Source of the DNA: Desulfovibrio sp.
GTDB lineage: Bacteria; Desulfobacterota; Desulfovibrionia; Desulfovibrionales; Desulfovibrionaceae
Direction: 5' to 3'
DNA: 64,000 nucleotides
NCBI GenBank assembly: GCA_017528345.1
Contig: JAFXOX010000001.1
Span: 1 to 64,000 of the forward strand
The translations under genes were made by a program, and so were the position numbers. The notes under the pieces were generated by a model. The model was not told the DNA's origin. It made no database searches and saw only the letters and a program-made list of their open reading frames with translations. This document shows, one piece after another, positions 1-64,000 of this stretch. Each line of letters starts with the position of its first letter. Positions within the stretch are counted from its first letter, which is position 1.

Positions 1-49
1 CGAGAGAGATATGGAGGTGCAGTGACAGAAAAAATTTATCTTAACAGGG

Positions 50-78
50 TTGCTTTTGGGAATTTGATATGCTATACT
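50..78 (+). promoter_or_regulatory. Promoter of the tet gene
   Basis: TTGCTT at 50-55 and TATACT at 73-78 are separated by 17 bases, a good sigma-70 type pair. Transcription would start near 85, upstream of the leader peptide and attenuator. The layout matches the upstream region of tet(M)-type genes as I remember it. Bases 1-25 may hold the last codons of an upstream gene (an open frame ending TGA at 23-25), but that is too short to call. Confidence 0.7.
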
Positions 79-108
79 ATAAAAATCCAAGCAAAGGAGT
101 TTATCAAT

Positions 109-132
109 ATGCGGCAAGGTATTCTTAAATAA
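109..132 (+). CDS. tet leader peptide MRQGILK
   Basis: This seven-codon frame encodes MRQGILK and ends TAA. It has a ribosome binding site (AAAGGAG, about 93-99) ten bases upstream. The same leader peptide lies ahead of tet(M) in Tn916-type elements, where translation of the leader tunes transcription into the resistance gene. The codons at 119-130 also form one arm of a perfect 12-bp inverted repeat with 193-204, so ribosome position on the leader would decide whether that stem can form. The coding match is seen directly; the regulatory role is from the family. Confidence 0.7.
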   Translation: MRQGILK

Positions 133-204
133 AATTTGATAATGGGAACAAAGACAAACGTCCTCAAGGAGAGGGCTTGGTTTTTGTACCCAATTTAAGA
201 ATAC
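119..204 (+). promoter_or_regulatory. Long-range inverted repeat of the tet attenuator
   Basis: GTATTCTTAAAT at 119-130 is perfectly complementary to ATTTAAGAATAC at 193-204. The enclosed segment carries CCTC/GAGG arms followed by a T-rich stretch (about 162-186), which looks like a first, weaker terminator. Ribosomes on the leader peptide would occlude the left arm. The pairing is seen; its role as an attenuator is inferred from tet(M). Confidence 0.6.
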
Positions 205-279
205 TTTTGCCTTTTCATTTCATATCGTGATAGACAACGGCCAGCCTTGGCCGCAGTTTTCATGTGTGTCCTACCTATC

Positions 280-317
280 ATCCCCAGCGGTAAAAGTATT
301 TGTCGCTGGGGATTTTT
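280..317 (+). terminator. Attenuator terminator just ahead of tet
   Basis: A perfect 10-bp stem (ATCCCCAGCG at 280-289 with CGCTGGGGAT at 304-313) is followed by a T run to 317, only 35 bases before the tet start codon. It corresponds in place and form to the transcription attenuator of tet(M)-class genes. Confidence 0.75.
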
Positions 318-351
318 GCGCCCTTCTGGGCCTTGTATGGAGGACAATCAT

Positions 352-2289
352 ATGAAAATCATCAATATTGGCATTCTTGCTCATGTAGACGCAGGTAAGA
401 CGACCTTGACGGAGAGCCTGTTATATACCAGCGGAGCAATCGAGGCGCCCGGCAGTGTGGATCAGGGAACAACGAGAACGGACACCATGTTTTTAGAGCG
501 GCAGCGTGGAATCACCATTCAAACGGCGGTCACTTCCTTTCAGTGGCACGATTGTAAGGTCAACATTGTGGATACTCCTGGGCATATGGATTTCTTAGCG
601 GAGGTCTATCGCTCCCTTGCCATTCTTGACGGAGCGATTTTGGTTGTTTCTGCAAAAGACGGCGTTCAGGCGCAGACCCGTATTCTGTTTCATGCTCTGC
701 AAGTAATGAAAATCCCAACTGTTATCTTTATTAACAAAATCGACCAGGACGGGATTGACCTGCCAGGTGTGTATCAGTCTATCCGAGATAAGCTCTCCGC
801 AAATATGATTATTAAGCAGAACGTGCAGCTTTCCCCGGATATATCCATCATGGAAAACATGGGGCTGGAGAATTGGGATACCGTGATTGCGGACTGTGAT
901 GAATTGTTGGAGAAATATATTGCCGGAGAACCAATGGACAAAGAAGAACTTCTGCGGGAGGAAAACAGGAGAATCCAAAGCGTCTCTCTGTTTCCGGTCT
1001 ATCATGGCAGTGCCAAGGTAAACTTGGGAATCCGACAACTCATTGAAGCGGTCACAGATACATTCCAATCACCCACCGGGCAGAACAGCTCTGAATTGTG
1101 CGGAACTGTGTTCAAAGTTGAGTACGCAAACCAGAGCCAACGCCTTGCCTATCTGCGGTTGTATAGCGGTACGCTTCATTTGCGGGATTCCGTAGCCTTG
1201 GCAGGGAAAGAAAAACTGAAAATTACGGAAATGCGTATCCCCTCAAAGGGTGAGATTGTCCGAACAGAGATTGCCCATGCGGGCGAGATCGTCATTGTAC
1301 CCTGCGACAGTTTGCGGCTGAATGATGTGCTGGGAAACAAACTGCTGCTGCCCCGTGAAACGTGGAGCGACAATCCTCTCCCTTTGCTGCGGACAACAAT
1401 TGCACCAGAGAAACCAGAACAGAGGGAACGCTTGTTAAACGCCTTGACAGAAATTGCGGATACCGACCCGCTTCTGCGCTATGAAGTAGACGCTGTGACC
1501 CATGAGATCATTCTCTCCTTTTTGGGCCGGGTACAATTGGAAATTATCTCTGATCTTCTGGTGGAAAAATATCAGCTCAACACAACTGCAAAAGAACCTA
1601 CCGTCATCTATATGGAGAGGCCATTGAAAGCGGTAAGTCACACCATTCATATCGAAGTGCCGCCCAATCCATTCTGGGCGTCCATCGGGCTGTCCGTCAC
1701 CCCTCTCCCCCTTGGCACCGGAGTGCAGTATGAGAGCAAAGTTTCCGTTGGATACTTGAATCAGAGTTTTCAAAACGCTGTATTGGATGGTATCCGCTAC
1801 GGTCTGGAACAAGGCGTGTATGGATGGAAGGTAACGGACTGTAAAATCTGTTTTGAGTATGGGCTTTATTATAGTCCGGTCAGCACTCCCGCAGACTTTC
1901 GGTCATTGGCACCTATTGTATTGGAGCAGGTGTTGAAAAAGGCGGGGACGCAGCTATTGGAACCATATCTTTCTTTTACACTCTATGCGCCGCAGGAATA
2001 TCTCTCCAGAGCTTATCATGACGCACCAAAATATTGCGCGAGTATTGAAACGACCCAGGTTAAAAACAGCGAGGTGATTTTTACTGGCGAAATCCCTGCC
2101 CGCTGTGTGCAAGAGTACCGCAATGACCTCACCTTTTATACAAACGGGAGAAGCGTTTGTTTAACAGAATTGAAGGGGTATCAAATCGCCAGCGGCGAAC
2201 CAGTTTTTCAGCCACGCCGCCCAAACACCCGGATTGATAAGGTGCGCCATATGTTCAACAAAATTCTCCCATCAATGATGGACTTATAA
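352..2289 (+). CDS. tet: Tetracycline resistance ribosomal protection protein
   Basis: This is a translational GTPase that binds tetracycline-stalled ribosomes and dislodges the drug. The 645-residue protein starts [20 protein letters not shown], containing the P-loop AHVDAGKT, followed by the G3 motif DTPGH and the G4 motif NKID. Typical family stretches include [10 protein letters not shown] and [11 protein letters not shown]. The start at 352 has GGAGGA eight bases upstream and matches the family N-terminus. The family is usually 639 residues; here the tail runs on past KVRHMFNK by eight residues (ILPSMMDL). By eye it resembles Tet(W) most, with many substitutions and stretches like Tet(M)/Tet(O), so I do not name an allele. 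It is followed by a mobilisation module, so horizontal transfer is likely. Confidence 0.95.
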
Positions 2290-2290
2290 A

Positions 2291-2502
2291 ATCCCTTTGG
2301 AACAAAGGGCGCACTTCTATACATGGTCTGCGACCATGTATCGTGCGCTCTGCGAGGCTACGGCCCGGACTTCCGAAAGTCCGGGCCGTTTGCGTCGCTC
2401 CGCTCCGTACAAGGGGCTGCGCCCCTTGCGCCGCTTTGCGGCTATCCCTGCGCCCTCGCTGGAAAGGTACATCCGCTCTGCGTCTGCACCTTTCCAGCGA
2501 GG
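2291..2502. other. Hairpin-rich spacer between tet and the mob genes; possible oriT
   Basis: No convincing gene lies at 2290-2589, but four strong inverted repeats do. (1) ATACATGGTC at 2319-2328 pairs with 2332-2341, inside an outer GCGCAC/GTGCGC pair at 2309-2314 and 2343-2348. (2) A 13-bp stem joins 2360-2372 and 2377-2389 with loop CCGA. (3) CAAGGGGC at 2410-2417 pairs with 2421-2428. (4) A 15-bp repeat joins 2454-2468 and 2488-2502 around a 19-base loop. A small stem at 2293-2309 may end tet transcription. Origins of transfer for MobA/MobL relaxases commonly lie just upstream of the relaxase operon, so an oriT here is plausible but not shown; no nic site was identified. Confidence 0.4.
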
Positions 2503-2589
2503 CTAAAACCGAATACCGTTACCCTTGACCGTTTACCCGACACAGCAGGTAGACGGTCTTTTGTTTTGCCAAGAAGGAGGTCAAACACG

Positions 2590-2883
2590 ATGGACAAGTC
2601 ACGCGAAGAATTAGAGAAAGAGTATGCTGAGGCCACCGCTAAGTTGGAGCAGTACCAGCACAGAGGCCAGCGGTATGAGAACCGCATCCGCTACTACACC
2701 CAAGGCGAAAGGAAGAAGCGAAACCACCGACTTATCACCCGTGGCGGAGCGGTGGAGAGTATCGCCCCGGAGGTGCGCGGCATGAGCGAAAGGGCCTTTT
2801 TTCTTTTGATGGAAAAGGTCTTTTCCCTGCCGGAAGTTGCCGCCCTGGTGAGCCAAGCCACTGACCAGCAGGAAAGCGGATAA
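2590..2883 (+). CDS. DUF3847 family mobile-element protein
   Basis: This small, highly charged protein (97 residues) has an N-terminal coiled-coil stretch (SREELEKEYAEATAKLEQYQ) and a basic centre with RKKRNHRLITRGG. It matches the DUF3847 pattern seen directly upstream of MobA/MobL relaxases in Firmicutes elements. The ATG at 2590 follows AGGAGG nine bases upstream. The stop codon (2881-2883) abuts the TTG start of the relaxase, so the two are translationally coupled. The function is not established; an accessory or regulatory role in mobilisation is an inference from position. Confidence 0.75.
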   Translation: MDKSREELEKEYAEATAKLEQYQHRGQRYENRIRYYTQGERKKRNHRLITRGGAVESIAPEVRGMSERAFFLLMEKVFSLPEVAALVSQATDQQESG

Positions 2884-4350
2884 TTGGCCCTGTTCCATCT
2901 CCACGTTACCCAGGTCAAACGGAGCGCGGGACAGTCTGTTGTCACGTCCGCCGCCTACCGAGCCGGGGAGAAATTGTATAGCGAATACTATGGCGAGGTC
3001 AGCGACTACACCCACAAGGGCGGCGTGGTCTGCACAGACATTCTCCTGCCGCCCCAGGCCCCCAACCAGTACCAAGACCGCGCCACCCTCTGGAACGCCG
3101 TGGAGAAGGCCGAGCGCGGCAAGAAAGCCCAGCTTGCATATAGCTTTGACATTGCCTTGCAGAACGAGTTTTCATTGGAGGAAAACATCGCTCTTGCAAG
3201 GCAATTTGTTTCGGAGCAGCTTGTGGGCCGGGGCATGATTGCCGACTTTGCCATCCACCAGCCGGACAAGGAGGACGGCGGTATTCCTAACCCGCACTTT
3301 CATGTTCTCTGCCCCATCCGGCCCATTGAGCCAGACGGCAAATGGGGGTGCAAGCAGCGCCGCCGCTACCGTCTGGACGAGGACGGGAACCGCATTATGG
3401 GAGAGGACGGCAAGCCCCTCTTTGACGCTGTTCCCACTACCGACTGGGGAAGCCCGGAAACACTGGAACATTGGCGGGAGGCGTGGGCCGCTATGGTGAA
3501 CGCCAAGTTTGAGGAAAAGGGGCTGACCTGCCGCATCGACCACCGCTCCTATGAGCGTCAGGGCCTTGACCTGCTGCCCACCGTCCATGAGGGCGTGGCC
3601 GTCCGCCAGATGGAGGCCAAGGGCATCCCCACCGACAAGGGCGATCTGAACCGCTGGATAAAAAAGGCCAACAACATTCTGCGGGATATTCGGAAGAAAA
3701 TCGCCGGCCTGACGGATTGGATTAAGGCCATAAAAGAAGAATTGAGCAAGCCCCAGGCCCCGACCCTTGCCGCCCTGCTGACCGACTACTATGAGGGCCG
3801 GAACGCCGGAGCATGGAGCCGCAACGCCAGGATTGGAAATCTTAAAGGTTTTGCCGAGGCCATCAATTTTCTGACCGAGAGGGGCATCGCTACGCTGGAA
3901 GATTTAGAGACCCATATCGCCGCCCAGAGTGAACGAACGGAGGCCATCAACACATCCATGAAAGCGAAGCGTGACCGTCTGAACGAATTGAAGGAACTGC
4001 TTCGCCTTGTTGACCTCTACCGAGACACCAAGCCCGTCTATGACGAGTTGCAGGGTATCAAGTGGAAGGGCAAGCGGGAAAAATTCGAGAGGGAGCATGA
4101 GAACGAGTTGAGGACGTTCCACATGGCCCGCCGGAAGCTGGACAAGCACCGTTCCCCTGCTGGTAAAATCCCCGTTCATGCGTGGGAACAGGAACAGGCG
4201 AGGCTTCACCAGGAGTACACAGCCGAGTATGAGCAGTACAAGCCTATCCAAGACGATTTGCGGCGGCTTCAACAGGTGAAGCGGAACGCCGATGCTGCCA
4301 TACACCAGCAGGAGCAGACCCAGCAGAAACGCCGGGAGGTGGAGCGGTGA
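2884..4350 (+). CDS. MobA/MobL family relaxase
   Basis: This mobilisation relaxase (488 residues) would nick oriT and lead the strand into a recipient cell. The N-terminal nuclease domain shows Tyr25 in SAAYRAGEKL as the likely catalytic tyrosine, and the metal-binding histidines at His125 and in NPHFHVL (His138, His140). These are the MOB_Q type signatures. The C-terminal half is a long charged helical region rich in coiled coil. The start is TTG at 2884, immediately after the previous stop, because the family N-terminus MALFHLHVTQVKRSAGQ begins there. The gene ends by overlapping the next start in GTGA. In clostridial Tn4451-like elements the equivalent gene is tnpZ. No type IV secretion genes of matching origin lie nearby. 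Confidence 0.92.
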   Translation: MALFHLHVTQVKRSAGQSVVTSAAYRAGEKLYSEYYGEVSDYTHKGGVVCTDILLPPQAPNQYQDRATLWNAVEKAERGKKAQLAYSFDIALQNEFSLEENIALARQFVSEQLVGRGMIADFAIHQPDKEDGGIPNPHFHVLCPIRPIEPDGKWGCKQRRRYRLDEDGNRIMGEDGKPLFDAVPTTDWGSPETLEHWREAWAAMVNAKFEEKGLTCRIDHRSYERQGLDLLPTVHEGVAVRQMEAKGIPTDKGDLNRWIKKANNILRDIRKKIAGLTDWIKAIKEELSKPQAPTLAALLTDYYEGRNAGAWSRNARIGNLKGFAEAINFLTERGIATLEDLETHIAAQSERTEAINTSMKAKRDRLNELKELLRLVDLYRDTKPVYDELQGIKWKGKREKFEREHENELRTFHMARRKLDKHRSPAGKIPVHAWEQEQARLHQEYTAEYEQYKPIQDDLRRLQQVKRNADAAIHQQEQTQQKRREVER

Positions 4351-4766
4351 ACGGCATTCCCCGACTGACCTACCAGCAGTACCGAGCCGTCCGGCGGCTG
4401 GTGCATGACTGCTGCAATTATGACGGCGGCAACTGTCTTGCTCTTGATGACGGCTGGGAGCCTTGTGTCTGCGTCCAGAGTATCACCTATTCCCTGGTCT
4501 GTAAATGGTTCCGCGCCGCCGTCCTGCCAACAGACAAGGGGTTGTGTGCCGCCTTGCTCCACCGAGGACAGGCGCGGCCCTGTGCCGAGTGCGGGGCGAT
4601 GTTCGTGCCGCGCTCCAATCGGGGCAAATACTGTGACGAGTGCGCCGCCAATGTGCGCCGGAGAAAGAAAGCTGCCAGCGAACGGGAACGCCGCAGGCGT
4701 GGACATTTAGAGGCTGAAAAGCCTTGCAATCAGGGGGCTTGTGGACAGTCCTCAAAGGGGGACTAA
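4347..4766 (+). CDS. Cysteine-rich VLP domain protein
   Basis: This 139-residue protein has a Cys-rich N-terminal half (HDCCNYDGGNCLALDDG and EPCVCVQS), then a zinc-ribbon-like CxxC pair (RPCAECGAMFV with YCDECA). A basic tail RRRKKAASERERRRRG ends it. This is the cysteine-rich VLP pattern found beside MobA/MobL relaxases in Firmicutes elements. The GTG start at 4347 overlaps the relaxase stop (GTGA). The cysteines suggest metal binding, and the basic tail suggests nucleic-acid contact; the actual function is unknown. Confidence 0.8.
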   Translation: MNGIPRLTYQQYRAVRRLVHDCCNYDGGNCLALDDGWEPCVCVQSITYSLVCKWFRAAVLPTDKGLCAALLHRGQARPCAECGAMFVPRSNRGKYCDECAANVRRRKKAASERERRRRGHLEAEKPCNQGACGQSSKGD

Positions 4767-4850
4767 TACATTCCCCTTCCCCCACTCCAACGTGGGCGGC
4801 AAAATGGCGCTCACGTGGATTAACTTTGATGAATGATGAAAGGAGAGCCT

Positions 4851-5117
4851 ATGACCTACGACCCCAGCATGACGATCACCAGCACCATCCCCGCCCCGGA
4901 GGGGAGCGACAGCACCAGCAGAGAGGGCAAGGCCATCCCCCTGCCCGTGATGGCGGGCGGCAACGCTTCACCCGCCCCGGACGTACCGCCACCCGATATG
5001 GTAAAGACCGTTGGCGGTACGACCTTTGATATTTATTTCCATTTCAGCCAGACCAGCCGGGAAACCTTTACCGACAAGGTACTGCGCCTTATTCAATCCG
5101 ATGTTGTAACCTCATAA
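4851..5117 (+). CDS. TnpW family transposon-encoded protein
   Basis: This 88-residue protein resembles TnpW of clostridial Tn4451/Tn4453-type elements. It has a proline-rich N-terminal region followed by the conserved core VGGTTFDIYFHFSQTSRETF and a terminal helix with KVLRLIQSD. The ATG at 4851 is chosen because AAGGAG (4839-4844) precedes it; an upstream ATG at 4833 lacks a site. The role of TnpW is unknown. It is the last recognisable gene of the imported module; no serine recombinase (tnpX) is present inside the window. Confidence 0.75.
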   Translation: MTYDPSMTITSTIPAPEGSDSTSREGKAIPLPVMAGGNASPAPDVPPPDMVKTVGGTTFDIYFHFSQTSRETFTDKVLRLIQSDVVTS

Positions 5118-5292
5118 AAATAATTTACTTTTTTCTCTATCCTTATTGACAAAACCCGAATGGACTTAACAAAACGAAAACGGGGAAATCAATAAACTTT
5201 CCCCCTGATCGGCTGAGCGGAAATACCATGACTGACACCAGGGGAAAGGCAGGAGGAAGCGGCAAGCGACACGTCAGCACAAGTTTCGCGTG
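5118..5292. other. Non-coding junction after the tet-mob module
   Basis: I see no gene here. Base composition drops from GC-rich before 5118 to AT-rich after about 5290, so the right edge of the imported element probably lies in this gap. GGGGAAA at 5182-5188 pairs with TTTCCCC at 5198-5204. This could form a hairpin but lacks a T run on the plus strand. No terminal repeat was recognised. Confidence 0.4.
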
Positions 5293-5321
5293 TTGACTAT
5301 TAAGGGAAAAAATATTATATT
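5293..5321 (+). promoter_or_regulatory. Promoter of the fic gene
   Basis: TTGACT at 5293-5298 and TATATT at 5316-5321 are separated by exactly 17 bases, giving a strong sigma-70 type promoter about 45 bases ahead of the Fic start codon. Confidence 0.65.
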
Positions 5322-5371
5322 AATCGTTAATATGTAAAAAGTATTTTTTAAAAAACCAAGAGAATTATGCA

Positions 5372-6409
5372 ATGTCAACATATCAGAACGATGTTTTGTA
5401 CGCCTCAAAAGAAATATGGGATATGGCAATAGGTTTGCAAGACGTTGATAATCTTACTGTATCTGACAAAGTAAAAAAGTTAGCAAAAGAAAACGCTGAG
5501 AAGAAATGTGATTTTGCAACTATTGAAAAATTTTTATCAGAACAGGACGATACCTATTATATCAGAGACAGAGAAGCAAACGTAGTAGCATGCAGGATTG
5601 CAAAACTTCTTACGTGTGATAATTTTTCACTATCAATTGATTTTTTAAAGTCAATTCATAAAAAACTATTTAAAGACATATATGATTCTGCTGGAGAAAT
5701 ACGTAGTTATAATATAAATAAGGAAGAACCTGTTTTAAATAACAGGACTGTAGAATACGCAGATTTTAGAAAAATAAAATCTTTACTGAAATTTGATTTC
5801 AATACAGAAATTGAGAATAAAAATATTTTTGAAAAAAATGTTGTAAGAAAGATTTGTAGTTTCACAAAAAATATTTGGAGCACACACCCGTTTTCAGAAG
5901 GCAACACCAGAACTGTAGCAGTATTTATCATTAAATATATTAAATCACTTGGCATTGACTTTGACACGTCATGTTTTGCTGAACATTCACGGTACTTCAG
6001 AAACGCCTTGGTTCGAACTTCGTTTTCAGATTATACACACGGATTTCCTGAAAATACAAAATTTTTAAAAAAATTCTTCGAAAATATGATTCTTGGAAAT
6101 AAAAATAAGCTCGTAAATATAGATCTAGTGTATTTTGAATTATTTCCTTATATCCAAAAATACAACAAAAAATTTGACAATCTTTATACCAATCTCATAA
6201 GGGAATTTTTATCTTTATACACAAGCGAAAATAGGTGCGAAGACAACAATACTGTATTATGTATTGACAGAGACCATAAACTTGTTATCACAAAAATGGA
6301 ATATGTAGAGTCAGATCAGACAGTGCTAGTTAAGGCATCAGATAATTTCGTTATTATAAGAGATAGAATCCCGTTAATTATTGAAAATTATTTTAATAAT
6401 TGGTTATAA
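5372..6409 (+). CDS. Fic domain protein
   Basis: Fic enzymes transfer AMP or other nucleotide moieties from a nucleotide to hydroxyl side chains. The 345-residue protein carries the core helix motif HPFSEGNTRT, with catalytic His172 and Arg180. Thr replaces the second Gly of the textbook HPFxEGNGR motif, a substitution I recall in many Fic proteins. Upstream, IHKKLFKDIYDSAGEIRSYN is the usual Fic flap and entry region. No clear (S/T)xxxE(G/N) inhibitory motif was seen, and no small antitoxin gene lies upstream. The ATG at 5372 has AAGAGA eight bases before it. Codon use is very AT-rich, unlike both flanks, indicating separate acquisition. The last third (from about 240) is unassigned. It is followed at once by the DUF488 gene. 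Confidence 0.85.
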   Translation: MSTYQNDVLYASKEIWDMAIGLQDVDNLTVSDKVKKLAKENAEKKCDFATIEKFLSEQDDTYYIRDREANVVACRIAKLLTCDNFSLSIDFLKSIHKKLFKDIYDSAGEIRSYNINKEEPVLNNRTVEYADFRKIKSLLKFDFNTEIENKNIFEKNVVRKICSFTKNIWSTHPFSEGNTRTVAVFIIKYIKSLGIDFDTSCFAEHSRYFRNALVRTSFSDYTHGFPENTKFLKKFFENMILGNKNKLVNIDLVYFELFPYIQKYNKKFDNLYTNLIREFLSLYTSENRCEDNNTVLCIDRDHKLVITKMEYVESDQTVLVKASDNFVIIRDRIPLIIENYFNNWL

Positions 6410-6453
6410 TAGTATTTGATTTTAAAATAAATATTACTATTTCGAGACATGTT

Positions 6454-7122
6454 ATGACACATATTAATACCTCAGGCATGCTCTACACAATAGGATACTC
6501 TGGATTTACTACTAACGCATTTATTGAAAAAATAAATTTATTTAATATAAACTGCATTATCGACGTCAGAAGCTGTCCTTACTCAAAAAGATTTGAAGAA
6601 TTTAATAAAGAAAATCTCGAATATTTAGTAAAAAATAAAAATTTGTGGAAAAATAAAAAGATCTGGTATCTGCACCTTCCTAAAGAATTTGGTGCCAGAC
6701 AAACAGATCCTTTATATTTTCATGAAAAAGAGAAATATGTAGATTTTGAAAAATTCAGAAGTTCTCAATATTTTTTGGAAGGTTGTGAACGCATCAAAAA
6801 AGGCCTGTCACAAGGATACAATATTGTATTGATGTGTGCTGAAATCGATCCTAGTCATTGCCATAGATCAATAATGATTTCCAGATGGTTTAATCTTCAT
6901 AAATATAAAGTTTTACACATTCTCCCTGATGGTATTAAAGATCAGGAATCTGTAAATAATGAACTTCTCAAAAAATATTTCAAAGATGAATATGCAGAAA
7001 ATGGGTTTACAGGGAGTTTGCTTGATATGGACAAGTCTGCTGAGGAACTTCGAAAAGAACGCTTACGAGAAGCGTTCGCAAAAAGAAACAGAGAAATAGC
7101 ATTTCGCGTGACTGAAGGCTAA
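6454..7122 (+). CDS. DUF488 family protein
   Basis: This protein of about 222 residues has the DUF488 signature: YTIGYSG near the N-terminus, then IIDVRSCPYS, HLPKEFGA and a CAEIDPSHCHRSI motif. The conserved Cys and His residues suggest a catalytic or metal site, but no reaction is established for the family. The start is uncertain. ATG at 6454 is chosen, ATG at 6478 would begin directly at MLYTIGYSG, and a TTG at 6400 would overlap the fic stop; none has a good ribosome site. It shares the AT-rich composition of fic and probably its transcript. It ends only nine bases from the end of the convergent DUF4116 operon. Confidence 0.85.
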   Translation: MTHINTSGMLYTIGYSGFTTNAFIEKINLFNINCIIDVRSCPYSKRFEEFNKENLEYLVKNKNLWKNKKIWYLHLPKEFGARQTDPLYFHEKEKYVDFEKFRSSQYFLEGCERIKKGLSQGYNIVLMCAEIDPSHCHRSIMISRWFNLHKYKVLHILPDGIKDQESVNNELLKKYFKDEYAENGFTGSLLDMDKSAEELRKERLREAFAKRNREIAFRVTEG

Positions 7123-7131
7123 AAGCTACCC

Positions 7132-7578
7132 TTAAGCATCAAATATTGTCTCATGAACAATTTTTGCGACTGCTGCCTCCGTGACATCCTGTGGAGTCGG
7201 TGCCTCAAAGCAGTCAAAGTAGAGGCCATCGCTGTCTCTGGATACCAATGCATAGCCTCTGACGACCACGATATTGAAAAGCTCGTCGTCTATGGTCATC
7301 TGCAGAAAATGGCTCTCAGGGACTGTCGTGGGATAGATTCCAGGCTCATAACCCGGCTGCCAGCGGTCATAGAGCATCTCTTCGTAATCAAGAGCTATTT
7401 CTATGTCCTCGGCATCCAGGTAATACTCAACACCTTTTTTCCCGTCACAGAGATAGTAAAGATTGGCGTCATGCAGATAGTTCTCTGCACGCTTTTTGTC
7501 GAGAAATCGTCGACCCGGCTCCATACCGCCTGGTGTCGCTGAATACAGTGTCACCGTTCCATCACCATTCTTTGCCAT
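7132..7578 (-). CDS. Unknown protein, last gene of the DUF4116 operon
   Basis: I do not recognise this 148-residue acidic protein. It contains tyrosine- and aspartate-rich stretches such as KGVEYYLDAEDIEIALDYEE and a mixed beta-looking C-terminal half (FNIVVVRGYALVSRDSDGLY). The ATG at 7578 is chosen because AGGA precedes it. This start lies 17 bases inside the end of the upstream gene, indicating translational coupling. A longer frame to 7659 exists but has no ribosome site. Its place in an overlapping operon with the repeat proteins suggests a shared function. Confidence 0.7.
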   Translation of the reverse strand: MAKNGDGTVTLYSATPGGMEPGRRFLDKKRAENYLHDANLYYLCDGKKGVEYYLDAEDIEIALDYEEMLYDRWQPGYEPGIYPTTVPESHFLQMTIDDELFNIVVVRGYALVSRDSDGLYFDCFEAPTPQDVTEAAVAKIVHETIFDA

Positions 7579-8254
7579 TTTCCTGCCCCAGTGTTCGTGC
7601 TCGAGAGCGTTTACGTGTTTCCTGACCCAGTGTGAGCGTCTGCGTAAGCACACGGACATTTCTCAGACTGTCCTGTGCCGCAAGCCTTGCCTTGTCCCTT
7701 TCCTGAAGCTCACGATCACGCTCCCGTGCAAGCTCAGGCTCTTCTCGCCGCATTTTCTGCAGCCCCAGTCTGTACGTCTCATTCATGTTGCTTCTGACTC
7801 GCACAACAGCACTACGCTTGCGCACAAGCTGATCTATTCGCTTTTCCTTGCGTGCCACCTCTTTCTTCCAGTCCGCATTGCGCCAGATGCCTTCAATAAA
7901 GCCGGGCTTGCGCTTCATTGTCTGCTTGAGATCTTCACGCCGCTCGGTAATTGCCCTGTCCATCCGCTCCACAAGCCTGTCTGCCTGTGCCTGTTTGGCC
8001 AAAGCATAAATGTCCGTTTTCTGATCGTACTCGCTTTCAGCCGTCTGAAAGGTCTCCTGCTCAGAATCAAGTATCTGCCTGATCTGTGTGTCCAGATCCT
8101 CAGGACTGTCCGTAAGCTGCCGCTCCTGATCCTCGAAAGGCGTTTCCAGAATCAGACCCTTTTCACGCTTTTCCTCGGCCATCTGGCGGATCTCAAGGAA
8201 ATTGTATGCCTTCTTCACCACTCTCGATCGGGTTTTCAGCTCAATGAGTCGCAT
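7562..8254 (-). CDS. Coiled-coil protein of the DUF4116 operon
   Basis: This 230-residue protein consists mostly of highly charged helical sequence, for example ARKEKRIDQLVRKRS and ELARERDRELQERDKARLAAQ. It has no signal peptide or membrane segment. The ATG at 8254 (MRLIELKTRSRVVKKAYNF) has GGAGG eight bases upstream and overlaps the end of the preceding gene by 14 bases. The downstream gene in turn overlaps this one by 17. The tail is rich in Gln, Thr and Arg. Function is unknown. The coiled coil suggests an assembly or scaffold role with the neighbouring repeat proteins, which is inference only. Confidence 0.75.
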   Translation of the reverse strand: MRLIELKTRSRVVKKAYNFLEIRQMAEEKREKGLILETPFEDQERQLTDSPEDLDTQIRQILDSEQETFQTAESEYDQKTDIYALAKQAQADRLVERMDRAITERREDLKQTMKRKPGFIEGIWRNADWKKEVARKEKRIDQLVRKRSAVVRVRSNMNETYRLGLQKMRREEPELARERDRELQERDKARLAAQDSLRNVRVLTQTLTLGQETRKRSRARTLGQENGKEW

Positions 8255-8780
8255 CTGACCCTCCGAAACCAAGCTTTTTGAGAGCAGTGAGCTTTTCAGG
8301 ATCCTGCACATAATCAAGGGCATCCTTGTCCTTTGTCAGCGCAGTTTCTGCGATCTCCCGTGTCAGAACCCCGGCCGGAACATAACGAATGGCGCGGCTG
8401 TCACCCTTAACAGCCTTAAGGCACAGTTCCGTCGTCCTCATGGGCACAGGCACTGCCACCAGCGCCCTGCCCGTGATGTTCACAATATCTGCCCAGAAAG
8501 CATCCGTTTTGTACTCGTCCGGGACAACCTCACTCATTCGTGGATCAAGCGCACAGGCTCTCACACAGAGATCATAGCTCACATACTCCACAGGACAGAA
8601 AAGCAGGGCACTTCCGCTTTTGTGAACTGCGTATCTGCAGAGTTCCGGCGTTATCATCTCTTCCGGCACATACTGCAGAGCCTGACCGTCCTGATCGAGC
8701 GCACGCATGATAACGGGTGCTGTTATGTCTTCACGGTTCATCGACCGTAAATCCTTCCAGGAAAATTTCTTGTCCGACAT
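8241..8780 (-). CDS. Short DUF4116-type repeat protein
   Basis: This 179-residue protein is built of about six copies of the same 24-residue unit found in the two large proteins upstream. Examples are ITAPVIMRALDQDGQALQYV and MRTTELCLKAVKGDSRAIRY, each ending in a V-P-x-E-like turn. The ATG at 8780 follows AGGAGAGCC; an upstream frame to 8843 has no such site. The stop overlaps the next gene by 14 bases. The repeat resembles DUF4116, whose function is not known. No catalytic motif is seen; a binding or scaffold role is inferred. Confidence 0.75.
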   Translation of the reverse strand: MSDKKFSWKDLRSMNREDITAPVIMRALDQDGQALQYVPEEMITPELCRYAVHKSGSALLFCPVEYVSYDLCVRACALDPRMSEVVPDEYKTDAFWADIVNITGRALVAVPVPMRTTELCLKAVKGDSRAIRYVPAGVLTREIAETALTKDKDALDYVQDPEKLTALKKLGFGGSDATH

Positions 8781-8850
8781 AGGCTCTCCTTTGCACAAAC
8801 GGGTGTACGTACAACATACGCACACCCGTTCTTTACTTGGCATCTCAGAC

Positions 8851-11490
8851 CTAACTTGCCGATGTCATTTCATACGCACTGTTTTTCACATTCTTTTCTT
8901 CTGTCGCCTTATTTTCCCAGTACTTCAGACGACCACTGTTCAGGGAATAAAAGCTCTCAACATAGTACACAAGGTTTTCAGGCACATACTGACTGGCCAG
9001 AGCATTCCGTGTCACAGCACTGATGCACATCTCAGGTGTCCGAAGATTTTCAGGCACAAAGCGCAGCATAAGCCCATTGCGGGAAACTGCCGAATAACAC
9101 AGATCCTGATCCCTGATATCTTCCGGCACATACTGCAAGGCATCTGCACTGCTTTTGACAGCTTCTTTGCAAATGCCTTCCGTTCTGAGATTCTCAGGCA
9201 CAAAGCGCAAGGCTTTGCCGTTCTCTGTCACGGCTTTAAGGATCAGATCTTCCGATAACAGGTTTTCCGGCACAAACTGTAAGGCCAGTCCGTCATTACT
9301 GACAGCAGCTTCACAAAGCTCCTTCGTCCTGACACTGATCAGGGCAAGGGCTGATCCTTTCTGCGCAACTGCCTTCTTTCGGATTGTCTCGATGTCCATA
9401 TCCTTCGGCAGATATTCCACGGCCTCAGAATTGCTGTGTATCGCCATCAGACAGAGTAACGGGCTGATCAGACGCTCTCCCACAAACTGCAGAACAAGGC
9501 CATTGTCTGCAACCGCATCTTCACACATCACAACTGTCTTGTACTGATCAGGAACATATTGCAGATTCCAGCAGTCATTTCTGACAACTGTCCGGTAGAG
9601 ATCCTCATCTCTGAGGGATTCTGGAACCCATACCCAGGCATCATTGTTCTGTGTCAACGCCGCATTACATATGACACTGTCACGCATGTCTTCCGGAACA
9701 TATCGCAAGGCCTGTCCGTTTTTTTCAACAGCCATCAGACACAGCTCTGGACGCAGATAATTCTGCATCACATACTCAAGCTGCATGGGATCAGTCTCAA
9801 CGGCTGCCTGACAAACTTCGTAGGTCTGATTGATGAGACCAACATCCTTGAGAAGGATCTCTCCGTTTTGCAAGCTCTCGATAATGCTCTGTTCCTTTCC
9901 GGCACTGTCTGCCGCCTCGAGAACATGCTTACGCAGATTTTCCGGAATGAACTCCATGGCCTCATGATTTCCCGTATACGCCAGAAGACAGAGATCAGGC
10001 GTTTTTTCCTCAGGCCTTACATACTGAAGTGCCAGTCCGTCCTGTCTGACCGCTTCAAGACAAATGTCACTGTTCCTGAAATTTCCGGAATTCAGAAATT
10101 TCAGGGCATTGCCATTCTGCCTGATGGCTGCAGCGCAAATCTCGCCACTTCTCAGATTTTCAGGAATGAATTCAAGTGCCAGCCCGTTCTGCGTAACCGC
10201 AGTCATGCGGATTTTTTCACCGTCCGGCCCTTCCAGCACCCTGTCAGGCACATCCTGCAGACAAAGCCCGTCCTCACTGACCATCGCAAGGCAGACACCG
10301 GCTGAACGTCTGTCCGGAGGAATTCTGCCAAGATCTGTGATCACAGAAGGATCGTCCGGCTCGTTTTCGAGAATGCTCTTCGCTTCCTGAACTTCCTCCA
10401 CAATCTCGGAAGGAATTTTCCCTGACTCTTCCTGAGGCTCTGCTTCGGTTTTTCCCTGCTTATCCTGTCCTGTAGGCTCTTTCTCAAGCTCGAGACATAA
10501 GGGATCAGCAAGAAGCTTCATCCTGGCTTCATACATTTCGCTGACGTCTTTCTCAAAATCCGCGTCCTGATCCTCAAGAGTTCTGGCCTTTTGAACCAGT
10601 TCCCCCATGACCGCAATATTTTCCAGGAGATCCTGTCGCAGATTGCTGTATTTCTCACCACCTTCCTTACACAGTCTGACAAGTCTGCTCAGACGACCGT
10701 CATACTGCGAGGCTTCATTCAGCTTGCGCACAAGTTCTGTTTCACCCTGATCTGCATTGCTTTCAGAATTACCTGGCTCGTCATCCTGATTTTCAGCTGC
10801 AGTCCGGTCTGTATTTGGGACATCAGGTTCTGTATCTTCGAAAGCATCAGAAAGCACTTCCTCATTAGCTCCATCACCTGAAAAACCATCAGCATCAGAA
10901 GCCGTGGCATTCTCTGATGTCCATTCTTCACTTTCCGGCGTATTTTCCGGATTATCTGCTTCTTCTGACATATCATTCTCAGAATTATTCATATCGGAGA
11001 CGTTCGCCTGAACTTCATCCGTCCCGGACTCAGGCTTTTCTGCCTGAGCAAAAAAGTCGTGGTGATACTTTCTTTCCGTTTTTTCTTCCCAGCACTCAAT
11101 TTTTTCGCTTCTTTCTTCCTCTGAAAAAGAATCAAAAAAGGCATTAAGAAGTCGGTCAGGAATTTCCGCCATATGACTTGAACTATGCTTCTCAGCATTT
11201 ATACACATTTGAAGTGTTTTTAATTTGTCAGGAACATATGCAAAACAATGTCCGCTCCATTCAACAGCTTCTTCGCACATTTCCTGAGTCTTGAATTCTT
11301 CAGGAATATATCGCAAAGCGCTTCTATTGACTGAAAAGGCCTTATTGCAGAATTCTTGATTTCTGAACCTGTCAATACACATAATATCTTTCATATATTC
11401 TGATATTTTGACAAGCTCAAGAGCATGCTCTTCTGTCAATTTATCAACATCTTTAACAGCTTCGCTAAAAGGTATTTGCGACATATTCAC
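8851..11490 (-). CDS. Large DUF4116-type repeat protein (879 residues)
   Basis: The protein has three parts. Residues 1-115 hold about three repeat units. Residues about 140-385 form a strongly acidic, low-complexity and coiled-coil linker rich in Glu, Asp, Ser and Asn. Residues about 390-850 form a long solenoid of some 18 units. The 24-residue consensus is R-T-x-E-x-C-x-x-A-V-x-x-N-G-x-A-L-x-Y-V-P-E-x-L, as in RTPEMCISAVTRNALASQYV. A Cys recurs at position 6 of most units, which is unusual for DUF4116. There is no signal peptide or membrane segment, so it is presumably cytoplasmic. The gap to the upstream gene is 23 bases and the gap downstream is 70, so one operon is likely. Confidence 0.85.
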   Translation of the reverse strand: MNMSQIPFSEAVKDVDKLTEEHALELVKISEYMKDIMCIDRFRNQEFCNKAFSVNRSALRYIPEEFKTQEMCEEAVEWSGHCFAYVPDKLKTLQMCINAEKHSSSHMAEIPDRLLNAFFDSFSEEERSEKIECWEEKTERKYHHDFFAQAEKPESGTDEVQANVSDMNNSENDMSEEADNPENTPESEEWTSENATASDADGFSGDGANEEVLSDAFEDTEPDVPNTDRTAAENQDDEPGNSESNADQGETELVRKLNEASQYDGRLSRLVRLCKEGGEKYSNLRQDLLENIAVMGELVQKARTLEDQDADFEKDVSEMYEARMKLLADPLCLELEKEPTGQDKQGKTEAEPQEESGKIPSEIVEEVQEAKSILENEPDDPSVITDLGRIPPDRRSAGVCLAMVSEDGLCLQDVPDRVLEGPDGEKIRMTAVTQNGLALEFIPENLRSGEICAAAIRQNGNALKFLNSGNFRNSDICLEAVRQDGLALQYVRPEEKTPDLCLLAYTGNHEAMEFIPENLRKHVLEAADSAGKEQSIIESLQNGEILLKDVGLINQTYEVCQAAVETDPMQLEYVMQNYLRPELCLMAVEKNGQALRYVPEDMRDSVICNAALTQNNDAWVWVPESLRDEDLYRTVVRNDCWNLQYVPDQYKTVVMCEDAVADNGLVLQFVGERLISPLLCLMAIHSNSEAVEYLPKDMDIETIRKKAVAQKGSALALISVRTKELCEAAVSNDGLALQFVPENLLSEDLILKAVTENGKALRFVPENLRTEGICKEAVKSSADALQYVPEDIRDQDLCYSAVSRNGLMLRFVPENLRTPEMCISAVTRNALASQYVPENLVYYVESFYSLNSGRLKYWENKATEEKNVKNSAYEMTSAS

Positions 11491-11513
11491 TCCAATATGA
11501 GGTAAAAAACTAT

Positions 11514-14078
11514 TTATAATGAAAATCCATGAGCAACATTCTGATTCTGCAAGATGCGTTCATTCCGTGAACACATTCTCTGAAGGTCCTGCTTCCTTGA
11601 TTTCTCCTGTGTGTTTTTCTGGTAGATTTCATCACGACGTTTTGTCAGATCAACATTGTTGATCCTGACCTGATGCTTGGCCATACGCATTAATTCGTTC
11701 TCGTCACTCAAATGCGTCTTGACAAAAGTCAGGCGCTTCACACATCTCCTGACAACTTCCTTGGTCGAGTGCAGAACTTTATCGAACTCTTTTTTGTGCA
11801 GAAGGGTATTCAGGAACGTCTTTGAGGTTTTTTCAACACCATGGAAATATTCCTGCTTTGCCTCAATCTTTTTATTGAGCTTCTGAATGATTTTCTGACT
11901 CTGAGCCTGTTTCTGCTCAAAAAAGAGCTTCATGCGCTCCTTGTACTCCTGCATGACCTGAGCACAGTTCCGTTGGTACTGATCCTTGACAAAAGCTTTC
12001 TTTGCGTGCGGAACATGGGCCATGACCTTTCCTGATCTGTCGTGCTGCACAGCACAGAGACAGACGCGCTCGGTACGCATTTCTTTGGAAAGTTTGCCCA
12101 GAAGTTCCGGCTTCTCGGAAACAGCCATCATACAGTGCTCTTCTGTCAGCTTTTCAGGCGGAATTTTGCCGATAAGCGTTGCATCCTTTTCAATGGCTCT
12201 CTGCACAAGTTCAGGTGTCAGAAGATCCTGCCGGACATTGGCGATCTGCGAAGGATCACGGTCAACGGCGGAATACGCCATCTGCAGAAACTGACAGTTC
12301 TGAGGAACGTCCGGAAAGACCGACGGATCACGCGACATTGCCGCATCGCACAGTCTGACCGTGCGGCGTTCTTCCGGAATGTCATGGAGACGTCGGGGAT
12401 TTTCCGTAACCACTGACAGATCTTCCTGTTTTGTCACTCTCCCCTGTCCCATCTCATCCATAACCATACGTACAGTCGACCGGGATTTCTCGGGCACCCA
12501 TCTCCAGGCACTCTCATCCTGACGAACGGCAAGTGCACAGGCCTCAACCGTTTTTTGCGCCTCTGAAAGCATGGCCAGAACCTGTCCGTTCTGGGAAACC
12601 GCCGCTTCAATGATTTCAGGCGTGCGCTGCTTCTGACTCAGATGCTCAATGGCAAAGCCGTTCTGCTTGACAGCTGCAAGCTTCACAGAACGCGTGCGCA
12701 ATCTGTCCGGCGTGTACCTGATAAGATTGCCGTCGCTTCTGACGGCTCGAAGTGTGTTTTTCTCGCTCTTGTACTCATTGGGCATGTGCTTGTAGGCAAG
12801 AGGCGTCTTCTCCAGTGCCATCTCACAAAGCTGCTCGCTTCTGAACTGCATGGGGATTTCGCTGATGAGATGCCCGTCATGCTTTATGGCCATATCCGCG
12901 ATCTTTCCGTGCCGTAAGGCTTCCGGAACCGACTCAATCGCTCTCGGATTCTGCTTCATGGCCGCCATACAGAGATTTTTTGAGCGCATTTTCTTCGGGA
13001 CTTCTGAAAGACGTCTCCCGTCCTTCTCAATCATGGCAAAATACTCTGCCATCGGCTCCTTCAGCTCCATCTTCTTTTCGAAGCTCTCTGCCTGACCTTC
13101 CGGCAGAAAATCCACAGAGCTGGGATTGCTCCTGTAGGCCATCTCAAGATGCTTATCCGTAAGCATCTGGTCAGGCGCATACTTCACGGCATCCCCGTTC
13201 TGCGTCAAAGCTTCGTTCAGAAGATCACTGGTGATCTTGTCATCTGGAACATACCTGAGATTCAGGCCGTTCAACGCGACCTGTTTCATGCAGCGTTCAA
13301 AGTTCCGCTTTTCTTCAGGAATCTGAGCAAGCGCATTGGGATCCTGTTCGACACAGAGGTCATACATGATGTCCTTGCGCTCATTCTTCGGAATGTTGGC
13401 CAGAGGAAGCCCGGCATCTCTGATCATTTCAAAATGGCGCTCTTCCTGCTCCTGTCGTCTGACCCTGACCTTCACGGCATCGAGCAGCTCAACGGGCACG
13501 CTGCCCATAGCCCTGTAATCATTCATCCTGGCCGTTATGCACTCCGTCAGTCCACGGTCTTTCTCAGGCACCATGGCCAGATTCTTCCCGTCATACATAA
13601 TGGCATTTTCCCGAATGACCGCCAGGTCCTCCTCAGTCATCCGCACTCCAAGCTGCGCACTGATCAGGGTGTCCAGGACACGCTCTTCGTCCTGAACAGT
13701 TAAGGTTGCCATCCCGATATCCGTCATCTTGTCGCGGACAACACGTGCCAGATTTTCCTCAAATTCCACCTGTGATCCGCTTTGAGCAGCCTCCTTCGAA
13801 CCCACATTCTGCGGCACATAGATATACGAAGCCGGATCCTGCCTGAGACCCGTGTCGACCATTTCCGCACTCAGAATATGGTTCGGAACATACTGCATGG
13901 CCCAGCCGCTGGTCTTCATGGCCAGTCCGCTCATCTCCCTGTCCCGGAACCGTAACGGCACACCGGCCAGAGCCTGACCATTCTGCTGCACAAAAAATTT
14001 GCAGGTTTCATAATCCAGCTCCTCAGAGGGGATTTTCGTGATATCGCTCCAGTGCATCTTCGAAAACTTTGCATCCAT
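11514..14078 (-). CDS. Large DUF4116-type repeat protein with coiled-coil tail (854 residues)
   Basis: This is the first gene of the operon. Residues about 1-650 consist of roughly 25 degenerate units of the same 24-residue repeat, such as RSKNLCMAAMKQNPRAIESV and RTRSVKLAAVKQNGFAIEHL. Residues about 665-850 form a basic coiled-coil tail rich in Gln and Lys (KERMKLFFEQKQAQSQKIIQ). The ATG at 14078 has GAGGA upstream. It faces the XRE regulator across a 573-base divergent region. The family role is unknown; the solenoid suggests protein binding and the tail suggests oligomerisation. Paralogy with the next gene points to internal duplication. Confidence 0.85.
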   Translation of the reverse strand: MDAKFSKMHWSDITKIPSEELDYETCKFFVQQNGQALAGVPLRFRDREMSGLAMKTSGWAMQYVPNHILSAEMVDTGLRQDPASYIYVPQNVGSKEAAQSGSQVEFEENLARVVRDKMTDIGMATLTVQDEERVLDTLISAQLGVRMTEEDLAVIRENAIMYDGKNLAMVPEKDRGLTECITARMNDYRAMGSVPVELLDAVKVRVRRQEQEERHFEMIRDAGLPLANIPKNERKDIMYDLCVEQDPNALAQIPEEKRNFERCMKQVALNGLNLRYVPDDKITSDLLNEALTQNGDAVKYAPDQMLTDKHLEMAYRSNPSSVDFLPEGQAESFEKKMELKEPMAEYFAMIEKDGRRLSEVPKKMRSKNLCMAAMKQNPRAIESVPEALRHGKIADMAIKHDGHLISEIPMQFRSEQLCEMALEKTPLAYKHMPNEYKSEKNTLRAVRSDGNLIRYTPDRLRTRSVKLAAVKQNGFAIEHLSQKQRTPEIIEAAVSQNGQVLAMLSEAQKTVEACALAVRQDESAWRWVPEKSRSTVRMVMDEMGQGRVTKQEDLSVVTENPRRLHDIPEERRTVRLCDAAMSRDPSVFPDVPQNCQFLQMAYSAVDRDPSQIANVRQDLLTPELVQRAIEKDATLIGKIPPEKLTEEHCMMAVSEKPELLGKLSKEMRTERVCLCAVQHDRSGKVMAHVPHAKKAFVKDQYQRNCAQVMQEYKERMKLFFEQKQAQSQKIIQKLNKKIEAKQEYFHGVEKTSKTFLNTLLHKKEFDKVLHSTKEVVRRCVKRLTFVKTHLSDENELMRMAKHQVRINNVDLTKRRDEIYQKNTQEKSRKQDLQRMCSRNERILQNQNVAHGFSL

Positions 14079-14364
14079 GGAATGATCCTCTTCAGCCGGT
14101 GAGTTTCTGTCTTCAGCATGTCAGGATTATGAGGCCGTACACACATGCCTGTGTGCGCAAAAAGCACCCGGAAAAAAATTTCCGATTTTTTTTCCAAAAA
14201 TTGCTTGACAAAAAGTTGAAAAGGCGTAGTTTGATTTTTGCAAAATGTTTTACATCTTTACTCTCTTCGGATAAGGCTACTTTTCCGAGGAGATTTTTTT
14301 TTTGCCTTATGCCGCAGCCGCTCGGCTGACCCGAAGCCTCAGCCTCTCTTTTCGCGTCTGGACA
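14079..14364. other. Divergent non-coding region, left part
   Basis: There is no gene. The region holds a T/A-rich hairpin (CGGAAA/TTTCCG around 14169-14184) and an inverted pair ATAAGGC at 14271-14277 with GCCTTAT at 14314-14320. TTGACA occurs at 14205-14210 on the plus strand but has no good -10 partner. The minus-strand promoter for the DUF4116 operon must lie here. CATAAT (complement of 14127-14132) is a candidate -10, but I found no convincing -35. Confidence 0.35.
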
Positions 14365-14393
14365 TTGACGCGCAAAAAACCATCGTTTAAAAT
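14365..14393 (+). promoter_or_regulatory. Promoter upstream of the XRE regulator
   Basis: TTGACG at 14365-14370 and TAAAAT at 14388-14393 are spaced by 17 bases on the plus strand. This would give a leader of about 250 bases to the XRE gene containing the iterons and a UUCG hairpin. A second candidate, an extended -10 (TGATATAAAT at 14615-14624), lies closer to the gene. Confidence 0.5.
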
Positions 14394-14516
14394 GAACAGA
14401 ACAGAAGGTGCTGTTTGATATATCACTCAGGCATTCAAAAAAATTTTTTTTATCATACACACACCCCTGAGTCCTTTCAATATAAATTTCACACTCCGCT
14501 GTCCGTCTGTCAAGAT

Positions 14517-14544
14517 GAGTACAGTGGAGTACAGCAGAATACAG
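14517..14544 (+). repeat. Three 8-bp iterons at 10-bp spacing
   Basis: GAGTACAG (14517-14524), GAGTACAG (14527-14534) and GAATACAG (14537-14544) repeat with exactly 10-base periodicity, about one helical turn. The array sits between the divergent DUF4116 operon and the XRE gene, so it is a likely binding array for that regulator. The last copy runs into a hairpin CAGACC-TTCG-GGTCTG at 14542-14557. Confidence 0.5.
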
Positions 14545-14651
14545 ACCTTCGGGTCTGCTCCCGGGAAAAACGCTTCTGTTCTTTCCTGAAAAAAAGTCAC
14601 TTTTTTTTCGTGTCTGATATAAATGACAGGTAAAAATGCACGAGGTCTCCC

Positions 14652-15164
14652 ATGTCTGAAAACATCGTTGAAGTCTTCCGCGAAAACATCCGCTTTCTGG
14701 TGGACAGGATCGGTATCAGCAAACGCTGTCTCACGGAACGGGCCGAGCTTTCTTCCAGCGTTCTTTCCTTCGACAAGGAAAATTACAACCCGACGCTTAA
14801 GACGATTCAGACTCTTGCCGATACACTCCATATAGACTGGAGACTGCTTTTTATTCCCCATTCCAGCGACGAATGGCGTCTGTTCATGCAGATTATGAAC
14901 ATTGCGACCGATTACCGCGAGACACAGATTGTCGATCCCGAAACCCACGGCATACTCGGCGCATGCATCCTCTCCAAGGAAGAAATCAACGCCTGTCGTG
15001 AGAAGGAACGCCAGTACATCAAGCGACTGAGCCAGGTCGCACACTCCCCTTCCGGTGAAAACCAGGGAAATGCTGAATCTGTTTCCGAAAATTCCGAGGA
15101 AAATGAGGAAAACAAAAACGAGCCTGAATCCTCTGCCGAGGATCAAGACGGAAAATCCTTTTAA
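14652..15164 (+). CDS. XRE-family transcriptional regulator
   Basis: This 170-residue protein has an N-terminal helix-turn-helix of the Cro/CI type (VFRENIRFLVDRIGISKRCL, then NPTLKTIQTLADTLHIDWRL). A middle region and a hydrophilic Glu/Asn/Ser-rich tail (from about 125) follow. The ATG at 14652 has GAGG upstream. It is transcribed away from the five-gene DUF4116 operon, the usual layout of a regulator controlling a divergent operon. The three 10-bp iterons upstream are candidate sites. A rho-independent terminator follows immediately. Confidence 0.85.
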   Translation: MSENIVEVFRENIRFLVDRIGISKRCLTERAELSSSVLSFDKENYNPTLKTIQTLADTLHIDWRLLFIPHSSDEWRLFMQIMNIATDYRETQIVDPETHGILGACILSKEEINACREKERQYIKRLSQVAHSPSGENQGNAESVSENSEENEENKNEPESSAEDQDGKSF

Positions 15165-15173
15165 AAGCAGAAG

Positions 15174-15199
15174 GCCGTCTGCATGACGGCTTTTTTTTT
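15174..15199 (+). terminator. Terminator of the XRE gene
   Basis: A GCCGTC/GACGGC stem (15174-15179 with 15185-15190) with a five-base loop is followed by nine T residues. It is a clear intrinsic terminator ten bases after the stop codon. Confidence 0.85.
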
Positions 15200-15327
15200 C
15201 GGGAAGTGTCCTTTGCCCTTTACGCCAAAAAAATGGGCACACCCTCAGGATGCGCCCGTTTTCTGCGAAGAAAAACTTCCGTTGACAAATTGGCCTGTCA
15301 GCGTAAGATTCTTGCACAACAAAGGTT

Positions 15328-16188
15328 CTATGTCAGCGAAGGCAGTTTTGCCACAGCCGCTCTTCCGGCATCAGGAGCAAGATGCGCATAGCGCTGACTC
15401 GTGACAACCGAAGAATGCCCCAGAAGATCGCTCACAATTTCAAGTCTTACACCCTCCTGGACAAGCCAGGAGGCAAAAGTGTGACGGAGACTGTGGAAGC
15501 AGATGCGATGGCGATCCGAATACCCCTGGTTAATTGTTGTCTTTTTCAGTGCTTTTATGAAAAAATGAGAACTTTTGTGTACATGCATCCCTTTTTTGAC
15601 AGGGCTTTCAAATAAATACTCATTCGCCCTTCGGCAGTATTTTCTGCAGACGGCAAGGGCATCGTCATTCAGCGGAATGACGCGTTTTTTGCCATTTTTG
15701 GTCTTCAGCAAAATAATGATACGGTTAACGGGGTCCACATTTTCACCTTTCAGGCTTACCACCTCGCCAAGCCGCATGCCCGTGTTCAGCGTAAGCAGCA
15801 CAATGTCATGCCAGAGCGGTGACATCTCCTGCAGGAGGTCAAGGATGAGCCGGGCTTCATCTGGTGAGAGAAAACGGGTTCGGGTTGAATCCGCTACAAT
15901 ACGCGGAAATTCAGGCACGCGGTCCAAAAGCTGCAGTTTCTGGCATTTGCTGAGTATTACATGAAAAACCTCCAGGATGTGTCGCACGTAACTCGAAGCA
16001 AGTTTTTTTTCCTTAAACAACCAGTTGACAAAGCTCTGCACCTGTTCAGCGGTTATTGACATCATGTCAGAATTCTGCCAGAATTCTTCCAAGTAACGCT
16101 TACAAATCGACTCTCTGGCCTTCAGCGTGTTCCTTGTGTACTGTGAGTAACGCAGCGAGGCTCGAAACGCCTCATCAACTTTCAACAT
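15328..16188 (-). CDS. Tyrosine recombinase/integrase
   Basis: This site-specific recombinase (286 residues) has all core catalytic residues: Arg139 (TGMRLGE), His232 and Arg235 (HSLRHTFASWL), His258 (LLGHSS) and nucleophile Tyr267 (SQRYAHL). The N-terminal 100 residues form the SAM-like core-binding domain. The ATG at 16188 follows a strong AAAGGAGG site. It lies between the XRE/DUF4116 block and a dotL gene that stops abruptly 113 bases upstream of it. It is probably the integrase of the island that interrupted dotL. An Rci-like shufflon role was considered because pilV is about 3 kb away, but no shufflon repeats were seen. Confidence 0.9.
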   Translation of the reverse strand: MLKVDEAFRASLRYSQYTRNTLKARESICKRYLEEFWQNSDMMSITAEQVQSFVNWLFKEKKLASSYVRHILEVFHVILSKCQKLQLLDRVPEFPRIVADSTRTRFLSPDEARLILDLLQEMSPLWHDIVLLTLNTGMRLGEVVSLKGENVDPVNRIIILLKTKNGKKRVIPLNDDALAVCRKYCRRANEYLFESPVKKGMHVHKSSHFFIKALKKTTINQGYSDRHRICFHSLRHTFASWLVQEGVRLEIVSDLLGHSSVVTSQRYAHLAPDAGRAAVAKLPSLT

Positions 16189-16301
16189 ATCTGTACCTCC
16201 TTTGTTTTTTTCTCATCGGCAAAACGCAAAAGGTACTTACTTTCAGGCTCTTTTTTTTTCAGTCCCCCCACTCAAACTTTCTCCTTTTTCACTCCCCCCT
16301 T

Positions 16302-17387
16302 CTACCATACATAGTTATCCACAAGGAGAGAGAGGGCTCTCCCAAAATAGGCCCGGGCGTAGGCGTATTGTTCCGGAAAATTCTTGGCCTGTTGCTCAAG
16401 ACTCCTGTTTTTATCCCAGCCAACCGTTGCCAGTCCTGCCTGCAGGGCGAGTATGGCTGTGTCTGAATACCTGCTTTCCCTGGCCAGCGCATCGATTTTG
16501 CCAAGATCCATGAGATAGCTGCGGATGACGTCGATGGAAAGCGCTTCAAGACCAAGGTCTCTGCGTTCAACGAGCACAAAGAGCAGCCCGCTGATGAGAC
16601 TCTGGGCATTGCTGGCAAAGATCTGTCCTGAGCCGTGCTCGCTTGTGGGCATAAGCGCAAAGAGCAGCTGACTTAAGCTATTGGCATCGCCCACGGCAAA
16701 GGGATTTTGGGTATTGCTCTGGCGCAGGGGGGTGCGCAGATGATGATGTGTGCGCAGGCTCTCAAGACCTGCCTTGTCGGCCATGTAATTGATGAGCAAA
16801 AAATCGTCTTCGCGACCCAGCATTCTGGCCATGGTCCAGATCTGTGCGGCAAGTCTTGGGGCGGCCTTGGGATCAACGTAGATAAAGCCGCTACCAAGAG
16901 CGAGGTAATTGAAGCAGAGTGAGACCAGAGTCTCGGTTTTGCCGGCACCGGTTGTGCCAAGGCAGAGCAGATGGGTTAAGAGATCCTCACGTGTCAGCCA
17001 AAGCTCACAGTCAGAGCCGTCCTCATTGCCAAGGTAGAAGATGCCTGCGGCCTTCTGAAAACTTGTATGGAGTTTTCCGGGCCTGGGCAGCCCCGGATCA
17101 AGGCAATTGGCGTGGGCTGGCAGACGCATGGGTAATGTTTCCCTGCGCAGATGAAGATAGCGCCCCCAAAAAAGGACGGCTGCCGAAGTCAGCGCAAGCG
17201 GCCAGCATGGCGGGCAGACAAGGCAAAGCAGGGCAAAAGCCACAAAAAGTGCCGTTGCTGTTCTGCGTAGGCTTAGACTTGCAAAAAGCCGCTCCCAAAA
17301 GCTTCGAACATCGCGCAGCACGCTTTCCTTGCGTTTTTCCTGCTCCTTCAAAAGCCCGTAGAGATCATCCACTGACTCACGCCTCAC
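16302..17387 (-). CDS. dotL: DotL/IcmO-type coupling protein, truncated
   Basis: This is a type IVB secretion coupling ATPase (DotL/IcmO, TrbC of IncI plasmids) that would recruit substrates to the channel. Two hydrophobic segments at about 44-75 anchor it. The Walker A motif GTTGAGKT is at 144-151, followed by typical DotL sequence up to ARAYFGRALSLLVDNY. The frame ends at 361 residues, whereas full-length relatives are about twice that. The Walker B half and C-terminal domain are missing, and no continuation is found in any frame before the integrase. The GTG start at 17387 overlaps the end of dotM by 11 bases. Probably non-functional; truncation by insertion of the integrase-bearing island is the simplest reading. 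Confidence 0.8.
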   Translation of the reverse strand: MRRESVDDLYGLLKEQEKRKESVLRDVRSFWERLFASLSLRRTATALFVAFALLCLVCPPCWPLALTSAAVLFWGRYLHLRRETLPMRLPAHANCLDPGLPRPGKLHTSFQKAAGIFYLGNEDGSDCELWLTREDLLTHLLCLGTTGAGKTETLVSLCFNYLALGSGFIYVDPKAAPRLAAQIWTMARMLGREDDFLLINYMADKAGLESLRTHHHLRTPLRQSNTQNPFAVGDANSLSQLLFALMPTSEHGSGQIFASNAQSLISGLLFVLVERRDLGLEALSIDVIRSYLMDLGKIDALARESRYSDTAILALQAGLATVGWDKNRSLEQQAKNFPEQYAYARAYFGRALSLLVDNYVW

Positions 17388-18615
17388 CTATCCAGCCTTC
17401 CTGGAAAAGCGCCTGACTGAGCCCGGCAACTGCCTCATCCACATAGGGCCTCTCCAAAGATCTGGCCTCAAATTCCGCCATCTTGGCGCCAAGCCCTTCC
17501 TCAACCCGATAATGCGCCAGAGCTCCTGCCGCCTCAACCCAAGCTGTTCTGCGTCCGTAATTGTTCAAAAGATAGAAAAGCGGCCGGTTGACAGGCTTGA
17601 GCCAAATCATCTCAGCACAGGTCAGAATACCGCGCCTGCGGGCAAAGACAAAAAGTCCGTAAAGCAAAAGATGTGTATACTGATTGTGCTGGCGTATGAT
17701 TGTGGCAACTGTAGGCTCTCGCCAAAGCGTTTCTACCTCAGCTGCTTTCAGGGGAATGCTCGCAGAAAGGCGACAATTCCTGGCTTTTTTGGGTACATTG
17801 AGAAAAGGAGCTTTCAGGCTCAGCCCAAAAGATCGTTGTGGCGTAGCTGGCCGAAAGCTGAGACTGAGCTGATCGGTAATCTTTCTGGCAAGCCCTTTGC
17901 GATCAAGACCAAAGAGCACAAAACTCACAGCCAACGCATAGAGATAGGGAGAAAGCTTTTCAAAGCCCTGAAATTTCGGGCCAAGCTGAGCGGCAAAAAG
18001 CGACCTTGTCTTTTCCCGGTCAAGGATAAGCCTATCGCCTCCATGCCAGACAGATTTTCTGTCTGCCAGATGCCCTTTTTGCAGAAGGGTATGCATAGCC
18101 ACAGGCTCTCCATTTGCCTTATCAAGCAAAAGCCCATGCTCTGCCGCAAATTGCAGAGGCTGCCTTGCACACATCCATGGCCCTGAATCCACCTCTTCCT
18201 CAAGCAGGGATCTTGGCCAGCGCAGAATGGGCGCAAGGCAGGGATAGGTTTTCCGATGTATGGCAAGGAGACTATGCATCGTATGTGTCTTGCAAAAGCG
18301 CTCTCTGAGAGAAAGCCTGCGTGAAACCATACAGAATATGCCAATTACAAACGCTGAGATACCTCCCAAGGGAACAGAACAATCCCTGAGCTGCGGCCAA
18401 AGGCTTCGCCAGTCTGGTATGGCAGATTCCTCAGGCACACATGCGCTCTCCCATGTTCCCAAAAGCATCTGCCAGAACTCCATCTGGATCTTGGCAAAGC
18501 GCCAAAGGAGCTTGCGCAGCAGAAGATCTGCCTCTTGCGCAAAGATGGCCCAGATGACGATGAGCAAGATAATCGCAAGGGCGCCAAAACCTTCGCCTCT
18601 TCTGCCTGTGTCCAT
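17377..18615 (-). CDS. dotM: DotM/IcmP-type type IVB secretion protein
   Basis: DotM (IcmP, TrbA of IncI plasmids) is an inner-membrane partner of DotL in the coupling complex. The 412-residue protein has N-terminal membrane segments at about 10-26 and 75-95. Its soluble C-terminal domain carries the recognisable stretch LKPVNRPLFYLLNNYGRRTA and AWVEAAGALAHYRVE. The ATG at 18615 is chosen because GGGGAG lies six bases upstream; a GTG at 18630 overlapping the previous stop is the alternative. It overlaps dotL downstream. The order dotM-dotL is the usual one. Confidence 0.85.
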   Translation of the reverse strand: MDTGRRGEGFGALAIILLIVIWAIFAQEADLLLRKLLWRFAKIQMEFWQMLLGTWESACVPEESAIPDWRSLWPQLRDCSVPLGGISAFVIGIFCMVSRRLSLRERFCKTHTMHSLLAIHRKTYPCLAPILRWPRSLLEEEVDSGPWMCARQPLQFAAEHGLLLDKANGEPVAMHTLLQKGHLADRKSVWHGGDRLILDREKTRSLFAAQLGPKFQGFEKLSPYLYALAVSFVLFGLDRKGLARKITDQLSLSFRPATPQRSFGLSLKAPFLNVPKKARNCRLSASIPLKAAEVETLWREPTVATIIRQHNQYTHLLLYGLFVFARRRGILTCAEMIWLKPVNRPLFYLLNNYGRRTAWVEAAGALAHYRVEEGLGAKMAEFEARSLERPYVDEAVAGLSQALFQEGWIGEA

Positions 18616-18626
18616 AGATCTCCCCA

Positions 18627-19172
18627 TCACAAGCCCAATTTTCCGCCCCGCAATAGCTGCAAAAGATGTCCTTTGATCTTGCGGGCATAGGCCAAGGCCC
18701 TGGCAGATTTCGGTGAGTGATAGTGCCCGATGGCTTCCCAGCCAAAGCCTCGTTTTTTGATCTCTCCAGCCAGAATTGAGGCGCCCATGAAAATATTGTT
18801 GTTTGGCGCAAGCAAAAGAGCGGGATCAATGCCCAGGCGCTCAAGCCACTCGGAATTGATCTGCATAAGCCCAAGGTCATAGCCTTGTTTCCGCATCCTG
18901 GCCTCCCGTATGAGTGCCAAGGCCTCCTGAGAGCTTTTGGGGTGATAATCCCTGCCTGCAATATTGATGACCAAGGGATTGCAGTCTGATTCCTGCCTGG
19001 CTATGGCCATAAGCAGTTGATAGGGGATGCCAAAATACCTGCCAGATCTTTGAAAATCCTTAAGATACCTTGCCTCGCGCAATCTCAGATCCATCTCAGA
19101 GGCCCAGGCGCCGTCACAAAGCAGCACAAGGGCCAATGCTCCAAACAGCATACGATTCCACATATGACTCAC
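18627..19172 (-). CDS. Lytic transglycosylase, PilT-like
   Basis: This 181-residue periplasmic muramidase-like enzyme would open peptidoglycan for pilus or secretion assembly. A signal peptide (RMLFGALALVLLCDGAWA) precedes an SLT domain with catalytic Glu in AIARQESDCNPLVIN and the motif YDLGLMQINSEWL. It corresponds to PilT of IncI thin-pilus loci or the equivalent conjugation transglycosylase. The GTG at 19172 overlaps the pilV stop in GTGA; ATG at 19163 is possible. Confidence 0.85.
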   Translation of the reverse strand: MSHMWNRMLFGALALVLLCDGAWASEMDLRLREARYLKDFQRSGRYFGIPYQLLMAIARQESDCNPLVINIAGRDYHPKSSQEALALIREARMRKQGYDLGLMQINSEWLERLGIDPALLLAPNNNIFMGASILAGEIKKRGFGWEAIGHYHSPKSARALAYARKIKGHLLQLLRGGKLGL

Positions 19173-20266
19173 GGAATACAGTAGGTTACGACCTGCACCT
19201 GCCCCTGACTTTCCTGCCAGAGCCCAAGGTCATTTTCTTCCCTGAGACCAATGGTCCAGGAAACAGCATCTTCTTCATAATAGGCTATGTGTGCCCGCTC
19301 CTGCCCCGGACTTGCCAGGGGTGTTACGGTAATAGCCGCTTTTCCTGTTGCACACTCAGGTTTGATAAGCCTTGCCCCGGCTCCAAGGACGTAGAGGCCA
19401 CGCAGATGGGGAGTACTTGTGTCTAGGAGCCTGTGGCGAACAGGCTCTGTGTCGTGTGTCCCAAAATAGTAGAGGCCAGGTGTCTCACCTGCCTGATCTG
19501 CCTGAAAAAAAAGCGTTCCTGTTTCAGGGGACGGGCTTGTGACAGGGCTCAGCGCAAGACCTGCCACATTGAGAAGCTTTCGCTTACCAAGATCAAGGTC
19601 TGTGGCCATACGGTTGAGCATGGGCATGCCAGGGACCTCTGTGCGGTAGAGCTGATCATGGCCATAGACTCTTGCCCAAGCCTCGGCTCCCAAAAGTGTT
19701 GCCACATAGGCAAGACTGCCAGCAGGCGCTCTTATGCCATATTCACCAAGATCAAGCCTGGCTGAGCCTGCGATAAGCACACTATCCTCGCCAAGATAGC
19801 CTGCCATCTCATGATAGCGCTCCACAGGCAGACTCTGACAAAGCCTTGCCAAAATGTGAGCTGAACTTTTCAGAACCTTGTCAGATACCCTCGTTTCACC
19901 CTGGCAGATGACAATGAGCATCAGGGCATGGGCGTCTGTATCCGCCAGGGGGAACTTGCGCACATAAAACGTATAGTACCAGTCCAAGGGATTGCGGCCA
20001 GAATGGGCGTGCAGAAGATAGGCTGAGATCTGCTCAGGCAGGCCGTTTATTCCCTGCCAGGTTGGCCCACGCTCTTTGTCCGCCTGGGTAAAGAGTTCTT
20101 GGATGTGGGCCTGCACATAGGCCTGGGCTGCGCTGGCCACACGGCTCATATCACTGGCAACTCTCTGCTCAAGCTGCCCTTCACGCAGATGTTCAAGGAC
20201 CGGCACAAAGCCCTGCAGCAGACAAAAGGCCAGCATAAGGGTGAGAAGACTTTCCAGGAGATTCAC
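19169..20266 (-). CDS. pilV: PilV-like minor pilin / pilus tip adhesin
   Basis: PilV is the tip adhesin of type IVB thin pili that selects recipients. The 365-residue protein has an N-terminal hydrophobic pilin helix, a globular middle and the family stretch LYRTEVPGMPMLNRMATDLD leading to LLNVAGLAL. The GTG at 20266 is preferred: it overlaps the previous stop as GTGA and has GGGAG eight bases upstream. With this start the protein begins MNLLESLLTLMLAF, with Glu exactly at residue 5 as in mature pilins and no leader peptide. An ATG at 20308 would add 14 residues but would place Glu wrongly for prepilin cleavage. No rci or shufflon repeats were found. Confidence 0.8.
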   Translation of the reverse strand: MNLLESLLTLMLAFCLLQGFVPVLEHLREGQLEQRVASDMSRVASAAQAYVQAHIQELFTQADKERGPTWQGINGLPEQISAYLLHAHSGRNPLDWYYTFYVRKFPLADTDAHALMLIVICQGETRVSDKVLKSSAHILARLCQSLPVERYHEMAGYLGEDSVLIAGSARLDLGEYGIRAPAGSLAYVATLLGAEAWARVYGHDQLYRTEVPGMPMLNRMATDLDLGKRKLLNVAGLALSPVTSPSPETGTLFFQADQAGETPGLYYFGTHDTEPVRHRLLDTSTPHLRGLYVLGAGARLIKPECATGKAAITVTPLASPGQERAHIAYYEEDAVSWTIGLREENDLGLWQESQGQVQVVTYCIP

Positions 20267-20793
20267 AGTAATGGCTCCCAACGCTTGCTCAAGATGGCCA
20301 CATGCCAACGATCGACCTTGCCTCGAAGCATCTCCCAGAGCTCTTCAGAGACACGTTCCTCAAGATCCCGCACCAGGAAAAGCCCGCAGGCATCGAGGGC
20401 TTTGAGCGCCTGATAGCTTGCTTCACCCAACAGAGCCTCCTGTGCCTCTTGACCAGGCACAAGGAGGCATTCCTGGCGTGTCAGGTAGCCTGTGATGGGT
20501 AAGATCTCCATGCCTAAGGCACAATCAAGCCTGTCCAAATGCGCCACAAGCGCTTGCTCAAGCGCATTGGCAGGACCAAGCCTGCCAGAACAGGCGCTGG
20601 CAAAAACGCGAGCAAAATCGGCACTGCCTGTAATTGCAGGATTCTCACAGGCAAGATCGCGCAAAAGACCGGCACAGAACTGCATCTGCCAGGCCAAACG
20701 CCCTTCCGCATGCCATCTCGTAGGCTCTCCCCTCTGCAGAACAACGCTTGCCCAAAGACACAGCGCAAAAGCGAGCAGCAGCATTCCCTTCAC
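20263..20793 (-). CDS. Unknown protein between pilS and pilV
   Basis: This 176-residue protein has an N-terminal hydrophobic segment (MLLLAFALCLWASVVL) that may be a signal peptide or anchor, then a soluble helical domain with several Cys (QFCAGLLRDLACENPAI, DACGLFLVRD). I do not recognise it. In IncI loci this place is taken by pilT and the prepilin peptidase pilU. This protein has one hydrophobic segment and no aspartyl-protease GxGD motif, so it is not a peptidase. The GTG at 20793 has GAGAGG upstream; ATG at 20784 lies too close to any site. It overlaps pilV by four bases. Confidence 0.7.
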   Translation of the reverse strand: MKGMLLLAFALCLWASVVLQRGEPTRWHAEGRLAWQMQFCAGLLRDLACENPAITGSADFARVFASACSGRLGPANALEQALVAHLDRLDCALGMEILPITGYLTRQECLLVPGQEAQEALLGEASYQALKALDACGLFLVRDLEERVSEELWEMLRGKVDRWHVAILSKRWEPLL

Positions 20794-20812
20794 GAAAGAT
20801 ACCTCTCCCCAT

Positions 20813-21295
20813 TTAGGGGCCAGTAAAGGTCACGGTATTACTTGCCCCACTGCAGGCGGTGAGCACAGCTGAAGGTGTCACCTGGGTATTGTCAGCGCGA
20901 TTGTAGATTCTCAGATCTCCCACATTGACACTCTGCCAGGACTGCGTGGCAAGATTGGTAACACTGCGGCAGGCCGAAGGCGGAAGACTGGCAAGACTCA
21001 GGCTATAGGTCGTATCACTGGCTGAGACAGTAACTTCCCCCCAATGGGTTTTGATATCGCTTGTGCCACTTTGCAGAGCACGGGGCACAGCCCCTGCCTT
21101 GAGCAGCGTTTCATTGGAGATCCCTGTATAAGGTCCTCGTCCGTAGATCTGTTCAATATTAGCACGAAGGATTTCAAGAGACTGCATGGTCTGATGTTCC
21201 TGATTTCTTTCGCGCACATTTGTGTAGTTCACAGCAACCCCGCAAATCACAACAATCATGATGACAACACTCAAAAGCATTTCCGTTAAGCTCAT
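20813..21295 (-). CDS. pilS: PilS-like major pilin, no leader peptide visible
   Basis: This 160-residue type IV pilin has an N-terminal hydrophobic helix MSLTEMLLSVVIMIVVICGV, then an amphipathic helix and a C-terminal disulfide loop (Cys109 and Cys148). Glu is at residue 5 counted from the start codon, the signature position of a mature pilin. The ATG at 21295 has GAGGAGG upstream. An in-frame TGA lies only nine bases before it, so no leader can be attached. PilS normally carries a leader removed by PilU. It sits between pilR and the unknown 176-residue gene. Confidence 0.8.
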   Translation of the reverse strand: MSLTEMLLSVVIMIVVICGVAVNYTNVRERNQEHQTMQSLEILRANIEQIYGRGPYTGISNETLLKAGAVPRALQSGTSDIKTHWGEVTVSASDTTYSLSLASLPPSACRSVTNLATQSWQSVNVGDLRIYNRADNTQVTPSAVLTACSGASNTVTFTGP

Positions 21296-21311
21296 ACATC
21301 CTCCTCAATCC

Positions 21312-22364
21312 TCACAGGTTGATAAAGGCTGCCTCAAGATCGCCAAGACCCTGCAGCACACACAAAATGCCAAACGCAACAATAAGAAGCAGAACAATGG
21401 CACATCTTTGCACACGAAGCGCCATCTGCTCCCGCACCGATACCAGAGCTTCCCTGGCAATACTCTGCATTTCCTCCTCAAAACCCGGAAGCGTTGCCAG
21501 CAGCCGCAGATCTTCCACAATGCCCCTCGACGGAAAGGCAAAGGGACTCTCGGCAAAGGCCTCTCCAAGGTTTTTGCCATTCCTGAGCCCAAAGTCTATG
21601 GCCCTGACCCGTTCTCGCAGATAGGGGCTGGTTTGTGGACTTGCCAGACACGCCGCAAGAATCTCCTGCGCCTGAATGCCCTGGGCAAGCAGTGCGGAAA
21701 ACGACAAAAGCCAGCTGCTGCCAATAAGCAGGCGATAGAAATTCCAGGGAAAAACATGCTCAAGCTTGCTACGAAGGCTTCCGGTGACTCTCGGAAGCGA
21801 TAGGGGAAGAAGTATGATGACAAACACAAGCATGAGAGCTACGACCACAATTCCCCAGCCCTGACTTGCCCGATGGAGCAGCAAAAGCAGAGCCGCCGAT
21901 CCCTGCCAGGCATCCTCAGGCACAACCTCAAGCAATGCCGGCACAAGCATCTGTCCAATAAGCCCAAAGAGCATACAGGTCAGACACAGCAAAAACAGCG
22001 GATAGCTCAGGGAGCGTAACACCTTGCCTTCAAGCTGCAGCTCCTCTCGCAGAAGCATCTCTGCTTCAGACAGGCCTTTGGCGAGATTATCGCGTTCAAA
22101 GGCCTCTATCAGCAGGATTTCCAGGGAGCCGGCAAAAGGGGTAAGACTCTGCGAAAAGGACTCACCACAGGCAAGACGGCCCAAAAGAACACGTAGGACA
22201 TGCCGCATGCCCTTACCCTGAGCTTCAGCCTGTCTGTGCAAATGACGTAAGGCGGTAAAAAGTGTGATACCGTGCGTCAGCATGAGAGCAAGCTTCCTGT
22301 AGAACCTGACCCTCTCCTTCCGCGACATAAGCAGAGAGAAATACAGACGTTTAAAAAGACGCAT
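21312..22364 (-). CDS. pilR: PilR-like inner-membrane platform protein (GspF family)
   Basis: This inner-membrane core protein of the thin-pilus machine (350 residues) belongs to the type II secretion F family. It has two GspF-type cytoplasmic domains (RKLALMLTHGITLFTALRHL at about 25 and LLSFSALLAQGIQAQEILAA at about 220). Membrane helices lie at about 123-143, 165-190 and the C-terminus (VQRCAIVLLLIVAFGILCVL). ATG at 22364 is chosen over GTG at 22370 because GAAGAG then sits at proper spacing. The partner ATPase (pilQ), expected directly upstream, is absent; the locus is cut off here. Confidence 0.85.
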   Translation of the reverse strand: MRLFKRLYFSLLMSRKERVRFYRKLALMLTHGITLFTALRHLHRQAEAQGKGMRHVLRVLLGRLACGESFSQSLTPFAGSLEILLIEAFERDNLAKGLSEAEMLLREELQLEGKVLRSLSYPLFLLCLTCMLFGLIGQMLVPALLEVVPEDAWQGSAALLLLLHRASQGWGIVVVALMLVFVIILLPLSLPRVTGSLRSKLEHVFPWNFYRLLIGSSWLLSFSALLAQGIQAQEILAACLASPQTSPYLRERVRAIDFGLRNGKNLGEAFAESPFAFPSRGIVEDLRLLATLPGFEEEMQSIAREALVSVREQMALRVQRCAIVLLLIVAFGILCVLQGLGDLEAAFINL

Positions 22365-22370
22365 AGCCAC

Positions 22371-22742
22371 TCTTCAAAAAAATGATACGTCAAATTTATT
22401 ACACAACATCCCCTAAAAAAAGCCCCAATGAGGGCAGCAAAAAATGTCCTAGTAAGAACACCAAAAAATGTCAAGTAAAAAAGTAATTTTTTGATGTAAT
22501 CAAAATTTTTTGTCAAAAACAGGAAATTACCACGTAAAATTTTGCTATTTTAAAACTTTTTCTGAAACTCGCCCATCTCATTTGTAAATATCCCCGCAAG
22601 CTGCAGCCATGCTCGAAAACGGCTCTGCCTTGCGCCTTACAGAGATCTTCTTCCAACCTTCCAAGGAAAAGCTTAAGATACGCTGCAAGCTATGCTTGCT
22701 GAGAATGCATTGATTGAATTTTGAGAATACGGAGACAATGTC
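22371..22742. other. AT-rich non-coding region at the edge of the pil fragment
   Basis: No gene is seen. AAAAATGTC occurs twice (22440-22448 and 22464-22472). Two minus-strand TTGACA sequences lie at about 22469-22474 and 22511-22516 and may belong to promoters of the pil operon, though the -10 boxes are poor. The missing pilQ implies a deletion or recombination boundary near here. Confidence 0.35.
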
Positions 22743-23060
22743 ATGCCCAAGCAGTACAAAGATGGCCTTTCAGCGGCAATCCACGAATTGGCGGAAGATC
22801 TGCATCGTCATGGTGCGCTTAGCAAGCAGACCATGCGTGAGTTTGACACATCGTGCCTGTGTCAGGCGGGAAATCTGAGTCCTGAGGAAATACGCAATAT
22901 CCGAAAGCGGGAGAAGGCATCGCAATCTGTTTTTGCACACTATCTCAATGTTTCCAAAAACTGAGTTTCAGACTGGGAACGCGGCGTCAAAAAACCCGGC
23001 GGCCCTTCGCTGCGGCTGCTTACCCTTATCTGGGATAAGGGGCTTGCTGCGCTTATTTGA
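22743..23060 (+). pseudogene. XRE-type regulator/antitoxin with an in-frame stop
   Basis: The reading frame encodes a small XRE DNA-binding protein. MPKQYKDGLSAAIHELAEDL, TMREFD and YLNVSKN are followed by TGA at 22962-22964. The frame then continues V-S-D-W-E-R-G-V-K-K-P-G-G to a second stop at 23058-23060. Intact relatives read NVSKNLVSDWERGVKRPGG, so the stop replaces one Leu inside the recognition helix region. The full length would be 105 residues; the product stops at 73. Such genes usually accompany a RelE/HigB-type toxin gene, which is not found here. GGAG precedes the ATG. Either a true pseudogene or a sequence error. Confidence 0.75.
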
Positions 23061-23117
23061 CATCCTCCCCTCCCTAACTGGAACGTAAGATCACAGCTTC
23101 GTGCGCGAAACCAACGG

Positions 23118-23219
23118 AGCCCTTTTCTCTCACACGATGCCTTCAGGGAACTGACCGGTGTTTCGCCCAAAAAATATCGAGCCGCAGAGCATAAGCCCTG
23201 CGGCTCTTTACGTCGTTAA
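23118..23219 (+). pseudogene. Possible remnant of an AraC-type regulator
   Basis: The frame ending TAA at 23217-23219 reads SHDAFRELTGVSPKKYRAAE. This resembles the last helix of AraC-family proteins (F-R-E-x-T-G-V-S-P-x-x-Y-R). No upstream helix-turn-helix is recognisable and no start codon is present. If real, only a terminal scrap survives. The stretch just before it (about 23060-23085) resembles the ends of IS200/IS605-type elements, but this is too weak to call. Confidence 0.3.
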
Positions 23220-23233
23220 ACTTCCCTGGAACG

Positions 23234-24967
23234 CTATTTCTTCGACGTATACACCCATTCGCCGCCGATCATCGTGCCGAGCACTTTTGCGTCGGTAATC
23301 TTTTCAGGCGCGCAGGCGGTAATGTCCGAACTCAAGACAACCATATCGGCTTCCTTGCCAACCGCGATACTTCCCAAGGTATCTTCGCATTTTAGCTCGT
23401 AGGCGCAGTTGATTGTGGCCGCTTTCAGCATTTGTGCAAGCGTGACGCGCTCTTTGGGATTCAACAGCGTATCGGGCTCACCGGGAACCTGACGTATGAC
23501 CCCGTATTGAATACCGATCAGCGGATTGACATCTGTTGTCACCGGATAATCTGTCGCCTGGCTGACAACGATTCCCCTGTCAAAAAGCGATTTCATGGGA
23601 TACTGATTTTCAGCGCGTTCCTTGCCAAGATAGGGTATGGATAACTTTGTGTGATAATCCGGCTCTATGGTGAAACCAAAAAGGATTCGCCACAGCCACA
23701 ACATGAAGTTTTGCCATACGGTCGATATCTGCGGGCTGCACCAATTGCATATGCGTAATGGCATTGCGTGCATCAGTGGCAGACGCCGCTTTTTCAAAAG
23801 CATCCAAGGCTTTGGTCACTGCGCCATCGCCGATGGTGTGAATATGTATGGTGATATTCAGCTCATTGGCTTTTTTCACAGTATCCGCCAAGGTATCCGT
23901 ATCAAAGCGCAGCATTCCGCGATAGTTGTCCTTGCTGTCACTGTACGGTTCGTTAAGGTATGCCGTCCGGCTTTCAAGAACGCCGTCGAGCAAAATTTTA
24001 ATAGTGTCTATATCGAAGCGCTTGCCTTTGAACTTTTTCCTAAGCGCTACCGCGTGTTCAACATCAGCAACGGGATTTTTGTCGGCAAATACCTGATAGC
24101 CACCGTGGACACGAAGCTTCAACTTCCCTTCGGCGTCCAGCTGATGATATGCCTCCATCACGTTTTCCGAACCATAGTCAAGGTTGACCATCGGGTCGAA
24201 AAGCATTGTTAAGCCGAGTGGCAAGAAGGCCTCTTGATAGCGTAAAATGGCTTTTTTGTACTGCTCAACCGTAAAATGGTAGATTAAGTCCTCAAAATAG
24301 ATTTTTGCGCCTTCGCGGAAACATCCTGTCGGATTGCCTTTGGCGTCGCGGACGATCACGCCATCGGCAACATCTGGGGTATCCTTGGTGATGTTTTTCA
24401 GTTTCATGGCAGCAGAGTTCAACCAATAGGAATGATGCCCATAATCTATTAACGATATGGGCTTGTCGGTCAAATCGTCAATCATCGCTGCCGTAGGCCC
24501 GCTCGCTCCAAACGTTGCGTCATCCCAGCCAATGCCCTGAATACGGTCCATGTCGGGATGTTCTGCAATAAACGCTCGCAGCGTTTCGCGAATGTTTTCA
24601 ATGGTTTTACACCCATTGAGCGAACACATGAGAAGCATCTTAGAACCACCGAGATGACCATGCGAGTGGCCATCGACAAAACCTGGCATAATCACGCCAT
24701 TCTTGTAGTGTTGCTCTTTGGTGTTTTGCCGATGTAGGCTTTAACGCCTGCTGCCGCGCCAACGTAGACAAATGTACCGTCCAAAATAGCCACGGCTTCG
24801 GCTTTGGGATTTTTTTCGTCAACCGTGTAAAAATTGCCGTAAATAACCGTATCTGCAGGTTTTCCGCCACTGGCTGCCATGCTGTCGCCGCAGCCTGCCA
24901 CAACAAGACCAAGTGTGGCCAAAGAAGAAAGTCGGATAAACTCTCTGCGCGTTACGTGTTGGAACAT
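23234..24967 (-). pseudogene. Exported amidohydrolase (YtcJ-like) with two frameshifts
   Basis: The parts together make a metal-dependent amidohydrolase of about 575 residues. The N-terminal part (from 24967) has a twin-arginine signal and lipobox (TRREFIRLSSLATLGLVVAGC). The frame is lost at about 24704-24712, apparently by one missing A in CCAAAG. It resumes with GVIMPGFVDGHSHGHLGG (the HxH metal motif) and runs to about 23672. There an extra base after TGGTTT shifts it again into TIEPDYHTKLSIPYLG and the C-terminal part, which ends GGEWVYTSKK. Each break is repaired by a single-base change, so this is a recent pseudogene or homopolymer-type sequencing error. Confidence 0.85.
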
Positions 24968-25094
24968 ATGATCATCCCTTCCTAAGCTTCATTCACATGA
25001 TGTGTGAGAATTATGTTGTCACTTGAAAATGGACTTTACAAGCCTCTAGCACCAGTTGACCTTTTGACATGCCCTGTGAGGATGCACAGACAAA

Positions 25095-25122
25095 GAAACC
25101 GCCCTTGTACGAGGGCGGTTTC
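25095..25122 (-). terminator. Terminator downstream of ftsZ
   Basis: A perfect 11-bp stem (GAAACCGCCCT at 25095-25105 with 25112-25122) is flanked by A/T runs on both sides, so it may act in both directions. A second stem lies at 25168-25176 with 25188-25196, nearer the ftsZ stop codon. Together they end the dcw transcript. Confidence 0.65.
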
Positions 25123-25209
25123 GAAAAAAAGGCACTGGGGGGAGCCCTATGCCCCCCCCGGCGGGCATTTCAGGGTCGAAGAGGCTAACCCTGAAAATTT
25201 CGCCAAATA

Positions 25210-26529
25210 TTAGTTGGCCTGACGGCGGATGAAGGTAGGAATATCATCTTCCGTGGCATCAAAGAAGAAAGAATCACTACCGGGATTATGCGGCTGGGCC
25301 GCGCGGGGATAGCTACGCTGACGGCTTGAATAATTGCTGACCATCTCATCTTCATAGAGCATGGTTTCTTCCCTGGGCTGCATATTCTCGATAAGGCTGG
25401 GCTGTCTGCGCACAGGCTGGCTCATTTTTGGGGCCTGCACTGCCTGCGTCTGCTCAGGTTCCCGGCTAGCGCGGGGAAAATCAATACGTGTGGGTTTTCT
25501 TTGTGGTTCACTGTGCAGCTCTTCGGCAACCGGCTCCTGCGCTTCGATTCCTGTGGCGATCAGGGTCACTGAAAGCTCATCATTGCTCGACTCGTCAAAG
25601 ACCACACCAAAGATGATATTGCAGTCTTCAGGCGCAGACTCCTGAATCATGGTGCCGATCTCGTTGATTTCCGTAATGGTGATGTCTCTGGGCCCGGAAA
25701 TATTATAGAGAATGGCTTTGGCACTATCGAGGGAGACATCCTCAAGCAGAGGGCTGGAAATGGCTTTCTGGGCGGCCTCACGGGCTCTGTTCTCACCACT
25801 GCCGACACCTGTGCCCATGAGTGCAAGACCTGCCTCCTGCATGGTTGTGCGCACATCGGCAAAGTCGAGGTTGATCAGTCCCTCACCATTGACCACATCG
25901 GAAATACCTTTCACGGCATGGTAGAGCACTTCATTGGAGCGCTGCAGCATATCCTCAAAGGTGGCTTTCTTGGGGGCCAGACCAAGGAGACGATCATTGG
26001 GAATAGTGATCAGACAATCCACATACTGTTTGAGTTCGGCAAGCCCTGCTTCAGCGGCTTTGCGACGTTTGGTGCCTTCAAAGTTGAAGGGTTTGGTGAC
26101 AACACCCACGGTCAGCACATTCATTTCCCGGGCAGCCTGCGCAACCACAGAGGCTCCGCCCGTGCCTGTGCCACCGCCCATGCCGGCTGTGACAAAAAGC
26201 ATTTCCGCATCACCGATGGCGTCACGGATGCCATTGATGCTCTCCATGGCGGCCTCGTGGCCGACCTTGGGATTGGCACCGGCGCCACGGCCCTTGGTGA
26301 TCTGTTCGCCAAGCTGCAGTTTCACCTTGGCTGTTGATTTATTCAGTGCCTGTTTGTCCGTATTGGCGCAGACAAATTCCACACCAGGCAAACCAGAGTC
26401 AATCATATGCTGAACGGCATTGCCGCCACCTCCGCCAACACCGATAACTTTGATCCGCGCACCCAAGCAGTCAGTATCGACTTCCGTGCTCTCCAAGACT
26501 TCGGCTCCGTCCATGATTGAATCCGACAT
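25210..26529 (-). CDS. ftsZ: Cell division protein FtsZ
   Basis: This tubulin-like GTPase forms the Z ring. In the 439-residue protein the GTP-binding signature GGGTGTG is at 118-124, with the N-terminal VIGVGGGGGNAV nucleotide loop and the T7 loop NLDFADVRTTM. A variable linker from about 320 leads to the conserved tail DDIPTFIRRQ that binds FtsA. The ATG at 26529 follows AGAGGAGAGG. It is the last gene of the dcw cluster, 41 bases after ftsA. Confidence 0.98.
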   Translation of the reverse strand: MSDSIMDGAEVLESTEVDTDCLGARIKVIGVGGGGGNAVQHMIDSGLPGVEFVCANTDKQALNKSTAKVKLQLGEQITKGRGAGANPKVGHEAAMESINGIRDAIGDAEMLFVTAGMGGGTGTGGASVVAQAAREMNVLTVGVVTKPFNFEGTKRRKAAEAGLAELKQYVDCLITIPNDRLLGLAPKKATFEDMLQRSNEVLYHAVKGISDVVNGEGLINLDFADVRTTMQEAGLALMGTGVGSGENRAREAAQKAISSPLLEDVSLDSAKAILYNISGPRDITITEINEIGTMIQESAPEDCNIIFGVVFDESSNDELSVTLIATGIEAQEPVAEELHSEPQRKPTRIDFPRASREPEQTQAVQAPKMSQPVRRQPSLIENMQPREETMLYEDEMVSNYSSRQRSYPRAAQPHNPGSDSFFFDATEDDIPTFIRRQAN

Positions 26530-26570
26530 AACCTCTCCTCTTCGTTAAAAATGACTGTTTTGCCCGCTCA

Positions 26571-27815
26571 TTATTTAATGTCAGAAAACCATCCCTTCAT
26601 GATGGCGACAATACGTGCCAGAAAGCCAGGTTCGTTCTCGTCGACGATGGGCTTATTGGCCGTATTGGTCTGCGGCACAAGCGCATAGGCTTCCCGCAAA
26701 AGTCCGACGGCTGTGGCGTACTTGGGATGATTGACGAGATCCTTGAGACCACCCACATTGCTAGGATAGCCGATACGCACAGCCTTTCTAAAAATTTGTT
26801 CCGCAAGATCCTTACAGCCTTCAAGGAGAGCTGAGCCGCCCGTGAGCACAACCCCTGCCCCAAGTCTGTCGGAATAGCCGGAATCGGTGAGAATCTGATC
26901 CACGCGCGTGAGAATTTCATCCATTCTCGCCTCACAGATCTCGGCCAAAACCTTGCGCTCCACACGTCTGGGAATCACGCCACCCACACTTGGCACCATG
27001 ATCTGCTCGTCACTCTGCACGAGATCTGTCATGGCGCAGCCATAGCGTGTCTTGATCTTTTCAGCCTCAGCCACAGGTGTGCGCAGGACAAAGGCAATGT
27101 CATTGGTAACATTCTGCCCGCCCATGGCAAGCACAGCCGTATGCTTGATGGCATTATTGACAAAAATGGCCACATCGCTGGTGCCGCCGCCAAGATCGAC
27201 AAGGGCAACGCCAAGCTCACGCTCTTCCGGTGAGAGCACAGCCCTTGCGGAAGCCAGGCACTCCAGGCTCATGCCGTCCACATCGAGATCACTGCGATTG
27301 CAGGAACTATAAATATTTTTAGCTGAGGTCGTAGCGCCTGTGACAATATGCACGCGCACCTCAAGGCGCACACCAGCCATACCCAGGGGATCGACAATGC
27401 CACGCTGATTGTCCACAATGTATTCCTGCGGCAGAATATGCAGGACCTCACGATCAGCGGGAATAGCAATGGCACGTGCCGCATCAATGGCCCGATCCAC
27501 ATCCTGCTTGTCGATTTCATTACCCTTGACGGCGATGACACCGTGGCTATTGAGACTCAGAATGTGATTGCCGGCAATACCCACATAGACGGAATGGATC
27601 TCACAGCCGGCCATCAGTTCGGCTTCCTGAATGGCTGAGCGGATGGCCTGAACGGTCTGCTCAATATTGACGACCATGCCCTTGCGTAAGCCCGTTGACT
27701 CGCTCAGACCGATGCCCTTGATTTCCACAAGGCCATCGCCCGTAACTTCGCCCACCACGGCACAGATTTTCGTGGTGCCGATATCCAGGCCTACGATTAG
27801 ACCGCTACTTGCCAT
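26571..27815 (-). CDS. ftsA: Cell division protein FtsA
   Basis: This actin-like ATPase tethers FtsZ to the membrane. The 414-residue protein shows the phosphate-1 motif VGLDIGTTKICAVVG, the phosphate-2 region LVDLGGGTSDVAIF and the adenosine motif VVLTGGSALLEG. A C-terminal amphipathic stretch (LARIVAIMKGWFSDIK) serves as membrane anchor. It lies between ftsQ and ftsZ as usual. Confidence 0.97.
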   Translation of the reverse strand: MASSGLIVGLDIGTTKICAVVGEVTGDGLVEIKGIGLSESTGLRKGMVVNIEQTVQAIRSAIQEAELMAGCEIHSVYVGIAGNHILSLNSHGVIAVKGNEIDKQDVDRAIDAARAIAIPADREVLHILPQEYIVDNQRGIVDPLGMAGVRLEVRVHIVTGATTSAKNIYSSCNRSDLDVDGMSLECLASARAVLSPEERELGVALVDLGGGTSDVAIFVNNAIKHTAVLAMGGQNVTNDIAFVLRTPVAEAEKIKTRYGCAMTDLVQSDEQIMVPSVGGVIPRRVERKVLAEICEARMDEILTRVDQILTDSGYSDRLGAGVVLTGGSALLEGCKDLAEQIFRKAVRIGYPSNVGGLKDLVNHPKYATAVGLLREAYALVPQTNTANKPIVDENEPGFLARIVAIMKGWFSDIK

Positions 27816-27845
27816 GATCCCCCCGCATGCCGGAACAATTCCGGC

Positions 27846-28718
27846 CTATTGAACCCCAGGAAGCTGTTTGGCCGACTGATTGAGCACAAGCCAGACATTC
27901 CCTTCAACGACACGCATCTCACGCACATTCTTCATTTCGCGCCGCTTGATCAAATCCGCAAAAACTCTCTTGATGCGCAACACATTCTTTTCCCAATCTC
28001 TCGGATCAAAGGAAAGCCACAGTTCCCGGTCCTCGAGAAAAAGTTCCAGTCCCTTACTGAGGCTCAAGGTGATCTGAGAGACCTGTGCCACATCCACAGG
28101 CAGATCACCTGTTCGCACACTTTCCTTGAAACGGGCAAGATAGGGCCTAAGCTGATCGGCTCCCTGTTCCACACTGAGTGCCGGAAGCGAGAGAAAATTG
28201 CTGCTCTCCACAGGCGCAATGATCTCGCCTTCCTCACTTGCGTAGTAGAGCACACCGTCTCTGTGCACCCAAAAGGACGGCATACGCTCATGAATACGAA
28301 TGACAAATTTATCCGGCAAAAGCCGCTTCACACTGACGGATTCAACCCAGGGCGTACGCCGCAAATTCTGCTCAACACTGGCGATATTCACAGCAAGTGA
28401 ATTCTGCCCTTCCCGAATACCGGCATAGTCAAGCACCACATCCCTGGGCAGCCGCACATTGCCCGAAACCTCAATGACATGGGTTGTGAAAAAATCACTG
28501 GTGACGGCCACATCATAAAGCCAGACAAAAATTTTGCCGATACCAAGAGCAAGACCAGCCAGGGAAACCAGGATGCATACGCCAAGCAAACATTTTTTCA
28601 GACGCTGCCAGGGAATGACAAGTGTGTGGCGCTTTACCTTTTCCTTGACCTCTGGCTTGGGATGGCGGTCAACGTAGAAATTGCCCCTGCGCCCGCTCCT
28701 CGGCTGGGCGGCCCTCAC
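27846..28718 (-). CDS. ftsQ: Cell division protein FtsQ
   Basis: This bitopic divisome protein (290 residues) links early and late division proteins. A basic cytoplasmic N-terminus is followed by one membrane segment (CLLGVCILVSLAGLALGIGKI, about 43-63). The POTRA domain comes next (THVIEVSGNVRLPRDVVLDY), then the FtsQ domain ending in VVEGNVWLVLNQSA. The GTG at 28718 overlaps the murB stop as GTGA. Confidence 0.92.
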   Translation of the reverse strand: MRAAQPRSGRRGNFYVDRHPKPEVKEKVKRHTLVIPWQRLKKCLLGVCILVSLAGLALGIGKIFVWLYDVAVTSDFFTTHVIEVSGNVRLPRDVVLDYAGIREGQNSLAVNIASVEQNLRRTPWVESVSVKRLLPDKFVIRIHERMPSFWVHRDGVLYYASEEGEIIAPVESSNFLSLPALSVEQGADQLRPYLARFKESVRTGDLPVDVAQVSQITLSLSKGLELFLEDRELWLSFDPRDWEKNVLRIKRVFADLIKRREMKNVREMRVVEGNVWLVLNQSAKQLPGVQ

Positions 28719-29593
28719 GGCACTATCCTGACCTCTGGCTCAAGGCGGATGCCACTCATGGCCTCCACAGCCTCCTGGGCAAGCTGCATGAGTTCAAGCG
28801 CCTGAGAAGCCGTTCCGCTTCCCTTGTTCACCAGAAAATTGGCATGCATATCCGAAAAGGCCACGCCACCAAGCTCCCGTCCCTTAAAGCCCGCATCTTC
28901 CAGAAGTTTCCCCGCAGCCGGACCCTGGGAAGGATTCTTGAAAAGGCATCCGGCACTGGCAAGCGCTATGGGCTGATGCGCTTTCTTGGCCAGAAAATGG
29001 GTATTGGCAAGCCTGTGGATGGCGTCAACAGTGCCACTTTCAAAGCCAAATTCGGCCTCAAGAATGAGGAAAAAAGCACGACTTCCCGGAAAGGCAAAAT
29101 GCCTGTACCCAAATGAAAGCTGGTTGCGGTCCAAAGCCTGAATATGCCCTTCGCTGAAAACCGTTACCGCGCGCAGGAAGGTTCCGATTTCGCAGCCAAA
29201 GGAGCCGGCATTCATGGCAATGGCGCCACCGACGGTTCCGGGTATGCCTGCCATGCCCTCAAGTCCTGTCAGGGCATGTTCAGCCAAAAAACGCAAAAAA
29301 CGCGGAAGTTTCACAGAGCCCGAAACCCTGACCACGGTTTTTGGTCCGTCAGGGCCCAAAATCTCAAGTTTCTCAGGCATGGCCTCACGCACAAGGGCCA
29401 TGTCGTGATCGCCGTCTTTGGCCAAAATATTGCTCCCGTTGCCAAGGGCAAGCGGTGCAAGGGCAAAATCCGCAAGAAGATCGGGCAGCGCCTCAAGATC
29501 ATCGGCGTTTTCCACGGCAAACATCCGCCTTGCCCGTCCCCCAAGATGCAAGGTGGTCAGACGGGGAAAATTGGGCCAGGCCTGTTCACGCAT
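28715..29593 (-). CDS. murB: UDP-N-acetylenolpyruvoylglucosamine reductase MurB
   Basis: This FAD enzyme reduces UDP-GlcNAc-enolpyruvate to UDP-MurNAc with NADPH. The 292-residue protein shows the FAD-binding stretch [13 protein letters not shown], then [20 protein letters not shown] and the active-site region [20 protein letters not shown]. The ATG at 29593 has GAGG upstream and overlaps the murC stop by eight bases; a longer frame to 29644 is judged not translated. Confidence 0.95.
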
Positions 29594-30956
29594 CGTGATC
29601 CTCAAGCCACATGGGACCAAGTTTGGTGATGGTGCCAGCCCCAAGCGTCAGCAAAAGATCATTGGGCCTAAGCACCGCATCCAGCCCTTCCTTGAGCTCC
29701 GTGAGATTCTTAAAATAATAGACTTCGGTATTGGTCACCTGCTGAATACCAATGGCGAGGTTCTGTCCGGTAATACCGGGCAGCGGCTCTTCACTGGCCG
29801 CATAAATCTCCGTCAGCAGGACCATGTCCACATTGGCAAAGACCTTGCAAAAGGCGCCAAAATGGGCCTGTGTGCGTGAAAAGCGATGCGGCTGAAAGGC
29901 GACAACAAGTCGCCTGTTGGGATAGCAGAGTCTGGCCGTGGCAAGGGTTGCGGCAATTTCCGTCGGATGATGACCATAATCGTCAATGACAATCACATCA
30001 TTGCGCGTCCCTTTGTATTCAAAACGTCGGCCAACCCCCTTGAAGGCGGCAAGACCGCGCACGCAGTCCTCAAAACTGATATCACAGGCAAGTGATGCCC
30101 CAATGGCTGCCAGGGCATTTAAGATATTGTGCACACCCGGCTGGGGAATTTCCGCAATGCCAAGCTTCACGCCCCGCTGCCACACCTCAAAGCGGCTACC
30201 CTTGCCCTTTTCGAGGAGAACGGCACGCAGATCATTTTCCGCGGCAAATCCATAGGTCAGAACGGGTCGTTTAACCTTGGGGAGAAGTGCTAACACACCG
30301 GGATCGTCACCGCAGACCACATTCACCCCGTAGAAGGGGATCTTGTTCATATACTGGATAAAGGCGTTATCAATGGCCTCGCGGGTTTTGTAGTGATCGA
30401 GGTGATCCTCATCCACATTGGTGACGATATTGACCACGGGAAAAAGACAGAGAAAGGACTCATCACTCTCATCGGCCTCGGCGATCATGTATTCCCCGTG
30501 CCCGAGATGGGCATTGGTGCCGTAGACATTGAGACGGCCGCCAATGATCACCGTGGGATCCAGGCCAGCGAGATCAAAAATAGTCGCTGTGAGCGACGTT
30601 GTTGTCGTCTTGCCATGGGTTCCGGCAATGGCAATGCCGGTACGCAGACGCATGAGTTCGGCGAGCATCTCAGCGCGGGGGATGATGGCAAGATTCCTGC
30701 GCCTAGCCTCCACAATCTCCGGATTATCATCGCGGATGGCCGTTGATTTGACGAGAACCTGCACATCGGGAATATTTTCCGCTCTGTGACCAATGGCGAT
30801 CTTGGCACCAAGTGAACGCAGATGTTGGACCATGGCCGAATCATGCAGGTCAGAACCGCTGATTTCATAGCCCAGATTCAAAAGGACTTCGGCTATGCCG
30901 CTCATACCGGCACCACCTATGCCCAGCATATGGATCTGATGAATTTTCTTGTTCAC
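29586..30956 (-). CDS. murC: UDP-N-acetylmuramate--L-alanine ligase MurC
   Basis: This ligase adds the first residue of the stem peptide. The 456-residue protein has the N-terminal Rossmann loop [16 protein letters not shown], the ATP loop [10 protein letters not shown] and the C-terminal [14 protein letters not shown] motif typical of MurC. The start is GTG at 30956. A gap of 232 bases without a gene separates it from murG and contains AT-rich stretches, so murC may also have its own promoter. Confidence 0.96.
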
Positions 30957-31188
30957 CCCAAGCTCCAGAAATGGCGTAGATCACTGCCACACATCGCCCT
31001 AAGGCCCGACTGATGCGCCTTTGCTCTAAAGGAAATTCGGAAAGTCTCAAAAATTTGGGATCTGTCCTAGGAACGTTTTTTGTAACGTAATGTTGTTTTT
31101 TTCTCAACTTTTTTCCGAAGGCTAAGCTGCAAAAACTGGCTGCCGTATTGCCAGAAAAGTATCTATAGATCTAGCTTTTCAGGAAATT

Positions 31189-32274
31189 TTAGACAAATAA
31201 AAAATTTTCTGGGAAGTCTGCCAAGGAAAAGATAAGACGAGCCACCTTCTGAGCGGCATCGGGAATGGCGAGAGCCCAGGCCTTTTCCGACATTGTGCGC
31301 AGCTCTGCCTGATCAGTCAAAAGGGCAAGGATCTCCGTGGCACCCTGGCTTTTGAGTGCGTTTTCCGGCACAAGTCTTGCGCAGCCTGCTTCTTCAAGAA
31401 CACGCGCATTCTTTGTCTGATGGTCGTGGATGGCATGGGGAAAAGGCACAAGCACAGAGGGCAGACGCGCTGCGCAGAGCTCGGCAACGGTTGAGGCGCC
31501 GCTGCGGCAGAGGGTAAGATCTGCCCATTGGTAGACTTCCGGCATATCGTGGATAAAGGCGCGAACGCAGTCGCTGCCAAAGCCGTGCTCAGCATAAGCC
31601 TGGCTCACCCAGGCAAAATCGCGCTGACCTGTCTGATGGATGATCTTGATCTGGGCCTTCTGAAATTCGGAAAGATGCTCCACCATAAACGCGTTTAAGG
31701 CATGGGCGCCCTGGGAGCCGCCAAAGACCAGAAGATGCCTGCCATCAAAGTGCTCACGCGGCGCCTTCTGCACAACCTGGGCACGCACAGGGTTGCCGCA
31801 GACAACGCATTTTTTGGGATCAAAGCCCTGAGTTTCCGGAAGGGAGACGGCAATACGGCGCACAAAGCGCCCCATAATGCGATTACTCGTCCCGGCAAGG
31901 GCATTTTGCTCATGCAGAAGACTTGGGATACCGAGAAGAAGGGCCGCTGACATGGGCGCAAAGGAAGCATAGCCACCAAAGCCTGCCACAAGTCTGGGTT
32001 TTTCCTGGCGAAGGAGGGAGATGGCCTTACAAAGCGCTTTGCCCATCAGGCAACCTGCGGATAAGGCTTTGAGCCCACGCCCAAGCAGCCCGCGCACAGC
32101 AAGACCCTGAAAAGGTACCCCTGCCCGCGCACAGAGATCTGCCTCAGGCCCGTAGAGTGAGCCCACAAAAAGCACAGAAATGCGCTCGTCCATGCTTTTG
32201 AGCGCATCGTAGACGGCAAGTGCCGGGAAAATGTGACCGCCTGTGCCGCCTGTGGTCAGGATGATGTGCGACAT
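31189..32274 (-). CDS. murG: Lipid II synthase MurG
   Basis: This peripheral membrane glycosyltransferase adds GlcNAc to lipid I. The 361-residue protein has the N-terminal loop TGGTGGHIFPALAVYDAL, LLVFGGSQGAHALN and the C-terminal donor-site motif CRSGASTVAELCAARLPSVL. The ATG at 32274 overlaps the ftsW end by 19 bases. Confidence 0.96.
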   Translation of the reverse strand: MSHIILTTGGTGGHIFPALAVYDALKSMDERISVLFVGSLYGPEADLCARAGVPFQGLAVRGLLGRGLKALSAGCLMGKALCKAISLLRQEKPRLVAGFGGYASFAPMSAALLLGIPSLLHEQNALAGTSNRIMGRFVRRIAVSLPETQGFDPKKCVVCGNPVRAQVVQKAPREHFDGRHLLVFGGSQGAHALNAFMVEHLSEFQKAQIKIIHQTGQRDFAWVSQAYAEHGFGSDCVRAFIHDMPEVYQWADLTLCRSGASTVAELCAARLPSVLVPFPHAIHDHQTKNARVLEEAGCARLVPENALKSQGATEILALLTDQAELRTMSEKAWALAIPDAAQKVARLIFSLADFPENFLFV

Positions 32275-33467
32275 ACGTCCTCTGTGCGTGAAAAATGCAG
32301 GATAAGACCGATGCAGATCATGGTGGCGATGAGATTACTGCCACCATAGCTTAAGAGTGGCATGGCAACGCCCTTGGGCGGAAGCATGCCCATGACCACG
32401 GCAAGATTGATGAGCGCGCCAATGGCAATAATGGCTGTGAGGCCAAAGGCCGAGAGCCGTGCACGCATATCCTTTTGTCTGAGCACAATGCGAAAGCAGC
32501 GCCAGAAAAGACAGGCAAAAAGCAGCATGATGATGGTTATGCCGCACAAACCCATTTCTTCGCCAATAACAGACATTATGAAGTCATTGTGGGCTTCGGG
32601 CAGATAAAACATTTTCTGCTGGCTTGCGCCGACCCCTACGCCGAAAACCCCGCCTGACGCCAGGGCATAAAAGGATTGAATAAGCTGATAGCCTGCGCCT
32701 GACGGATCCTTGAAGGGATCGAGAAAGGCTTTCAGCCGCTCCATACGATAGGGAGCAGATATGGCCAAAAGGGCCATGCTCGCAACACCGAGCACAAGGC
32801 TCCAGGCGATATAGCTCCAGCGGATACCGCCGGCGATGCACATGAAAAAGAGAATGCCGGCAAGGACAATGGCACTGCCAAAATCAGGCTGTGAGAGGAG
32901 AATGGCACAATAAAGGCCGGTCACGAGACAAGGAGGAAAAACCCCGCGCCAGAAGGTGCGCACAAGATCCTGCTTGGCGCTCATGAAATAGGCGAGATAG
33001 AGAACAAGGGCCACCTTGACAAATTCCATGGGCTGAATGGAGGCAAAGCCCAGGCTGATCCAGCGTCGTGCACCGTTAATGGTCGGGGCAAGCGGGGTAA
33101 GTGTCAGCCCCAAAAGCACAAAGGTGATCAGCAATGCCCAGTAATGCAGCCCGTAGATGAGCTTGCGCGGAGCCAGTGCCGCTCCCCACAGGCAGATAAT
33201 GCCAATGAGTGCGTAGAAGAGCTGGCGCTTGAAAAAGTGGTATTTGTCGTGAAAGGTGTGCTCGGCCACAATGGAGCTTGCCGAGAGCACCATGACAAGC
33301 CCTATGGCCAAAAGCGTCATCATGATGGTGAAGAGCCACCAGTCAAAGGGTCCTGTGGCACGCTTGGGAGGTGTCGCAACACTTGCCTGTGTCTCGCCAG
33401 TCAGCTTGGCAAGGGCACTGTCTTCAGCCTTCTTGGCTTCGCTCTCTGAGCTATGTTGGCTTTTCAC
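32256..33467 (-). CDS. ftsW: SEDS glycosyltransferase FtsW
   Basis: This septal peptidoglycan polymerase works with FtsI. The 403-residue polytopic protein has about ten membrane segments, a hydrophilic N-terminal tail of about 45 residues and the family C-terminal motif GVAMPLLSYGGSNLIATM. The GTG at 33467 overlaps the murD stop as GTGA. Confidence 0.95.
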   Translation of the reverse strand: MKSQHSSESEAKKAEDSALAKLTGETQASVATPPKRATGPFDWWLFTIMMTLLAIGLVMVLSASSIVAEHTFHDKYHFFKRQLFYALIGIICLWGAALAPRKLIYGLHYWALLITFVLLGLTLTPLAPTINGARRWISLGFASIQPMEFVKVALVLYLAYFMSAKQDLVRTFWRGVFPPCLVTGLYCAILLSQPDFGSAIVLAGILFFMCIAGGIRWSYIAWSLVLGVASMALLAISAPYRMERLKAFLDPFKDPSGAGYQLIQSFYALASGGVFGVGVGASQQKMFYLPEAHNDFIMSVIGEEMGLCGITIIMLLFACLFWRCFRIVLRQKDMRARLSAFGLTAIIAIGALINLAVVMGMLPPKGVAMPLLSYGGSNLIATMICIGLILHFSRTEDVCRTSS

Positions 33468-34771
33468 GCTAAATGCTCCACGATTTCCCGAAAGTCACGG
33501 CCACGCTCGGCGTAACTTGTATAGAGGTCAAAACTTGCCGTGGCAGGGGCAAGTAATACGGCATCTCCGGCCTGCGCGTGCTCGGCAAGACATTGCACAG
33601 CATCCTTCAGCACAGGATGCCACGAAAGCGGCACAATACCCTTCCAGGCGCCTTCAAATTCTTCGCGCGCCGCCCCAAAAAGGGCCACTTCCCGAACCTT
33701 TTCCTGCACAAGGGGAATGAGTCCAGCAAGATCCCCACCCTTGAACTTGCCGCCGCAGAGCAGTCTGAGGGGTCTGTCTATGGCACGAATGGCTACCTCA
33801 AGGGCAGAAACCGTCGTTGCCTTGGAATCGTTGATATAGAGCACACCTTTATGTTCACGCACGCGCTCCAGGCGATTGGGCAGCGGCCTGAAATCGGCCA
33901 CAGCTTCTGCCGCACGACTTTCAGTGACCCCAAAGAAGCGACAGGCCTGATAGGCCGCTTCACAGTTAAAGCGATTATGTTCGCCCAAAAGCTGCATATG
34001 GGGAAAACGCTGGCTTGCCTCCACAAAAATCTTGCGTGCCCTCAGCCCATAAGCTTTGGCTGCGTCCTCAAGGCCGTGTCCAAGAACCGCCAAATCATTT
34101 TCATCCTGCCAGCGGAAAATGCGGAACTTGGCGTCGCTGTATTCCTGCATATCCTTGTGGTAATCCAGATGATTGGGCGAAAGATTGAGGAGGACTGCCA
34201 CGCGCGGTGCAAAAGTCTGGCAGCATTGCAGCTGAAAACTTGAAATCTCAAGAACGAGGACATCGGCCTTGCGGGAATCGAGGACATATTCGGAAAGGGG
34301 GGTGCCGATATTGCCGCCTAAAAAGACGGAAAGCCCCTGTGCCTTGAGCATGGCAGCAGCAACAGAAACCGTGGTTGTCTTGCCGCTGGTCCCTGTGACA
34401 GCCAGGATGGGTTCATCGTCGAGATAGCGGAAGGCAAGCTCCATTTCCGCGATGATTTCCACCGCACCGCTGGCGAGCTTCGTCTCATCAAGATAGGGCA
34501 GAAGTGAGGCTCTGGGCACGCCTGGACTTGGCACAATGGCAGAGGCTCCTGCAAAGTGTTCTTTATGATGCTCGCCAAGGACAAGTTCGCCGCCATTTTC
34601 CCGAAAGACCTTTTGTTCAGGTTCTGAAAGGGCCTTGGGATTTTTCTCAAGAAGCCGTACGCGCACACCCTTGCGCAGCAAAAGCGCACTTGCCGCCTTG
34701 CCGCTTCTGCCGGCACCGACGACAACCGCAAGATCTCCTGCCTTCAATGTTTTTCCACGTGTATTCTGCAT
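33464..34771 (-). CDS. murD: UDP-MurNAc-L-alanine--D-glutamate ligase MurD
   Basis: This enzyme adds D-Glu to the stem peptide. The 435-residue protein shows an N-terminal Rossmann segment (VVVGAGRSGKAASALLLRKG), the ATP loop GTSGKTTTVS, NLSPNHLDYHKDMQEY and the C-terminal INDSKATTVSALEVAI. It lies seven bases after mraY. Confidence 0.96.
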   Translation of the reverse strand: MQNTRGKTLKAGDLAVVVGAGRSGKAASALLLRKGVRVRLLEKNPKALSEPEQKVFRENGGELVLGEHHKEHFAGASAIVPSPGVPRASLLPYLDETKLASGAVEIIAEMELAFRYLDDEPILAVTGTSGKTTTVSVAAAMLKAQGLSVFLGGNIGTPLSEYVLDSRKADVLVLEISSFQLQCCQTFAPRVAVLLNLSPNHLDYHKDMQEYSDAKFRIFRWQDENDLAVLGHGLEDAAKAYGLRARKIFVEASQRFPHMQLLGEHNRFNCEAAYQACRFFGVTESRAAEAVADFRPLPNRLERVREHKGVLYINDSKATTVSALEVAIRAIDRPLRLLCGGKFKGGDLAGLIPLVQEKVREVALFGAAREEFEGAWKGIVPLSWHPVLKDAVQCLAEHAQAGDAVLLAPATASFDLYTSYAERGRDFREIVEHLA

Positions 34772-34778
34772 ATGTCCT

Positions 34779-35855
34779 CTAACGGAGCTTCAGAACGGAA
34801 AGAGCCACCAAACCGAGAAGAATGGAGGCAATCCAGAAGCGGATAATGATCTTGGATTCGGGAATATTTTTTTCCTGAAAATGATGGTGCAGGGGTGCCA
34901 TGCGGAAAATGCGCTTGCCTCCGCTCCATTTGAAATAGCTGACCTGCAAAATGACCGACAGGGTCTCAATGACAAAGAGTCCGCCAACAACCCCCAAAAT
35001 GAGTTCCTGCTTGCAGAGCAAGGCGAGGTAGCCTAATAGCCCGCCAATGGAGAGCGAACCCACATCCCCCATAAAAACCTGAGCCGGATAAGCGTTGAAC
35101 CAGAGAAAGCCCAGACCTGCCCCGATAAAGGCCGCGCAGAAGACCGTCACCTCGCCCACACCGGGCATGTAGGGCACAAAGAGATAGCCAGAAAAACGCA
35201 CATTGCCCGTGATATAGAGAAAAATGGAAAAGACAATGGCGGCCACAATGGCCGGTCCAATGGCCAGTCCGTCCATGCCGTCGGTGAGATTGACGGCATT
35301 GGAGGCCGCAATCATGATAAAAATGCCAAAGGGCACATAGAAATAGCCGAGGTCAAAGGAAATCTCTTTGAAAAAGGGAATATAGAGCAGGCTTGAGTAG
35401 GAGGGATTGTGCATGAGCAGCCACATGCCGGCAAAGGCCACAAGCAACTGTCCGCCAAGCTTGGCACGCGGGGATATGCCCTTATTGTTGTGCCGAAGAA
35501 GCTTTGTCAGATCATCCCACAGTCCCACAGCGCCAAAGCCCACAACCACGAGCAGGCATTGCCAGACATAGCGGTTGGTGAGATCAGCCCAGAACAGCAG
35601 GGAAATGGTCAGGGTAAAGATCAAAAGCACGCCGCCCATGGTCGGGGTGCCGGCTTTGTTCTGATGCAGTTTGACATCCTCATTGATGTACTGGCCACAT
35701 TTCAGGCGCCTGAGCATCTTGATGAATCTCGGACCAACGATAATGGAGATGATCAGGGCCGTGATTAAAGCTGCCATGGAGCGGAAGGAAATATAGCGAA
35801 AGACATTGAAGAGAGGCCACTGCGAGGCGTAGGGCACAAGAAGATTATAAAACAT
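34779..35855 (-). CDS. mraY: Phospho-MurNAc-pentapeptide transferase MraY
   Basis: This integral membrane enzyme makes lipid I from UDP-MurNAc-pentapeptide and undecaprenyl phosphate. The 358-residue protein has about ten membrane segments. It carries the signature [12 protein letters not shown] near the N-terminus, [13 protein letters not shown] with the catalytic Asp residues, and MAPLHHHFQ near the C-terminus. The ATG at 35855 ([13 protein letters not shown]) has GGAGG upstream and overlaps the murF end by 11 bases. Confidence 0.96.
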
Positions 35856-37266
35856 CCTGCCCTCCGAGGACCTCTTCAGCGACTGCGAGCTCCTTTTCAA
35901 GGGCATTGGCCCGTGAGCCTTTGGCAAGGAGGGTAATGCCACCTTGCGCAAAGGCTGTCTGCAAAAGTTCGCCTAAGCGCTCTTTGAGATGGCAGCTTGT
36001 GATCTCAGTAAATGTGCCGGTATACCCGCCTTTTTCAAGGCCCAAACGTACATCCTCCATGTGCCCGCCCTTCCAGAAAATATAAGGGACAGCCATTGTG
36101 GCCAGTCTTTCCCCAAGTTCTCTATGCGCGCTCTCGGCCAATGCGCCAAGTTCCCGCATTTCTCCCAAAAGACAGACCAAGGGTTTGCCAAGCGCAGAGG
36201 CAGCCTCAAGCATTCGCTGCATGGAAAGAGGATTGGCATTATAGGTGTCATCGATGACGATATGCGCACCAAGTTTTTTGCGGCAGAAGCGTTGCGCAGG
36301 ATTGTGAAAGGCTGCCAGGCCCTGCTTGATGGTTGCCAGCGGAACGCCAAGCAGATGCGCTGTCAGGGAAACCGCACAGATATTTTCAGCGGCATAGGCG
36401 GCAGCCAAAGGACAGGTGAGGGTTGTCTCCCTGCCTTCCAACACAAGCTTATAGGTACCCTCCCCTTGGGCATTTTCCCCAAGATAGCTTGCAAAATTGG
36501 CGCAGCTGTTTTCACCGGCAATGTCCCCTTTTTTGCTGCTGAACAACACAAGCGGACTTCTGTGGGTTGCCATGGCTTTCCAGACAAGGTCCGGGTAATC
36601 CGCAGAAACAATACCACAGCCACCTTCTGCCATATGCACAAGAAGCCTGCTCTTGTGCCAGGCAACCCCCATGTCACCCAGGCCTTCCGTATGGCCGCTG
36701 CCCACATTGAGGATCAGGGCATAATCCGGCTCAAGCATAGTTCCGAGCTCATCCATATCCTGAGGATTGCTGATGCCGGCCTCAAAAACCCAGAAAGCCT
36801 CATCGCCATCGGTATTCAAGATGCCGTGGGCCATACCCAGCTGATTGTTGTAGTTCACAAGACTTTTGGCGGTTTTGCCGTGCAGGGATAGAATACCTGC
36901 GAGCATTTCCTTGGCTGTGGTCTTGCCACAGGAGCCCGTGAGACCAACGACACGCGCCTGCGTTTTCTGACGCCAGGCATGAGCAAGGAGCATCAGCGCC
37001 TTGAGCGTTGAGCGCACGACAATCTGGGGTATGCCCAAACCTTCAATCTTCTGTTCGCAGAGCACACAAGCAGCCCCACTCGCTTCCGCTTTGCCGGCGT
37101 AGAGATGGCCATCTGTGTTCTCGCCCCTGATACAGGCAAAAAGATTACCTCTCTTCACACAGCGGCTGTCATAGGCCATGCCGCAAATCTGTGCATCATC
37201 GGCAGCAGATTTGTCGACGAGGCAGGGTTCAAGAACCTTAACAATTTCCGATAGACGCATCTGCAC
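35845..37266 (-). CDS. murF: UDP-MurNAc-tripeptide--D-alanyl-D-alanine ligase MurF
   Basis: This enzyme adds D-Ala-D-Ala to complete the pentapeptide. The 473-residue protein has the N-terminal Mur domain, the ATP loop [12 protein letters not shown] and [17 protein letters not shown] typical of MurF. The GTG at 37266 has GGAG upstream and overlaps murE by 29 bases; ATG at 37260 is an alternative. Confidence 0.96.
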
Positions 37267-38719
37267 GGCTCAACTCCGAAACCACTTCCTGATCACTGTA
37301 ATGGTGACGTTTTCCCTGAATAATCTGATAATCCTCATGCCCCTTGCCGGCGATCAGCAGACAATCATGGGCATCGTGCACAAGCCCCAGGGCAAGACGT
37401 GTGGCAAGCCTGCGATCTGCTTCAACATACTTTTCACGCGCCTTGGCAAGACCTGGCAAAACGTCCTCAATAATGGCCATGGGGTCTTCAAAACGTGGAT
37501 TATCACTGGTAAGCACAGCCACATCAGCGTATTTGGCCACAGCCTCACCCATCAGGGGGCGCTTGCCGCGATCACGATTGCCGCCACAGCCAAAGAGCGC
37601 CACGATACGCTGAAAACCCGCCTTGCGTAGCGCTTTGAGCACATTTTCAAGCGCGTCAGGGGTATGGGCATAATCCACAAAGACATGGCGACCATTGGCC
37701 TCAACGCGTTCCAGGCGCCCACGCACACCGCAAAAATTGCCAAGAGCGCCAAAATCCTGTTCCGAAAAGCCGAGCCCAAGGGCCAAGGCCTGCACCGTCA
37801 AAAGATTTGCGGCATTAAAGGCACCAATGAGCGGCGAAGAAAGAAGCCAGCTGCGCCCCTGATAGTGCATACGCAGCGATAATCCCTGGGTATCCTGCCG
37901 CAAAATCTCGCCCTGCAGGAATGGTGACAGATGGTCCGGCTTGGCAAAGCCAAAGCCCAAAGCTTGCGGACACATCTGAAGAAGCCTGCGCCCGTAGGCA
38001 TCATCGCCATTCACGGCCATGGCTTTGTCGGCCAAAGGCAGTTCACAGAAAAGCTTGGCTTTGGCCGCAAAATAGCTCTCCATGGTCTTGTGAAAATCGA
38101 GATGGTCCTGAGTGAGATTGGTGAAGGCTGCGCCTGCAAAGGGAAGACAGGCCACCCGTTTTTGCAGGATGGCGTGGGAAGAAACTTCCATGACACAGTA
38201 GGTGACGCCTGCCTTCTGCATCTTGGCGAGATTTTCATGAATGACGAGCGGGTCTGGCGTGGTCAAAGGCGCATTCATGCTAAAGCCTGGCCAGCGGTAG
38301 CTGACCGTGCCCATGACGCCGACTTTTTCCCCGAGGGCTGTGAGCAGCGCCTCCATCAGATAGGTCGCTGTTGTCTTGCCATTGGTGCCGGTTACCCCAA
38401 GGATCTTGAGAGGGAGATGGGCTGTGTGAAAACGCGCCCGGGCAAGCCTGGCTACAGCTTCCCGCATATCCTCCTGTTCGCAGACAAAAACGTCGTCTGG
38501 TAGCTTTCCCAAAAGTGCCTGACAGGCCTCTTTGCAGGCCACGATCACCCGTGCTCCACGGGCCAGGGCATCGTCGATGTACTTGGCCCCGTCTTCGGTC
38601 TCACCCGGTACCGCCAGAAAGATGTCGCCTGCCTGAATACGACGGGAGTCTGTCTGGACACCACAAACTTCGTTTTCCAGTTTGTCTTCAAGCTCTGCAA
38701 AGGAAACAGCACCTGCCAT
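37238..38719 (-). CDS. murE: UDP-MurNAc-dipeptide--meso-diaminopimelate ligase MurE
   Basis: This enzyme adds the third stem residue. The 493-residue protein has the ATP loop GTNGKTTATYL and the DNPR motif (LTSDNPRFEDP), which marks meso-diaminopimelate specificity, so the wall is of the Gram-negative A1-gamma type. The ATG at 38719 (MAGAVSFAELED) follows GAGGTGA; the longer frame to 38770 would overlap ftsI and lacks a site. Confidence 0.96.
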   Translation of the reverse strand: MAGAVSFAELEDKLENEVCGVQTDSRRIQAGDIFLAVPGETEDGAKYIDDALARGARVIVACKEACQALLGKLPDDVFVCEQEDMREAVARLARARFHTAHLPLKILGVTGTNGKTTATYLMEALLTALGEKVGVMGTVSYRWPGFSMNAPLTTPDPLVIHENLAKMQKAGVTYCVMEVSSHAILQKRVACLPFAGAAFTNLTQDHLDFHKTMESYFAAKAKLFCELPLADKAMAVNGDDAYGRRLLQMCPQALGFGFAKPDHLSPFLQGEILRQDTQGLSLRMHYQGRSWLLSSPLIGAFNAANLLTVQALALGLGFSEQDFGALGNFCGVRGRLERVEANGRHVFVDYAHTPDALENVLKALRKAGFQRIVALFGCGGNRDRGKRPLMGEAVAKYADVAVLTSDNPRFEDPMAIIEDVLPGLAKAREKYVEADRRLATRLALGLVHDAHDCLLIAGKGHEDYQIIQGKRHHYSDQEVVSELSRADASIGNC

Positions 38720-38742
38720 AGTCACCTCACACGCAAGACAGC

Positions 38743-40914
38743 CTATTTTTCCGACAGCCAGAGCACGCAACTGCCCGCACTTTTTTCCTCAGGCCAGAGG
38801 CTGCCGGCTGCCGGCAACTGCTTGACCACGTGATTGCCCTGACCTTTGAGCTCCGGCACAACCCCCCCTCTGGCAAAGAGCTCAACGGCATTGCGCAGGC
38901 TCTTGCCTTTGACATCAGGCACACGATGACTGGCGCGGGCGAGTCTGCCGGGTAATTCCATCTGCGGCTTCTTGGGGGATTTTTCTCGCATGACAGGCTC
39001 TTCCGCACGTTTTTCCCAGGGAGGGGTGATACCGGCGAGTTTCAGAGGTCTGAGCGGAATCTCACTTTTGGCGGCCTGTGTCTCTTTTTCCGACGCTTTC
39101 TCGCTGGCTCCCTCATCGTCTCTGCGGTCTTTTGCCGTTGCCACCGCAATTTTGCTGCCCGAATAGGCCAGAAGTTTGGTGCCAATTTCACTAAAGACCG
39201 GGGCTGAGACCACACCGCCAAACTGATTGCGCGTGGGTTCATCCACCATCACAAGCACCAAAAATTTGGGGTCATTGGCCGGCAAAAAGCCCACAAAGGA
39301 AGCCAGACGCTTGCTGCCATAGGTGCGCGAACGGCGGTCGGCCTTCTGGGCGGTACCGGTCTTGCCGGCCACTTCAATGCCCTCAATGCGCGCCCTGCGA
39401 CCTGTGCCATCGCTGGCCTCCACAACGTCACGCATCATGCGCCGCACCTCGCGCGCCGTGCTCTTCCCAAAGGCCCGATCACGCTTGTCCGGCTCAAGAT
39501 CCTGATCCACAAGCCGCAAAGGCTTGTAGATGCCATCGTTGAGAAGCGTCAGATAGGCCTGAGCCATCTGCAGCCCTGTCACCGAAATACTTTGACCAAA
39601 GGAGGTGGAAATCGTATCAGCACGGCTCCAGTCTCTGGGACTGTGCAAAATGCCGCGGCTTTCCGCCACAGGCACCTGCGTACGCTGCCCAAAGCCAAGA
39701 TTGCGCAAATACTGATAATAGCGTTTGGTATCGATTTTCAGGCCGATCTTGGCCATACCGATATTGGAGGAATAGCGAAGCACTCGGGAAGCCGTAATGA
39801 TGCCCTGATGCGAGGTGTCACGGATGGTAATATTTTTGTCCGCCCACTTGCCGCCTTCACAGTTGATCAGGGTGTCCGGTGCCACCTTGCGGTCGTTTAA
39901 GGCGAGCGCCATGACCAGAGGCTTGAACGTTGAGCCCGGCTCCAGGGCGTCCTGGGCCAGACGGTTGCGGTAGATGAGTGTTCCGTAGTCGCTGTAGGAA
40001 TTGGGATTGAAAAAGGGATACTGTGCCCAGGCCAGGATATCCCCGCTTTTGACATCCACAACCAGGGCTCCGCCCCAGCGTGCGTCAAATTCCTTGACAG
40101 CCCGGCTCACAGCTTCCTCAGCAACGTACTGCACATGCATGTCAAGCGTTAAACGGATATCCTCACCACTCACAGGGCAATACTCGCCTTCGCACAGAGA
40201 AATACGCTTGCCGCGCGCATCCCTGCGCACCACCTGCTCAATGCTCGGTGATGCCAGCCTGTTGTCCAGACTGCGTTCAAGCCCTTCCAGCCCCTTGCCG
40301 TCGGTATTCACAAAGCCCAAAAGCTGGCCTGCCATATGCTTGAAGGGATAGACGCGCACATATTCCGTTTTCTCGCCAATACCCGGAATTTGTAAGGCAC
40401 TGACCTGACTTGCCGTCATGTCGTCGACCTTGCGCTTAAGCCAGACAAAATGCCTGCCCTGCGTGGACAGACGCTCGTAGAGCTTCTGTGCATCAAGACC
40501 CAGAATGGGAGCCAACTGATTGGCACAGGCCACTTTATCGATGATCTTGCCGGGACTGGCATAAATGGAATGGGCTTCAATACTGCGCGCCATCACCTGA
40601 CCATTGCGGTCGGTGATAATGCCGCGCTTGCCCTGAATCTGCTCGGTAAACTCGTGCTGCTCCTGCGCACGTGCGGCAAGTTCGGGGGCAGCGATGACCT
40701 GCAGATAAAAGGCTCTGCCCCAAAGGACGGCCCAGAACAGACAAAAAAGCCCTGCCCCGATGATGATACGAAAACGCGACCAGTCGTAGCGTTTAGCCCA
40801 TTCAGGCATGGCACGTTCGCTCTTTTCGGGCTTGGCAGCCTCCGGTGCCTTGTGTGTCACATACACCGCACCACGCTTGCGTTCGGTCACTTTTTTCTTT
40901 TTTCTGAATAGCAT
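38743..40914 (-). CDS. ftsI: Septal transpeptidase FtsI (PBP3) with C-terminal PASTA domain
   Basis: This class B penicillin-binding protein cross-links septal peptidoglycan. The 723-residue protein has one membrane segment (IIIGAGLFCLFWAVLWGRAF, about 53-72), a dimerisation domain and the transpeptidase motifs EPGSTFKPL (SxxK), YSSNIGMAK (SxN) and AGKTGTAQK (KTG). A Lys/Glu-rich linker leads to a C-terminal PASTA-like domain (RVPDVKGKSLRNAVELFARG), absent from the E. coli protein. The ATG at 40914 (MLFRKKKK) lies seven bases after the ftsL stop. Confidence 0.95.
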   Translation of the reverse strand: MLFRKKKKVTERKRGAVYVTHKAPEAAKPEKSERAMPEWAKRYDWSRFRIIIGAGLFCLFWAVLWGRAFYLQVIAAPELAARAQEQHEFTEQIQGKRGIITDRNGQVMARSIEAHSIYASPGKIIDKVACANQLAPILGLDAQKLYERLSTQGRHFVWLKRKVDDMTASQVSALQIPGIGEKTEYVRVYPFKHMAGQLLGFVNTDGKGLEGLERSLDNRLASPSIEQVVRRDARGKRISLCEGEYCPVSGEDIRLTLDMHVQYVAEEAVSRAVKEFDARWGGALVVDVKSGDILAWAQYPFFNPNSYSDYGTLIYRNRLAQDALEPGSTFKPLVMALALNDRKVAPDTLINCEGGKWADKNITIRDTSHQGIITASRVLRYSSNIGMAKIGLKIDTKRYYQYLRNLGFGQRTQVPVAESRGILHSPRDWSRADTISTSFGQSISVTGLQMAQAYLTLLNDGIYKPLRLVDQDLEPDKRDRAFGKSTAREVRRMMRDVVEASDGTGRRARIEGIEVAGKTGTAQKADRRSRTYGSKRLASFVGFLPANDPKFLVLVMVDEPTRNQFGGVVSAPVFSEIGTKLLAYSGSKIAVATAKDRRDDEGASEKASEKETQAAKSEIPLRPLKLAGITPPWEKRAEEPVMREKSPKKPQMELPGRLARASHRVPDVKGKSLRNAVELFARGGVVPELKGQGNHVVKQLPAAGSLWPEEKSAGSCVLWLSEK

Positions 40915-40921
40915 TGTCAGC

Positions 40922-41227
40922 TCACTTATCAAGGCGTCGTATCTGTCCGGGATAGGCTTCATGCATGCCATAGCCCACAGCTTTCTGCTTCAGCTCATGC
41001 GGTGTCAAAAGGCGCTCGCGCTCAATTTCCAGCTTGGCCAGATGCTCATGCTTTTCAGCTATCTCCTGTTGCGTTCGCGAAATGAAATAGGAGGTGTCGA
41101 CCCGTTCAATATTGGTCCAAACGTGAATCAAAAGCATGATCAGAAGCGACAAAACGCCTAGGGCAAAGGCAAAAATCCAACCGCGTCCTCCACGGCGTCT
41201 GTGATCACGAAGGGGGTTGTGCTGCAT
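40922..41227 (-). CDS. ftsL: FtsL-like cell division protein
   Basis: This small bitopic protein of 101 residues has a basic cytoplasmic tail, a single membrane segment (GWIFAFALGVLSLLIMLLIHV, about 16-36) and a periplasmic leucine-zipper-like coiled coil (TQQEIAEKHEHLAKLEIERE). It ends in a region like other FtsL proteins. Sequence conservation in the family is low; its place between rsmH and ftsI supports the call. Confidence 0.85.
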   Translation of the reverse strand: MQHNPLRDHRRRGGRGWIFAFALGVLSLLIMLLIHVWTNIERVDTSYFISRTQQEIAEKHEHLAKLEIERERLLTPHELKQKAVGYGMHEAYPGQIRRLDK

Positions 41228-41263
41228 GACGACCTCAAAAGAGAAAAAAGCCCCTCCAAGGCT

Positions 41264-42205
41264 TTAGATCAGTCGGGCCACGGCCCGCAATTTTGCGCTT
41301 CTGGCCCGGCTGTTTCGCAAAAGTTCCGACGCCTGCGCCTGCACAGGCTTTTTGCTCAAGATACGTACTTCAGGCCTATGCCCGCAGACACAGTGATCCA
41401 CATAGGGAGGACAGAGGCAGCCCCGACTCCAGCGCTGCATGGTCTTTTTCACAAGACGGTCCTCAAGGGAATGAAAGGTGATCACGCAGAGGCGGCCATC
41501 GGGTTCAAGATAGGCTAAGACCGTCTCCAAAAAACGCTCAAGCTGGCCAAGTTCGTCATTGACAGCCATACGCAGAGCCTGAAAGGTACGCGTTGCGGGG
41601 TGATGCCTTGCGGTCTCGCGCCATTTTTTGGGATAGCTTCTCTCAACAAGCTCTGCGAGCTCTTTGGTGGTCACAATGGGCCGCTCATTGCGCTTTTCCA
41701 CAATGGCCCTGGCAATCCTTGCAGCATTGGGTTCTTCCCCAAAACGGGCGAGAATATCGCGAAGACTGACGAAACTTGCGCTGTTGACAAGGTCTGCCGC
41801 ACTTGGCCCGCTTTGGCCATCCATGCGCATGTCGAGCGGCCCGTCATGGAGAAAGCTGAAACCCCGCCCGGCGCTATCGATTTGCATGGAGGAAACACCG
41901 ATATCGATGAGCACCCCCTGCACGCGCTCCCAGCCAAGGCTTGCCAGATAGGTTGGGAAATCTGCGTACAGACCGTGGGCCAGGTGGACGCGTTCCCCAA
42001 AAGGGGCAAGCCTTTGCGCTGCCAGAGATAGCGCCTGCTCATCGCGGTCAAGGCCAAGAAGCTCACTGGCTCCACGTTTTAAGATGGCGCTGGCATGGCC
42101 CGCCAGACCGACTGTGCCGTCGAGATATCGCCCACCCCGTTCAGGCTCCAGAAATGCCAGAACCTCGTCGAGAAGGACGGGAATATGCTGATCTGCCATC
42201 TCCAT
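41264..42205 (-). CDS. rsmH: 16S rRNA (cytosine(1402)-N(4))-methyltransferase RsmH
   Basis: This enzyme (MraW) methylates C1402 of 16S rRNA using S-adenosylmethionine. The 313-residue protein begins HIPVLLDEVLAFL with DGTVGLAGHASAIL (cofactor loop). It contains DIGVSSMQIDSAGRGFSF and the C-terminal ITFHSLEDRLVKKTM. The ATG at 42205 overlaps the mraZ stop as TGATG; ATG at 42199 and GTG at 42208 are alternatives. Confidence 0.95.
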   Translation of the reverse strand: MEMADQHIPVLLDEVLAFLEPERGGRYLDGTVGLAGHASAILKRGASELLGLDRDEQALSLAAQRLAPFGERVHLAHGLYADFPTYLASLGWERVQGVLIDIGVSSMQIDSAGRGFSFLHDGPLDMRMDGQSGPSAADLVNSASFVSLRDILARFGEEPNAARIARAIVEKRNERPIVTTKELAELVERSYPKKWRETARHHPATRTFQALRMAVNDELGQLERFLETVLAYLEPDGRLCVITFHSLEDRLVKKTMQRWSRGCLCPPYVDHCVCGHRPEVRILSKKPVQAQASELLRNSRARSAKLRAVARLI

Positions 42206-42666
42206 CACAGGGGAATGGCGATACCCGTACTCGCCAGGGCCTCGGACATGTCCTCAGTGGTCAGAATGCTGTCAAAGCGCGCTTGATCCCAGATCTCAAA
42301 TTTGTCTGCCATACCCACAAGAATGACGTCCTTGACAAGACCGGCCTCACGCATCAACGGCTGCGGGATACGCACCCTGCCCTGCCCGTCAAAGGTAATA
42401 AAAGAGGCAAGGCCAAGAACCTTGCTTTTAAAATGCGAGAGCTGAACATTGGTGAAAGGAATCTTGCACAGCTGTGCCATGATCTGCTCCCAATTTTTGG
42501 GCAGATAGGCCACAAGTCGCCCGTAAAAACCTGTCAGCCAGAAGCCGGCTTCGGCGCCTTCCTGTGCACAGGCCGCAAGACTCTCACGATACTCTGGCGG
42601 CAGAATGAGCCGGCCTTTGGCATCGAGCGAACGGTAATGTGTGCTCAGAAAGGACTGCGTTTCCAC
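42205..42666 (-). CDS. mraZ: Transcriptional regulator MraZ
   Basis: MraZ is the AbrB-fold repressor of the dcw operon. The 153-residue protein has two copies of the SpoVT/AbrB motif, STHYRSLDAKGRLILPPEYR and ASFITFDGQGRVRIPQPLMR. GTG at 42666 is chosen because GAGG lies seven bases upstream and it gives the usual length; a longer frame to 42723 would start inside the promoter. It probably represses itself through the box array at 42666-42696. Confidence 0.92.
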   Translation of the reverse strand: METQSFLSTHYRSLDAKGRLILPPEYRESLAACAQEGAEAGFWLTGFYGRLVAYLPKNWEQIMAQLCKIPFTNVQLSHFKSKVLGLASFITFDGQGRVRIPQPLMREAGLVKDVILVGMADKFEIWDQARFDSILTTEDMSEALASTGIAIPL

Positions 42667-42723
42667 AAAAAACCTCTTTTTACCACTTTTCCCCACTATG
42701 CCTTTCAGCCTCTTCTGTGTCAA
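42666..42723 (-). promoter_or_regulatory. dcw operon promoter with MraZ box array
   Basis: On the minus strand, TTGACA (42723-42718) and CATAGT (42700-42695) are spaced by 17 bases. Overlapping and following the -10 box are GTGGGGAAAA, GTGGTAAAAA, GAGGTTTTTT and GTGG, starting at 42696, 42686, 42676 and 42666. That is an exact 10-base period ending at the GTG start codon. MraZ is known to bind tandem TGGG-type repeats in this position. Confidence 0.8.
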
Positions 42724-42922
42724 GGAGGTCTACGCTCTTGGACAGTACTCTTCCCAGAAAAGCCCCTCTGCAAGCGGCTATGTGGTCTTTTGTCTGTGAC
42801 TGATGGGCAGACCTGAACCTTCCCCCCAAAAACGCAGCCTACCTTCTTCCAACACGCTCCAAGTCCTGCCGCATGGTCTCTCCACATTCCCCCACAAAAC
42901 CTGTGCGGCACACACAAAAAAA

Positions 42923-42949
42923 AAGACCCGGAAGTGTATTCCGGGTCTT
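42923..42949 (-). terminator. Terminator of the symporter operon
   Basis: A perfect 10-bp stem (AAGACCCGGA at 42923-42932 with 42940-42949) is followed on the minus strand by a T run. It separates the symporter gene from the dcw promoter. Confidence 0.85.
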
Positions 42950-42988
42950 GTGGGAGATAGTGGGCGTGAACGCCACGTGTTTGCGCCA

Positions 42989-44458
42989 TTATGGCTGACT
43001 TGTGTCTGTGCCCTGGGGCGTTTCAGGCCAGAAATGAGAGTTTTTGCGCGCTTCAGGATCACAGAGCCAGCCAACAAGCCAGCCCAGCAGTGAACAGCCA
43101 AAGCCAACAAAAAAGGGCGGAATCTTACTCAAAGCCGGCCAGGGCATGGGCAGGATGGCAAAGTGACGATCTGTCATCAAATACCAGAGCATGCAGCTGC
43201 CAAAGCCAAGGAGGAAACTTGCCCAGGCAGCACGGGTGCTTCTCTTCCCAAACCGTACGAGCGCCACATAGCAGACGAGAACAGCTGAGCCCACCACACT
43301 CCAGCTCGTCGCACAGAGCATGGCAATAATCTGGCCCTTGATCTGGGCACAGCCGGCACTGAGCAGCACAATAAAGGCTATGGCAAAAAGCCAGCGAGGA
43401 CGTGTGGCCTTGGAACCTGGCAGGTCTTCAGCAATGGCGCTGACAGCGATGTGGAAGATGGCGGTTGCCGTTGAAAGCGAGGCTGAGGCAATGGCAAGGA
43501 CAAAGAGCTGCAGACCGACATCAGGCAAAAGCATCTTGACCATGGTCGGCATGACAGCATCAGGCGAGGCCACAGACGGCAGAAAGAGCCGCCCGAGACA
43601 GGCCACATAATAGGCTCCACCCACAAGCACGGTTAAGACAAACATGGCAAGGGGGGTGATGCGATCCACCTGATGGGCCGAAGCCAGCGCAAAATGTCGC
43701 TGAATCATCTGCGGCTGCGCCCAGACAGCGACAGAGGTGACTATGACCAGAGAAATGATAAACCAGCCTTCGGCACCACTGGCAAGCTGAACAAAACCCG
43801 TATTGGCGGCCTTGGTGGGTTCCAGGGCAGCAAGCTGCAGCATACCGCTGACAGGGCCTCCCACCTTGTCGAAGACCGCAAAAATGAGCATGGAAATACC
43901 AATGAGCATCACAAAGCCCTGCATGGCCTCAGTGTACAGGACGCCTCTCAGTCCCCCCACAAAAACAGCTAGGCCCACAAGCAAGGCCACAGCCCAGACC
44001 AGGAGACTGGCTGACAGGGGCAGAATCTGTTCCAGAAGAAGCGCTGCGCCCTTAATGACGGCAGAGGCGTAGACGCCCAGAAAAACGGCAAAAATGAGTG
44101 CCAGACAGCGTCCAAGCAGCGGACTTCGGTGACCTTTGGCAAGAAGCTGAACAGGCGTGCGCGCGCCAAGATTGCGCTGACAGACACGCGTGGGCCAGGC
44201 AAGATAGCGGTAGACAATCCAGGTGCCAAGCCAGACATTGCCAGCGGCAATGAGCAGCATCTGCATGCCATACTGATAGGCAAGGCCTCCGAAACCCACA
44301 AGGGCCACAGCGGAGATATAGGTAGCAACAAAGGCAAAGGCCTGTATGCCGAATCCCACCTTTCCTGACATCATGACATCATGGCCGCTGCCCTTACGGA
44401 ACAACCAGATAAAGACAGCTATATACGCAACCCAAATGAAAATATCGACGATAACCAT
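42989..44458 (-). CDS. Sodium:solute symporter (SSS family)
   Basis: This polytopic transporter (489 residues, about 13 membrane segments) is of the SSS/PutP-PanF type. Characteristic regions are ATYISAVALVGFGGLAYQYG in the early helices, VFVGGLRGVLYTEAMQGFVM (the usual G-G-x-x-A/G-V-x-x-T-D signature region) and VVTSVAVWAQPQMIQRHFAL. It would couple sodium entry to uptake of an organic solute; the substrate cannot be told. It starts two bases after the stop of a 38-residue membrane protein, which likely forms a pair with it. Confidence 0.9.
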   Translation of the reverse strand: MVIVDIFIWVAYIAVFIWLFRKGSGHDVMMSGKVGFGIQAFAFVATYISAVALVGFGGLAYQYGMQMLLIAAGNVWLGTWIVYRYLAWPTRVCQRNLGARTPVQLLAKGHRSPLLGRCLALIFAVFLGVYASAVIKGAALLLEQILPLSASLLVWAVALLVGLAVFVGGLRGVLYTEAMQGFVMLIGISMLIFAVFDKVGGPVSGMLQLAALEPTKAANTGFVQLASGAEGWFIISLVIVTSVAVWAQPQMIQRHFALASAHQVDRITPLAMFVLTVLVGGAYYVACLGRLFLPSVASPDAVMPTMVKMLLPDVGLQLFVLAIASASLSTATAIFHIAVSAIAEDLPGSKATRPRWLFAIAFIVLLSAGCAQIKGQIIAMLCATSWSVVGSAVLVCYVALVRFGKRSTRAAWASFLLGFGSCMLWYLMTDRHFAILPMPWPALSKIPPFFVGFGCSLLGWLVGWLCDPEARKNSHFWPETPQGTDTSQP

Positions 44459-44460
44459 GA

Positions 44461-44577
44461 CTAGCGTCCACGCCTGCTAAACTGCACAAGAGAATAGACC
44501 AGGGCCCCGACCAGTGAAAGAACGCCAATAAGAACCGGAATGTCCGCGGTTCTCAGCGCTGCCAAAATGTCCGACAT
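44461..44577 (-). CDS. Small membrane protein paired with the symporter
   Basis: This 38-residue protein has a short amphipathic N-terminus (MSDILAALRTADIP), one membrane segment (VLIGVLSLVGALVYSLVQF) and a basic end (SRRGR), so the C-terminus is probably cytoplasmic. AGGATG lies about nine bases before the ATG at 44577, and the stop is two bases from the symporter start. Small one-helix partners occur next to some SSS and related transporters, so an accessory role is likely but not proven. Confidence 0.7.
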   Translation of the reverse strand: MSDILAALRTADIPVLIGVLSLVGALVYSLVQFSRRGR

Positions 44578-45088
44578 GGAAACACATCCTGAAAAAAAAA
44601 TCTCGGCAAGTCGCCAAAAAAGAGAGCTGATCAACCTTTGAGCGCGCTAACCTATCCTCAAGGCCATATTTTTGCAAGAACGCCGTTTTCTCACAAACAC
44701 GCAATCAACCACGCTTGCCAGGCGCCACACCGCAACACAAGCCGCACACACACGTTCTTCACGACCTTTGGAAACGTACGAAGTTTTTTGTGCCGACCAA
44801 TCAGCCCCAAAGCTACCATCTCTTTGCCCGCCACTTCATCCCGTCTCATCGACTTTCATTGCCAAAGAGATCTTTATTCCGCAATGTGAGCAGTCACAGG
44901 GAAACGGCACAAGACCTGCTCAGCAAAAAGCATAAACGCCCACGGACAAAACGTGGCAGCAAGCTCTGCTTCACAAAAGATCGCAGATCTCGGCATGTCT
45001 ACGCACGCTGCCACACTTCTTGACTGTGCAGTAGGATAGGTTAGATTACAAACATGAGGTCAGGCAAAAAGCAGAGACTGGAGCTTGT
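44578..45088. other. Non-coding region with a 12-bp inverted repeat
   Basis: There is no convincing gene. CTAACCTATCCT at 44647-44658 and its exact complement AGGATAGGTTAG at 45033-45044 flank about 374 bases. Each copy lies in a promoter-like setting reading outward. On the minus strand TTGCAA precedes it, ahead of the small membrane protein. On the plus strand TTGACT (45020-45025) and TAGATT (45042-45047) precede the rpn gene. It could be a shared operator or the ends of a small degenerate insertion; no target duplication was seen. Confidence 0.4.
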
Positions 45089-45928
45089 ATGCAGAATGTA
45101 GAGATGAGATGGCAGGACGTTGGCATAAGCAACAATTTCATCTTTATTCATGTTTTGCAAAACAAATCACTTGCTAGTAAGTTGCTTAAATTGATAACTC
45201 ATATATAAATTGTAGATATTGACACGCCGAAACCAGAAAAATATTTTGATTCATTTATTGATGCAAAGTCTATAAAATCTTATATTTATATTTCAGATAT
45301 AAATAAAAATATATACAATATTGAATGTCAAGTCAAAAATGAAAAGAAAGACCCTTTAAATCTAAGACAGCGCTTTATACATTCAACATTGTCTGTAAAC
45401 AGTCTTGATAAGGGGAAAAAATATGAAAAGTTGCAAAATAATTTTGTTATATTTATCTGCAAATATGATTACTTCAATTGTGGGTTTCCAGTCTATGAAT
45501 TTAATAATAAGAAATGTGAAAAACATGAAAATATAGAACTTAATGATTTAACACATACCATTATCTTAAATTCTACGTATAAATATAAAGATGGTGTCGA
45601 CCCAGATCTCCTTGGTTTCCTTGATTATTTTAATGGAAGCGAGCCAAAAAGTGAAATTGCTAAAGAAACAAGCGATGAAGTACAACGTGTAAAGTCTAAA
45701 AATACTATTAAGGAGCAATTTATGAATTTGTCTATGATGATAAGAGACGCAGAAGTCAACGCTTATGACGATGGTTACAATAGTGGATTTGATAGTGGAT
45801 CAAAAAATACAAAAATTGAAATTGTAAAAAATATGCTAAATGATAATAAAAGTATTGATGAAATCATAAAATATACACACCTAACTGAATCTGAAATTTA
45901 CAATATTAGATTAAGTATGCAGCAATAA
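45089..45928 (+). pseudogene. Rpn-family PD-(D/E)XK nuclease gene with an in-frame stop
   Basis: The frame starts at ATG 45089 with GGAG ten bases upstream and reads NNFIFIHVLQNKSLASKLLK, the Rpn N-terminal helix. TAA at 45206-45208 interrupts it, after which the same frame continues for 240 codons. The second part has the nuclease core (IYNIECQVKNEKKDPLNLRQ), the middle domain and a tail of alternating charged helices. Rpn proteins are DNA nucleases linked to recombination and, in published E. coli work, to phage defence with an internally started antitoxin (RpnS). The full length would be 279 residues. The domain assignment is firm. The stop may be real decay or a sequence error; a TTG at 45389 could start a shorter product. 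Confidence 0.8.
45722..45928 (+). CDS. Internal start of the Rpn tail (RpnS-like small protein)
   Basis: Inside the rpn gene, AAGGAG at 45710-45715 stands six bases before an in-frame ATG at 45722. This could yield a 68-residue protein, MNLSMMIRDAEVNAYDDGYN... ending LSMQQ, that equals the C-terminal tail. In E. coli, such internally translated tails (RpnS) bind and restrain the full-length nuclease. The two free-standing copies that follow begin at exactly the equivalent ATG, which supports this being a real translation unit. Confidence 0.5.
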   Translation: MNLSMMIRDAEVNAYDDGYNSGFDSGSKNTKIEIVKNMLNDNKSIDEIIKYTHLTESEIYNIRLSMQQ

Positions 45929-45970
45929 TTTCTACAATAACAATATGTGTATTATATAAAGGCATATTAT

Positions 45971-46189
45971 ATGAATATTGCTACGATGATAAGAGACGCA
46001 GAAGTCAATGCTTATGACGACGGATATAATAGTGGTTTTGATAGAGGATTTGATAGTTGAGCAAAAAATACAAAAATTGAAATTGTCAAGAATATGCTAA
46101 TTGATAATAAAAATTATGATGAAATCATGAAATATACACACTTAACTGAATCTGAAATTCACAATATTAAACTAAACATGCAACAATAA
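45971..46189 (+). pseudogene. Second, free-standing copy of the Rpn tail, with a stop
   Basis: The frame of 72 codons begins ATGAATATTGC, with MIRDAEVNAYDDGYNSGFD and NTKIEIVKNMLIDN, and ends LNMQQ. It is close to the tail of the preceding rpn gene but extended by a few codons (GFDRGFDS). TGA at 46058-46060 (codon 30) interrupts it. AAAGG lies upstream. It looks like a duplicated antitoxin-like cassette that has decayed. Confidence 0.65.
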
Positions 46190-46307
46190 AGTATATAATT
46201 GACATATCTTTTAAGAAAGCATAAAATTGTTAAATTTTTTATGCTGAATACATTGAATAAATTTCTAAAGAACTTAAATCATGATATTAAAAATAAAGGT
46301 GTAATAT

Positions 46308-46498
46308 ATGAATTTTGCACTGATGATAAGAGATGCACAATAACTGGATATGCACATGGCTACAAAAATGGAGTAAAAGAAAGATGCAAAGAAGTGGCAA
46401 AGAATATGCTAAAGGACAACTGCCCTATTAATGAAATTGTACGTATACTAAAATTAGATGAGGCAGAAATTAATAATTTAAAAAATACTATACAACAG
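46308..46498 (+). pseudogene. Third, divergent copy of the Rpn tail, frameshifted
   Basis: ATG at 46308 begins MNFALMIRDAQ and then meets TAA at 46341. In another frame the sequence continues GYAHGYKNGVKERCKEVAKN, MLKDNCPINEIV and LDEAEINNLKNTIQQ, matching the same cassette at lower similarity. AAAGGTG precedes the ATG. This makes three tandem copies with different degrees of divergence, so at least two duplication events occurred. Confidence 0.6.
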
Positions 46499-46592
46499 AA
46501 AAGCATGTACAATACTTTAAATTTTTATTGCATAAATACATATCATATTTCATATATTTTTAACATACTCAAAAATTTCTAGCACAAAAAAA

Positions 46593-46628
46593 GAGCCCTG
46601 ATATAGCATATCTGTTATATCAGGGCTC
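46593..46628 (-). terminator. Terminator downstream of islB
   Basis: A perfect 12-bp stem (GAGCCCTGATAT at 46593-46604 with 46617-46628) is followed on the minus strand by seven T residues. It ends the islB transcript and shields it from the rpn region. Confidence 0.85.
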
Positions 46629-46655
46629 AAATGCATAAGTTAGAGCATACAGAAG

Positions 46656-47624
46656 CTATGCACTCTGAACCTTGTCCTTGGGCCTGTGCAAACGCTCATG
46701 CAGGATACTTTGTGCAAGGTCCTGCAACACATGCATTTTTTTCTGATTGAGCTGCACGTCACCCATGGGTACCGGGCGATCAAGGAAGTGATATTTCTGG
46801 GTACCAAGACGGTGATAGGGCAACATTTCGTATTCCACACGCGTAAAGGGCTGAAGAAATTCTGCAATCGCCTTGATGGTCTTGGCATTGTCGTTAAAGC
46901 CAGGAATGACAGGGGTTCTCGCACGGATAGGCAAATTGGGAAATTCTTCAGCAAGAATTTTGAAATTGGCCAAGATGCGTTCATTGGTCATGCCAGTCTG
47001 GGCCTTATGCACCTCAGGATCAAGATGCTTGATGTCAAAAAGCACCTGCCTGAGATACGGGGCAGCCGCGCGTATGGTTTCCTCTGGCACCATGCCGCAT
47101 GTTTCTATGGCACAGCGGATATGCCGTTCATGGGCCTCGCGCAGAAGCGCCAGAGCATAGTCTTTTTGCAGGAGAGGTTCGCCACCGGAAAGGGTCAGAC
47201 CGCCGCGTGAGCGCACGTAAAAGGCCATATCCTGTTCAACCACGGAAAGCACATCGTCCACAGTACGCATCTTCCCATAGACCAAAAGCCCCTGGGCCGG
47301 ACAGGCGCTGGCACAGGCTTTATCCGTACAGCTCGCACAGGCCTTCCGGTCAATGACAGGCAGGTCACTGTCGCCAAGACGGATGGCTCCGTAGGGACAC
47401 GCCACAATACAGTGGCCACATTTGGAGACGCCAAGGCAACGGCCGGCGTTGAAGGCAAGATCAGGCTCGGCCTTCTGGGACTCAGGATTGCTGCACCAAC
47501 GACATCTGAGAGCACAGCCCTTCAAAAAAACAATAGTGCGGATGCCTGGACCATCATGCACGGAAAATTTCTGGATATTGAAGACCATTCCCTTCTGCTG
47601 GCTGTCGAGACATTCCTGACTCAT
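46656..47624 (-). CDS. islB: Isethionate sulfite-lyase activating enzyme
   Basis: This radical SAM activase (322 residues) installs the glycyl radical on IslA. The cluster motif is in FLKGCALRCRWCSNPES (CxxxCxxC). An eight-Cys ferredoxin-like insert follows (CGHCIVACPYGAI and CASCTDKACASACPAQ), as in class III activases. GGLTLSGGEPLLQ is the SAM-binding region. It lies directly downstream of islA with an intrinsic terminator between them, so it needs read-through or its own promoter. Specificity is inferred from islA. Confidence 0.9.
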   Translation of the reverse strand: MSQECLDSQQKGMVFNIQKFSVHDGPGIRTIVFLKGCALRCRWCSNPESQKAEPDLAFNAGRCLGVSKCGHCIVACPYGAIRLGDSDLPVIDRKACASCTDKACASACPAQGLLVYGKMRTVDDVLSVVEQDMAFYVRSRGGLTLSGGEPLLQKDYALALLREAHERHIRCAIETCGMVPEETIRAAAPYLRQVLFDIKHLDPEVHKAQTGMTNERILANFKILAEEFPNLPIRARTPVIPGFNDNAKTIKAIAEFLQPFTRVEYEMLPYHRLGTQKYHFLDRPVPMGDVQLNQKKMHVLQDLAQSILHERLHRPKDKVQSA

Positions 47625-47703
47625 AGACTATCCTTGGCTGAAAAAAAATGTATTTGCAAAAAGCACCCAGCTTTCTTCTGGCACAAATGCTTGAGACAAA
47701 AAA

Positions 47704-47736
47704 ACGGGCAGCTCTCTGGGTATGAGAGCTGCCCGT
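47704..47736 (-). terminator. Terminator between islA and islB
   Basis: A perfect 13-bp stem (ACGGGCAGCTCTC at 47704-47716 with 47724-47736) is followed on the minus strand by a run of seven T. It lies 17 bases after the islA stop and would make islB expression much lower than islA, fitting a catalytic activase. Confidence 0.85.
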
Positions 47737-47753
47737 CTGTTATATACGCATGC

Positions 47754-50246
47754 TTACATGGCGTCATGCTCGGTGCGGGCGATCAGGTCATTCTGCAGAT
47801 CGGGGGAGAGATCCACAAAATAGGCGCTGTAGCCGGCAATACGTACAATGAGGTTACGGTATTTGTTGGGATCCTTCTGGGCCTTGAGCAGGGTGTCCTT
47901 ATTCAGGACATTGAACTGCACATGCCAGAGCTTCAAGTCGCAGAAGGTGCGGATAAAGGAAACAAGCTTTTCGGTGCCTTCATCACCTTCCACGCACTTG
48001 GGGGTAAACTTGATATTGAGCATACGGGCTGCACGATCGCGCATGCCCATATTCTTGGTATTGTAGTTGGACAGAAGCACAGCGGTCGGACCGTTGACGT
48101 CGGCGCCATGGGATGCGGAAGAACCGTCCGAAAGCGGGAAGCCATCTGTGCGGCCATTGGGGGTTGCGGAGACAACCTTGCCGAAGGGCACGTGGGAGGT
48201 AAAGGGCACGTAGCGCACGTCATTGTGAATACCAAGGTCACGCATGCTGTACTTGCCGCCGTACTCCACGGAAATCTTGTCGATTTCCTTACCAATGGCG
48301 TCAGCGTAGGGATCGTTATTGCCGTAGCAGGGAGCGCTCTTGAGCAGAGCCTTGACGTCATCATAACCCACGAAGTTGGCGTCAATGGCTTCAATAAGTT
48401 TATCCATGCTCAGCTTCTTCTCTTCAAAGACAAGCTTCTTCACGGCGCAGAGAGAATCGACCACGGTGCCAAGGCCCATGTATTCAAAGTAGCCGAAATC
48501 AATGCCTTCAGGAATATGTTCCTGATGCAGGTCAATGCAGTGCTTCATGCACAGATCATGCATGGCCGAGCCCATGGGCTGAGCAAAGTGCTGGGCGCGC
48601 AGTTTATTGATAATGTACTGCTGATGGAAAGCCGTCTTCAGGAAGAGCAGATGCTGCGTCTTATAGGCATTCCAGAATTCTTCCCAGGTCTTGAAATTGC
48701 GCGGGTCACCGGTTTCCACACCCAGCACCTGGTCGCCATATTTCTTCATACGGCCGTTACGCAGAACCATTTCCACCGCTGCGGCGAAGTTGATATAGGC
48801 GCCACCTGAGGTATAGGTGTCACGATTGGGCATTCTCGCTTCCGTGCAGCCGCTCACCGCATAGTCCAGAGCTTCTTCAAATGTCGCGCCCTTGGAGACA
48901 TAGAGCGGCACCACTTCTTCGTCGTTGATCAGTTTGGGGAAGCCGGAACCATATTTGATGGTTTCAGCCACATCCCAAAGGTAGCGCTCAGGGGCACGGG
49001 AATGGATACGTGCGGCAAGATCCGGGTAGTGCAGGGGAAATTCACGCTTGGATTTCAGAATGATATAGGTCAGCTCATTGCTGGCATCGCGTCCGTCAGG
49101 AGTCTGGCCGCCGACGGTCACAGCTTCCCAGTGAGCATAGCCCTCGTTGAAGGCGCCGCCGGTGGGGGAAATGTACATATCAATGAATTCGGCCATGCCG
49201 ACCCACATGCATTCCAGAAGTTCCATGGCCTGAGCGTCGGTGATCTTACCGGCTTTTTTGTCGGCCTGATAGTAGGGGTAGAAGTACTGGTCCATGCGGC
49301 CGTTGGAAATGGTGGTACCGGTCTTCTGCTCTATGCGCGAGAACATCTGGGTGAACCACTGGCTCTGGCAGGCTTCCCAGAAATCACGGGCAGGCTCGCC
49401 GGGCACGCGTTCAGCATTTTCGGCCATGCGCAGAAGTTCTGCCTTGCGCTTGGGATCTTTTTCAACGTCAGCTTTGGCACGGGCAGCTTCAGCATGACGT
49501 TTGGCCCAGAGAACGATGGCTTCACTGACAATGATCACCGCTTCCAGGAAAGGACGTTTTTCGCAGTTGTCCTTGCAGCTCATGGGATCAAGAGCAGCCA
49601 GTTTTTCTTCAGCTTCACGCTTGATGTCGTTAAAACCGCGGCGCAGAATTTTGCCGTAGTCGTGCACCCACTGGATGGAGCTGCGGAAAGAGGCCGTCTC
49701 ATTGACGATAAAGCGTGAGATGAGACCCTGAGGATCATCATAGGTCAGCTTATGCACTTCCGGCGGCAGCGAACGGTTGAGATCCTCGTGGAAGGTCTTG
49801 CCCTTCCAGTAGGGGGCGATCTCTTCCACCACACGTTTGGCATCCTCGGGGGTGATGGTGGCCGGTGATGTGGCACGGGTGGGCAGATCACGCACGGCGA
49901 TATCCAAGAAGTCGCCGTCGAGTTCAGGATAGAGAATACCATAACGGCCGTCGCAGCCAGCACGACCAAGAAGCAGCTGATCGTCCTGTACGGTGACGGT
50001 GATATTCTTGGCAATGTGCATCAGCGCTTTTGCCCAGCGCAGAACCAGGGGCTGCCCCTCGGTCTCTTTCATGGACTCGGTGAAGTAGAGAGCGCGCTCA
50101 ATATCAATGCGCGGTTTCTGTCCTTCAAAGCGCTCAAGCAGCTTAAAGACGCGGGGATGACTTTTTCTGAACTTATCTTCCTTGCCTTCAATTTTATCCA
50201 AGAGACGCTGTTCCTGAGGTGAACGGCATTCGCACACTTGCGTCAT
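47754..50246 (-). CDS. islA: Isethionate sulfite-lyase (glycyl radical enzyme)
   Basis: IslA cleaves isethionate to sulfite and acetaldehyde. Sulfite then serves as electron acceptor in sulfate-reducer relatives. The 830-residue protein has the thiyl Cys467 in SGCTEAR with Glu469, and Gly805 in the radical loop RIAGYSAYF. Arg188, Gln192, Trp373, Arg678 and Phe682 fall at or one off the positions I remember for the substrate pocket of Bilophila IslA, which separates it from HpsG and choline or glycerol lyases. The ATG at 50246 ([13 protein letters not shown]) follows AAGGAG. The neighbouring TRAP transporter and activase fit isethionate use. Confidence 0.92.
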
Positions 50247-50456
50247 GATACACTCCTTGACTGCTCTGCGTTGAGACAACAGTCCACGTTGAGGATGTTT
50301 CGTTGTTGCGCCGCACGCCAAAACCATGCCGTGCGGCCACGTTAGTCTGCGCTATCTTTGCAGATCTTGTGCCACTTTGCCCATGCTCTGAAAATCAGCC
50401 AATAGTGCAGGCTACTAGCTAGCGATGGCTCAAGCCATCAGGCTTTTCCCAAGGAT

Positions 50457-50528
50457 AGTCGCAAATTTGCATCTATCTCTTCGCAAATCTGCCACAAAGC
50501 CGGTAAAAACTGTCGCAAATTTGCGACA
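50457..50528. promoter_or_regulatory. Three phased operator-like palindromes upstream of islA
   Basis: A perfect 18-bp palindrome TGTCGCAAATTTGCGACA is at 50511-50528. Two imperfect copies (14 of 18 positions) are at 50457-50474 and 50479-50496. Centre-to-centre distances of 22 and 32 bases are close to two and three helical turns. They lie 210-280 bases before the islA start. The regulator is unknown; no regulator gene lies in the module. Confidence 0.6.
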
Positions 50529-50742
50529 AAACCTGAAAAACCTCTGTATTTCCAGGCCCTTACCGAAAAATCCTGTTCCTGAAAAACCTGCTCAGGGAGG
50601 CATTTTTCACAAGCACGGTCAATGCCTCAAAAAAATCCGAGCACTTCAATACGCTTTTGCCTATGCACGCTTTTTCTCTTTAGCCTGAGCAAAAGCCATT
50701 TTTGCGCAGGACCTTTGCCAACAGGGTATTGCCCAGCAAAGC

Positions 50743-50760
50743 CGTCGCAAATCTGCGACA
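50743..50760. promoter_or_regulatory. Fourth copy of the islA-region palindrome
   Basis: CGTCGCAAATCTGCGACA matches the perfect upstream palindrome at 16 of 18 positions. It lies between the TRAP operon terminator and the islA promoter region, about 230 bases from the other three. Apart from these sites, the whole 50247-50872 gap holds no gene. Confidence 0.55.
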
Positions 50761-50818
50761 ATCGTGTTCACGAACGCTGTACGCTCAACCAGATCCTTCC
50801 AAGATACGCGCAGAAAAA

Positions 50819-50840
50819 AAGCCTGGCATTTGCCAGGCTT
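50819..50840 (-). terminator. Terminator of the TRAP transporter operon
   Basis: AAGCCTGGCA at 50819-50828 pairs with TGCCAGGCTT at 50831-50840, followed on the minus strand by a T run. It ends the dctP-dctQ-dctM operon before islA. Confidence 0.85.
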
Positions 50841-50872
50841 TGCTTGCACCATGCGCGTCTGCAAAACTGAAC

Positions 50873-51532
50873 TCAGGGATTGGGGTGTTTTCGCAATTCA
50901 TCCATGATCGGATAGGAGAAATGCACCGTCAGCATCCTGTCCGTAAGCTCTTTGCCATTGGCACTCTGGGTCACATCGACTTGCAGGGTATCCTTGGGAA
51001 CAAGCATGAGCAATTGTCCAAGGGAGGCTGCATCCCTCAACTGTTCCTGAGGAATCTTGGTGATATCATACCATGCATAGCTGATCTTTTGGGGAATGTG
51101 AGCACTTGTCAGTTCGCGAAAGCGCTTCTGAAAGGCCTTGATGCCCCCCAATTTCACCAGGCTAATCATATCAAGGGCCTTGTCATCAATGATCATGCCG
51201 AGCATCTGAAACTTTTGTGCCTTGAGATAGTCACTGATTTGCGTAAGTAGCTCGCGGGAGTAGCTGGAATACAGTGTCACCCCGTTCAGCCCGGCATCGC
51301 TAAAATGACATTGAGCCGTCCAGGCGTAACCCGCCCACTGGACACCTTTGAGAAAGGCATGATCCTGAAAATCTTCCTTTCCCATGCTAACGCCTTCGCG
51401 AGATGCGATTGCTGACTTGGGTGTTCCATACTCAAAGCCAGGCAACAAGGAGGCGGCCAGCAGGCTTCCCGGAAAAAGGAGCGCGACGGCAAGAAGCGCT
51501 TGCGTCAGGATTCTCAGAAAAAGCACGTGCAT
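50873..51532 (-). CDS. Unknown secreted protein at the end of the TRAP operon
   Basis: This 219-residue protein has a clear signal peptide (ILTQALLAVALLFPGSLLAA), so the mature part is periplasmic. No family was recognised. The body is mixed, with Tyr-rich stretches (GVTLYSSYSRELLTQISDYL, KISYAWYDITKIP). Its ATG at 51532 lies five bases after the dctM stop and the operon terminator follows it, so it belongs to the isethionate transport unit. A role in substrate capture or envelope stress from sulfite can only be guessed. Confidence 0.7.
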   Translation of the reverse strand: MHVLFLRILTQALLAVALLFPGSLLAASLLPGFEYGTPKSAIASREGVSMGKEDFQDHAFLKGVQWAGYAWTAQCHFSDAGLNGVTLYSSYSRELLTQISDYLKAQKFQMLGMIIDDKALDMISLVKLGGIKAFQKRFRELTSAHIPQKISYAWYDITKIPQEQLRDAASLGQLLMLVPKDTLQVDVTQSANGKELTDRMLTVHFSYPIMDELRKHPNP

Positions 51533-51537
51533 AGCTT

Positions 51538-52857
51538 TTACTCAATCAATTTGGCAAAAAAGGTGAGAATTTCCGGGAAGGCAATGAGCAGACCTACACC
51601 AACGAGCTGGCAGCAGATAAACTGCAGCATGCCGGCATAGATATCGGTGAGCTTCCAGTGCGGAAGAGCGCCCTTGATAAAATAGGCTGAAAGTGCAACT
51701 GGCGGCGATAGCCACGAGGTCTGCAAGGTCACGGCAACAAGCATGCAGAACCAGAGCTTATCATAGCCCATGGCCTCCACAACCGGTAAGAGCAGAGGAA
51801 CGAGGATGAGCACAATGGGAATCCATTCCATGGCCCAGCCCATGAAGAAGATGATCACAAGGATCATACAGAGCATGATCATGGGGCTCACGTTCATGCT
51901 CAAAAGCAGGTTGGAAAGGTAGCTTGCCCCGCCAAGTCTGGAAAACACGGCGCCAAAGAAGTTGCAGGAGGCGATCATGACCAAGATCATGGCCGACATC
52001 TTGGCCGTGGCAAACATGGCCTTGGCAAAACTGCGAAATGTGAACTTGCGGTAGGCGATGACCATGACAATGGAGGCAAAGGCACCGCAGGCGGAGGCTT
52101 CTGTGGGGGTTGCCAGGCCGAACATAATGCTGCCCAGCACGGAAAGAATAAGGAGAAGCAGGGGAATAGCACCAACACAGAGCTCTCGAACAACTTCACC
52201 GGCAGATTTTGGGCGAAGCTCCGGAGGCAGCGGCGGACCATACTTGGGCCAGATACAACATTTGATGAGCGAATAGAGAATGTAGAGACCTGCCAGCATC
52301 AATCCCGGAGGAACCGCCGCAATAAAGAGATCGGTCACAGGCACGCCGACCATGGGCCCAAGCACGACAAGCATGATACTTGGCGGGATCAAAATACCCA
52401 AGGTTCCTGCAGCAGCAATGGAGCCTGCCCCCATACGCACATCGTAGCCGCTTTTGCGCATGGTCGGCTCAGCCATGACACAGAGCAGATTCACAGAAGA
52501 ACCCACAATACCTGTTGCCGCGGCAAAAAGTGTTCCCGTGGAAATGACGGCCATGTACAGCGAACCGGGGAGCCTGGCAAAGAGCTTCTGAAAGGCTGAG
52601 AAAAGGCGCTCCATGAGGCCTGCCCCTTCCAGCATATAGCCCATGACCAGAAAGAAGGGGATGGCCACCATGACAGAATCATTCATAACCTGGTAGAACT
52701 GCACGGTGAGCAGATAGGTGACCAGTTTCCAGCCAATGCCCAGAAATCCGAAAAGCACGCCGGCAAACAGCATGGTATAGGCGATGGGGAAGCCGAAACA
52801 GAAGAGAACAAACATGCCAACGAGCGAAAGCATGGCAAGCATTTCATTATGTGACAT
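51538..52857 (-). CDS. dctM: TRAP transporter large permease DctM
   Basis: This is the main membrane channel of the tripartite ATP-independent transporter (439 residues, about 12 helices). Typical motifs are FGFPIAYTMLFAGVLFGFLG, FAAATGIVGSSVNLLC and GTLGILIPPSIMLVVLGPMV. Its place with dctP and dctQ next to islA points to isethionate import driven by the sodium gradient. Confidence 0.93.
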   Translation of the reverse strand: MSHNEMLAMLSLVGMFVLFCFGFPIAYTMLFAGVLFGFLGIGWKLVTYLLTVQFYQVMNDSVMVAIPFFLVMGYMLEGAGLMERLFSAFQKLFARLPGSLYMAVISTGTLFAAATGIVGSSVNLLCVMAEPTMRKSGYDVRMGAGSIAAAGTLGILIPPSIMLVVLGPMVGVPVTDLFIAAVPPGLMLAGLYILYSLIKCCIWPKYGPPLPPELRPKSAGEVVRELCVGAIPLLLLILSVLGSIMFGLATPTEASACGAFASIVMVIAYRKFTFRSFAKAMFATAKMSAMILVMIASCNFFGAVFSRLGGASYLSNLLLSMNVSPMIMLCMILVIIFFMGWAMEWIPIVLILVPLLLPVVEAMGYDKLWFCMLVAVTLQTSWLSPPVALSAYFIKGALPHWKLTDIYAGMLQFICCQLVGVGLLIAFPEILTFFAKLIE

Positions 52858-52868
52858 GGCCCAACCCC

Positions 52869-53483
52869 TTATGCCTTAGGTGTGCTTTCATGCGCGGCAG
52901 GTTCTTGTTCAACGGCCTCGGAGCTGTTTTGCCAGAGGTCGACCTTGGTTTTACACCGATACCAGCACTTCAAAAGTTCGGCAAAACCCTGGGTCATGGT
53001 AAGGACGATATAGATAACGATGGCACCCTTGGCAGGCCAGATCCACATACCCCAGCTGCTTTCCGGGGAAGATTCGAACTTGGCGAAAGAAGTGGCAAAA
53101 TATTTCCAACCAACATAGAGGAAAATGATGTGCGCCGGGTAGAAGAACAACACGTAATGGGCAATATCGGAAATCGCCTTGGCGCGTACTGACCAGTTGT
53201 GGTAAAAAAAGTCGGTGCGCACATGCCCGCCATCACGCAGGCAATAGGGGGAAGCCAGCATATACATGATACCGTAGCAGAGCACAGTCATGTCATTGGC
53301 CCAGACCGTCGGCTTATTAAATCCATAGCGCAAAAAGACTTCACAGATCAAAAAAGCAATCATGGGCACACACAGCCATGATGCGGCTTTGCCCACAAAA
53401 CCGCTCAAGCCGTCAAAAAAAGCGATAATTTTTTGCGCGCAGGGCGGTACCTGTGCCATGGCCTCTTCATAGGTGTATCCCAT
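52869..53483 (-). CDS. dctQ: TRAP transporter small permease DctQ
   Basis: This four-helix membrane subunit (204 residues) has the family stretch PTVWANDMTVLCYGIMYMLA and RDGGHVRTDFFYHNWSVRAK. The ATG at 53483 (MGYTYEEAMAQV) follows AGGAGG. A Glu/Pro-rich tail ends the protein. It lies between dctP and dctM, with an attenuating hairpin upstream. Confidence 0.92.
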   Translation of the reverse strand: MGYTYEEAMAQVPPCAQKIIAFFDGLSGFVGKAASWLCVPMIAFLICEVFLRYGFNKPTVWANDMTVLCYGIMYMLASPYCLRDGGHVRTDFFYHNWSVRAKAISDIAHYVLFFYPAHIIFLYVGWKYFATSFAKFESSPESSWGMWIWPAKGAIVIYIVLTMTQGFAELLKCWYRCKTKVDLWQNSSEAVEQEPAAHESTPKA

Positions 53484-53497
53484 ATTACCTCCTAAAA

Positions 53498-53526
53498 AGC
53501 CGGAGGAAGACAAGCCTCCTCCGGCT
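53498..53526 (-). terminator. Attenuating hairpin between dctP and dctQ
   Basis: AGCCGGAGGA at 53498-53507 pairs with 53517-53526 around a nine-base loop and is followed by five T on the minus strand. Partial termination here would give excess binding protein over permease, as is common in TRAP operons. Confidence 0.7.
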
Positions 53527-53553
53527 CAAAGAGCAACGTATGACGCGGTTAGA

Positions 53554-54672
53554 CTACTTCTTGTAGTCTGTGATCAGGCCTTGATCCATGGCGGTCTTGC
53601 CAAGGGTGTAATACAGGCCGTTGGCGCGCATCTGAAAAGGCACCGTCAGCTTTGCCCAGGCAATCTCGTTGTCCATGACTTCCTTGAAGAAGGCGTCCTT
53701 GGCAGCGTAGCGGGCGAAGACTTCACGTGTGGCCTTCATGAAGGCGTTATAGTACTCAGGCGGAGTCTGATCGAGAACAACACCACCCTGCACAATCTTC
53801 TTCAGAGCTTCGGAGTGCAGCTTGATGTTCATATTGTTCTGATCGACAACGCAAATCTTCAGGCAAAGATCCAGAATGGTACGCAGGTTCTCAGGCAACT
53901 TGTCATACCAGGTCTTGTTGATGACAATATCACCGATGGAAAGAGCCTGATGCAGTCCCTGCAGATAGAGGTGCTTCCAGATCTGGTCAAAGCCCATGGC
54001 GATGTCTTCGGCCGGGGCAATCCATTCAGCGCAGTCGATGACACCCTTCTGAGCGGCGGGAATAATGTCGGGGCCGCCCATGGAAACGGCAGGCATTCCC
54101 ATTTCGTGGAAGATTTCAGCAGGCACTCCAGGAGGGCAACGGAACTTCAGCTTGTTGATCTCCTTGAGGGTCTTGTAGGTCTTGTGGAACCAACCAAAAG
54201 CCTCGGGGCCCATGGGCAGCACGGCAAAAGCCACGATGTCCTGCTTGCAGGCTTCCTGATAATACCTGTTGAGCAGCTTGCCACCGTCGCCCTCAAAAAT
54301 CCAGGCCATGACGGAAGCCTGATCCAAACCGTAGCCGATACCACCGCAGGGCGCGGAGAACAGCGTGCCTGCAGGATTGAGGCCGGAATTGTAGTGAGTC
54401 CAGGCCATACCACCGTTAACCAGGCCTTCACTCACAGCACCGTAAATTTCAAAAGGTTTGACAATGGCGCCGGCAGCGAGAAGTTCGACTTCCAGCTCGC
54501 CCTGGGACAGTTTTTCAACATTGGCCTTAAAACGCTCCAGGGTCCTCATGTAAATGGAGGAGTTGGTCAAAGCTGTCTGAATCTGGAGCTTTTCTTTCGC
54601 CAAAGCACCGTCCACAAAGCAGCCAATGGCCAAGCACAGGGAAATGAAGAGCACAAACAATTGCTTACGCAT
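53554..54672 (-). CDS. dctP: TRAP substrate-binding protein DctP (isethionate module)
   Basis: This periplasmic solute receptor (372 residues) has the signal peptide RKQLFVLFISLCLAIGCFVD. It then follows the fold of the DctP/TakP family, with HEMGMPAVSMGGPDIIPAAQ and KGVIDCAEWIAPAEDIAMGF. The ATG at 54672 follows AGGAG; a longer frame upstream is not used. It is the first gene of the dctP-dctQ-dctM operon beside islA, so isethionate is the probable ligand. Confidence 0.9.
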   Translation of the reverse strand: MRKQLFVLFISLCLAIGCFVDGALAKEKLQIQTALTNSSIYMRTLERFKANVEKLSQGELEVELLAAGAIVKPFEIYGAVSEGLVNGGMAWTHYNSGLNPAGTLFSAPCGGIGYGLDQASVMAWIFEGDGGKLLNRYYQEACKQDIVAFAVLPMGPEAFGWFHKTYKTLKEINKLKFRCPPGVPAEIFHEMGMPAVSMGGPDIIPAAQKGVIDCAEWIAPAEDIAMGFDQIWKHLYLQGLHQALSIGDIVINKTWYDKLPENLRTILDLCLKICVVDQNNMNIKLHSEALKKIVQGGVVLDQTPPEYYNAFMKATREVFARYAAKDAFFKEVMDNEIAWAKLTVPFQMRANGLYYTLGKTAMDQGLITDYKK

Positions 54673-56503
<1,831 letters not shown>

Positions 56504-57013
56504 GCACGGTGGCAAAGGCCATCCTAAAACCACGCCGGAAGCGTTTTTTTCCTTTGCTTGCCTATTCCTCTGTCGCGTTGTGACGCCCACGCGCTCCCAA
56601 AGGTTCCGGGAACGCCTGCAAGACATCGGTGAGATTCTCCTCATGCACTGTTTGTGGCTCAACCATGCCATTGAGGACTTGCCTGAAGCCGGTGCCCGCG
56701 GTATCCTAAACCTAGCACGACCAAGCTTCTCTTTTTTTCGTAGATATTGACTTGGGAGCGCCAAAGGGTGCGCGCTCTTGCCCATTGTCACGAGTTTCCG
56801 TGTCACTGCTGCGATATGATCTGTGCGTCAACTGCCCATTGGCAAAAGGCCTGTGGGCATAATTGCATTGTGGCAAAAGAGTTGTGCAAGCAAAAAAATA
56901 CCGTTTCAACAAAAACCGTCCCTGCTTGTCCAAATCTCAGTCTCTCCCCCCTGAAATGCCGCTTTGTACTGTCAACGGCAAATACCTGCCCTGTAAGAGG
57001 AGTTTCTACCATC
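56504..57013. other. Non-coding region
   Basis: No gene, terminator or convincing promoter stands out between the orphan binding protein and the amidohydrolase. AGAGGAG at 56996-57002 serves as the ribosome site of the next gene. Confidence 0.4.
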
Positions 57014-57847
57014 ATGAAAACCATTGATTTCCGTTTCCGCCCCAATACCCCTGAAATCATTGACGGAATCAAAAACAGCACCATGTTCAAGGCCGCCTGC
57101 AAAGTCATCGGATTTGATGCCCGCAAAGCTCAGCCACTACCCGAGATCGTGGCCGATCTCGACAGCATGGATGTGGAACTGGGGGTCATCACAGGCCGCG
57201 ACTGCGAGACAACCTATGGATTCCCGGCCAATAACAAGAGTGTCCTCGAGTTCTGCAAAGCCTATCCCAAAAAATTTGTTGGCTTCTGGGGCATTGACCC
57301 GCACAAAAAACGGGCTGCCCTCGACGAAATGGAACATGTGGTCAAAGATCTGGGGATGAAAGGTATTGCCATTGATCCCTATCTTGCCCATATTCCGGCC
57401 AGTGAAGCCCGCTTCTACCCCATCTACACTCGCTGCGTGGATCTGGGCATTCCCGTCTTCATCACCATGGCACCTCCGCCGGAAGTATCAGGAGCCATTC
57501 TTGAATATGCCGATCCAAGGGATGTGGATAAAGTAGCCCGAGACTTTCCCGAGCTGTGCATCATCATGAGCCACGGCGGCTACCCCTTTGTCAACGAAGC
57601 CATTTACACCTGCCTGCGCAATGCCAATGTCTATATGGACATTTCGGAATATGAACGTGCCCCCATGGTCGACGTCTATGTGCGCGCCATGAACGACATG
57701 ATTCCCGACAAAGTGCTCTTTGCCAGTGCCCATCCCTTTGTGGAACTCAGAGATGCGCTTGCGGCCTACAAGGACTTTCCGCTTAAAGACGACGTGCGCA
57801 AGAAAGTCATGTACGAAAACGCTAGACGCGTGCTGAAACTTTCCTAG
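57014..57847 (+). CDS. Amidohydrolase-2 family metal-dependent hydrolase
   Basis: This 277-residue TIM-barrel hydrolase or decarboxylase-like protein is of the amidohydrolase_2 type. It has KTIDFRFRPNTPEI in place of the usual D-x-H-x-H start, KGIAIDPYLAHIPASEARFY, IMSHGGYPFVNEAIY with the conserved His, and KVLFASAHPFVE. The first metal motif (normally DxHxH) reads DFRFRP here, so a two-metal site is unlikely. The ATG at 57014 has GAGGAG 11 bases upstream. Substrate unknown. Confidence 0.8.
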   Translation: MKTIDFRFRPNTPEIIDGIKNSTMFKAACKVIGFDARKAQPLPEIVADLDSMDVELGVITGRDCETTYGFPANNKSVLEFCKAYPKKFVGFWGIDPHKKRAALDEMEHVVKDLGMKGIAIDPYLAHIPASEARFYPIYTRCVDLGIPVFITMAPPPEVSGAILEYADPRDVDKVARDFPELCIIMSHGGYPFVNEAIYTCLRNANVYMDISEYERAPMVDVYVRAMNDMIPDKVLFASAHPFVELRDALAAYKDFPLKDDVRKKVMYENARRVLKLS

Positions 57848-57888
57848 TATTCCCTCTCCCCACGCAAGTCGGTTCGTGTGAGGACAAA

Positions 57889-58638
57889 ATGGCACTGCTC
57901 GCTCTGTACTGTATCTGCCTTGTTGTGGGGTTACTCGTGGGGGGCACGGGCATGGGCGGAATTCTTATTCCCCCTGCCCTTGTCCTCCTCAGTGGTCTTA
58001 AAACCCATGCAGCCATGGCCACAACCATTGCCTCCTTCATTCCCATGAATGTGCTTGGCTGTTACCTCTTCCACAGACTCGGCCACATCCGCTGGCGCAA
58101 TGCCATCCCCTTTACCCTTGGCGGAGCTTTGGCTGCCGGGCCGGCCGCTCTCTTCAATGTTTACTTCAACGCGTCCTTTCTCAATTGTCTTCTGGCCCTT
58201 CTTGTCCTCTTTGCCGCCTTTTCCTCTTTTAAGCCGCCCCGCCATAACACTTCCAAGCAATCCCGCTGGCTAAGCCCCAGGGGACTTTTTGTCATTGGCA
58301 TGGTGACAGGAACCATGGCCGGTATCACCGGAGCAGGAGGTCCGCTTTTAGCCATTGCCTGGATGGTTCCCTGCGGAATGCCCCCACTTGCCGCCATTGG
58401 TCTGACCATGCCCTATTCCCTGGCAACAGCTCTCACGGCCACATTCTCCAATTGGCTCAACGCCAATGTGGACGGCCCCATGCTTCTCAAAGCCGGCTCT
58501 CTTGAACTTGCAGGCTTTATCTGTGGAGTTTTGGCCGTAAGTCATATGCCAGTTCTTTGGATACGCAGACTGATGGCGGTCACCTGTGCTGTTCTTGGTC
58601 TCTTTTTGCTCGTGAGAAGTCTTTTTCTGCCTGTCTGA
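57889..58638 (+). CDS. TauE/SafE (TSUP) family permease
   Basis: This 249-residue membrane protein has about seven or eight helices. Two related halves carry LVVGLLVGGTGMGGILIPPA and FVIGMVTGTMAGITGAGGPL, the repeat typical of TSUP proteins. Members export sulfite, sulfonates or related anions, which fits the nearby sulfite-producing IslA. It follows the amidohydrolase by 41 bases and GAGGA precedes the ATG, so co-transcription is likely. Confidence 0.88.
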   Translation: MALLALYCICLVVGLLVGGTGMGGILIPPALVLLSGLKTHAAMATTIASFIPMNVLGCYLFHRLGHIRWRNAIPFTLGGALAAGPAALFNVYFNASFLNCLLALLVLFAAFSSFKPPRHNTSKQSRWLSPRGLFVIGMVTGTMAGITGAGGPLLAIAWMVPCGMPPLAAIGLTMPYSLATALTATFSNWLNANVDGPMLLKAGSLELAGFICGVLAVSHMPVLWIRRLMAVTCAVLGLFLLVRSLFLPV

Positions 58639-58989
58639 ACTCGAACATTCCTGCTGAGGCCAACGCTTTGTAAAACGCCGTCTGTACAGGCACGGAGAAA
58701 GCGCACCTTCACTGGAGTTATGCGAAAAGACTGATGCCGCAAGACAAGGAATAGAGGAAAGGCCGACATGCGGGCCGGATCTAGACATGAAATTTTTGTC
58801 TTTTCAGCTTGAGCGACATTACGCAGTACACAAATCGAAGGTCACCACAGCTCCCCGCCAAGGAGCATGGTGACCGGGATATCTCCCCACAGCCTACGTC
58901 GCAGACTTCAAGATCATCTTACAATGATAACATACCACGAACATCTCTAAGCTACCAACATACAATTTGCGTTCTTGGAGGCTGTAACC
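58639..58989. other. Non-coding region ahead of the small tail gene
   Basis: No gene is seen. Composition becomes AT-rich toward the right end. No clear promoter pair was identified; GGAGG at 58977-58981 is the ribosome site of the next gene. Confidence 0.35.
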
Positions 58990-59253
58990 ATGTTGAATAC
59001 TGGTATAACAAATTGGAAAGAAAATACAATTGACGAGTGTTTTGAAGAATGGAAAGAAAATACGATTGCCGAACATATTGAAGAGTGGAAAAAAGAAATA
59101 TTAGAAGAAATTATACCTATATGGAAAAAAAATTTTCAAAAAAACTATATCTCTAAAATTATTAAAAATCTTATAGCAATGGGTATAAATGAAGAAAATA
59201 TAGCATATGCTGTAAATTTATCCCTTAATGAAGTCCGATTACTCATGCATTAA
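58990..59253 (+). CDS. Small protein resembling an Rpn C-terminal tail
   Basis: This 87-residue, AT-rich gene begins at ATG 58990 with GGAGG eight bases upstream. The N-terminal half repeats W-K-E-N-T-I-type units (NWKENTIDECFEEWKENTIA, then EHIEEWKKEILEE). The C-terminal half (SKIIKNLIAMGINEENIAYA, VNLSLNEVRLL) has the same helix plan as Rpn tails (EIVKNMLNDNKSIDEIIKYT). No nuclease domain is attached. It could be an orphan RpnS-like antitoxin or a remnant. The similarity is by pattern only. Confidence 0.6.
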   Translation: MLNTGITNWKENTIDECFEEWKENTIAEHIEEWKKEILEEIIPIWKKNFQKNYISKIIKNLIAMGINEENIAYAVNLSLNEVRLLMH

Positions 59254-59426
59254 ACATGAACGTATTGGCAGGTAGTTGATTTTGAGGACAACATACACAA
59301 AAGAGCTGCACCAATGATTTGTGACAGGACTGTTTTCCGATACACCGGGTGATTCCCTCAAAAATCAATACCGGCCTTCTTGATTCGCTGGGACTAGCCC
59401 TCAAAATAACGAAGTCAGACATACAC

Positions 59427-59456
59427 AAAAAGCCATGGCAAAAACCATGGCTTTTT
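59427..59456. terminator. Bidirectional terminator
   Basis: A perfect 12-bp stem (AAAAAGCCATGG at 59427-59438 with 59445-59456) has A runs on the left arm and T runs on the right. It can end both the plus-strand tail gene and the minus-strand HD-GYP gene. Confidence 0.85.
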
Positions 59457-59487
59457 GTTCTAACAAAGGCCTTAAAACTCAGCGCGC

Positions 59488-60504
59488 TTATTTCGCAAGC
59501 GCATCAAGCTTGCTGTCCATTTCTATGGCTGTTCCCAAGGGGCCACCGGCAACAAAGGCCGTGGAAAGGATGCTGGTCATGGTCTTGTCATAACGGGCAT
59601 CAGCAAAGAGCTCGTTACCCGCTTTATCAAGATCCTTACCCTTGGCATAGACACGATCACAGATCATGGCTGCAAAGGAATCAGCAACTGCGGTCAATCG
59701 CCCCATGACACTGATCTGCCCGGCACGGGTATGCTGGGGATAGCCTGACCCATCCATGCGTTCATGGTGCTCAAAGCATGCTCTGATCAACTCGTCAAAC
59801 TTCAGATCACTCTTTTGCATAAGCTTGACCGAGGCAACCGTATGCATGGTCATCTTGTCCCATTCATCCTGGGTGAGCTTGCCTTTTTTGGTCAGATAGA
59901 ACTGTGGCATCTTGCACATGCCTGCGTCATGCAGCACAAGGGCGAGCATCACTCGATCCAGTTCCTTGCGGCTGTATTCCTGATTCATCTGCATCCACAG
60001 CCACGTGCCCACAATCATGGTATTGACCGCATGGCGAGCCGGGTCAGCTTTTCGAAAAAGACGACGCATGAAAGGAGCAATATGATGCTTGTCTGACCAG
60101 AGGTACTCCGTAATGACCATGACGTCACGATAGAGGAGCTGCATCATGTCTGGCACAGGCTGCTCGTAATAGTTGCTGTATTTGGTGGCAACACCCAGAA
60201 TGCACAGCTCAGCAATTTCTCCCTCGGTCAGATTCGGATCCAGGAGTACGAGATCCAGCTGGTGAATCATGTACTCTCTATAGATATCCTTATCCGAATG
60301 CGCCACAAAGAGATTGCCATTTTCACAAATTTCGGCAAGCTCTGCCACCTGCGCATCGGTCAAGCGTCCACCCTTGCGGTAAAAAGGCTCAAGGACACCA
60401 ATTTCCTCTCTGAACACATAGAGGTCCAAAGGAGGTCTATGTTTATGAAATCTTGCGAGGATTTCCGTGTTGATCTGAAAGTAATCTTCGTTATTGATCG
60501 GCAT
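59488..60504 (-). CDS. HD-GYP domain protein, probable cyclic-di-GMP phosphodiesterase
   Basis: This 338-residue protein has a metal-binding HD pair at His192-Asp193 (ALVLHDAGM), HHERMDGSGYP at 246-256 with the GYP signature, and AVADSFAAMICDRVY after it. The N-terminal 150 residues are helical without a recognised receiver domain. HD-GYP enzymes hydrolyse cyclic-di-GMP; the motif set is complete, so activity is plausible. It follows pyruvate kinase by eight bases and likely shares its transcript. Confidence 0.88.
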   Translation of the reverse strand: MPINNEDYFQINTEILARFHKHRPPLDLYVFREEIGVLEPFYRKGGRLTDAQVAELAEICENGNLFVAHSDKDIYREYMIHQLDLVLLDPNLTEGEIAELCILGVATKYSNYYEQPVPDMMQLLYRDVMVITEYLWSDKHHIAPFMRRLFRKADPARHAVNTMIVGTWLWMQMNQEYSRKELDRVMLALVLHDAGMCKMPQFYLTKKGKLTQDEWDKMTMHTVASVKLMQKSDLKFDELIRACFEHHERMDGSGYPQHTRAGQISVMGRLTAVADSFAAMICDRVYAKGKDLDKAGNELFADARYDKTMTSILSTAFVAGGPLGTAIEMDSKLDALAK

Positions 60505-60512
60505 GCGTTCAA

Positions 60513-61931
60513 CTATTTCCAGTAAAGTTTAACGAGATTGGTACCTCTCGGGGTCTGTTCTCCTGTTGTCTGACCGGCCGTAATCACGACGCAGTCTCCC
60601 GGGGCAAAGTCAGGACTTGCAGCGATGAAGTTTTCCGCCCGCAACAGGTGACTTGTCTCTTCGTCAGGATGCTCAACAAAGACCGGTGTCACGCCCCACA
60701 CAAAGTTCAGAAGCCGAACCGAAGAAGATTCCGTGGTCAGGGCATAGATGGCCTGGGGAGGTCTGCGTGCGGAAACCTGCTGGGCACTCTTGCCGCTCAG
60801 GCTGTGAGAGACAATGGCTTTGGCTCCGGCCTTGTCGGCCAGAATGCAGGCAGAATAGGCCAGAAATTCAGGGATACCTTTATCCTTGCCCGGTTCTTTG
60901 TGGCAGAACCGCTCCTGCAAAAGATTTTCCGCTTCCGTTGTGATTCTGTGCATATACTGCACGGTCTCAACCGGGAAATTGCCCATGGCCGTTTCTTCAG
61001 AAAGCATGACGCAGTCGGCACCGTCGAGCACGGCATTGGCCACGTCTGTGGTTTCTGCCCGTGTGGGAGCAGGGCTGTTGACCATGGACAGCAACATCTG
61101 GGTCGCCACAATAACAGGCTTGGACATGCGGTTGCAGGCTTCAATGATCTTCTTCTGCAGCATGGGCAGAAGCGGCAGAGGACATTCCACACCGAGATCG
61201 CCCCGAGCCACCATCACCACGTCGGTTTCCTTGAGAATTTCCTCAAGGTTGTCCACGGCAGCCTGACGCTCCAGTTTGACCACAATGGGGACTCTGCGTC
61301 CGCTTTTGGCAATAAGGGCCTTGGCCTCTCGCACATCATCGGCTGTCTGCACGTAGGAGATAGCCACAGCATCCACACCCATTTTCAGGCCTTCGGCAAG
61401 ATCGGCTTTATCCTTGTCCGTCAGTGCCCTCACACGCGTAATCTTGCCTGGCAAAGCCAAACCTTTACGTGAGGTGACAAGACCGGAATTTTCCGCCACA
61501 AGCACGGCAAGACCGTCTTTTCTGCGCTCCTGCACAGTAAACTGCAGACCACCGTCGGCCAGAACCATACGATCGCCCTTTTCCAGATGCTCGAGAATAA
61601 GGGGATGGTCAAAGGGAAGATAGGGCATTTCCTGTGTTCTGGCAGCTTCAGGTCCCAGAAGCACACGTGTGCCCTTTTCAAGCTGAATGCCCCCTTCATC
61701 GGGAATAACGCCAAGACGAATCTTGGGCCCTGAGAGGTCCTGCATAATGGTGATGGGTCGGCCTATTTCCTGTTCCACGGAGCGGATATCCGCGATGGTC
61801 GTTACAAAATCCGCAGCCACGCCGTGAGAAAAATTGAGTCGAAACACACTCACCCCGGCCTTGGCCAAAGCCAAGAGACGCTCCCGTGAACGTGAGGCGG
61901 GTCCTATGGTGGAGACAATCTTGGTGCGCAT
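60513..61931 (-). CDS. pyk: Pyruvate kinase
   Basis: This glycolytic enzyme converts phosphoenolpyruvate and ADP to pyruvate and ATP. The 472-residue protein starts TKIVSTIGPASRSRE and shows RLNFSHG, VVKLERQAAVDNLEEIL around the catalytic Lys/Glu, MVARGDLGVECPL and KPVIVATQMLLSM. It has the usual C-terminal domain without an extra PEP-utiliser domain. GGAG precedes the ATG at 61931. Confidence 0.96.
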   Translation of the reverse strand: MRTKIVSTIGPASRSRERLLALAKAGVSVFRLNFSHGVAADFVTTIADIRSVEQEIGRPITIMQDLSGPKIRLGVIPDEGGIQLEKGTRVLLGPEAARTQEMPYLPFDHPLILEHLEKGDRMVLADGGLQFTVQERRKDGLAVLVAENSGLVTSRKGLALPGKITRVRALTDKDKADLAEGLKMGVDAVAISYVQTADDVREAKALIAKSGRRVPIVVKLERQAAVDNLEEILKETDVVMVARGDLGVECPLPLLPMLQKKIIEACNRMSKPVIVATQMLLSMVNSPAPTRAETTDVANAVLDGADCVMLSEETAMGNFPVETVQYMHRITTEAENLLQERFCHKEPGKDKGIPEFLAYSACILADKAGAKAIVSHSLSGKSAQQVSARRPPQAIYALTTESSSVRLLNFVWGVTPVFVEHPDEETSHLLRAENFIAASPDFAPGDCVVITAGQTTGEQTPRGTNLVKLYWK

Positions 61932-62137
61932 TTCTTACCATCTCCCGTGTTGAGTAGTGGGATTTTCCGCTCCAGGTCCTCATTTTCAGCAAGTCACAGA
62001 GATACGCCCTGGAACAAAAAATCTGCATTGGCCGCTTTGCCGGCAAGCAACCTGCAAAGGACGCGGCTTAACTTCTAAAAATTGCTATTTTTCCATTATC
62101 TGTCAAGTCTTCTACAAAGGCCCGAAATCTTTCGCCT

Positions 62138-63694
62138 TTACGGCGCCGTAGGCGCAAAGAGAAGGCTTTCAGGTGCCTTGATGGTCAGGCTATGACTGAT
62201 AGTCTGGGTGCCTGAGGCCGGCACCTCCAGTTCCCAAAAGCGAATATGCTTCTTGGCATCGACGTCAGCCTTTGGCTTTTCTTCAAAGCGCACACTGATC
62301 TGCTCCTGCACGATCTGAGGATCTGGCCGCTCAAGCCGCACACGCACAGGCTGACTGTGGCTATTGTGCAAAACATAGGTCCAGGCCCAGGTCCAGGTTT
62401 TATCACGGCCAAGGAAGCCGCTTTCCCCGCGCTTACGCTTGTCCTGCACGACCTCAAGACTCACTCTGGGGTCACAGCCGAAATAGAGCACAAGTTCCGG
62501 GCCTTTGACCGCAAATTGGCCTTTGCCTGTTTCCTGACCGGACACAGAAAAGACGGCTTCGCCATCCGGCCAGACCTCTCCTTCGGCAATCTCATGGCGC
62601 GCCATGAGATAGACCTGCCCCTGACTTATCCCAGGACGGGCAATCCAAAGCAGCGGACTTTCCCACTCTTTCTGGCTGATAAGCATGCTGCTCTCGCCCT
62701 GCTCCAGGCTGCGTGCGGGCAAAAGCCAGCTTGCGTAGATGCCACTGGTATCCTGCTGTGGCAGGCTATGGCTGTCTGAGCGACGGGCATTGGCCATCAT
62801 GGCAGCAGGCATAGCCGCGCTTTCCTCATACATGGCTTTTTCACGCCCTTTGGAGCGTTCCTCTCTTGCTTCAAGCACCCAAGAGCGAAGCGGCGGCGGT
62901 GCCAATTTTCCCTTACTGCCCGTAACCAGCGTGATTTCCGTATCCGTCCAGTCCATGCCGCTTTCCTGCCAGACTTTGGCCATCAGCCGGACAACAACGC
63001 GATCCTTGGCTTTTTCCGGCGCAATGGCAAAGGCATAGTGAGCACGCCAGCCACAATTGTTCAGGGCATAACTATAGGTCACAGGCAGATGTGTGTCCTT
63101 GACCCTGTCGGCTAAGGTCACACGCACGCATTTGCCTGTGCTCTCCGGCTTTGGCAGGCTTTTCAGCTCTTCCGTCAATTCCTGAATTTCCCGCTCAAGG
63201 GCCTCCGCTTCCGGCACAAGCGCTGTGAGCACCTGCATTTTCTTGCTGTCCCAGGCTTCAATATCGGCTGGACCCAGGTTTTTGGGAATGATATTCCAGA
63301 TCTTCAGACGCTCTTGGACTAATGCCAGACGGGTATTGGCCCCCTCAAGGCGGGCTTTGAGTTCCAGGCTTCGCTTGGCCCTGGCGCTTGTCGCTGTCAG
63401 TTTGCAGGGGAAGTTTTCTTCCTGCACAATACGTGCTCCGGCAACCTCTATACGGAGATTTTCCGCCTTGGCCGGCACAAGTAACGTGAGACGGCTTTTA
63501 CCGTTATGCTCTTCAACCAGAGCCTTCTGCTCCACGCGCAAGATGGCACCCTGCTGAGAAAGCAGAGCCGCCTTGGGCGGCACAAGGCTCAATTCGGAAG
63601 CCTGGCAAGCCTCTGTCAGCCCCCCCGCCATGCCGGCTAGCGTCAGAAAGAGACAGAGCAAGAGTTCTTGATACCATATCCCTTGCATTTTCAT
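62138..63694 (-). CDS. DUF4139 domain protein (MuiA-like), exported
   Basis: This 518-residue protein has an N-terminal signal sequence (LLLCLFLTLAGMAGGLTEA). An N-terminal beta domain and a coiled-coil section (EREIQELTEELKSLPKPEST) precede the large DUF4139 region (VTYSYALNNCGWRAHYAFAI, ESGMDWTDTEITLVTG). The layout matches mucoidy-inhibitor A family proteins of unknown biochemical role. It stands alone between pyk and the window end. Confidence 0.85.
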   Translation of the reverse strand: MKMQGIWYQELLLCLFLTLAGMAGGLTEACQASELSLVPPKAALLSQQGAILRVEQKALVEEHNGKSRLTLLVPAKAENLRIEVAGARIVQEENFPCKLTATSARAKRSLELKARLEGANTRLALVQERLKIWNIIPKNLGPADIEAWDSKKMQVLTALVPEAEALEREIQELTEELKSLPKPESTGKCVRVTLADRVKDTHLPVTYSYALNNCGWRAHYAFAIAPEKAKDRVVVRLMAKVWQESGMDWTDTEITLVTGSKGKLAPPPLRSWVLEAREERSKGREKAMYEESAAMPAAMMANARRSDSHSLPQQDTSGIYASWLLPARSLEQGESSMLISQKEWESPLLWIARPGISQGQVYLMARHEIAEGEVWPDGEAVFSVSGQETGKGQFAVKGPELVLYFGCDPRVSLEVVQDKRKRGESGFLGRDKTWTWAWTYVLHNSHSQPVRVRLERPDPQIVQEQISVRFEEKPKADVDAKKHIRFWELEVPASGTQTISHSLTIKAPESLLFAPTAP

Positions 63695-63764
63695 GACAAC
63701 TCCTTGAATTGTCTCAGGAAAAACTGTTCTCGGCAGAGATTGCTATCTTGCCTTCAGCCGTGAG

Positions 63765-64000
63765 ATGGCGTATTTTCCTAGGAGTGGCGGTGTGTTCCGC
63801 GCACGTATCTTCGCCACCAATTTTCCTAACGATACGTTTTTGCCGACTTCAGAGCAACCAGAATCTTGCCCGGTTTTGGCAGACCGCGGGCATTTCAGCC
63901 CTATCATGCGCGCAAACCGACTCAATCCCAACGATATTTTCATCCGCCGCATCCAGAATTCGCTTCTGCATTCGGGTATTGCCGGCTGGCGTCGCCGTGG
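63765..64000 (+). CDS. Possible partial gene running off the window end
   Basis: An open plus-strand frame from ATG 63765 (or ATG 63906, MRANRLNPNDIFIRRI) stays open to the last base. It reads ...SGIAGWRRRG at the edge. Neither start has a ribosome site. I do not recognise the product, and at about 79 codons chance cannot be excluded. Confidence 0.3.
   Translation, partial: MAYFPRSGGVFRARIFATNFPNDTFLPTSEQPESCPVLADRGHFSPIMRANRLNPNDIFIRRIQNSLLHSGIAGWRRR

What the first reader, a model, noticed from the sequence alone, without database searches (positions are those of the whole stretch)
45089..46582. Rpn nuclease gene with an internal RpnS-type start, followed by two free-standing tail cassettes
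The rpn frame contains AAGGAG six bases before an in-frame ATG at 45722 that would yield only the C-terminal tail. Downstream, 45971-46189 and 46308-46498 are separate copies of this tail, each starting at the equivalent ATG (ATGAAT then MIRDA). In E. coli, Rpn toxins are reported to be restrained by such internal products. Here the antitoxin-like segment appears duplicated as stand-alone cassettes, and the nuclease part carries a TAA (45206), as do the copies (TGA 46058, frameshift near 46341). This could be an antitoxin array outliving its toxin, or a reservoir for exchanging tails between Rpn proteins.
Basis: partly seen in the sequence, partly recalled or inferred. Interest (0 to 1): 0.72.

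Follow-up and report, generated by a model that had tools for sequence, protein, structure and literature searches.

The report
Decayed Rpn toxin with spare tails
The window holds a dead copy of a bacterial DNA-cutting defence gene (rpn) followed by two dead spare copies of the tail that normally acts as its built-in antitoxin; working versions of this layout occur elsewhere in the same genome and in distant bacteria, where the spare tails look like stand-alone antitoxins that can also replace the tail of the toxin.

Summary
45089-45928 is a broken Rpn-family nuclease gene (TIGR01784) with an in-frame AAGGAG+ATG at 45722. Two tail-only copies follow at 45971-46189 and 46308-46498, both broken. 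The nuclease has also lost its catalytic Asp (Tyr, 45281-45283). A close relative lacks the whole island. The layout is not an artefact: the same genome and genus carry many rpn loci with tail-only cassettes, several with intact toxins and intact cassettes. In 15 internal-tail/cassette pairs, similarity starts abruptly at the RpnS start codon, and copies mostly differ by whole four-residue units of the dimerisation helix. In E. coli, single RpnS-type copies downstream of rpn (ypaA) were published in 2023. There, 3101 of 5426 genomes have two tails; in six sampled single-tail genomes the cassette's C-terminus is fused to the nuclease, i.e. a tail switch. New here: multi-cassette arrays, the boundary at the start codon, the repeat mismatch, and purifying selection on one orthologous pair of stand-alone tail-like genes. 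Best reading: a decayed member of a family of free-standing RpnS antitoxin/tail-exchange cassettes. At this locus only the internal 68-aa tail could still be made. Function is inferred, not shown.

The parts
45089..45928 (+). rpn pseudogene (Rpn family nuclease/putative transposase), read through 279 codons
   Evidence: TIGR01784 69.7 bits, cut-off 52.1; AT-rich island, GC 0.20-0.37 against about 0.5 on its upstream flank
45206..45208 (+). in-frame TAA, codon 40
45281..45283 (+). TAT (Tyr65) where the relatives have the catalytic Asp of the PD-(D/E)XK site
   Evidence: alignment A1: all six relatives have D in the aligned column
45710..45715 (+). AAGGAG, Shine-Dalgarno-like, 6 nt before the internal ATG
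45722..45928 (+). internal RpnS-type ORF, 68 aa, intact; predicted long helix 3-40 plus two short helices
   Evidence: TIGR01784 tail positions 217-271
45971..46189 (+). free-standing tail cassette 1, one 4-residue unit longer than the internal tail, TGA at 46058
46308..46498 (+). free-standing tail cassette 2, TAA at 46341 and frame change near 46343
44598..46670 (.). stretch absent from the closest relative (251 bp there), i.e. the rpn island with flanks
   Evidence: 83% identity ends at 44597 and 81% identity resumes at 46671 in G024 C83
58990..59253 (+). another free-standing, intact RpnS-like tail (87 aa) of the rpn type on contig C66, preceded by GGAGG; no nuclease part beside it
   Evidence: TIGR01784 weak, 15.8 bits

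Best explanation
The locus is a decayed Rpn genes-within-gene toxin-antitoxin unit with two decayed free-standing RpnS cassettes. In the intact relatives it probably works as follows. RpnL, the full-length nuclease, is held by RpnS, the C-terminal tail made from the internal start (shown by others for E. coli). Duplication of just the RpnS translation unit, from its start codon through the stop, places extra tails downstream. Each is a small gene with its own ATG. These tails then differ from the resident tail in the number of 4-residue units or in the last helices, so they probably no longer pair with the resident toxin (inferred from the +1-repeat experiment in E. coli). They can neutralise RpnL versions carrying the matching tail (former, sister or incoming copies). 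By recombination through the shared 5' end they can become the new tail of the toxin, which changes toxin and antitoxin together in one step. In this window toxin and both cassettes are already dead; only the internal tail frame is still open.
For: Family: TIGR01784; a profile of the relatives matches the solved E. coli RpnA-S chain 7th0 over the tail (E 0.0095); predicted three-helix tail with a long first helix. Recurrence: one search counts 10 of 32 rows (one locus entered twice) of rpn-with-tail ORFs in the genus followed by a tail-only ORF, and C41 was missed by that script; intact examples are C41 and C55, G035 C158, G035 C82. Boundary: in 15 pairs identity is 0.29-0.32 upstream of -12, 0.56 at -12..-1 and 0.93 from the start codon on. 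Repeat mismatch: in the tabulated tail pairs 10 of 12 non-zero length differences are multiples of 4 (p=4e-5 against 1/4), and 8 of 8 two-tail E. coli pairs differ. Tail switch: end B in 5363 of 5426 E. coli genomes, end A in 3101; in the six sampled genomes without end A, end B is fused to the nuclease or its remnant. Constraint: window internal tail against cassette 1 dS 0.40, dN 0.09 (Fisher p=7e-4); orthologous stand-alone tail-like genes C79/G024 dN/dS about 0.04-0.07.
Against: No expression, binding or toxicity data for any Desulfovibrio-type copy. The pair tables are hand-assembled and not random samples. The cassette-to-internal mismatch could arise simply because repeat numbers drift fast. 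Some copies are truncated rpn genes that start upstream of the RpnS start (C15; L092, L096, L110), so decay by partial duplication also happens. One pair (C68 internal/cassette 1) has no repeat difference. The C79 small genes match the Rpn tail only weakly (17.7 bits) and also match FliH models. The Foldseek match to RpnA-S is weak (E 0.69).
Confidence: 0.7

Rival explanations
1. Plain decay: the tail copies are leftovers of tandem rpn duplications whose nuclease parts were deleted; they have no function, and the open frames elsewhere are simply young.
For: At this locus all downstream copies are broken. Truncated rpn copies with upstream sequence exist (C15; L092, L096, L110). Arrays of tandem rpn duplications are known (PMC10327210).
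Against: In 15 pairs similarity begins at the RpnS start codon, which random deletion would not give. Synonymous change exceeds non-synonymous change between window tail and cassette (p=7e-4). Most tail-only matches listed in the genus survey have no stop inside. YpaA protein is detected in E. coli (PMC10327210).
Confidence: 0.2
2. Extra dose: the cassettes only raise the amount of antitoxin against the adjacent toxin.
For: They lie directly downstream on the same strand, and one pair is 93% identical with equal length (C68 internal/cassette 1).
Against: Most pairs differ in 4-residue units or C-terminus. In E. coli one extra unit abolishes neutralisation (PMC10327210). Cassettes persist beside dead toxins (C68).
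Confidence: 0.1
3. Assembly or sequencing artefact: the stops and repeated tails come from collapsed or erroneous sequence.
For: Draft genome of 85 contigs; a repeated 147-bp element breaks the sister locus at C68/C20.
Against: The copies differ from each other by many substitutions with an excess of synonymous change. Similar loci occur in other genomes, including complete E. coli chromosomes.
Confidence: 0.03

Closest known systems
Free-standing RpnS copies of E. coli: ypaA downstream of rpnE, and the copy downstream of rpnC (Zhong et al. 2023, PMC10327210)
   Same: Tail-only gene directly downstream of its rpn, starting at the same point as the internal RpnS; +4-residue unit relative to the internal tail, as in window cassette 1; K-12 rpnE is annotated inactive, as the window copy must be
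   Different: E. coli has one downstream copy; here up to two per rpn plus arrays of four tail-only frames (G024 C105). Here the rpn is TIGR01784-type in another phylum, and the window cassettes are broken
Intragenic Rpn toxin-antitoxin system (RpnL/RpnS)
   Same: Nuclease part plus short helical tail with an SD+ATG at the junction; 4-residue repeats in the first tail helix
   Different: Window toxin has a stop and has lost the catalytic Asp
Orphan cdiA-CT/cdiI and rhs tip arrays (Poole et al. 2011, PMC3150448)
   Same: Arrays of spare C-terminal modules behind the main gene, sharing a short stretch at the junction that allows the main gene to be reloaded by recombination
   Different: Not secreted toxins, no homology. 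Here the spare module is itself the antitoxin and tail in one, so a switch would keep toxin and antitoxin matched

Membership tests
Rpn family nuclease (TIGR01784) | score over the family cut-off | tested here: met
   69.7 bits against 52.1, read through the TAA
Rpn family nuclease (TIGR01784) | intact PD-(D/E)XK site | tested here: not met
   Asp replaced by Tyr65, ExQ kept; stop at codon 40
RpnS intragenic antitoxin | SD and start codon inside rpn that give only the tail | tested here: met
   AAGGAG at 45710, ATG at 45722
RpnS intragenic antitoxin | three-helix fold with long first helix | tested here: inconclusive
   Model helices 3-40, 45-52, 56-67, but low confidence in the first half; 7th0 RpnA-S is the fourth Foldseek match, prob 0.87, TMt 0.70, but E 0.69; profile match to 7th0 E 0.0095
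RpnS intragenic antitoxin | four-residue repeat variation in helix 1 | tested here: met
   +4 residues in window cassette 1; multiples of 4 in 10 of 12 pairs that differ
RpnS intragenic antitoxin | translated separately and blocks RpnL | not testable with these tools
   needs ribosome profiling and co-expression
Free-standing downstream RpnS copy (ypaA type) | tail-only ORF downstream of rpn, similar to its own rpn's tail, starting at the RpnS start | tested here: met
   Window copies 105.6 and 26.8 bits; boundary at the start codon
Free-standing downstream RpnS copy (ypaA type) | intact reading frame | tested here: not met
   TGA 46058; TAA 46341 plus frame change; met at C55, C41, C68, G035 C158 and C82
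Orphan CDI/Rhs module | homology to cdiA/rhs with VENN or tip motif | not tested
   only the layout is compared; no membership claimed

The most novel reading that the evidence does not exclude
Free-standing RpnS cassettes form a specificity-switching store for Rpn defence: tails that differ in 4-residue register or last helices sit behind the toxin with a shared start region, protect against toxins carrying the matching tail, and replace the toxin's tail by one recombination that keeps toxin and antitoxin matched. The E. coli rpnE locus exists in both states in nature, and Desulfovibrio-type genomes carry arrays and orphan sets.
Probability: 0.35. Interest if true: 0.72.

Novelty: new variant of a known kind. 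Interest (0 to 1): 0.5.

Why it matters
The role of the separate RpnS genes is open in the one experimental paper found here (PMC10327210). The data here turn that into direct tests: do they spare the cell from other Rpn versions, or are they stored tails? E. coli rpnE/ypaA, with two-tail and one-tail strains in large numbers, is an ideal natural system. If tail switching holds, Rpn joins CDI/Rhs as a system that changes specificity by reloading a C-terminal module, with the antitoxin built into the module.

Tried and rejected
Pfam gave nothing for the tails or the nuclease over cut-off; the NCBIfam model did for the nuclease and matched the tails weakly. Sequence search of the 68-aa tail against solved structures returned designed ankyrin proteins, judged chance. 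Stop-codon recoding was rejected: one TAA, one TGA and frame changes at different places in different loci. Phage-borne relatives of the window tail: none found. A source for the swapped C41 tail end was sought in 75 genus genomes and not found. The link of contigs C68 and C20 rests on matching spacer sequence and tail type; the 147-bp element that separates them occurs at two other contig places, so the join is likely, not certain. Which of the two E. coli states came first (insertion of tail A or deletion between the repeats) was not resolved.

Full report
What is there. Read through its TAA, 45089-45928 encodes a protein that scores 69.7 bits against TIGR01784, the Rpn nuclease family. The internal ATG at 45722 follows AAGGAG by six bases and opens a 68-codon frame. 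Two copies of this tail follow, at 45971 and 46308. Both carry lesions. The nuclease has, besides the stop, a Tyr (45281-45283) where all six aligned relatives have the catalytic Asp, so the toxin is dead twice over. The block is AT-rich (GC 0.20-0.37 against about 0.5 just upstream). In the closest available relative, G024, the DNA aligns at 83% up to 44597 and at 81% again from 46671, with 251 bp between. The island is therefore an insertion here or a loss there.

It is one of many. Searching the own genome with the protein and with the family model and reading the loci gives the following. C68 has a second rpn, 50% identical, with a frameshift and a stop at other places in the nuclease part. 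It is followed by an intact tail ORF and, on contig C20, probably a third intact tail with more repeats. C55 has an intact rpn whose internal tail has six more 4-residue units than the intact cassette behind it. C41 has an intact rpn followed by a cassette with nearly the same first ~45 codons but a different end. C25 has an rpn frameshifted just before the internal start, followed by two further tails (one intact, one cut short). Tail-only frames without a nuclease beside them lie on C29, on C79 (two in tandem) and in this window at 58990-59253. In the genus survey 29 of 68 genomes have a match, 13 over the cut-off, and tail-only matches are common. G035 C158 and C82 have intact rpn plus a tail copy; G027 C22 has rpn plus two; G024 C105 has four tail-only frames. 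Counting rpn-with-tail frames that have at least 450 nt of sequence behind them, the script found 10 of 32 rows followed by a tail-only frame; one locus was entered twice, one call (L159) is doubtful, and C41 was missed by the script. So it is roughly a third. In 80 loci from other groups, mostly Bacillota and spirochaetes, it is rarer; clear cases are in Selenomonadaceae and Clostridia. The genus is Desulfovibrio-like: the G019 C5 locus is identical in its rpn frame to L054, a record titled Desulfovibrio sp..

Where the copies begin. For 15 internal-tail/cassette pairs (14 from this genus, one from E. coli) I compared the DNA around the start codon without gaps. Identity is 0.29-0.32 from -60 to -13, 0.56 in the last 12 bases, and 0.93, 0.90 and 0.86 in the three 12-base steps from the start codon on. 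The unit that was copied, or that has been kept, is the RpnS translation unit. This is not universal. The copy behind C15 begins about 25 codons upstream of the internal start, and L092, L096 and L110 are truncated rpn genes. The pairs were assembled by hand from loci where a tail copy had been recognised, and motifs starting with the internal Met were used to place them; the upstream fall in identity is not affected by that choice.

How the copies differ. Pairwise protein alignment gives length differences of +4, -24, +4, -4, -16, -8, -40, +12 and the like, at the repeat region; 10 of 12 non-zero differences are multiples of four. In E. coli K-12, ypaA has one unit more than the internal tail of rpnE. 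In seven further two-tail E. coli loci the difference is two to five units; none of the eight pairs is equal. Zhong et al. showed for RpnC that one extra unit stops a tail from neutralising the unaltered toxin and vice versa (PMC10327210). It follows, as inference, that most cassettes do not restrain the toxin they sit behind.

A tail switch in nature. In E. coli the proximal end (..TQLTDADIPNC[HY]) is present in 3101 of 5426 genomes and the distal end (..TQLSEADLAANNH) in 5363. In all sampled genomes with two tails the proximal end is on the nuclease and the distal end is the separate gene. In the six sampled genomes with one tail the distal end is on the rpnE frame (L192, L193, L194, L197, L201; L202 is interrupted by IS2 upstream). 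L191 has only the distal motif detected in a two-ORF locus and is left out. Either the distal tail was displaced by insertion of a new one, or the proximal tail was deleted between the shared 5' stretches; both exchange the tail of the toxin. Zhong et al. mention loss of the separate gene by fusion of the nuclease part with it, so the event is known in outline; the reading as tail exchange and the repeat mismatch between neighbours are not in the main text parts read here.

Selection. Between the window's internal tail and cassette 1 there are 11 synonymous differences on 35.8 sites and 14 non-synonymous on 168.2 (dS 0.40, dN 0.09; Fisher p=7e-4), so both copies seem to have been kept as protein for much of their divergence. 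Two stand-alone tail-like genes on C79 and their orthologues in G024 have dN/dS of about 0.04 and 0.07. Their match to the Rpn tail is weak (17.7 bits) and FliH models match as well, so they are supporting, not central, evidence.

Fold. AlphaFold2 gives helices 3-40, 45-52 and 56-67 for the window tail, with low confidence in the first half (mean pLDDT 74.9). This agrees with the published three-helix RpnA-S with a long first helix. Foldseek lists RpnA-S (7th0) fourth, at E 0.69. A sequence profile of the genus proteins finds 7th0 at E 0.0095.

Verdict. The window locus itself is a relic. Its layout is a member of a known but little understood kind, the free-standing RpnS gene, in a multi-cassette variant. 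The function as matched antitoxin store and tail reservoir is inferred from known RpnS biology, from the start-codon boundary, from the repeat mismatch and from the two E. coli states. The similarity to orphan CDI/Rhs modules (PMC3150448) is one of working principle only.

Noticed in passing
window 58990-59253 (+): Intact free-standing 87-aa RpnS-like tail with GGAGG before its ATG, related to the tail of the rpn on contig C66; no nuclease part beside it.
   Followed up: partly
L013/L186 (G000 C79) and L185 (G024 C27): Two tandem tail-like small genes downstream of an rfbC-type gene, conserved between two species with dN/dS about 0.04-0.07; they also resemble FliH coiled coil.
   Followed up: partly
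L011 3670-3809, L012 1-141; also G000 C35 and C19: A 147-bp element with inverted ends GGCTCTA..TAGAGCC, present at four contig places, two of them contig ends; it sits between two tail cassettes and probably breaks the assembly.
   Followed up: partly
L188 position 1234 (G024 C38, reverse strand): Chimeric cassette: first codons of the local MSDI.E tail family joined to the body of another rpn subfamily's tail (SGVNDACLVLK..), a tail shuffle between subfamilies.
   Followed up: partly
L090 3767-3979 and L093 868-1020 (Selenomonadaceae): Cassettes that keep the ribosome-binding site, the start and about 15-20 codons of the internal tail, then have an unrelated end.
   Followed up: partly
window 46593-46628: Strong inverted repeat (16-nt arms, 4-nt loop) between the rpn island and the glycyl-radical activase gene on the other strand, terminator-like.
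   Followed up: no
L171/L187 3415-5675 (G024 C105): Array of four tail-only frames; neighbours have dN close to or above dS in one pair (0.124 against 0.104), possibly diversifying.
   Followed up: no
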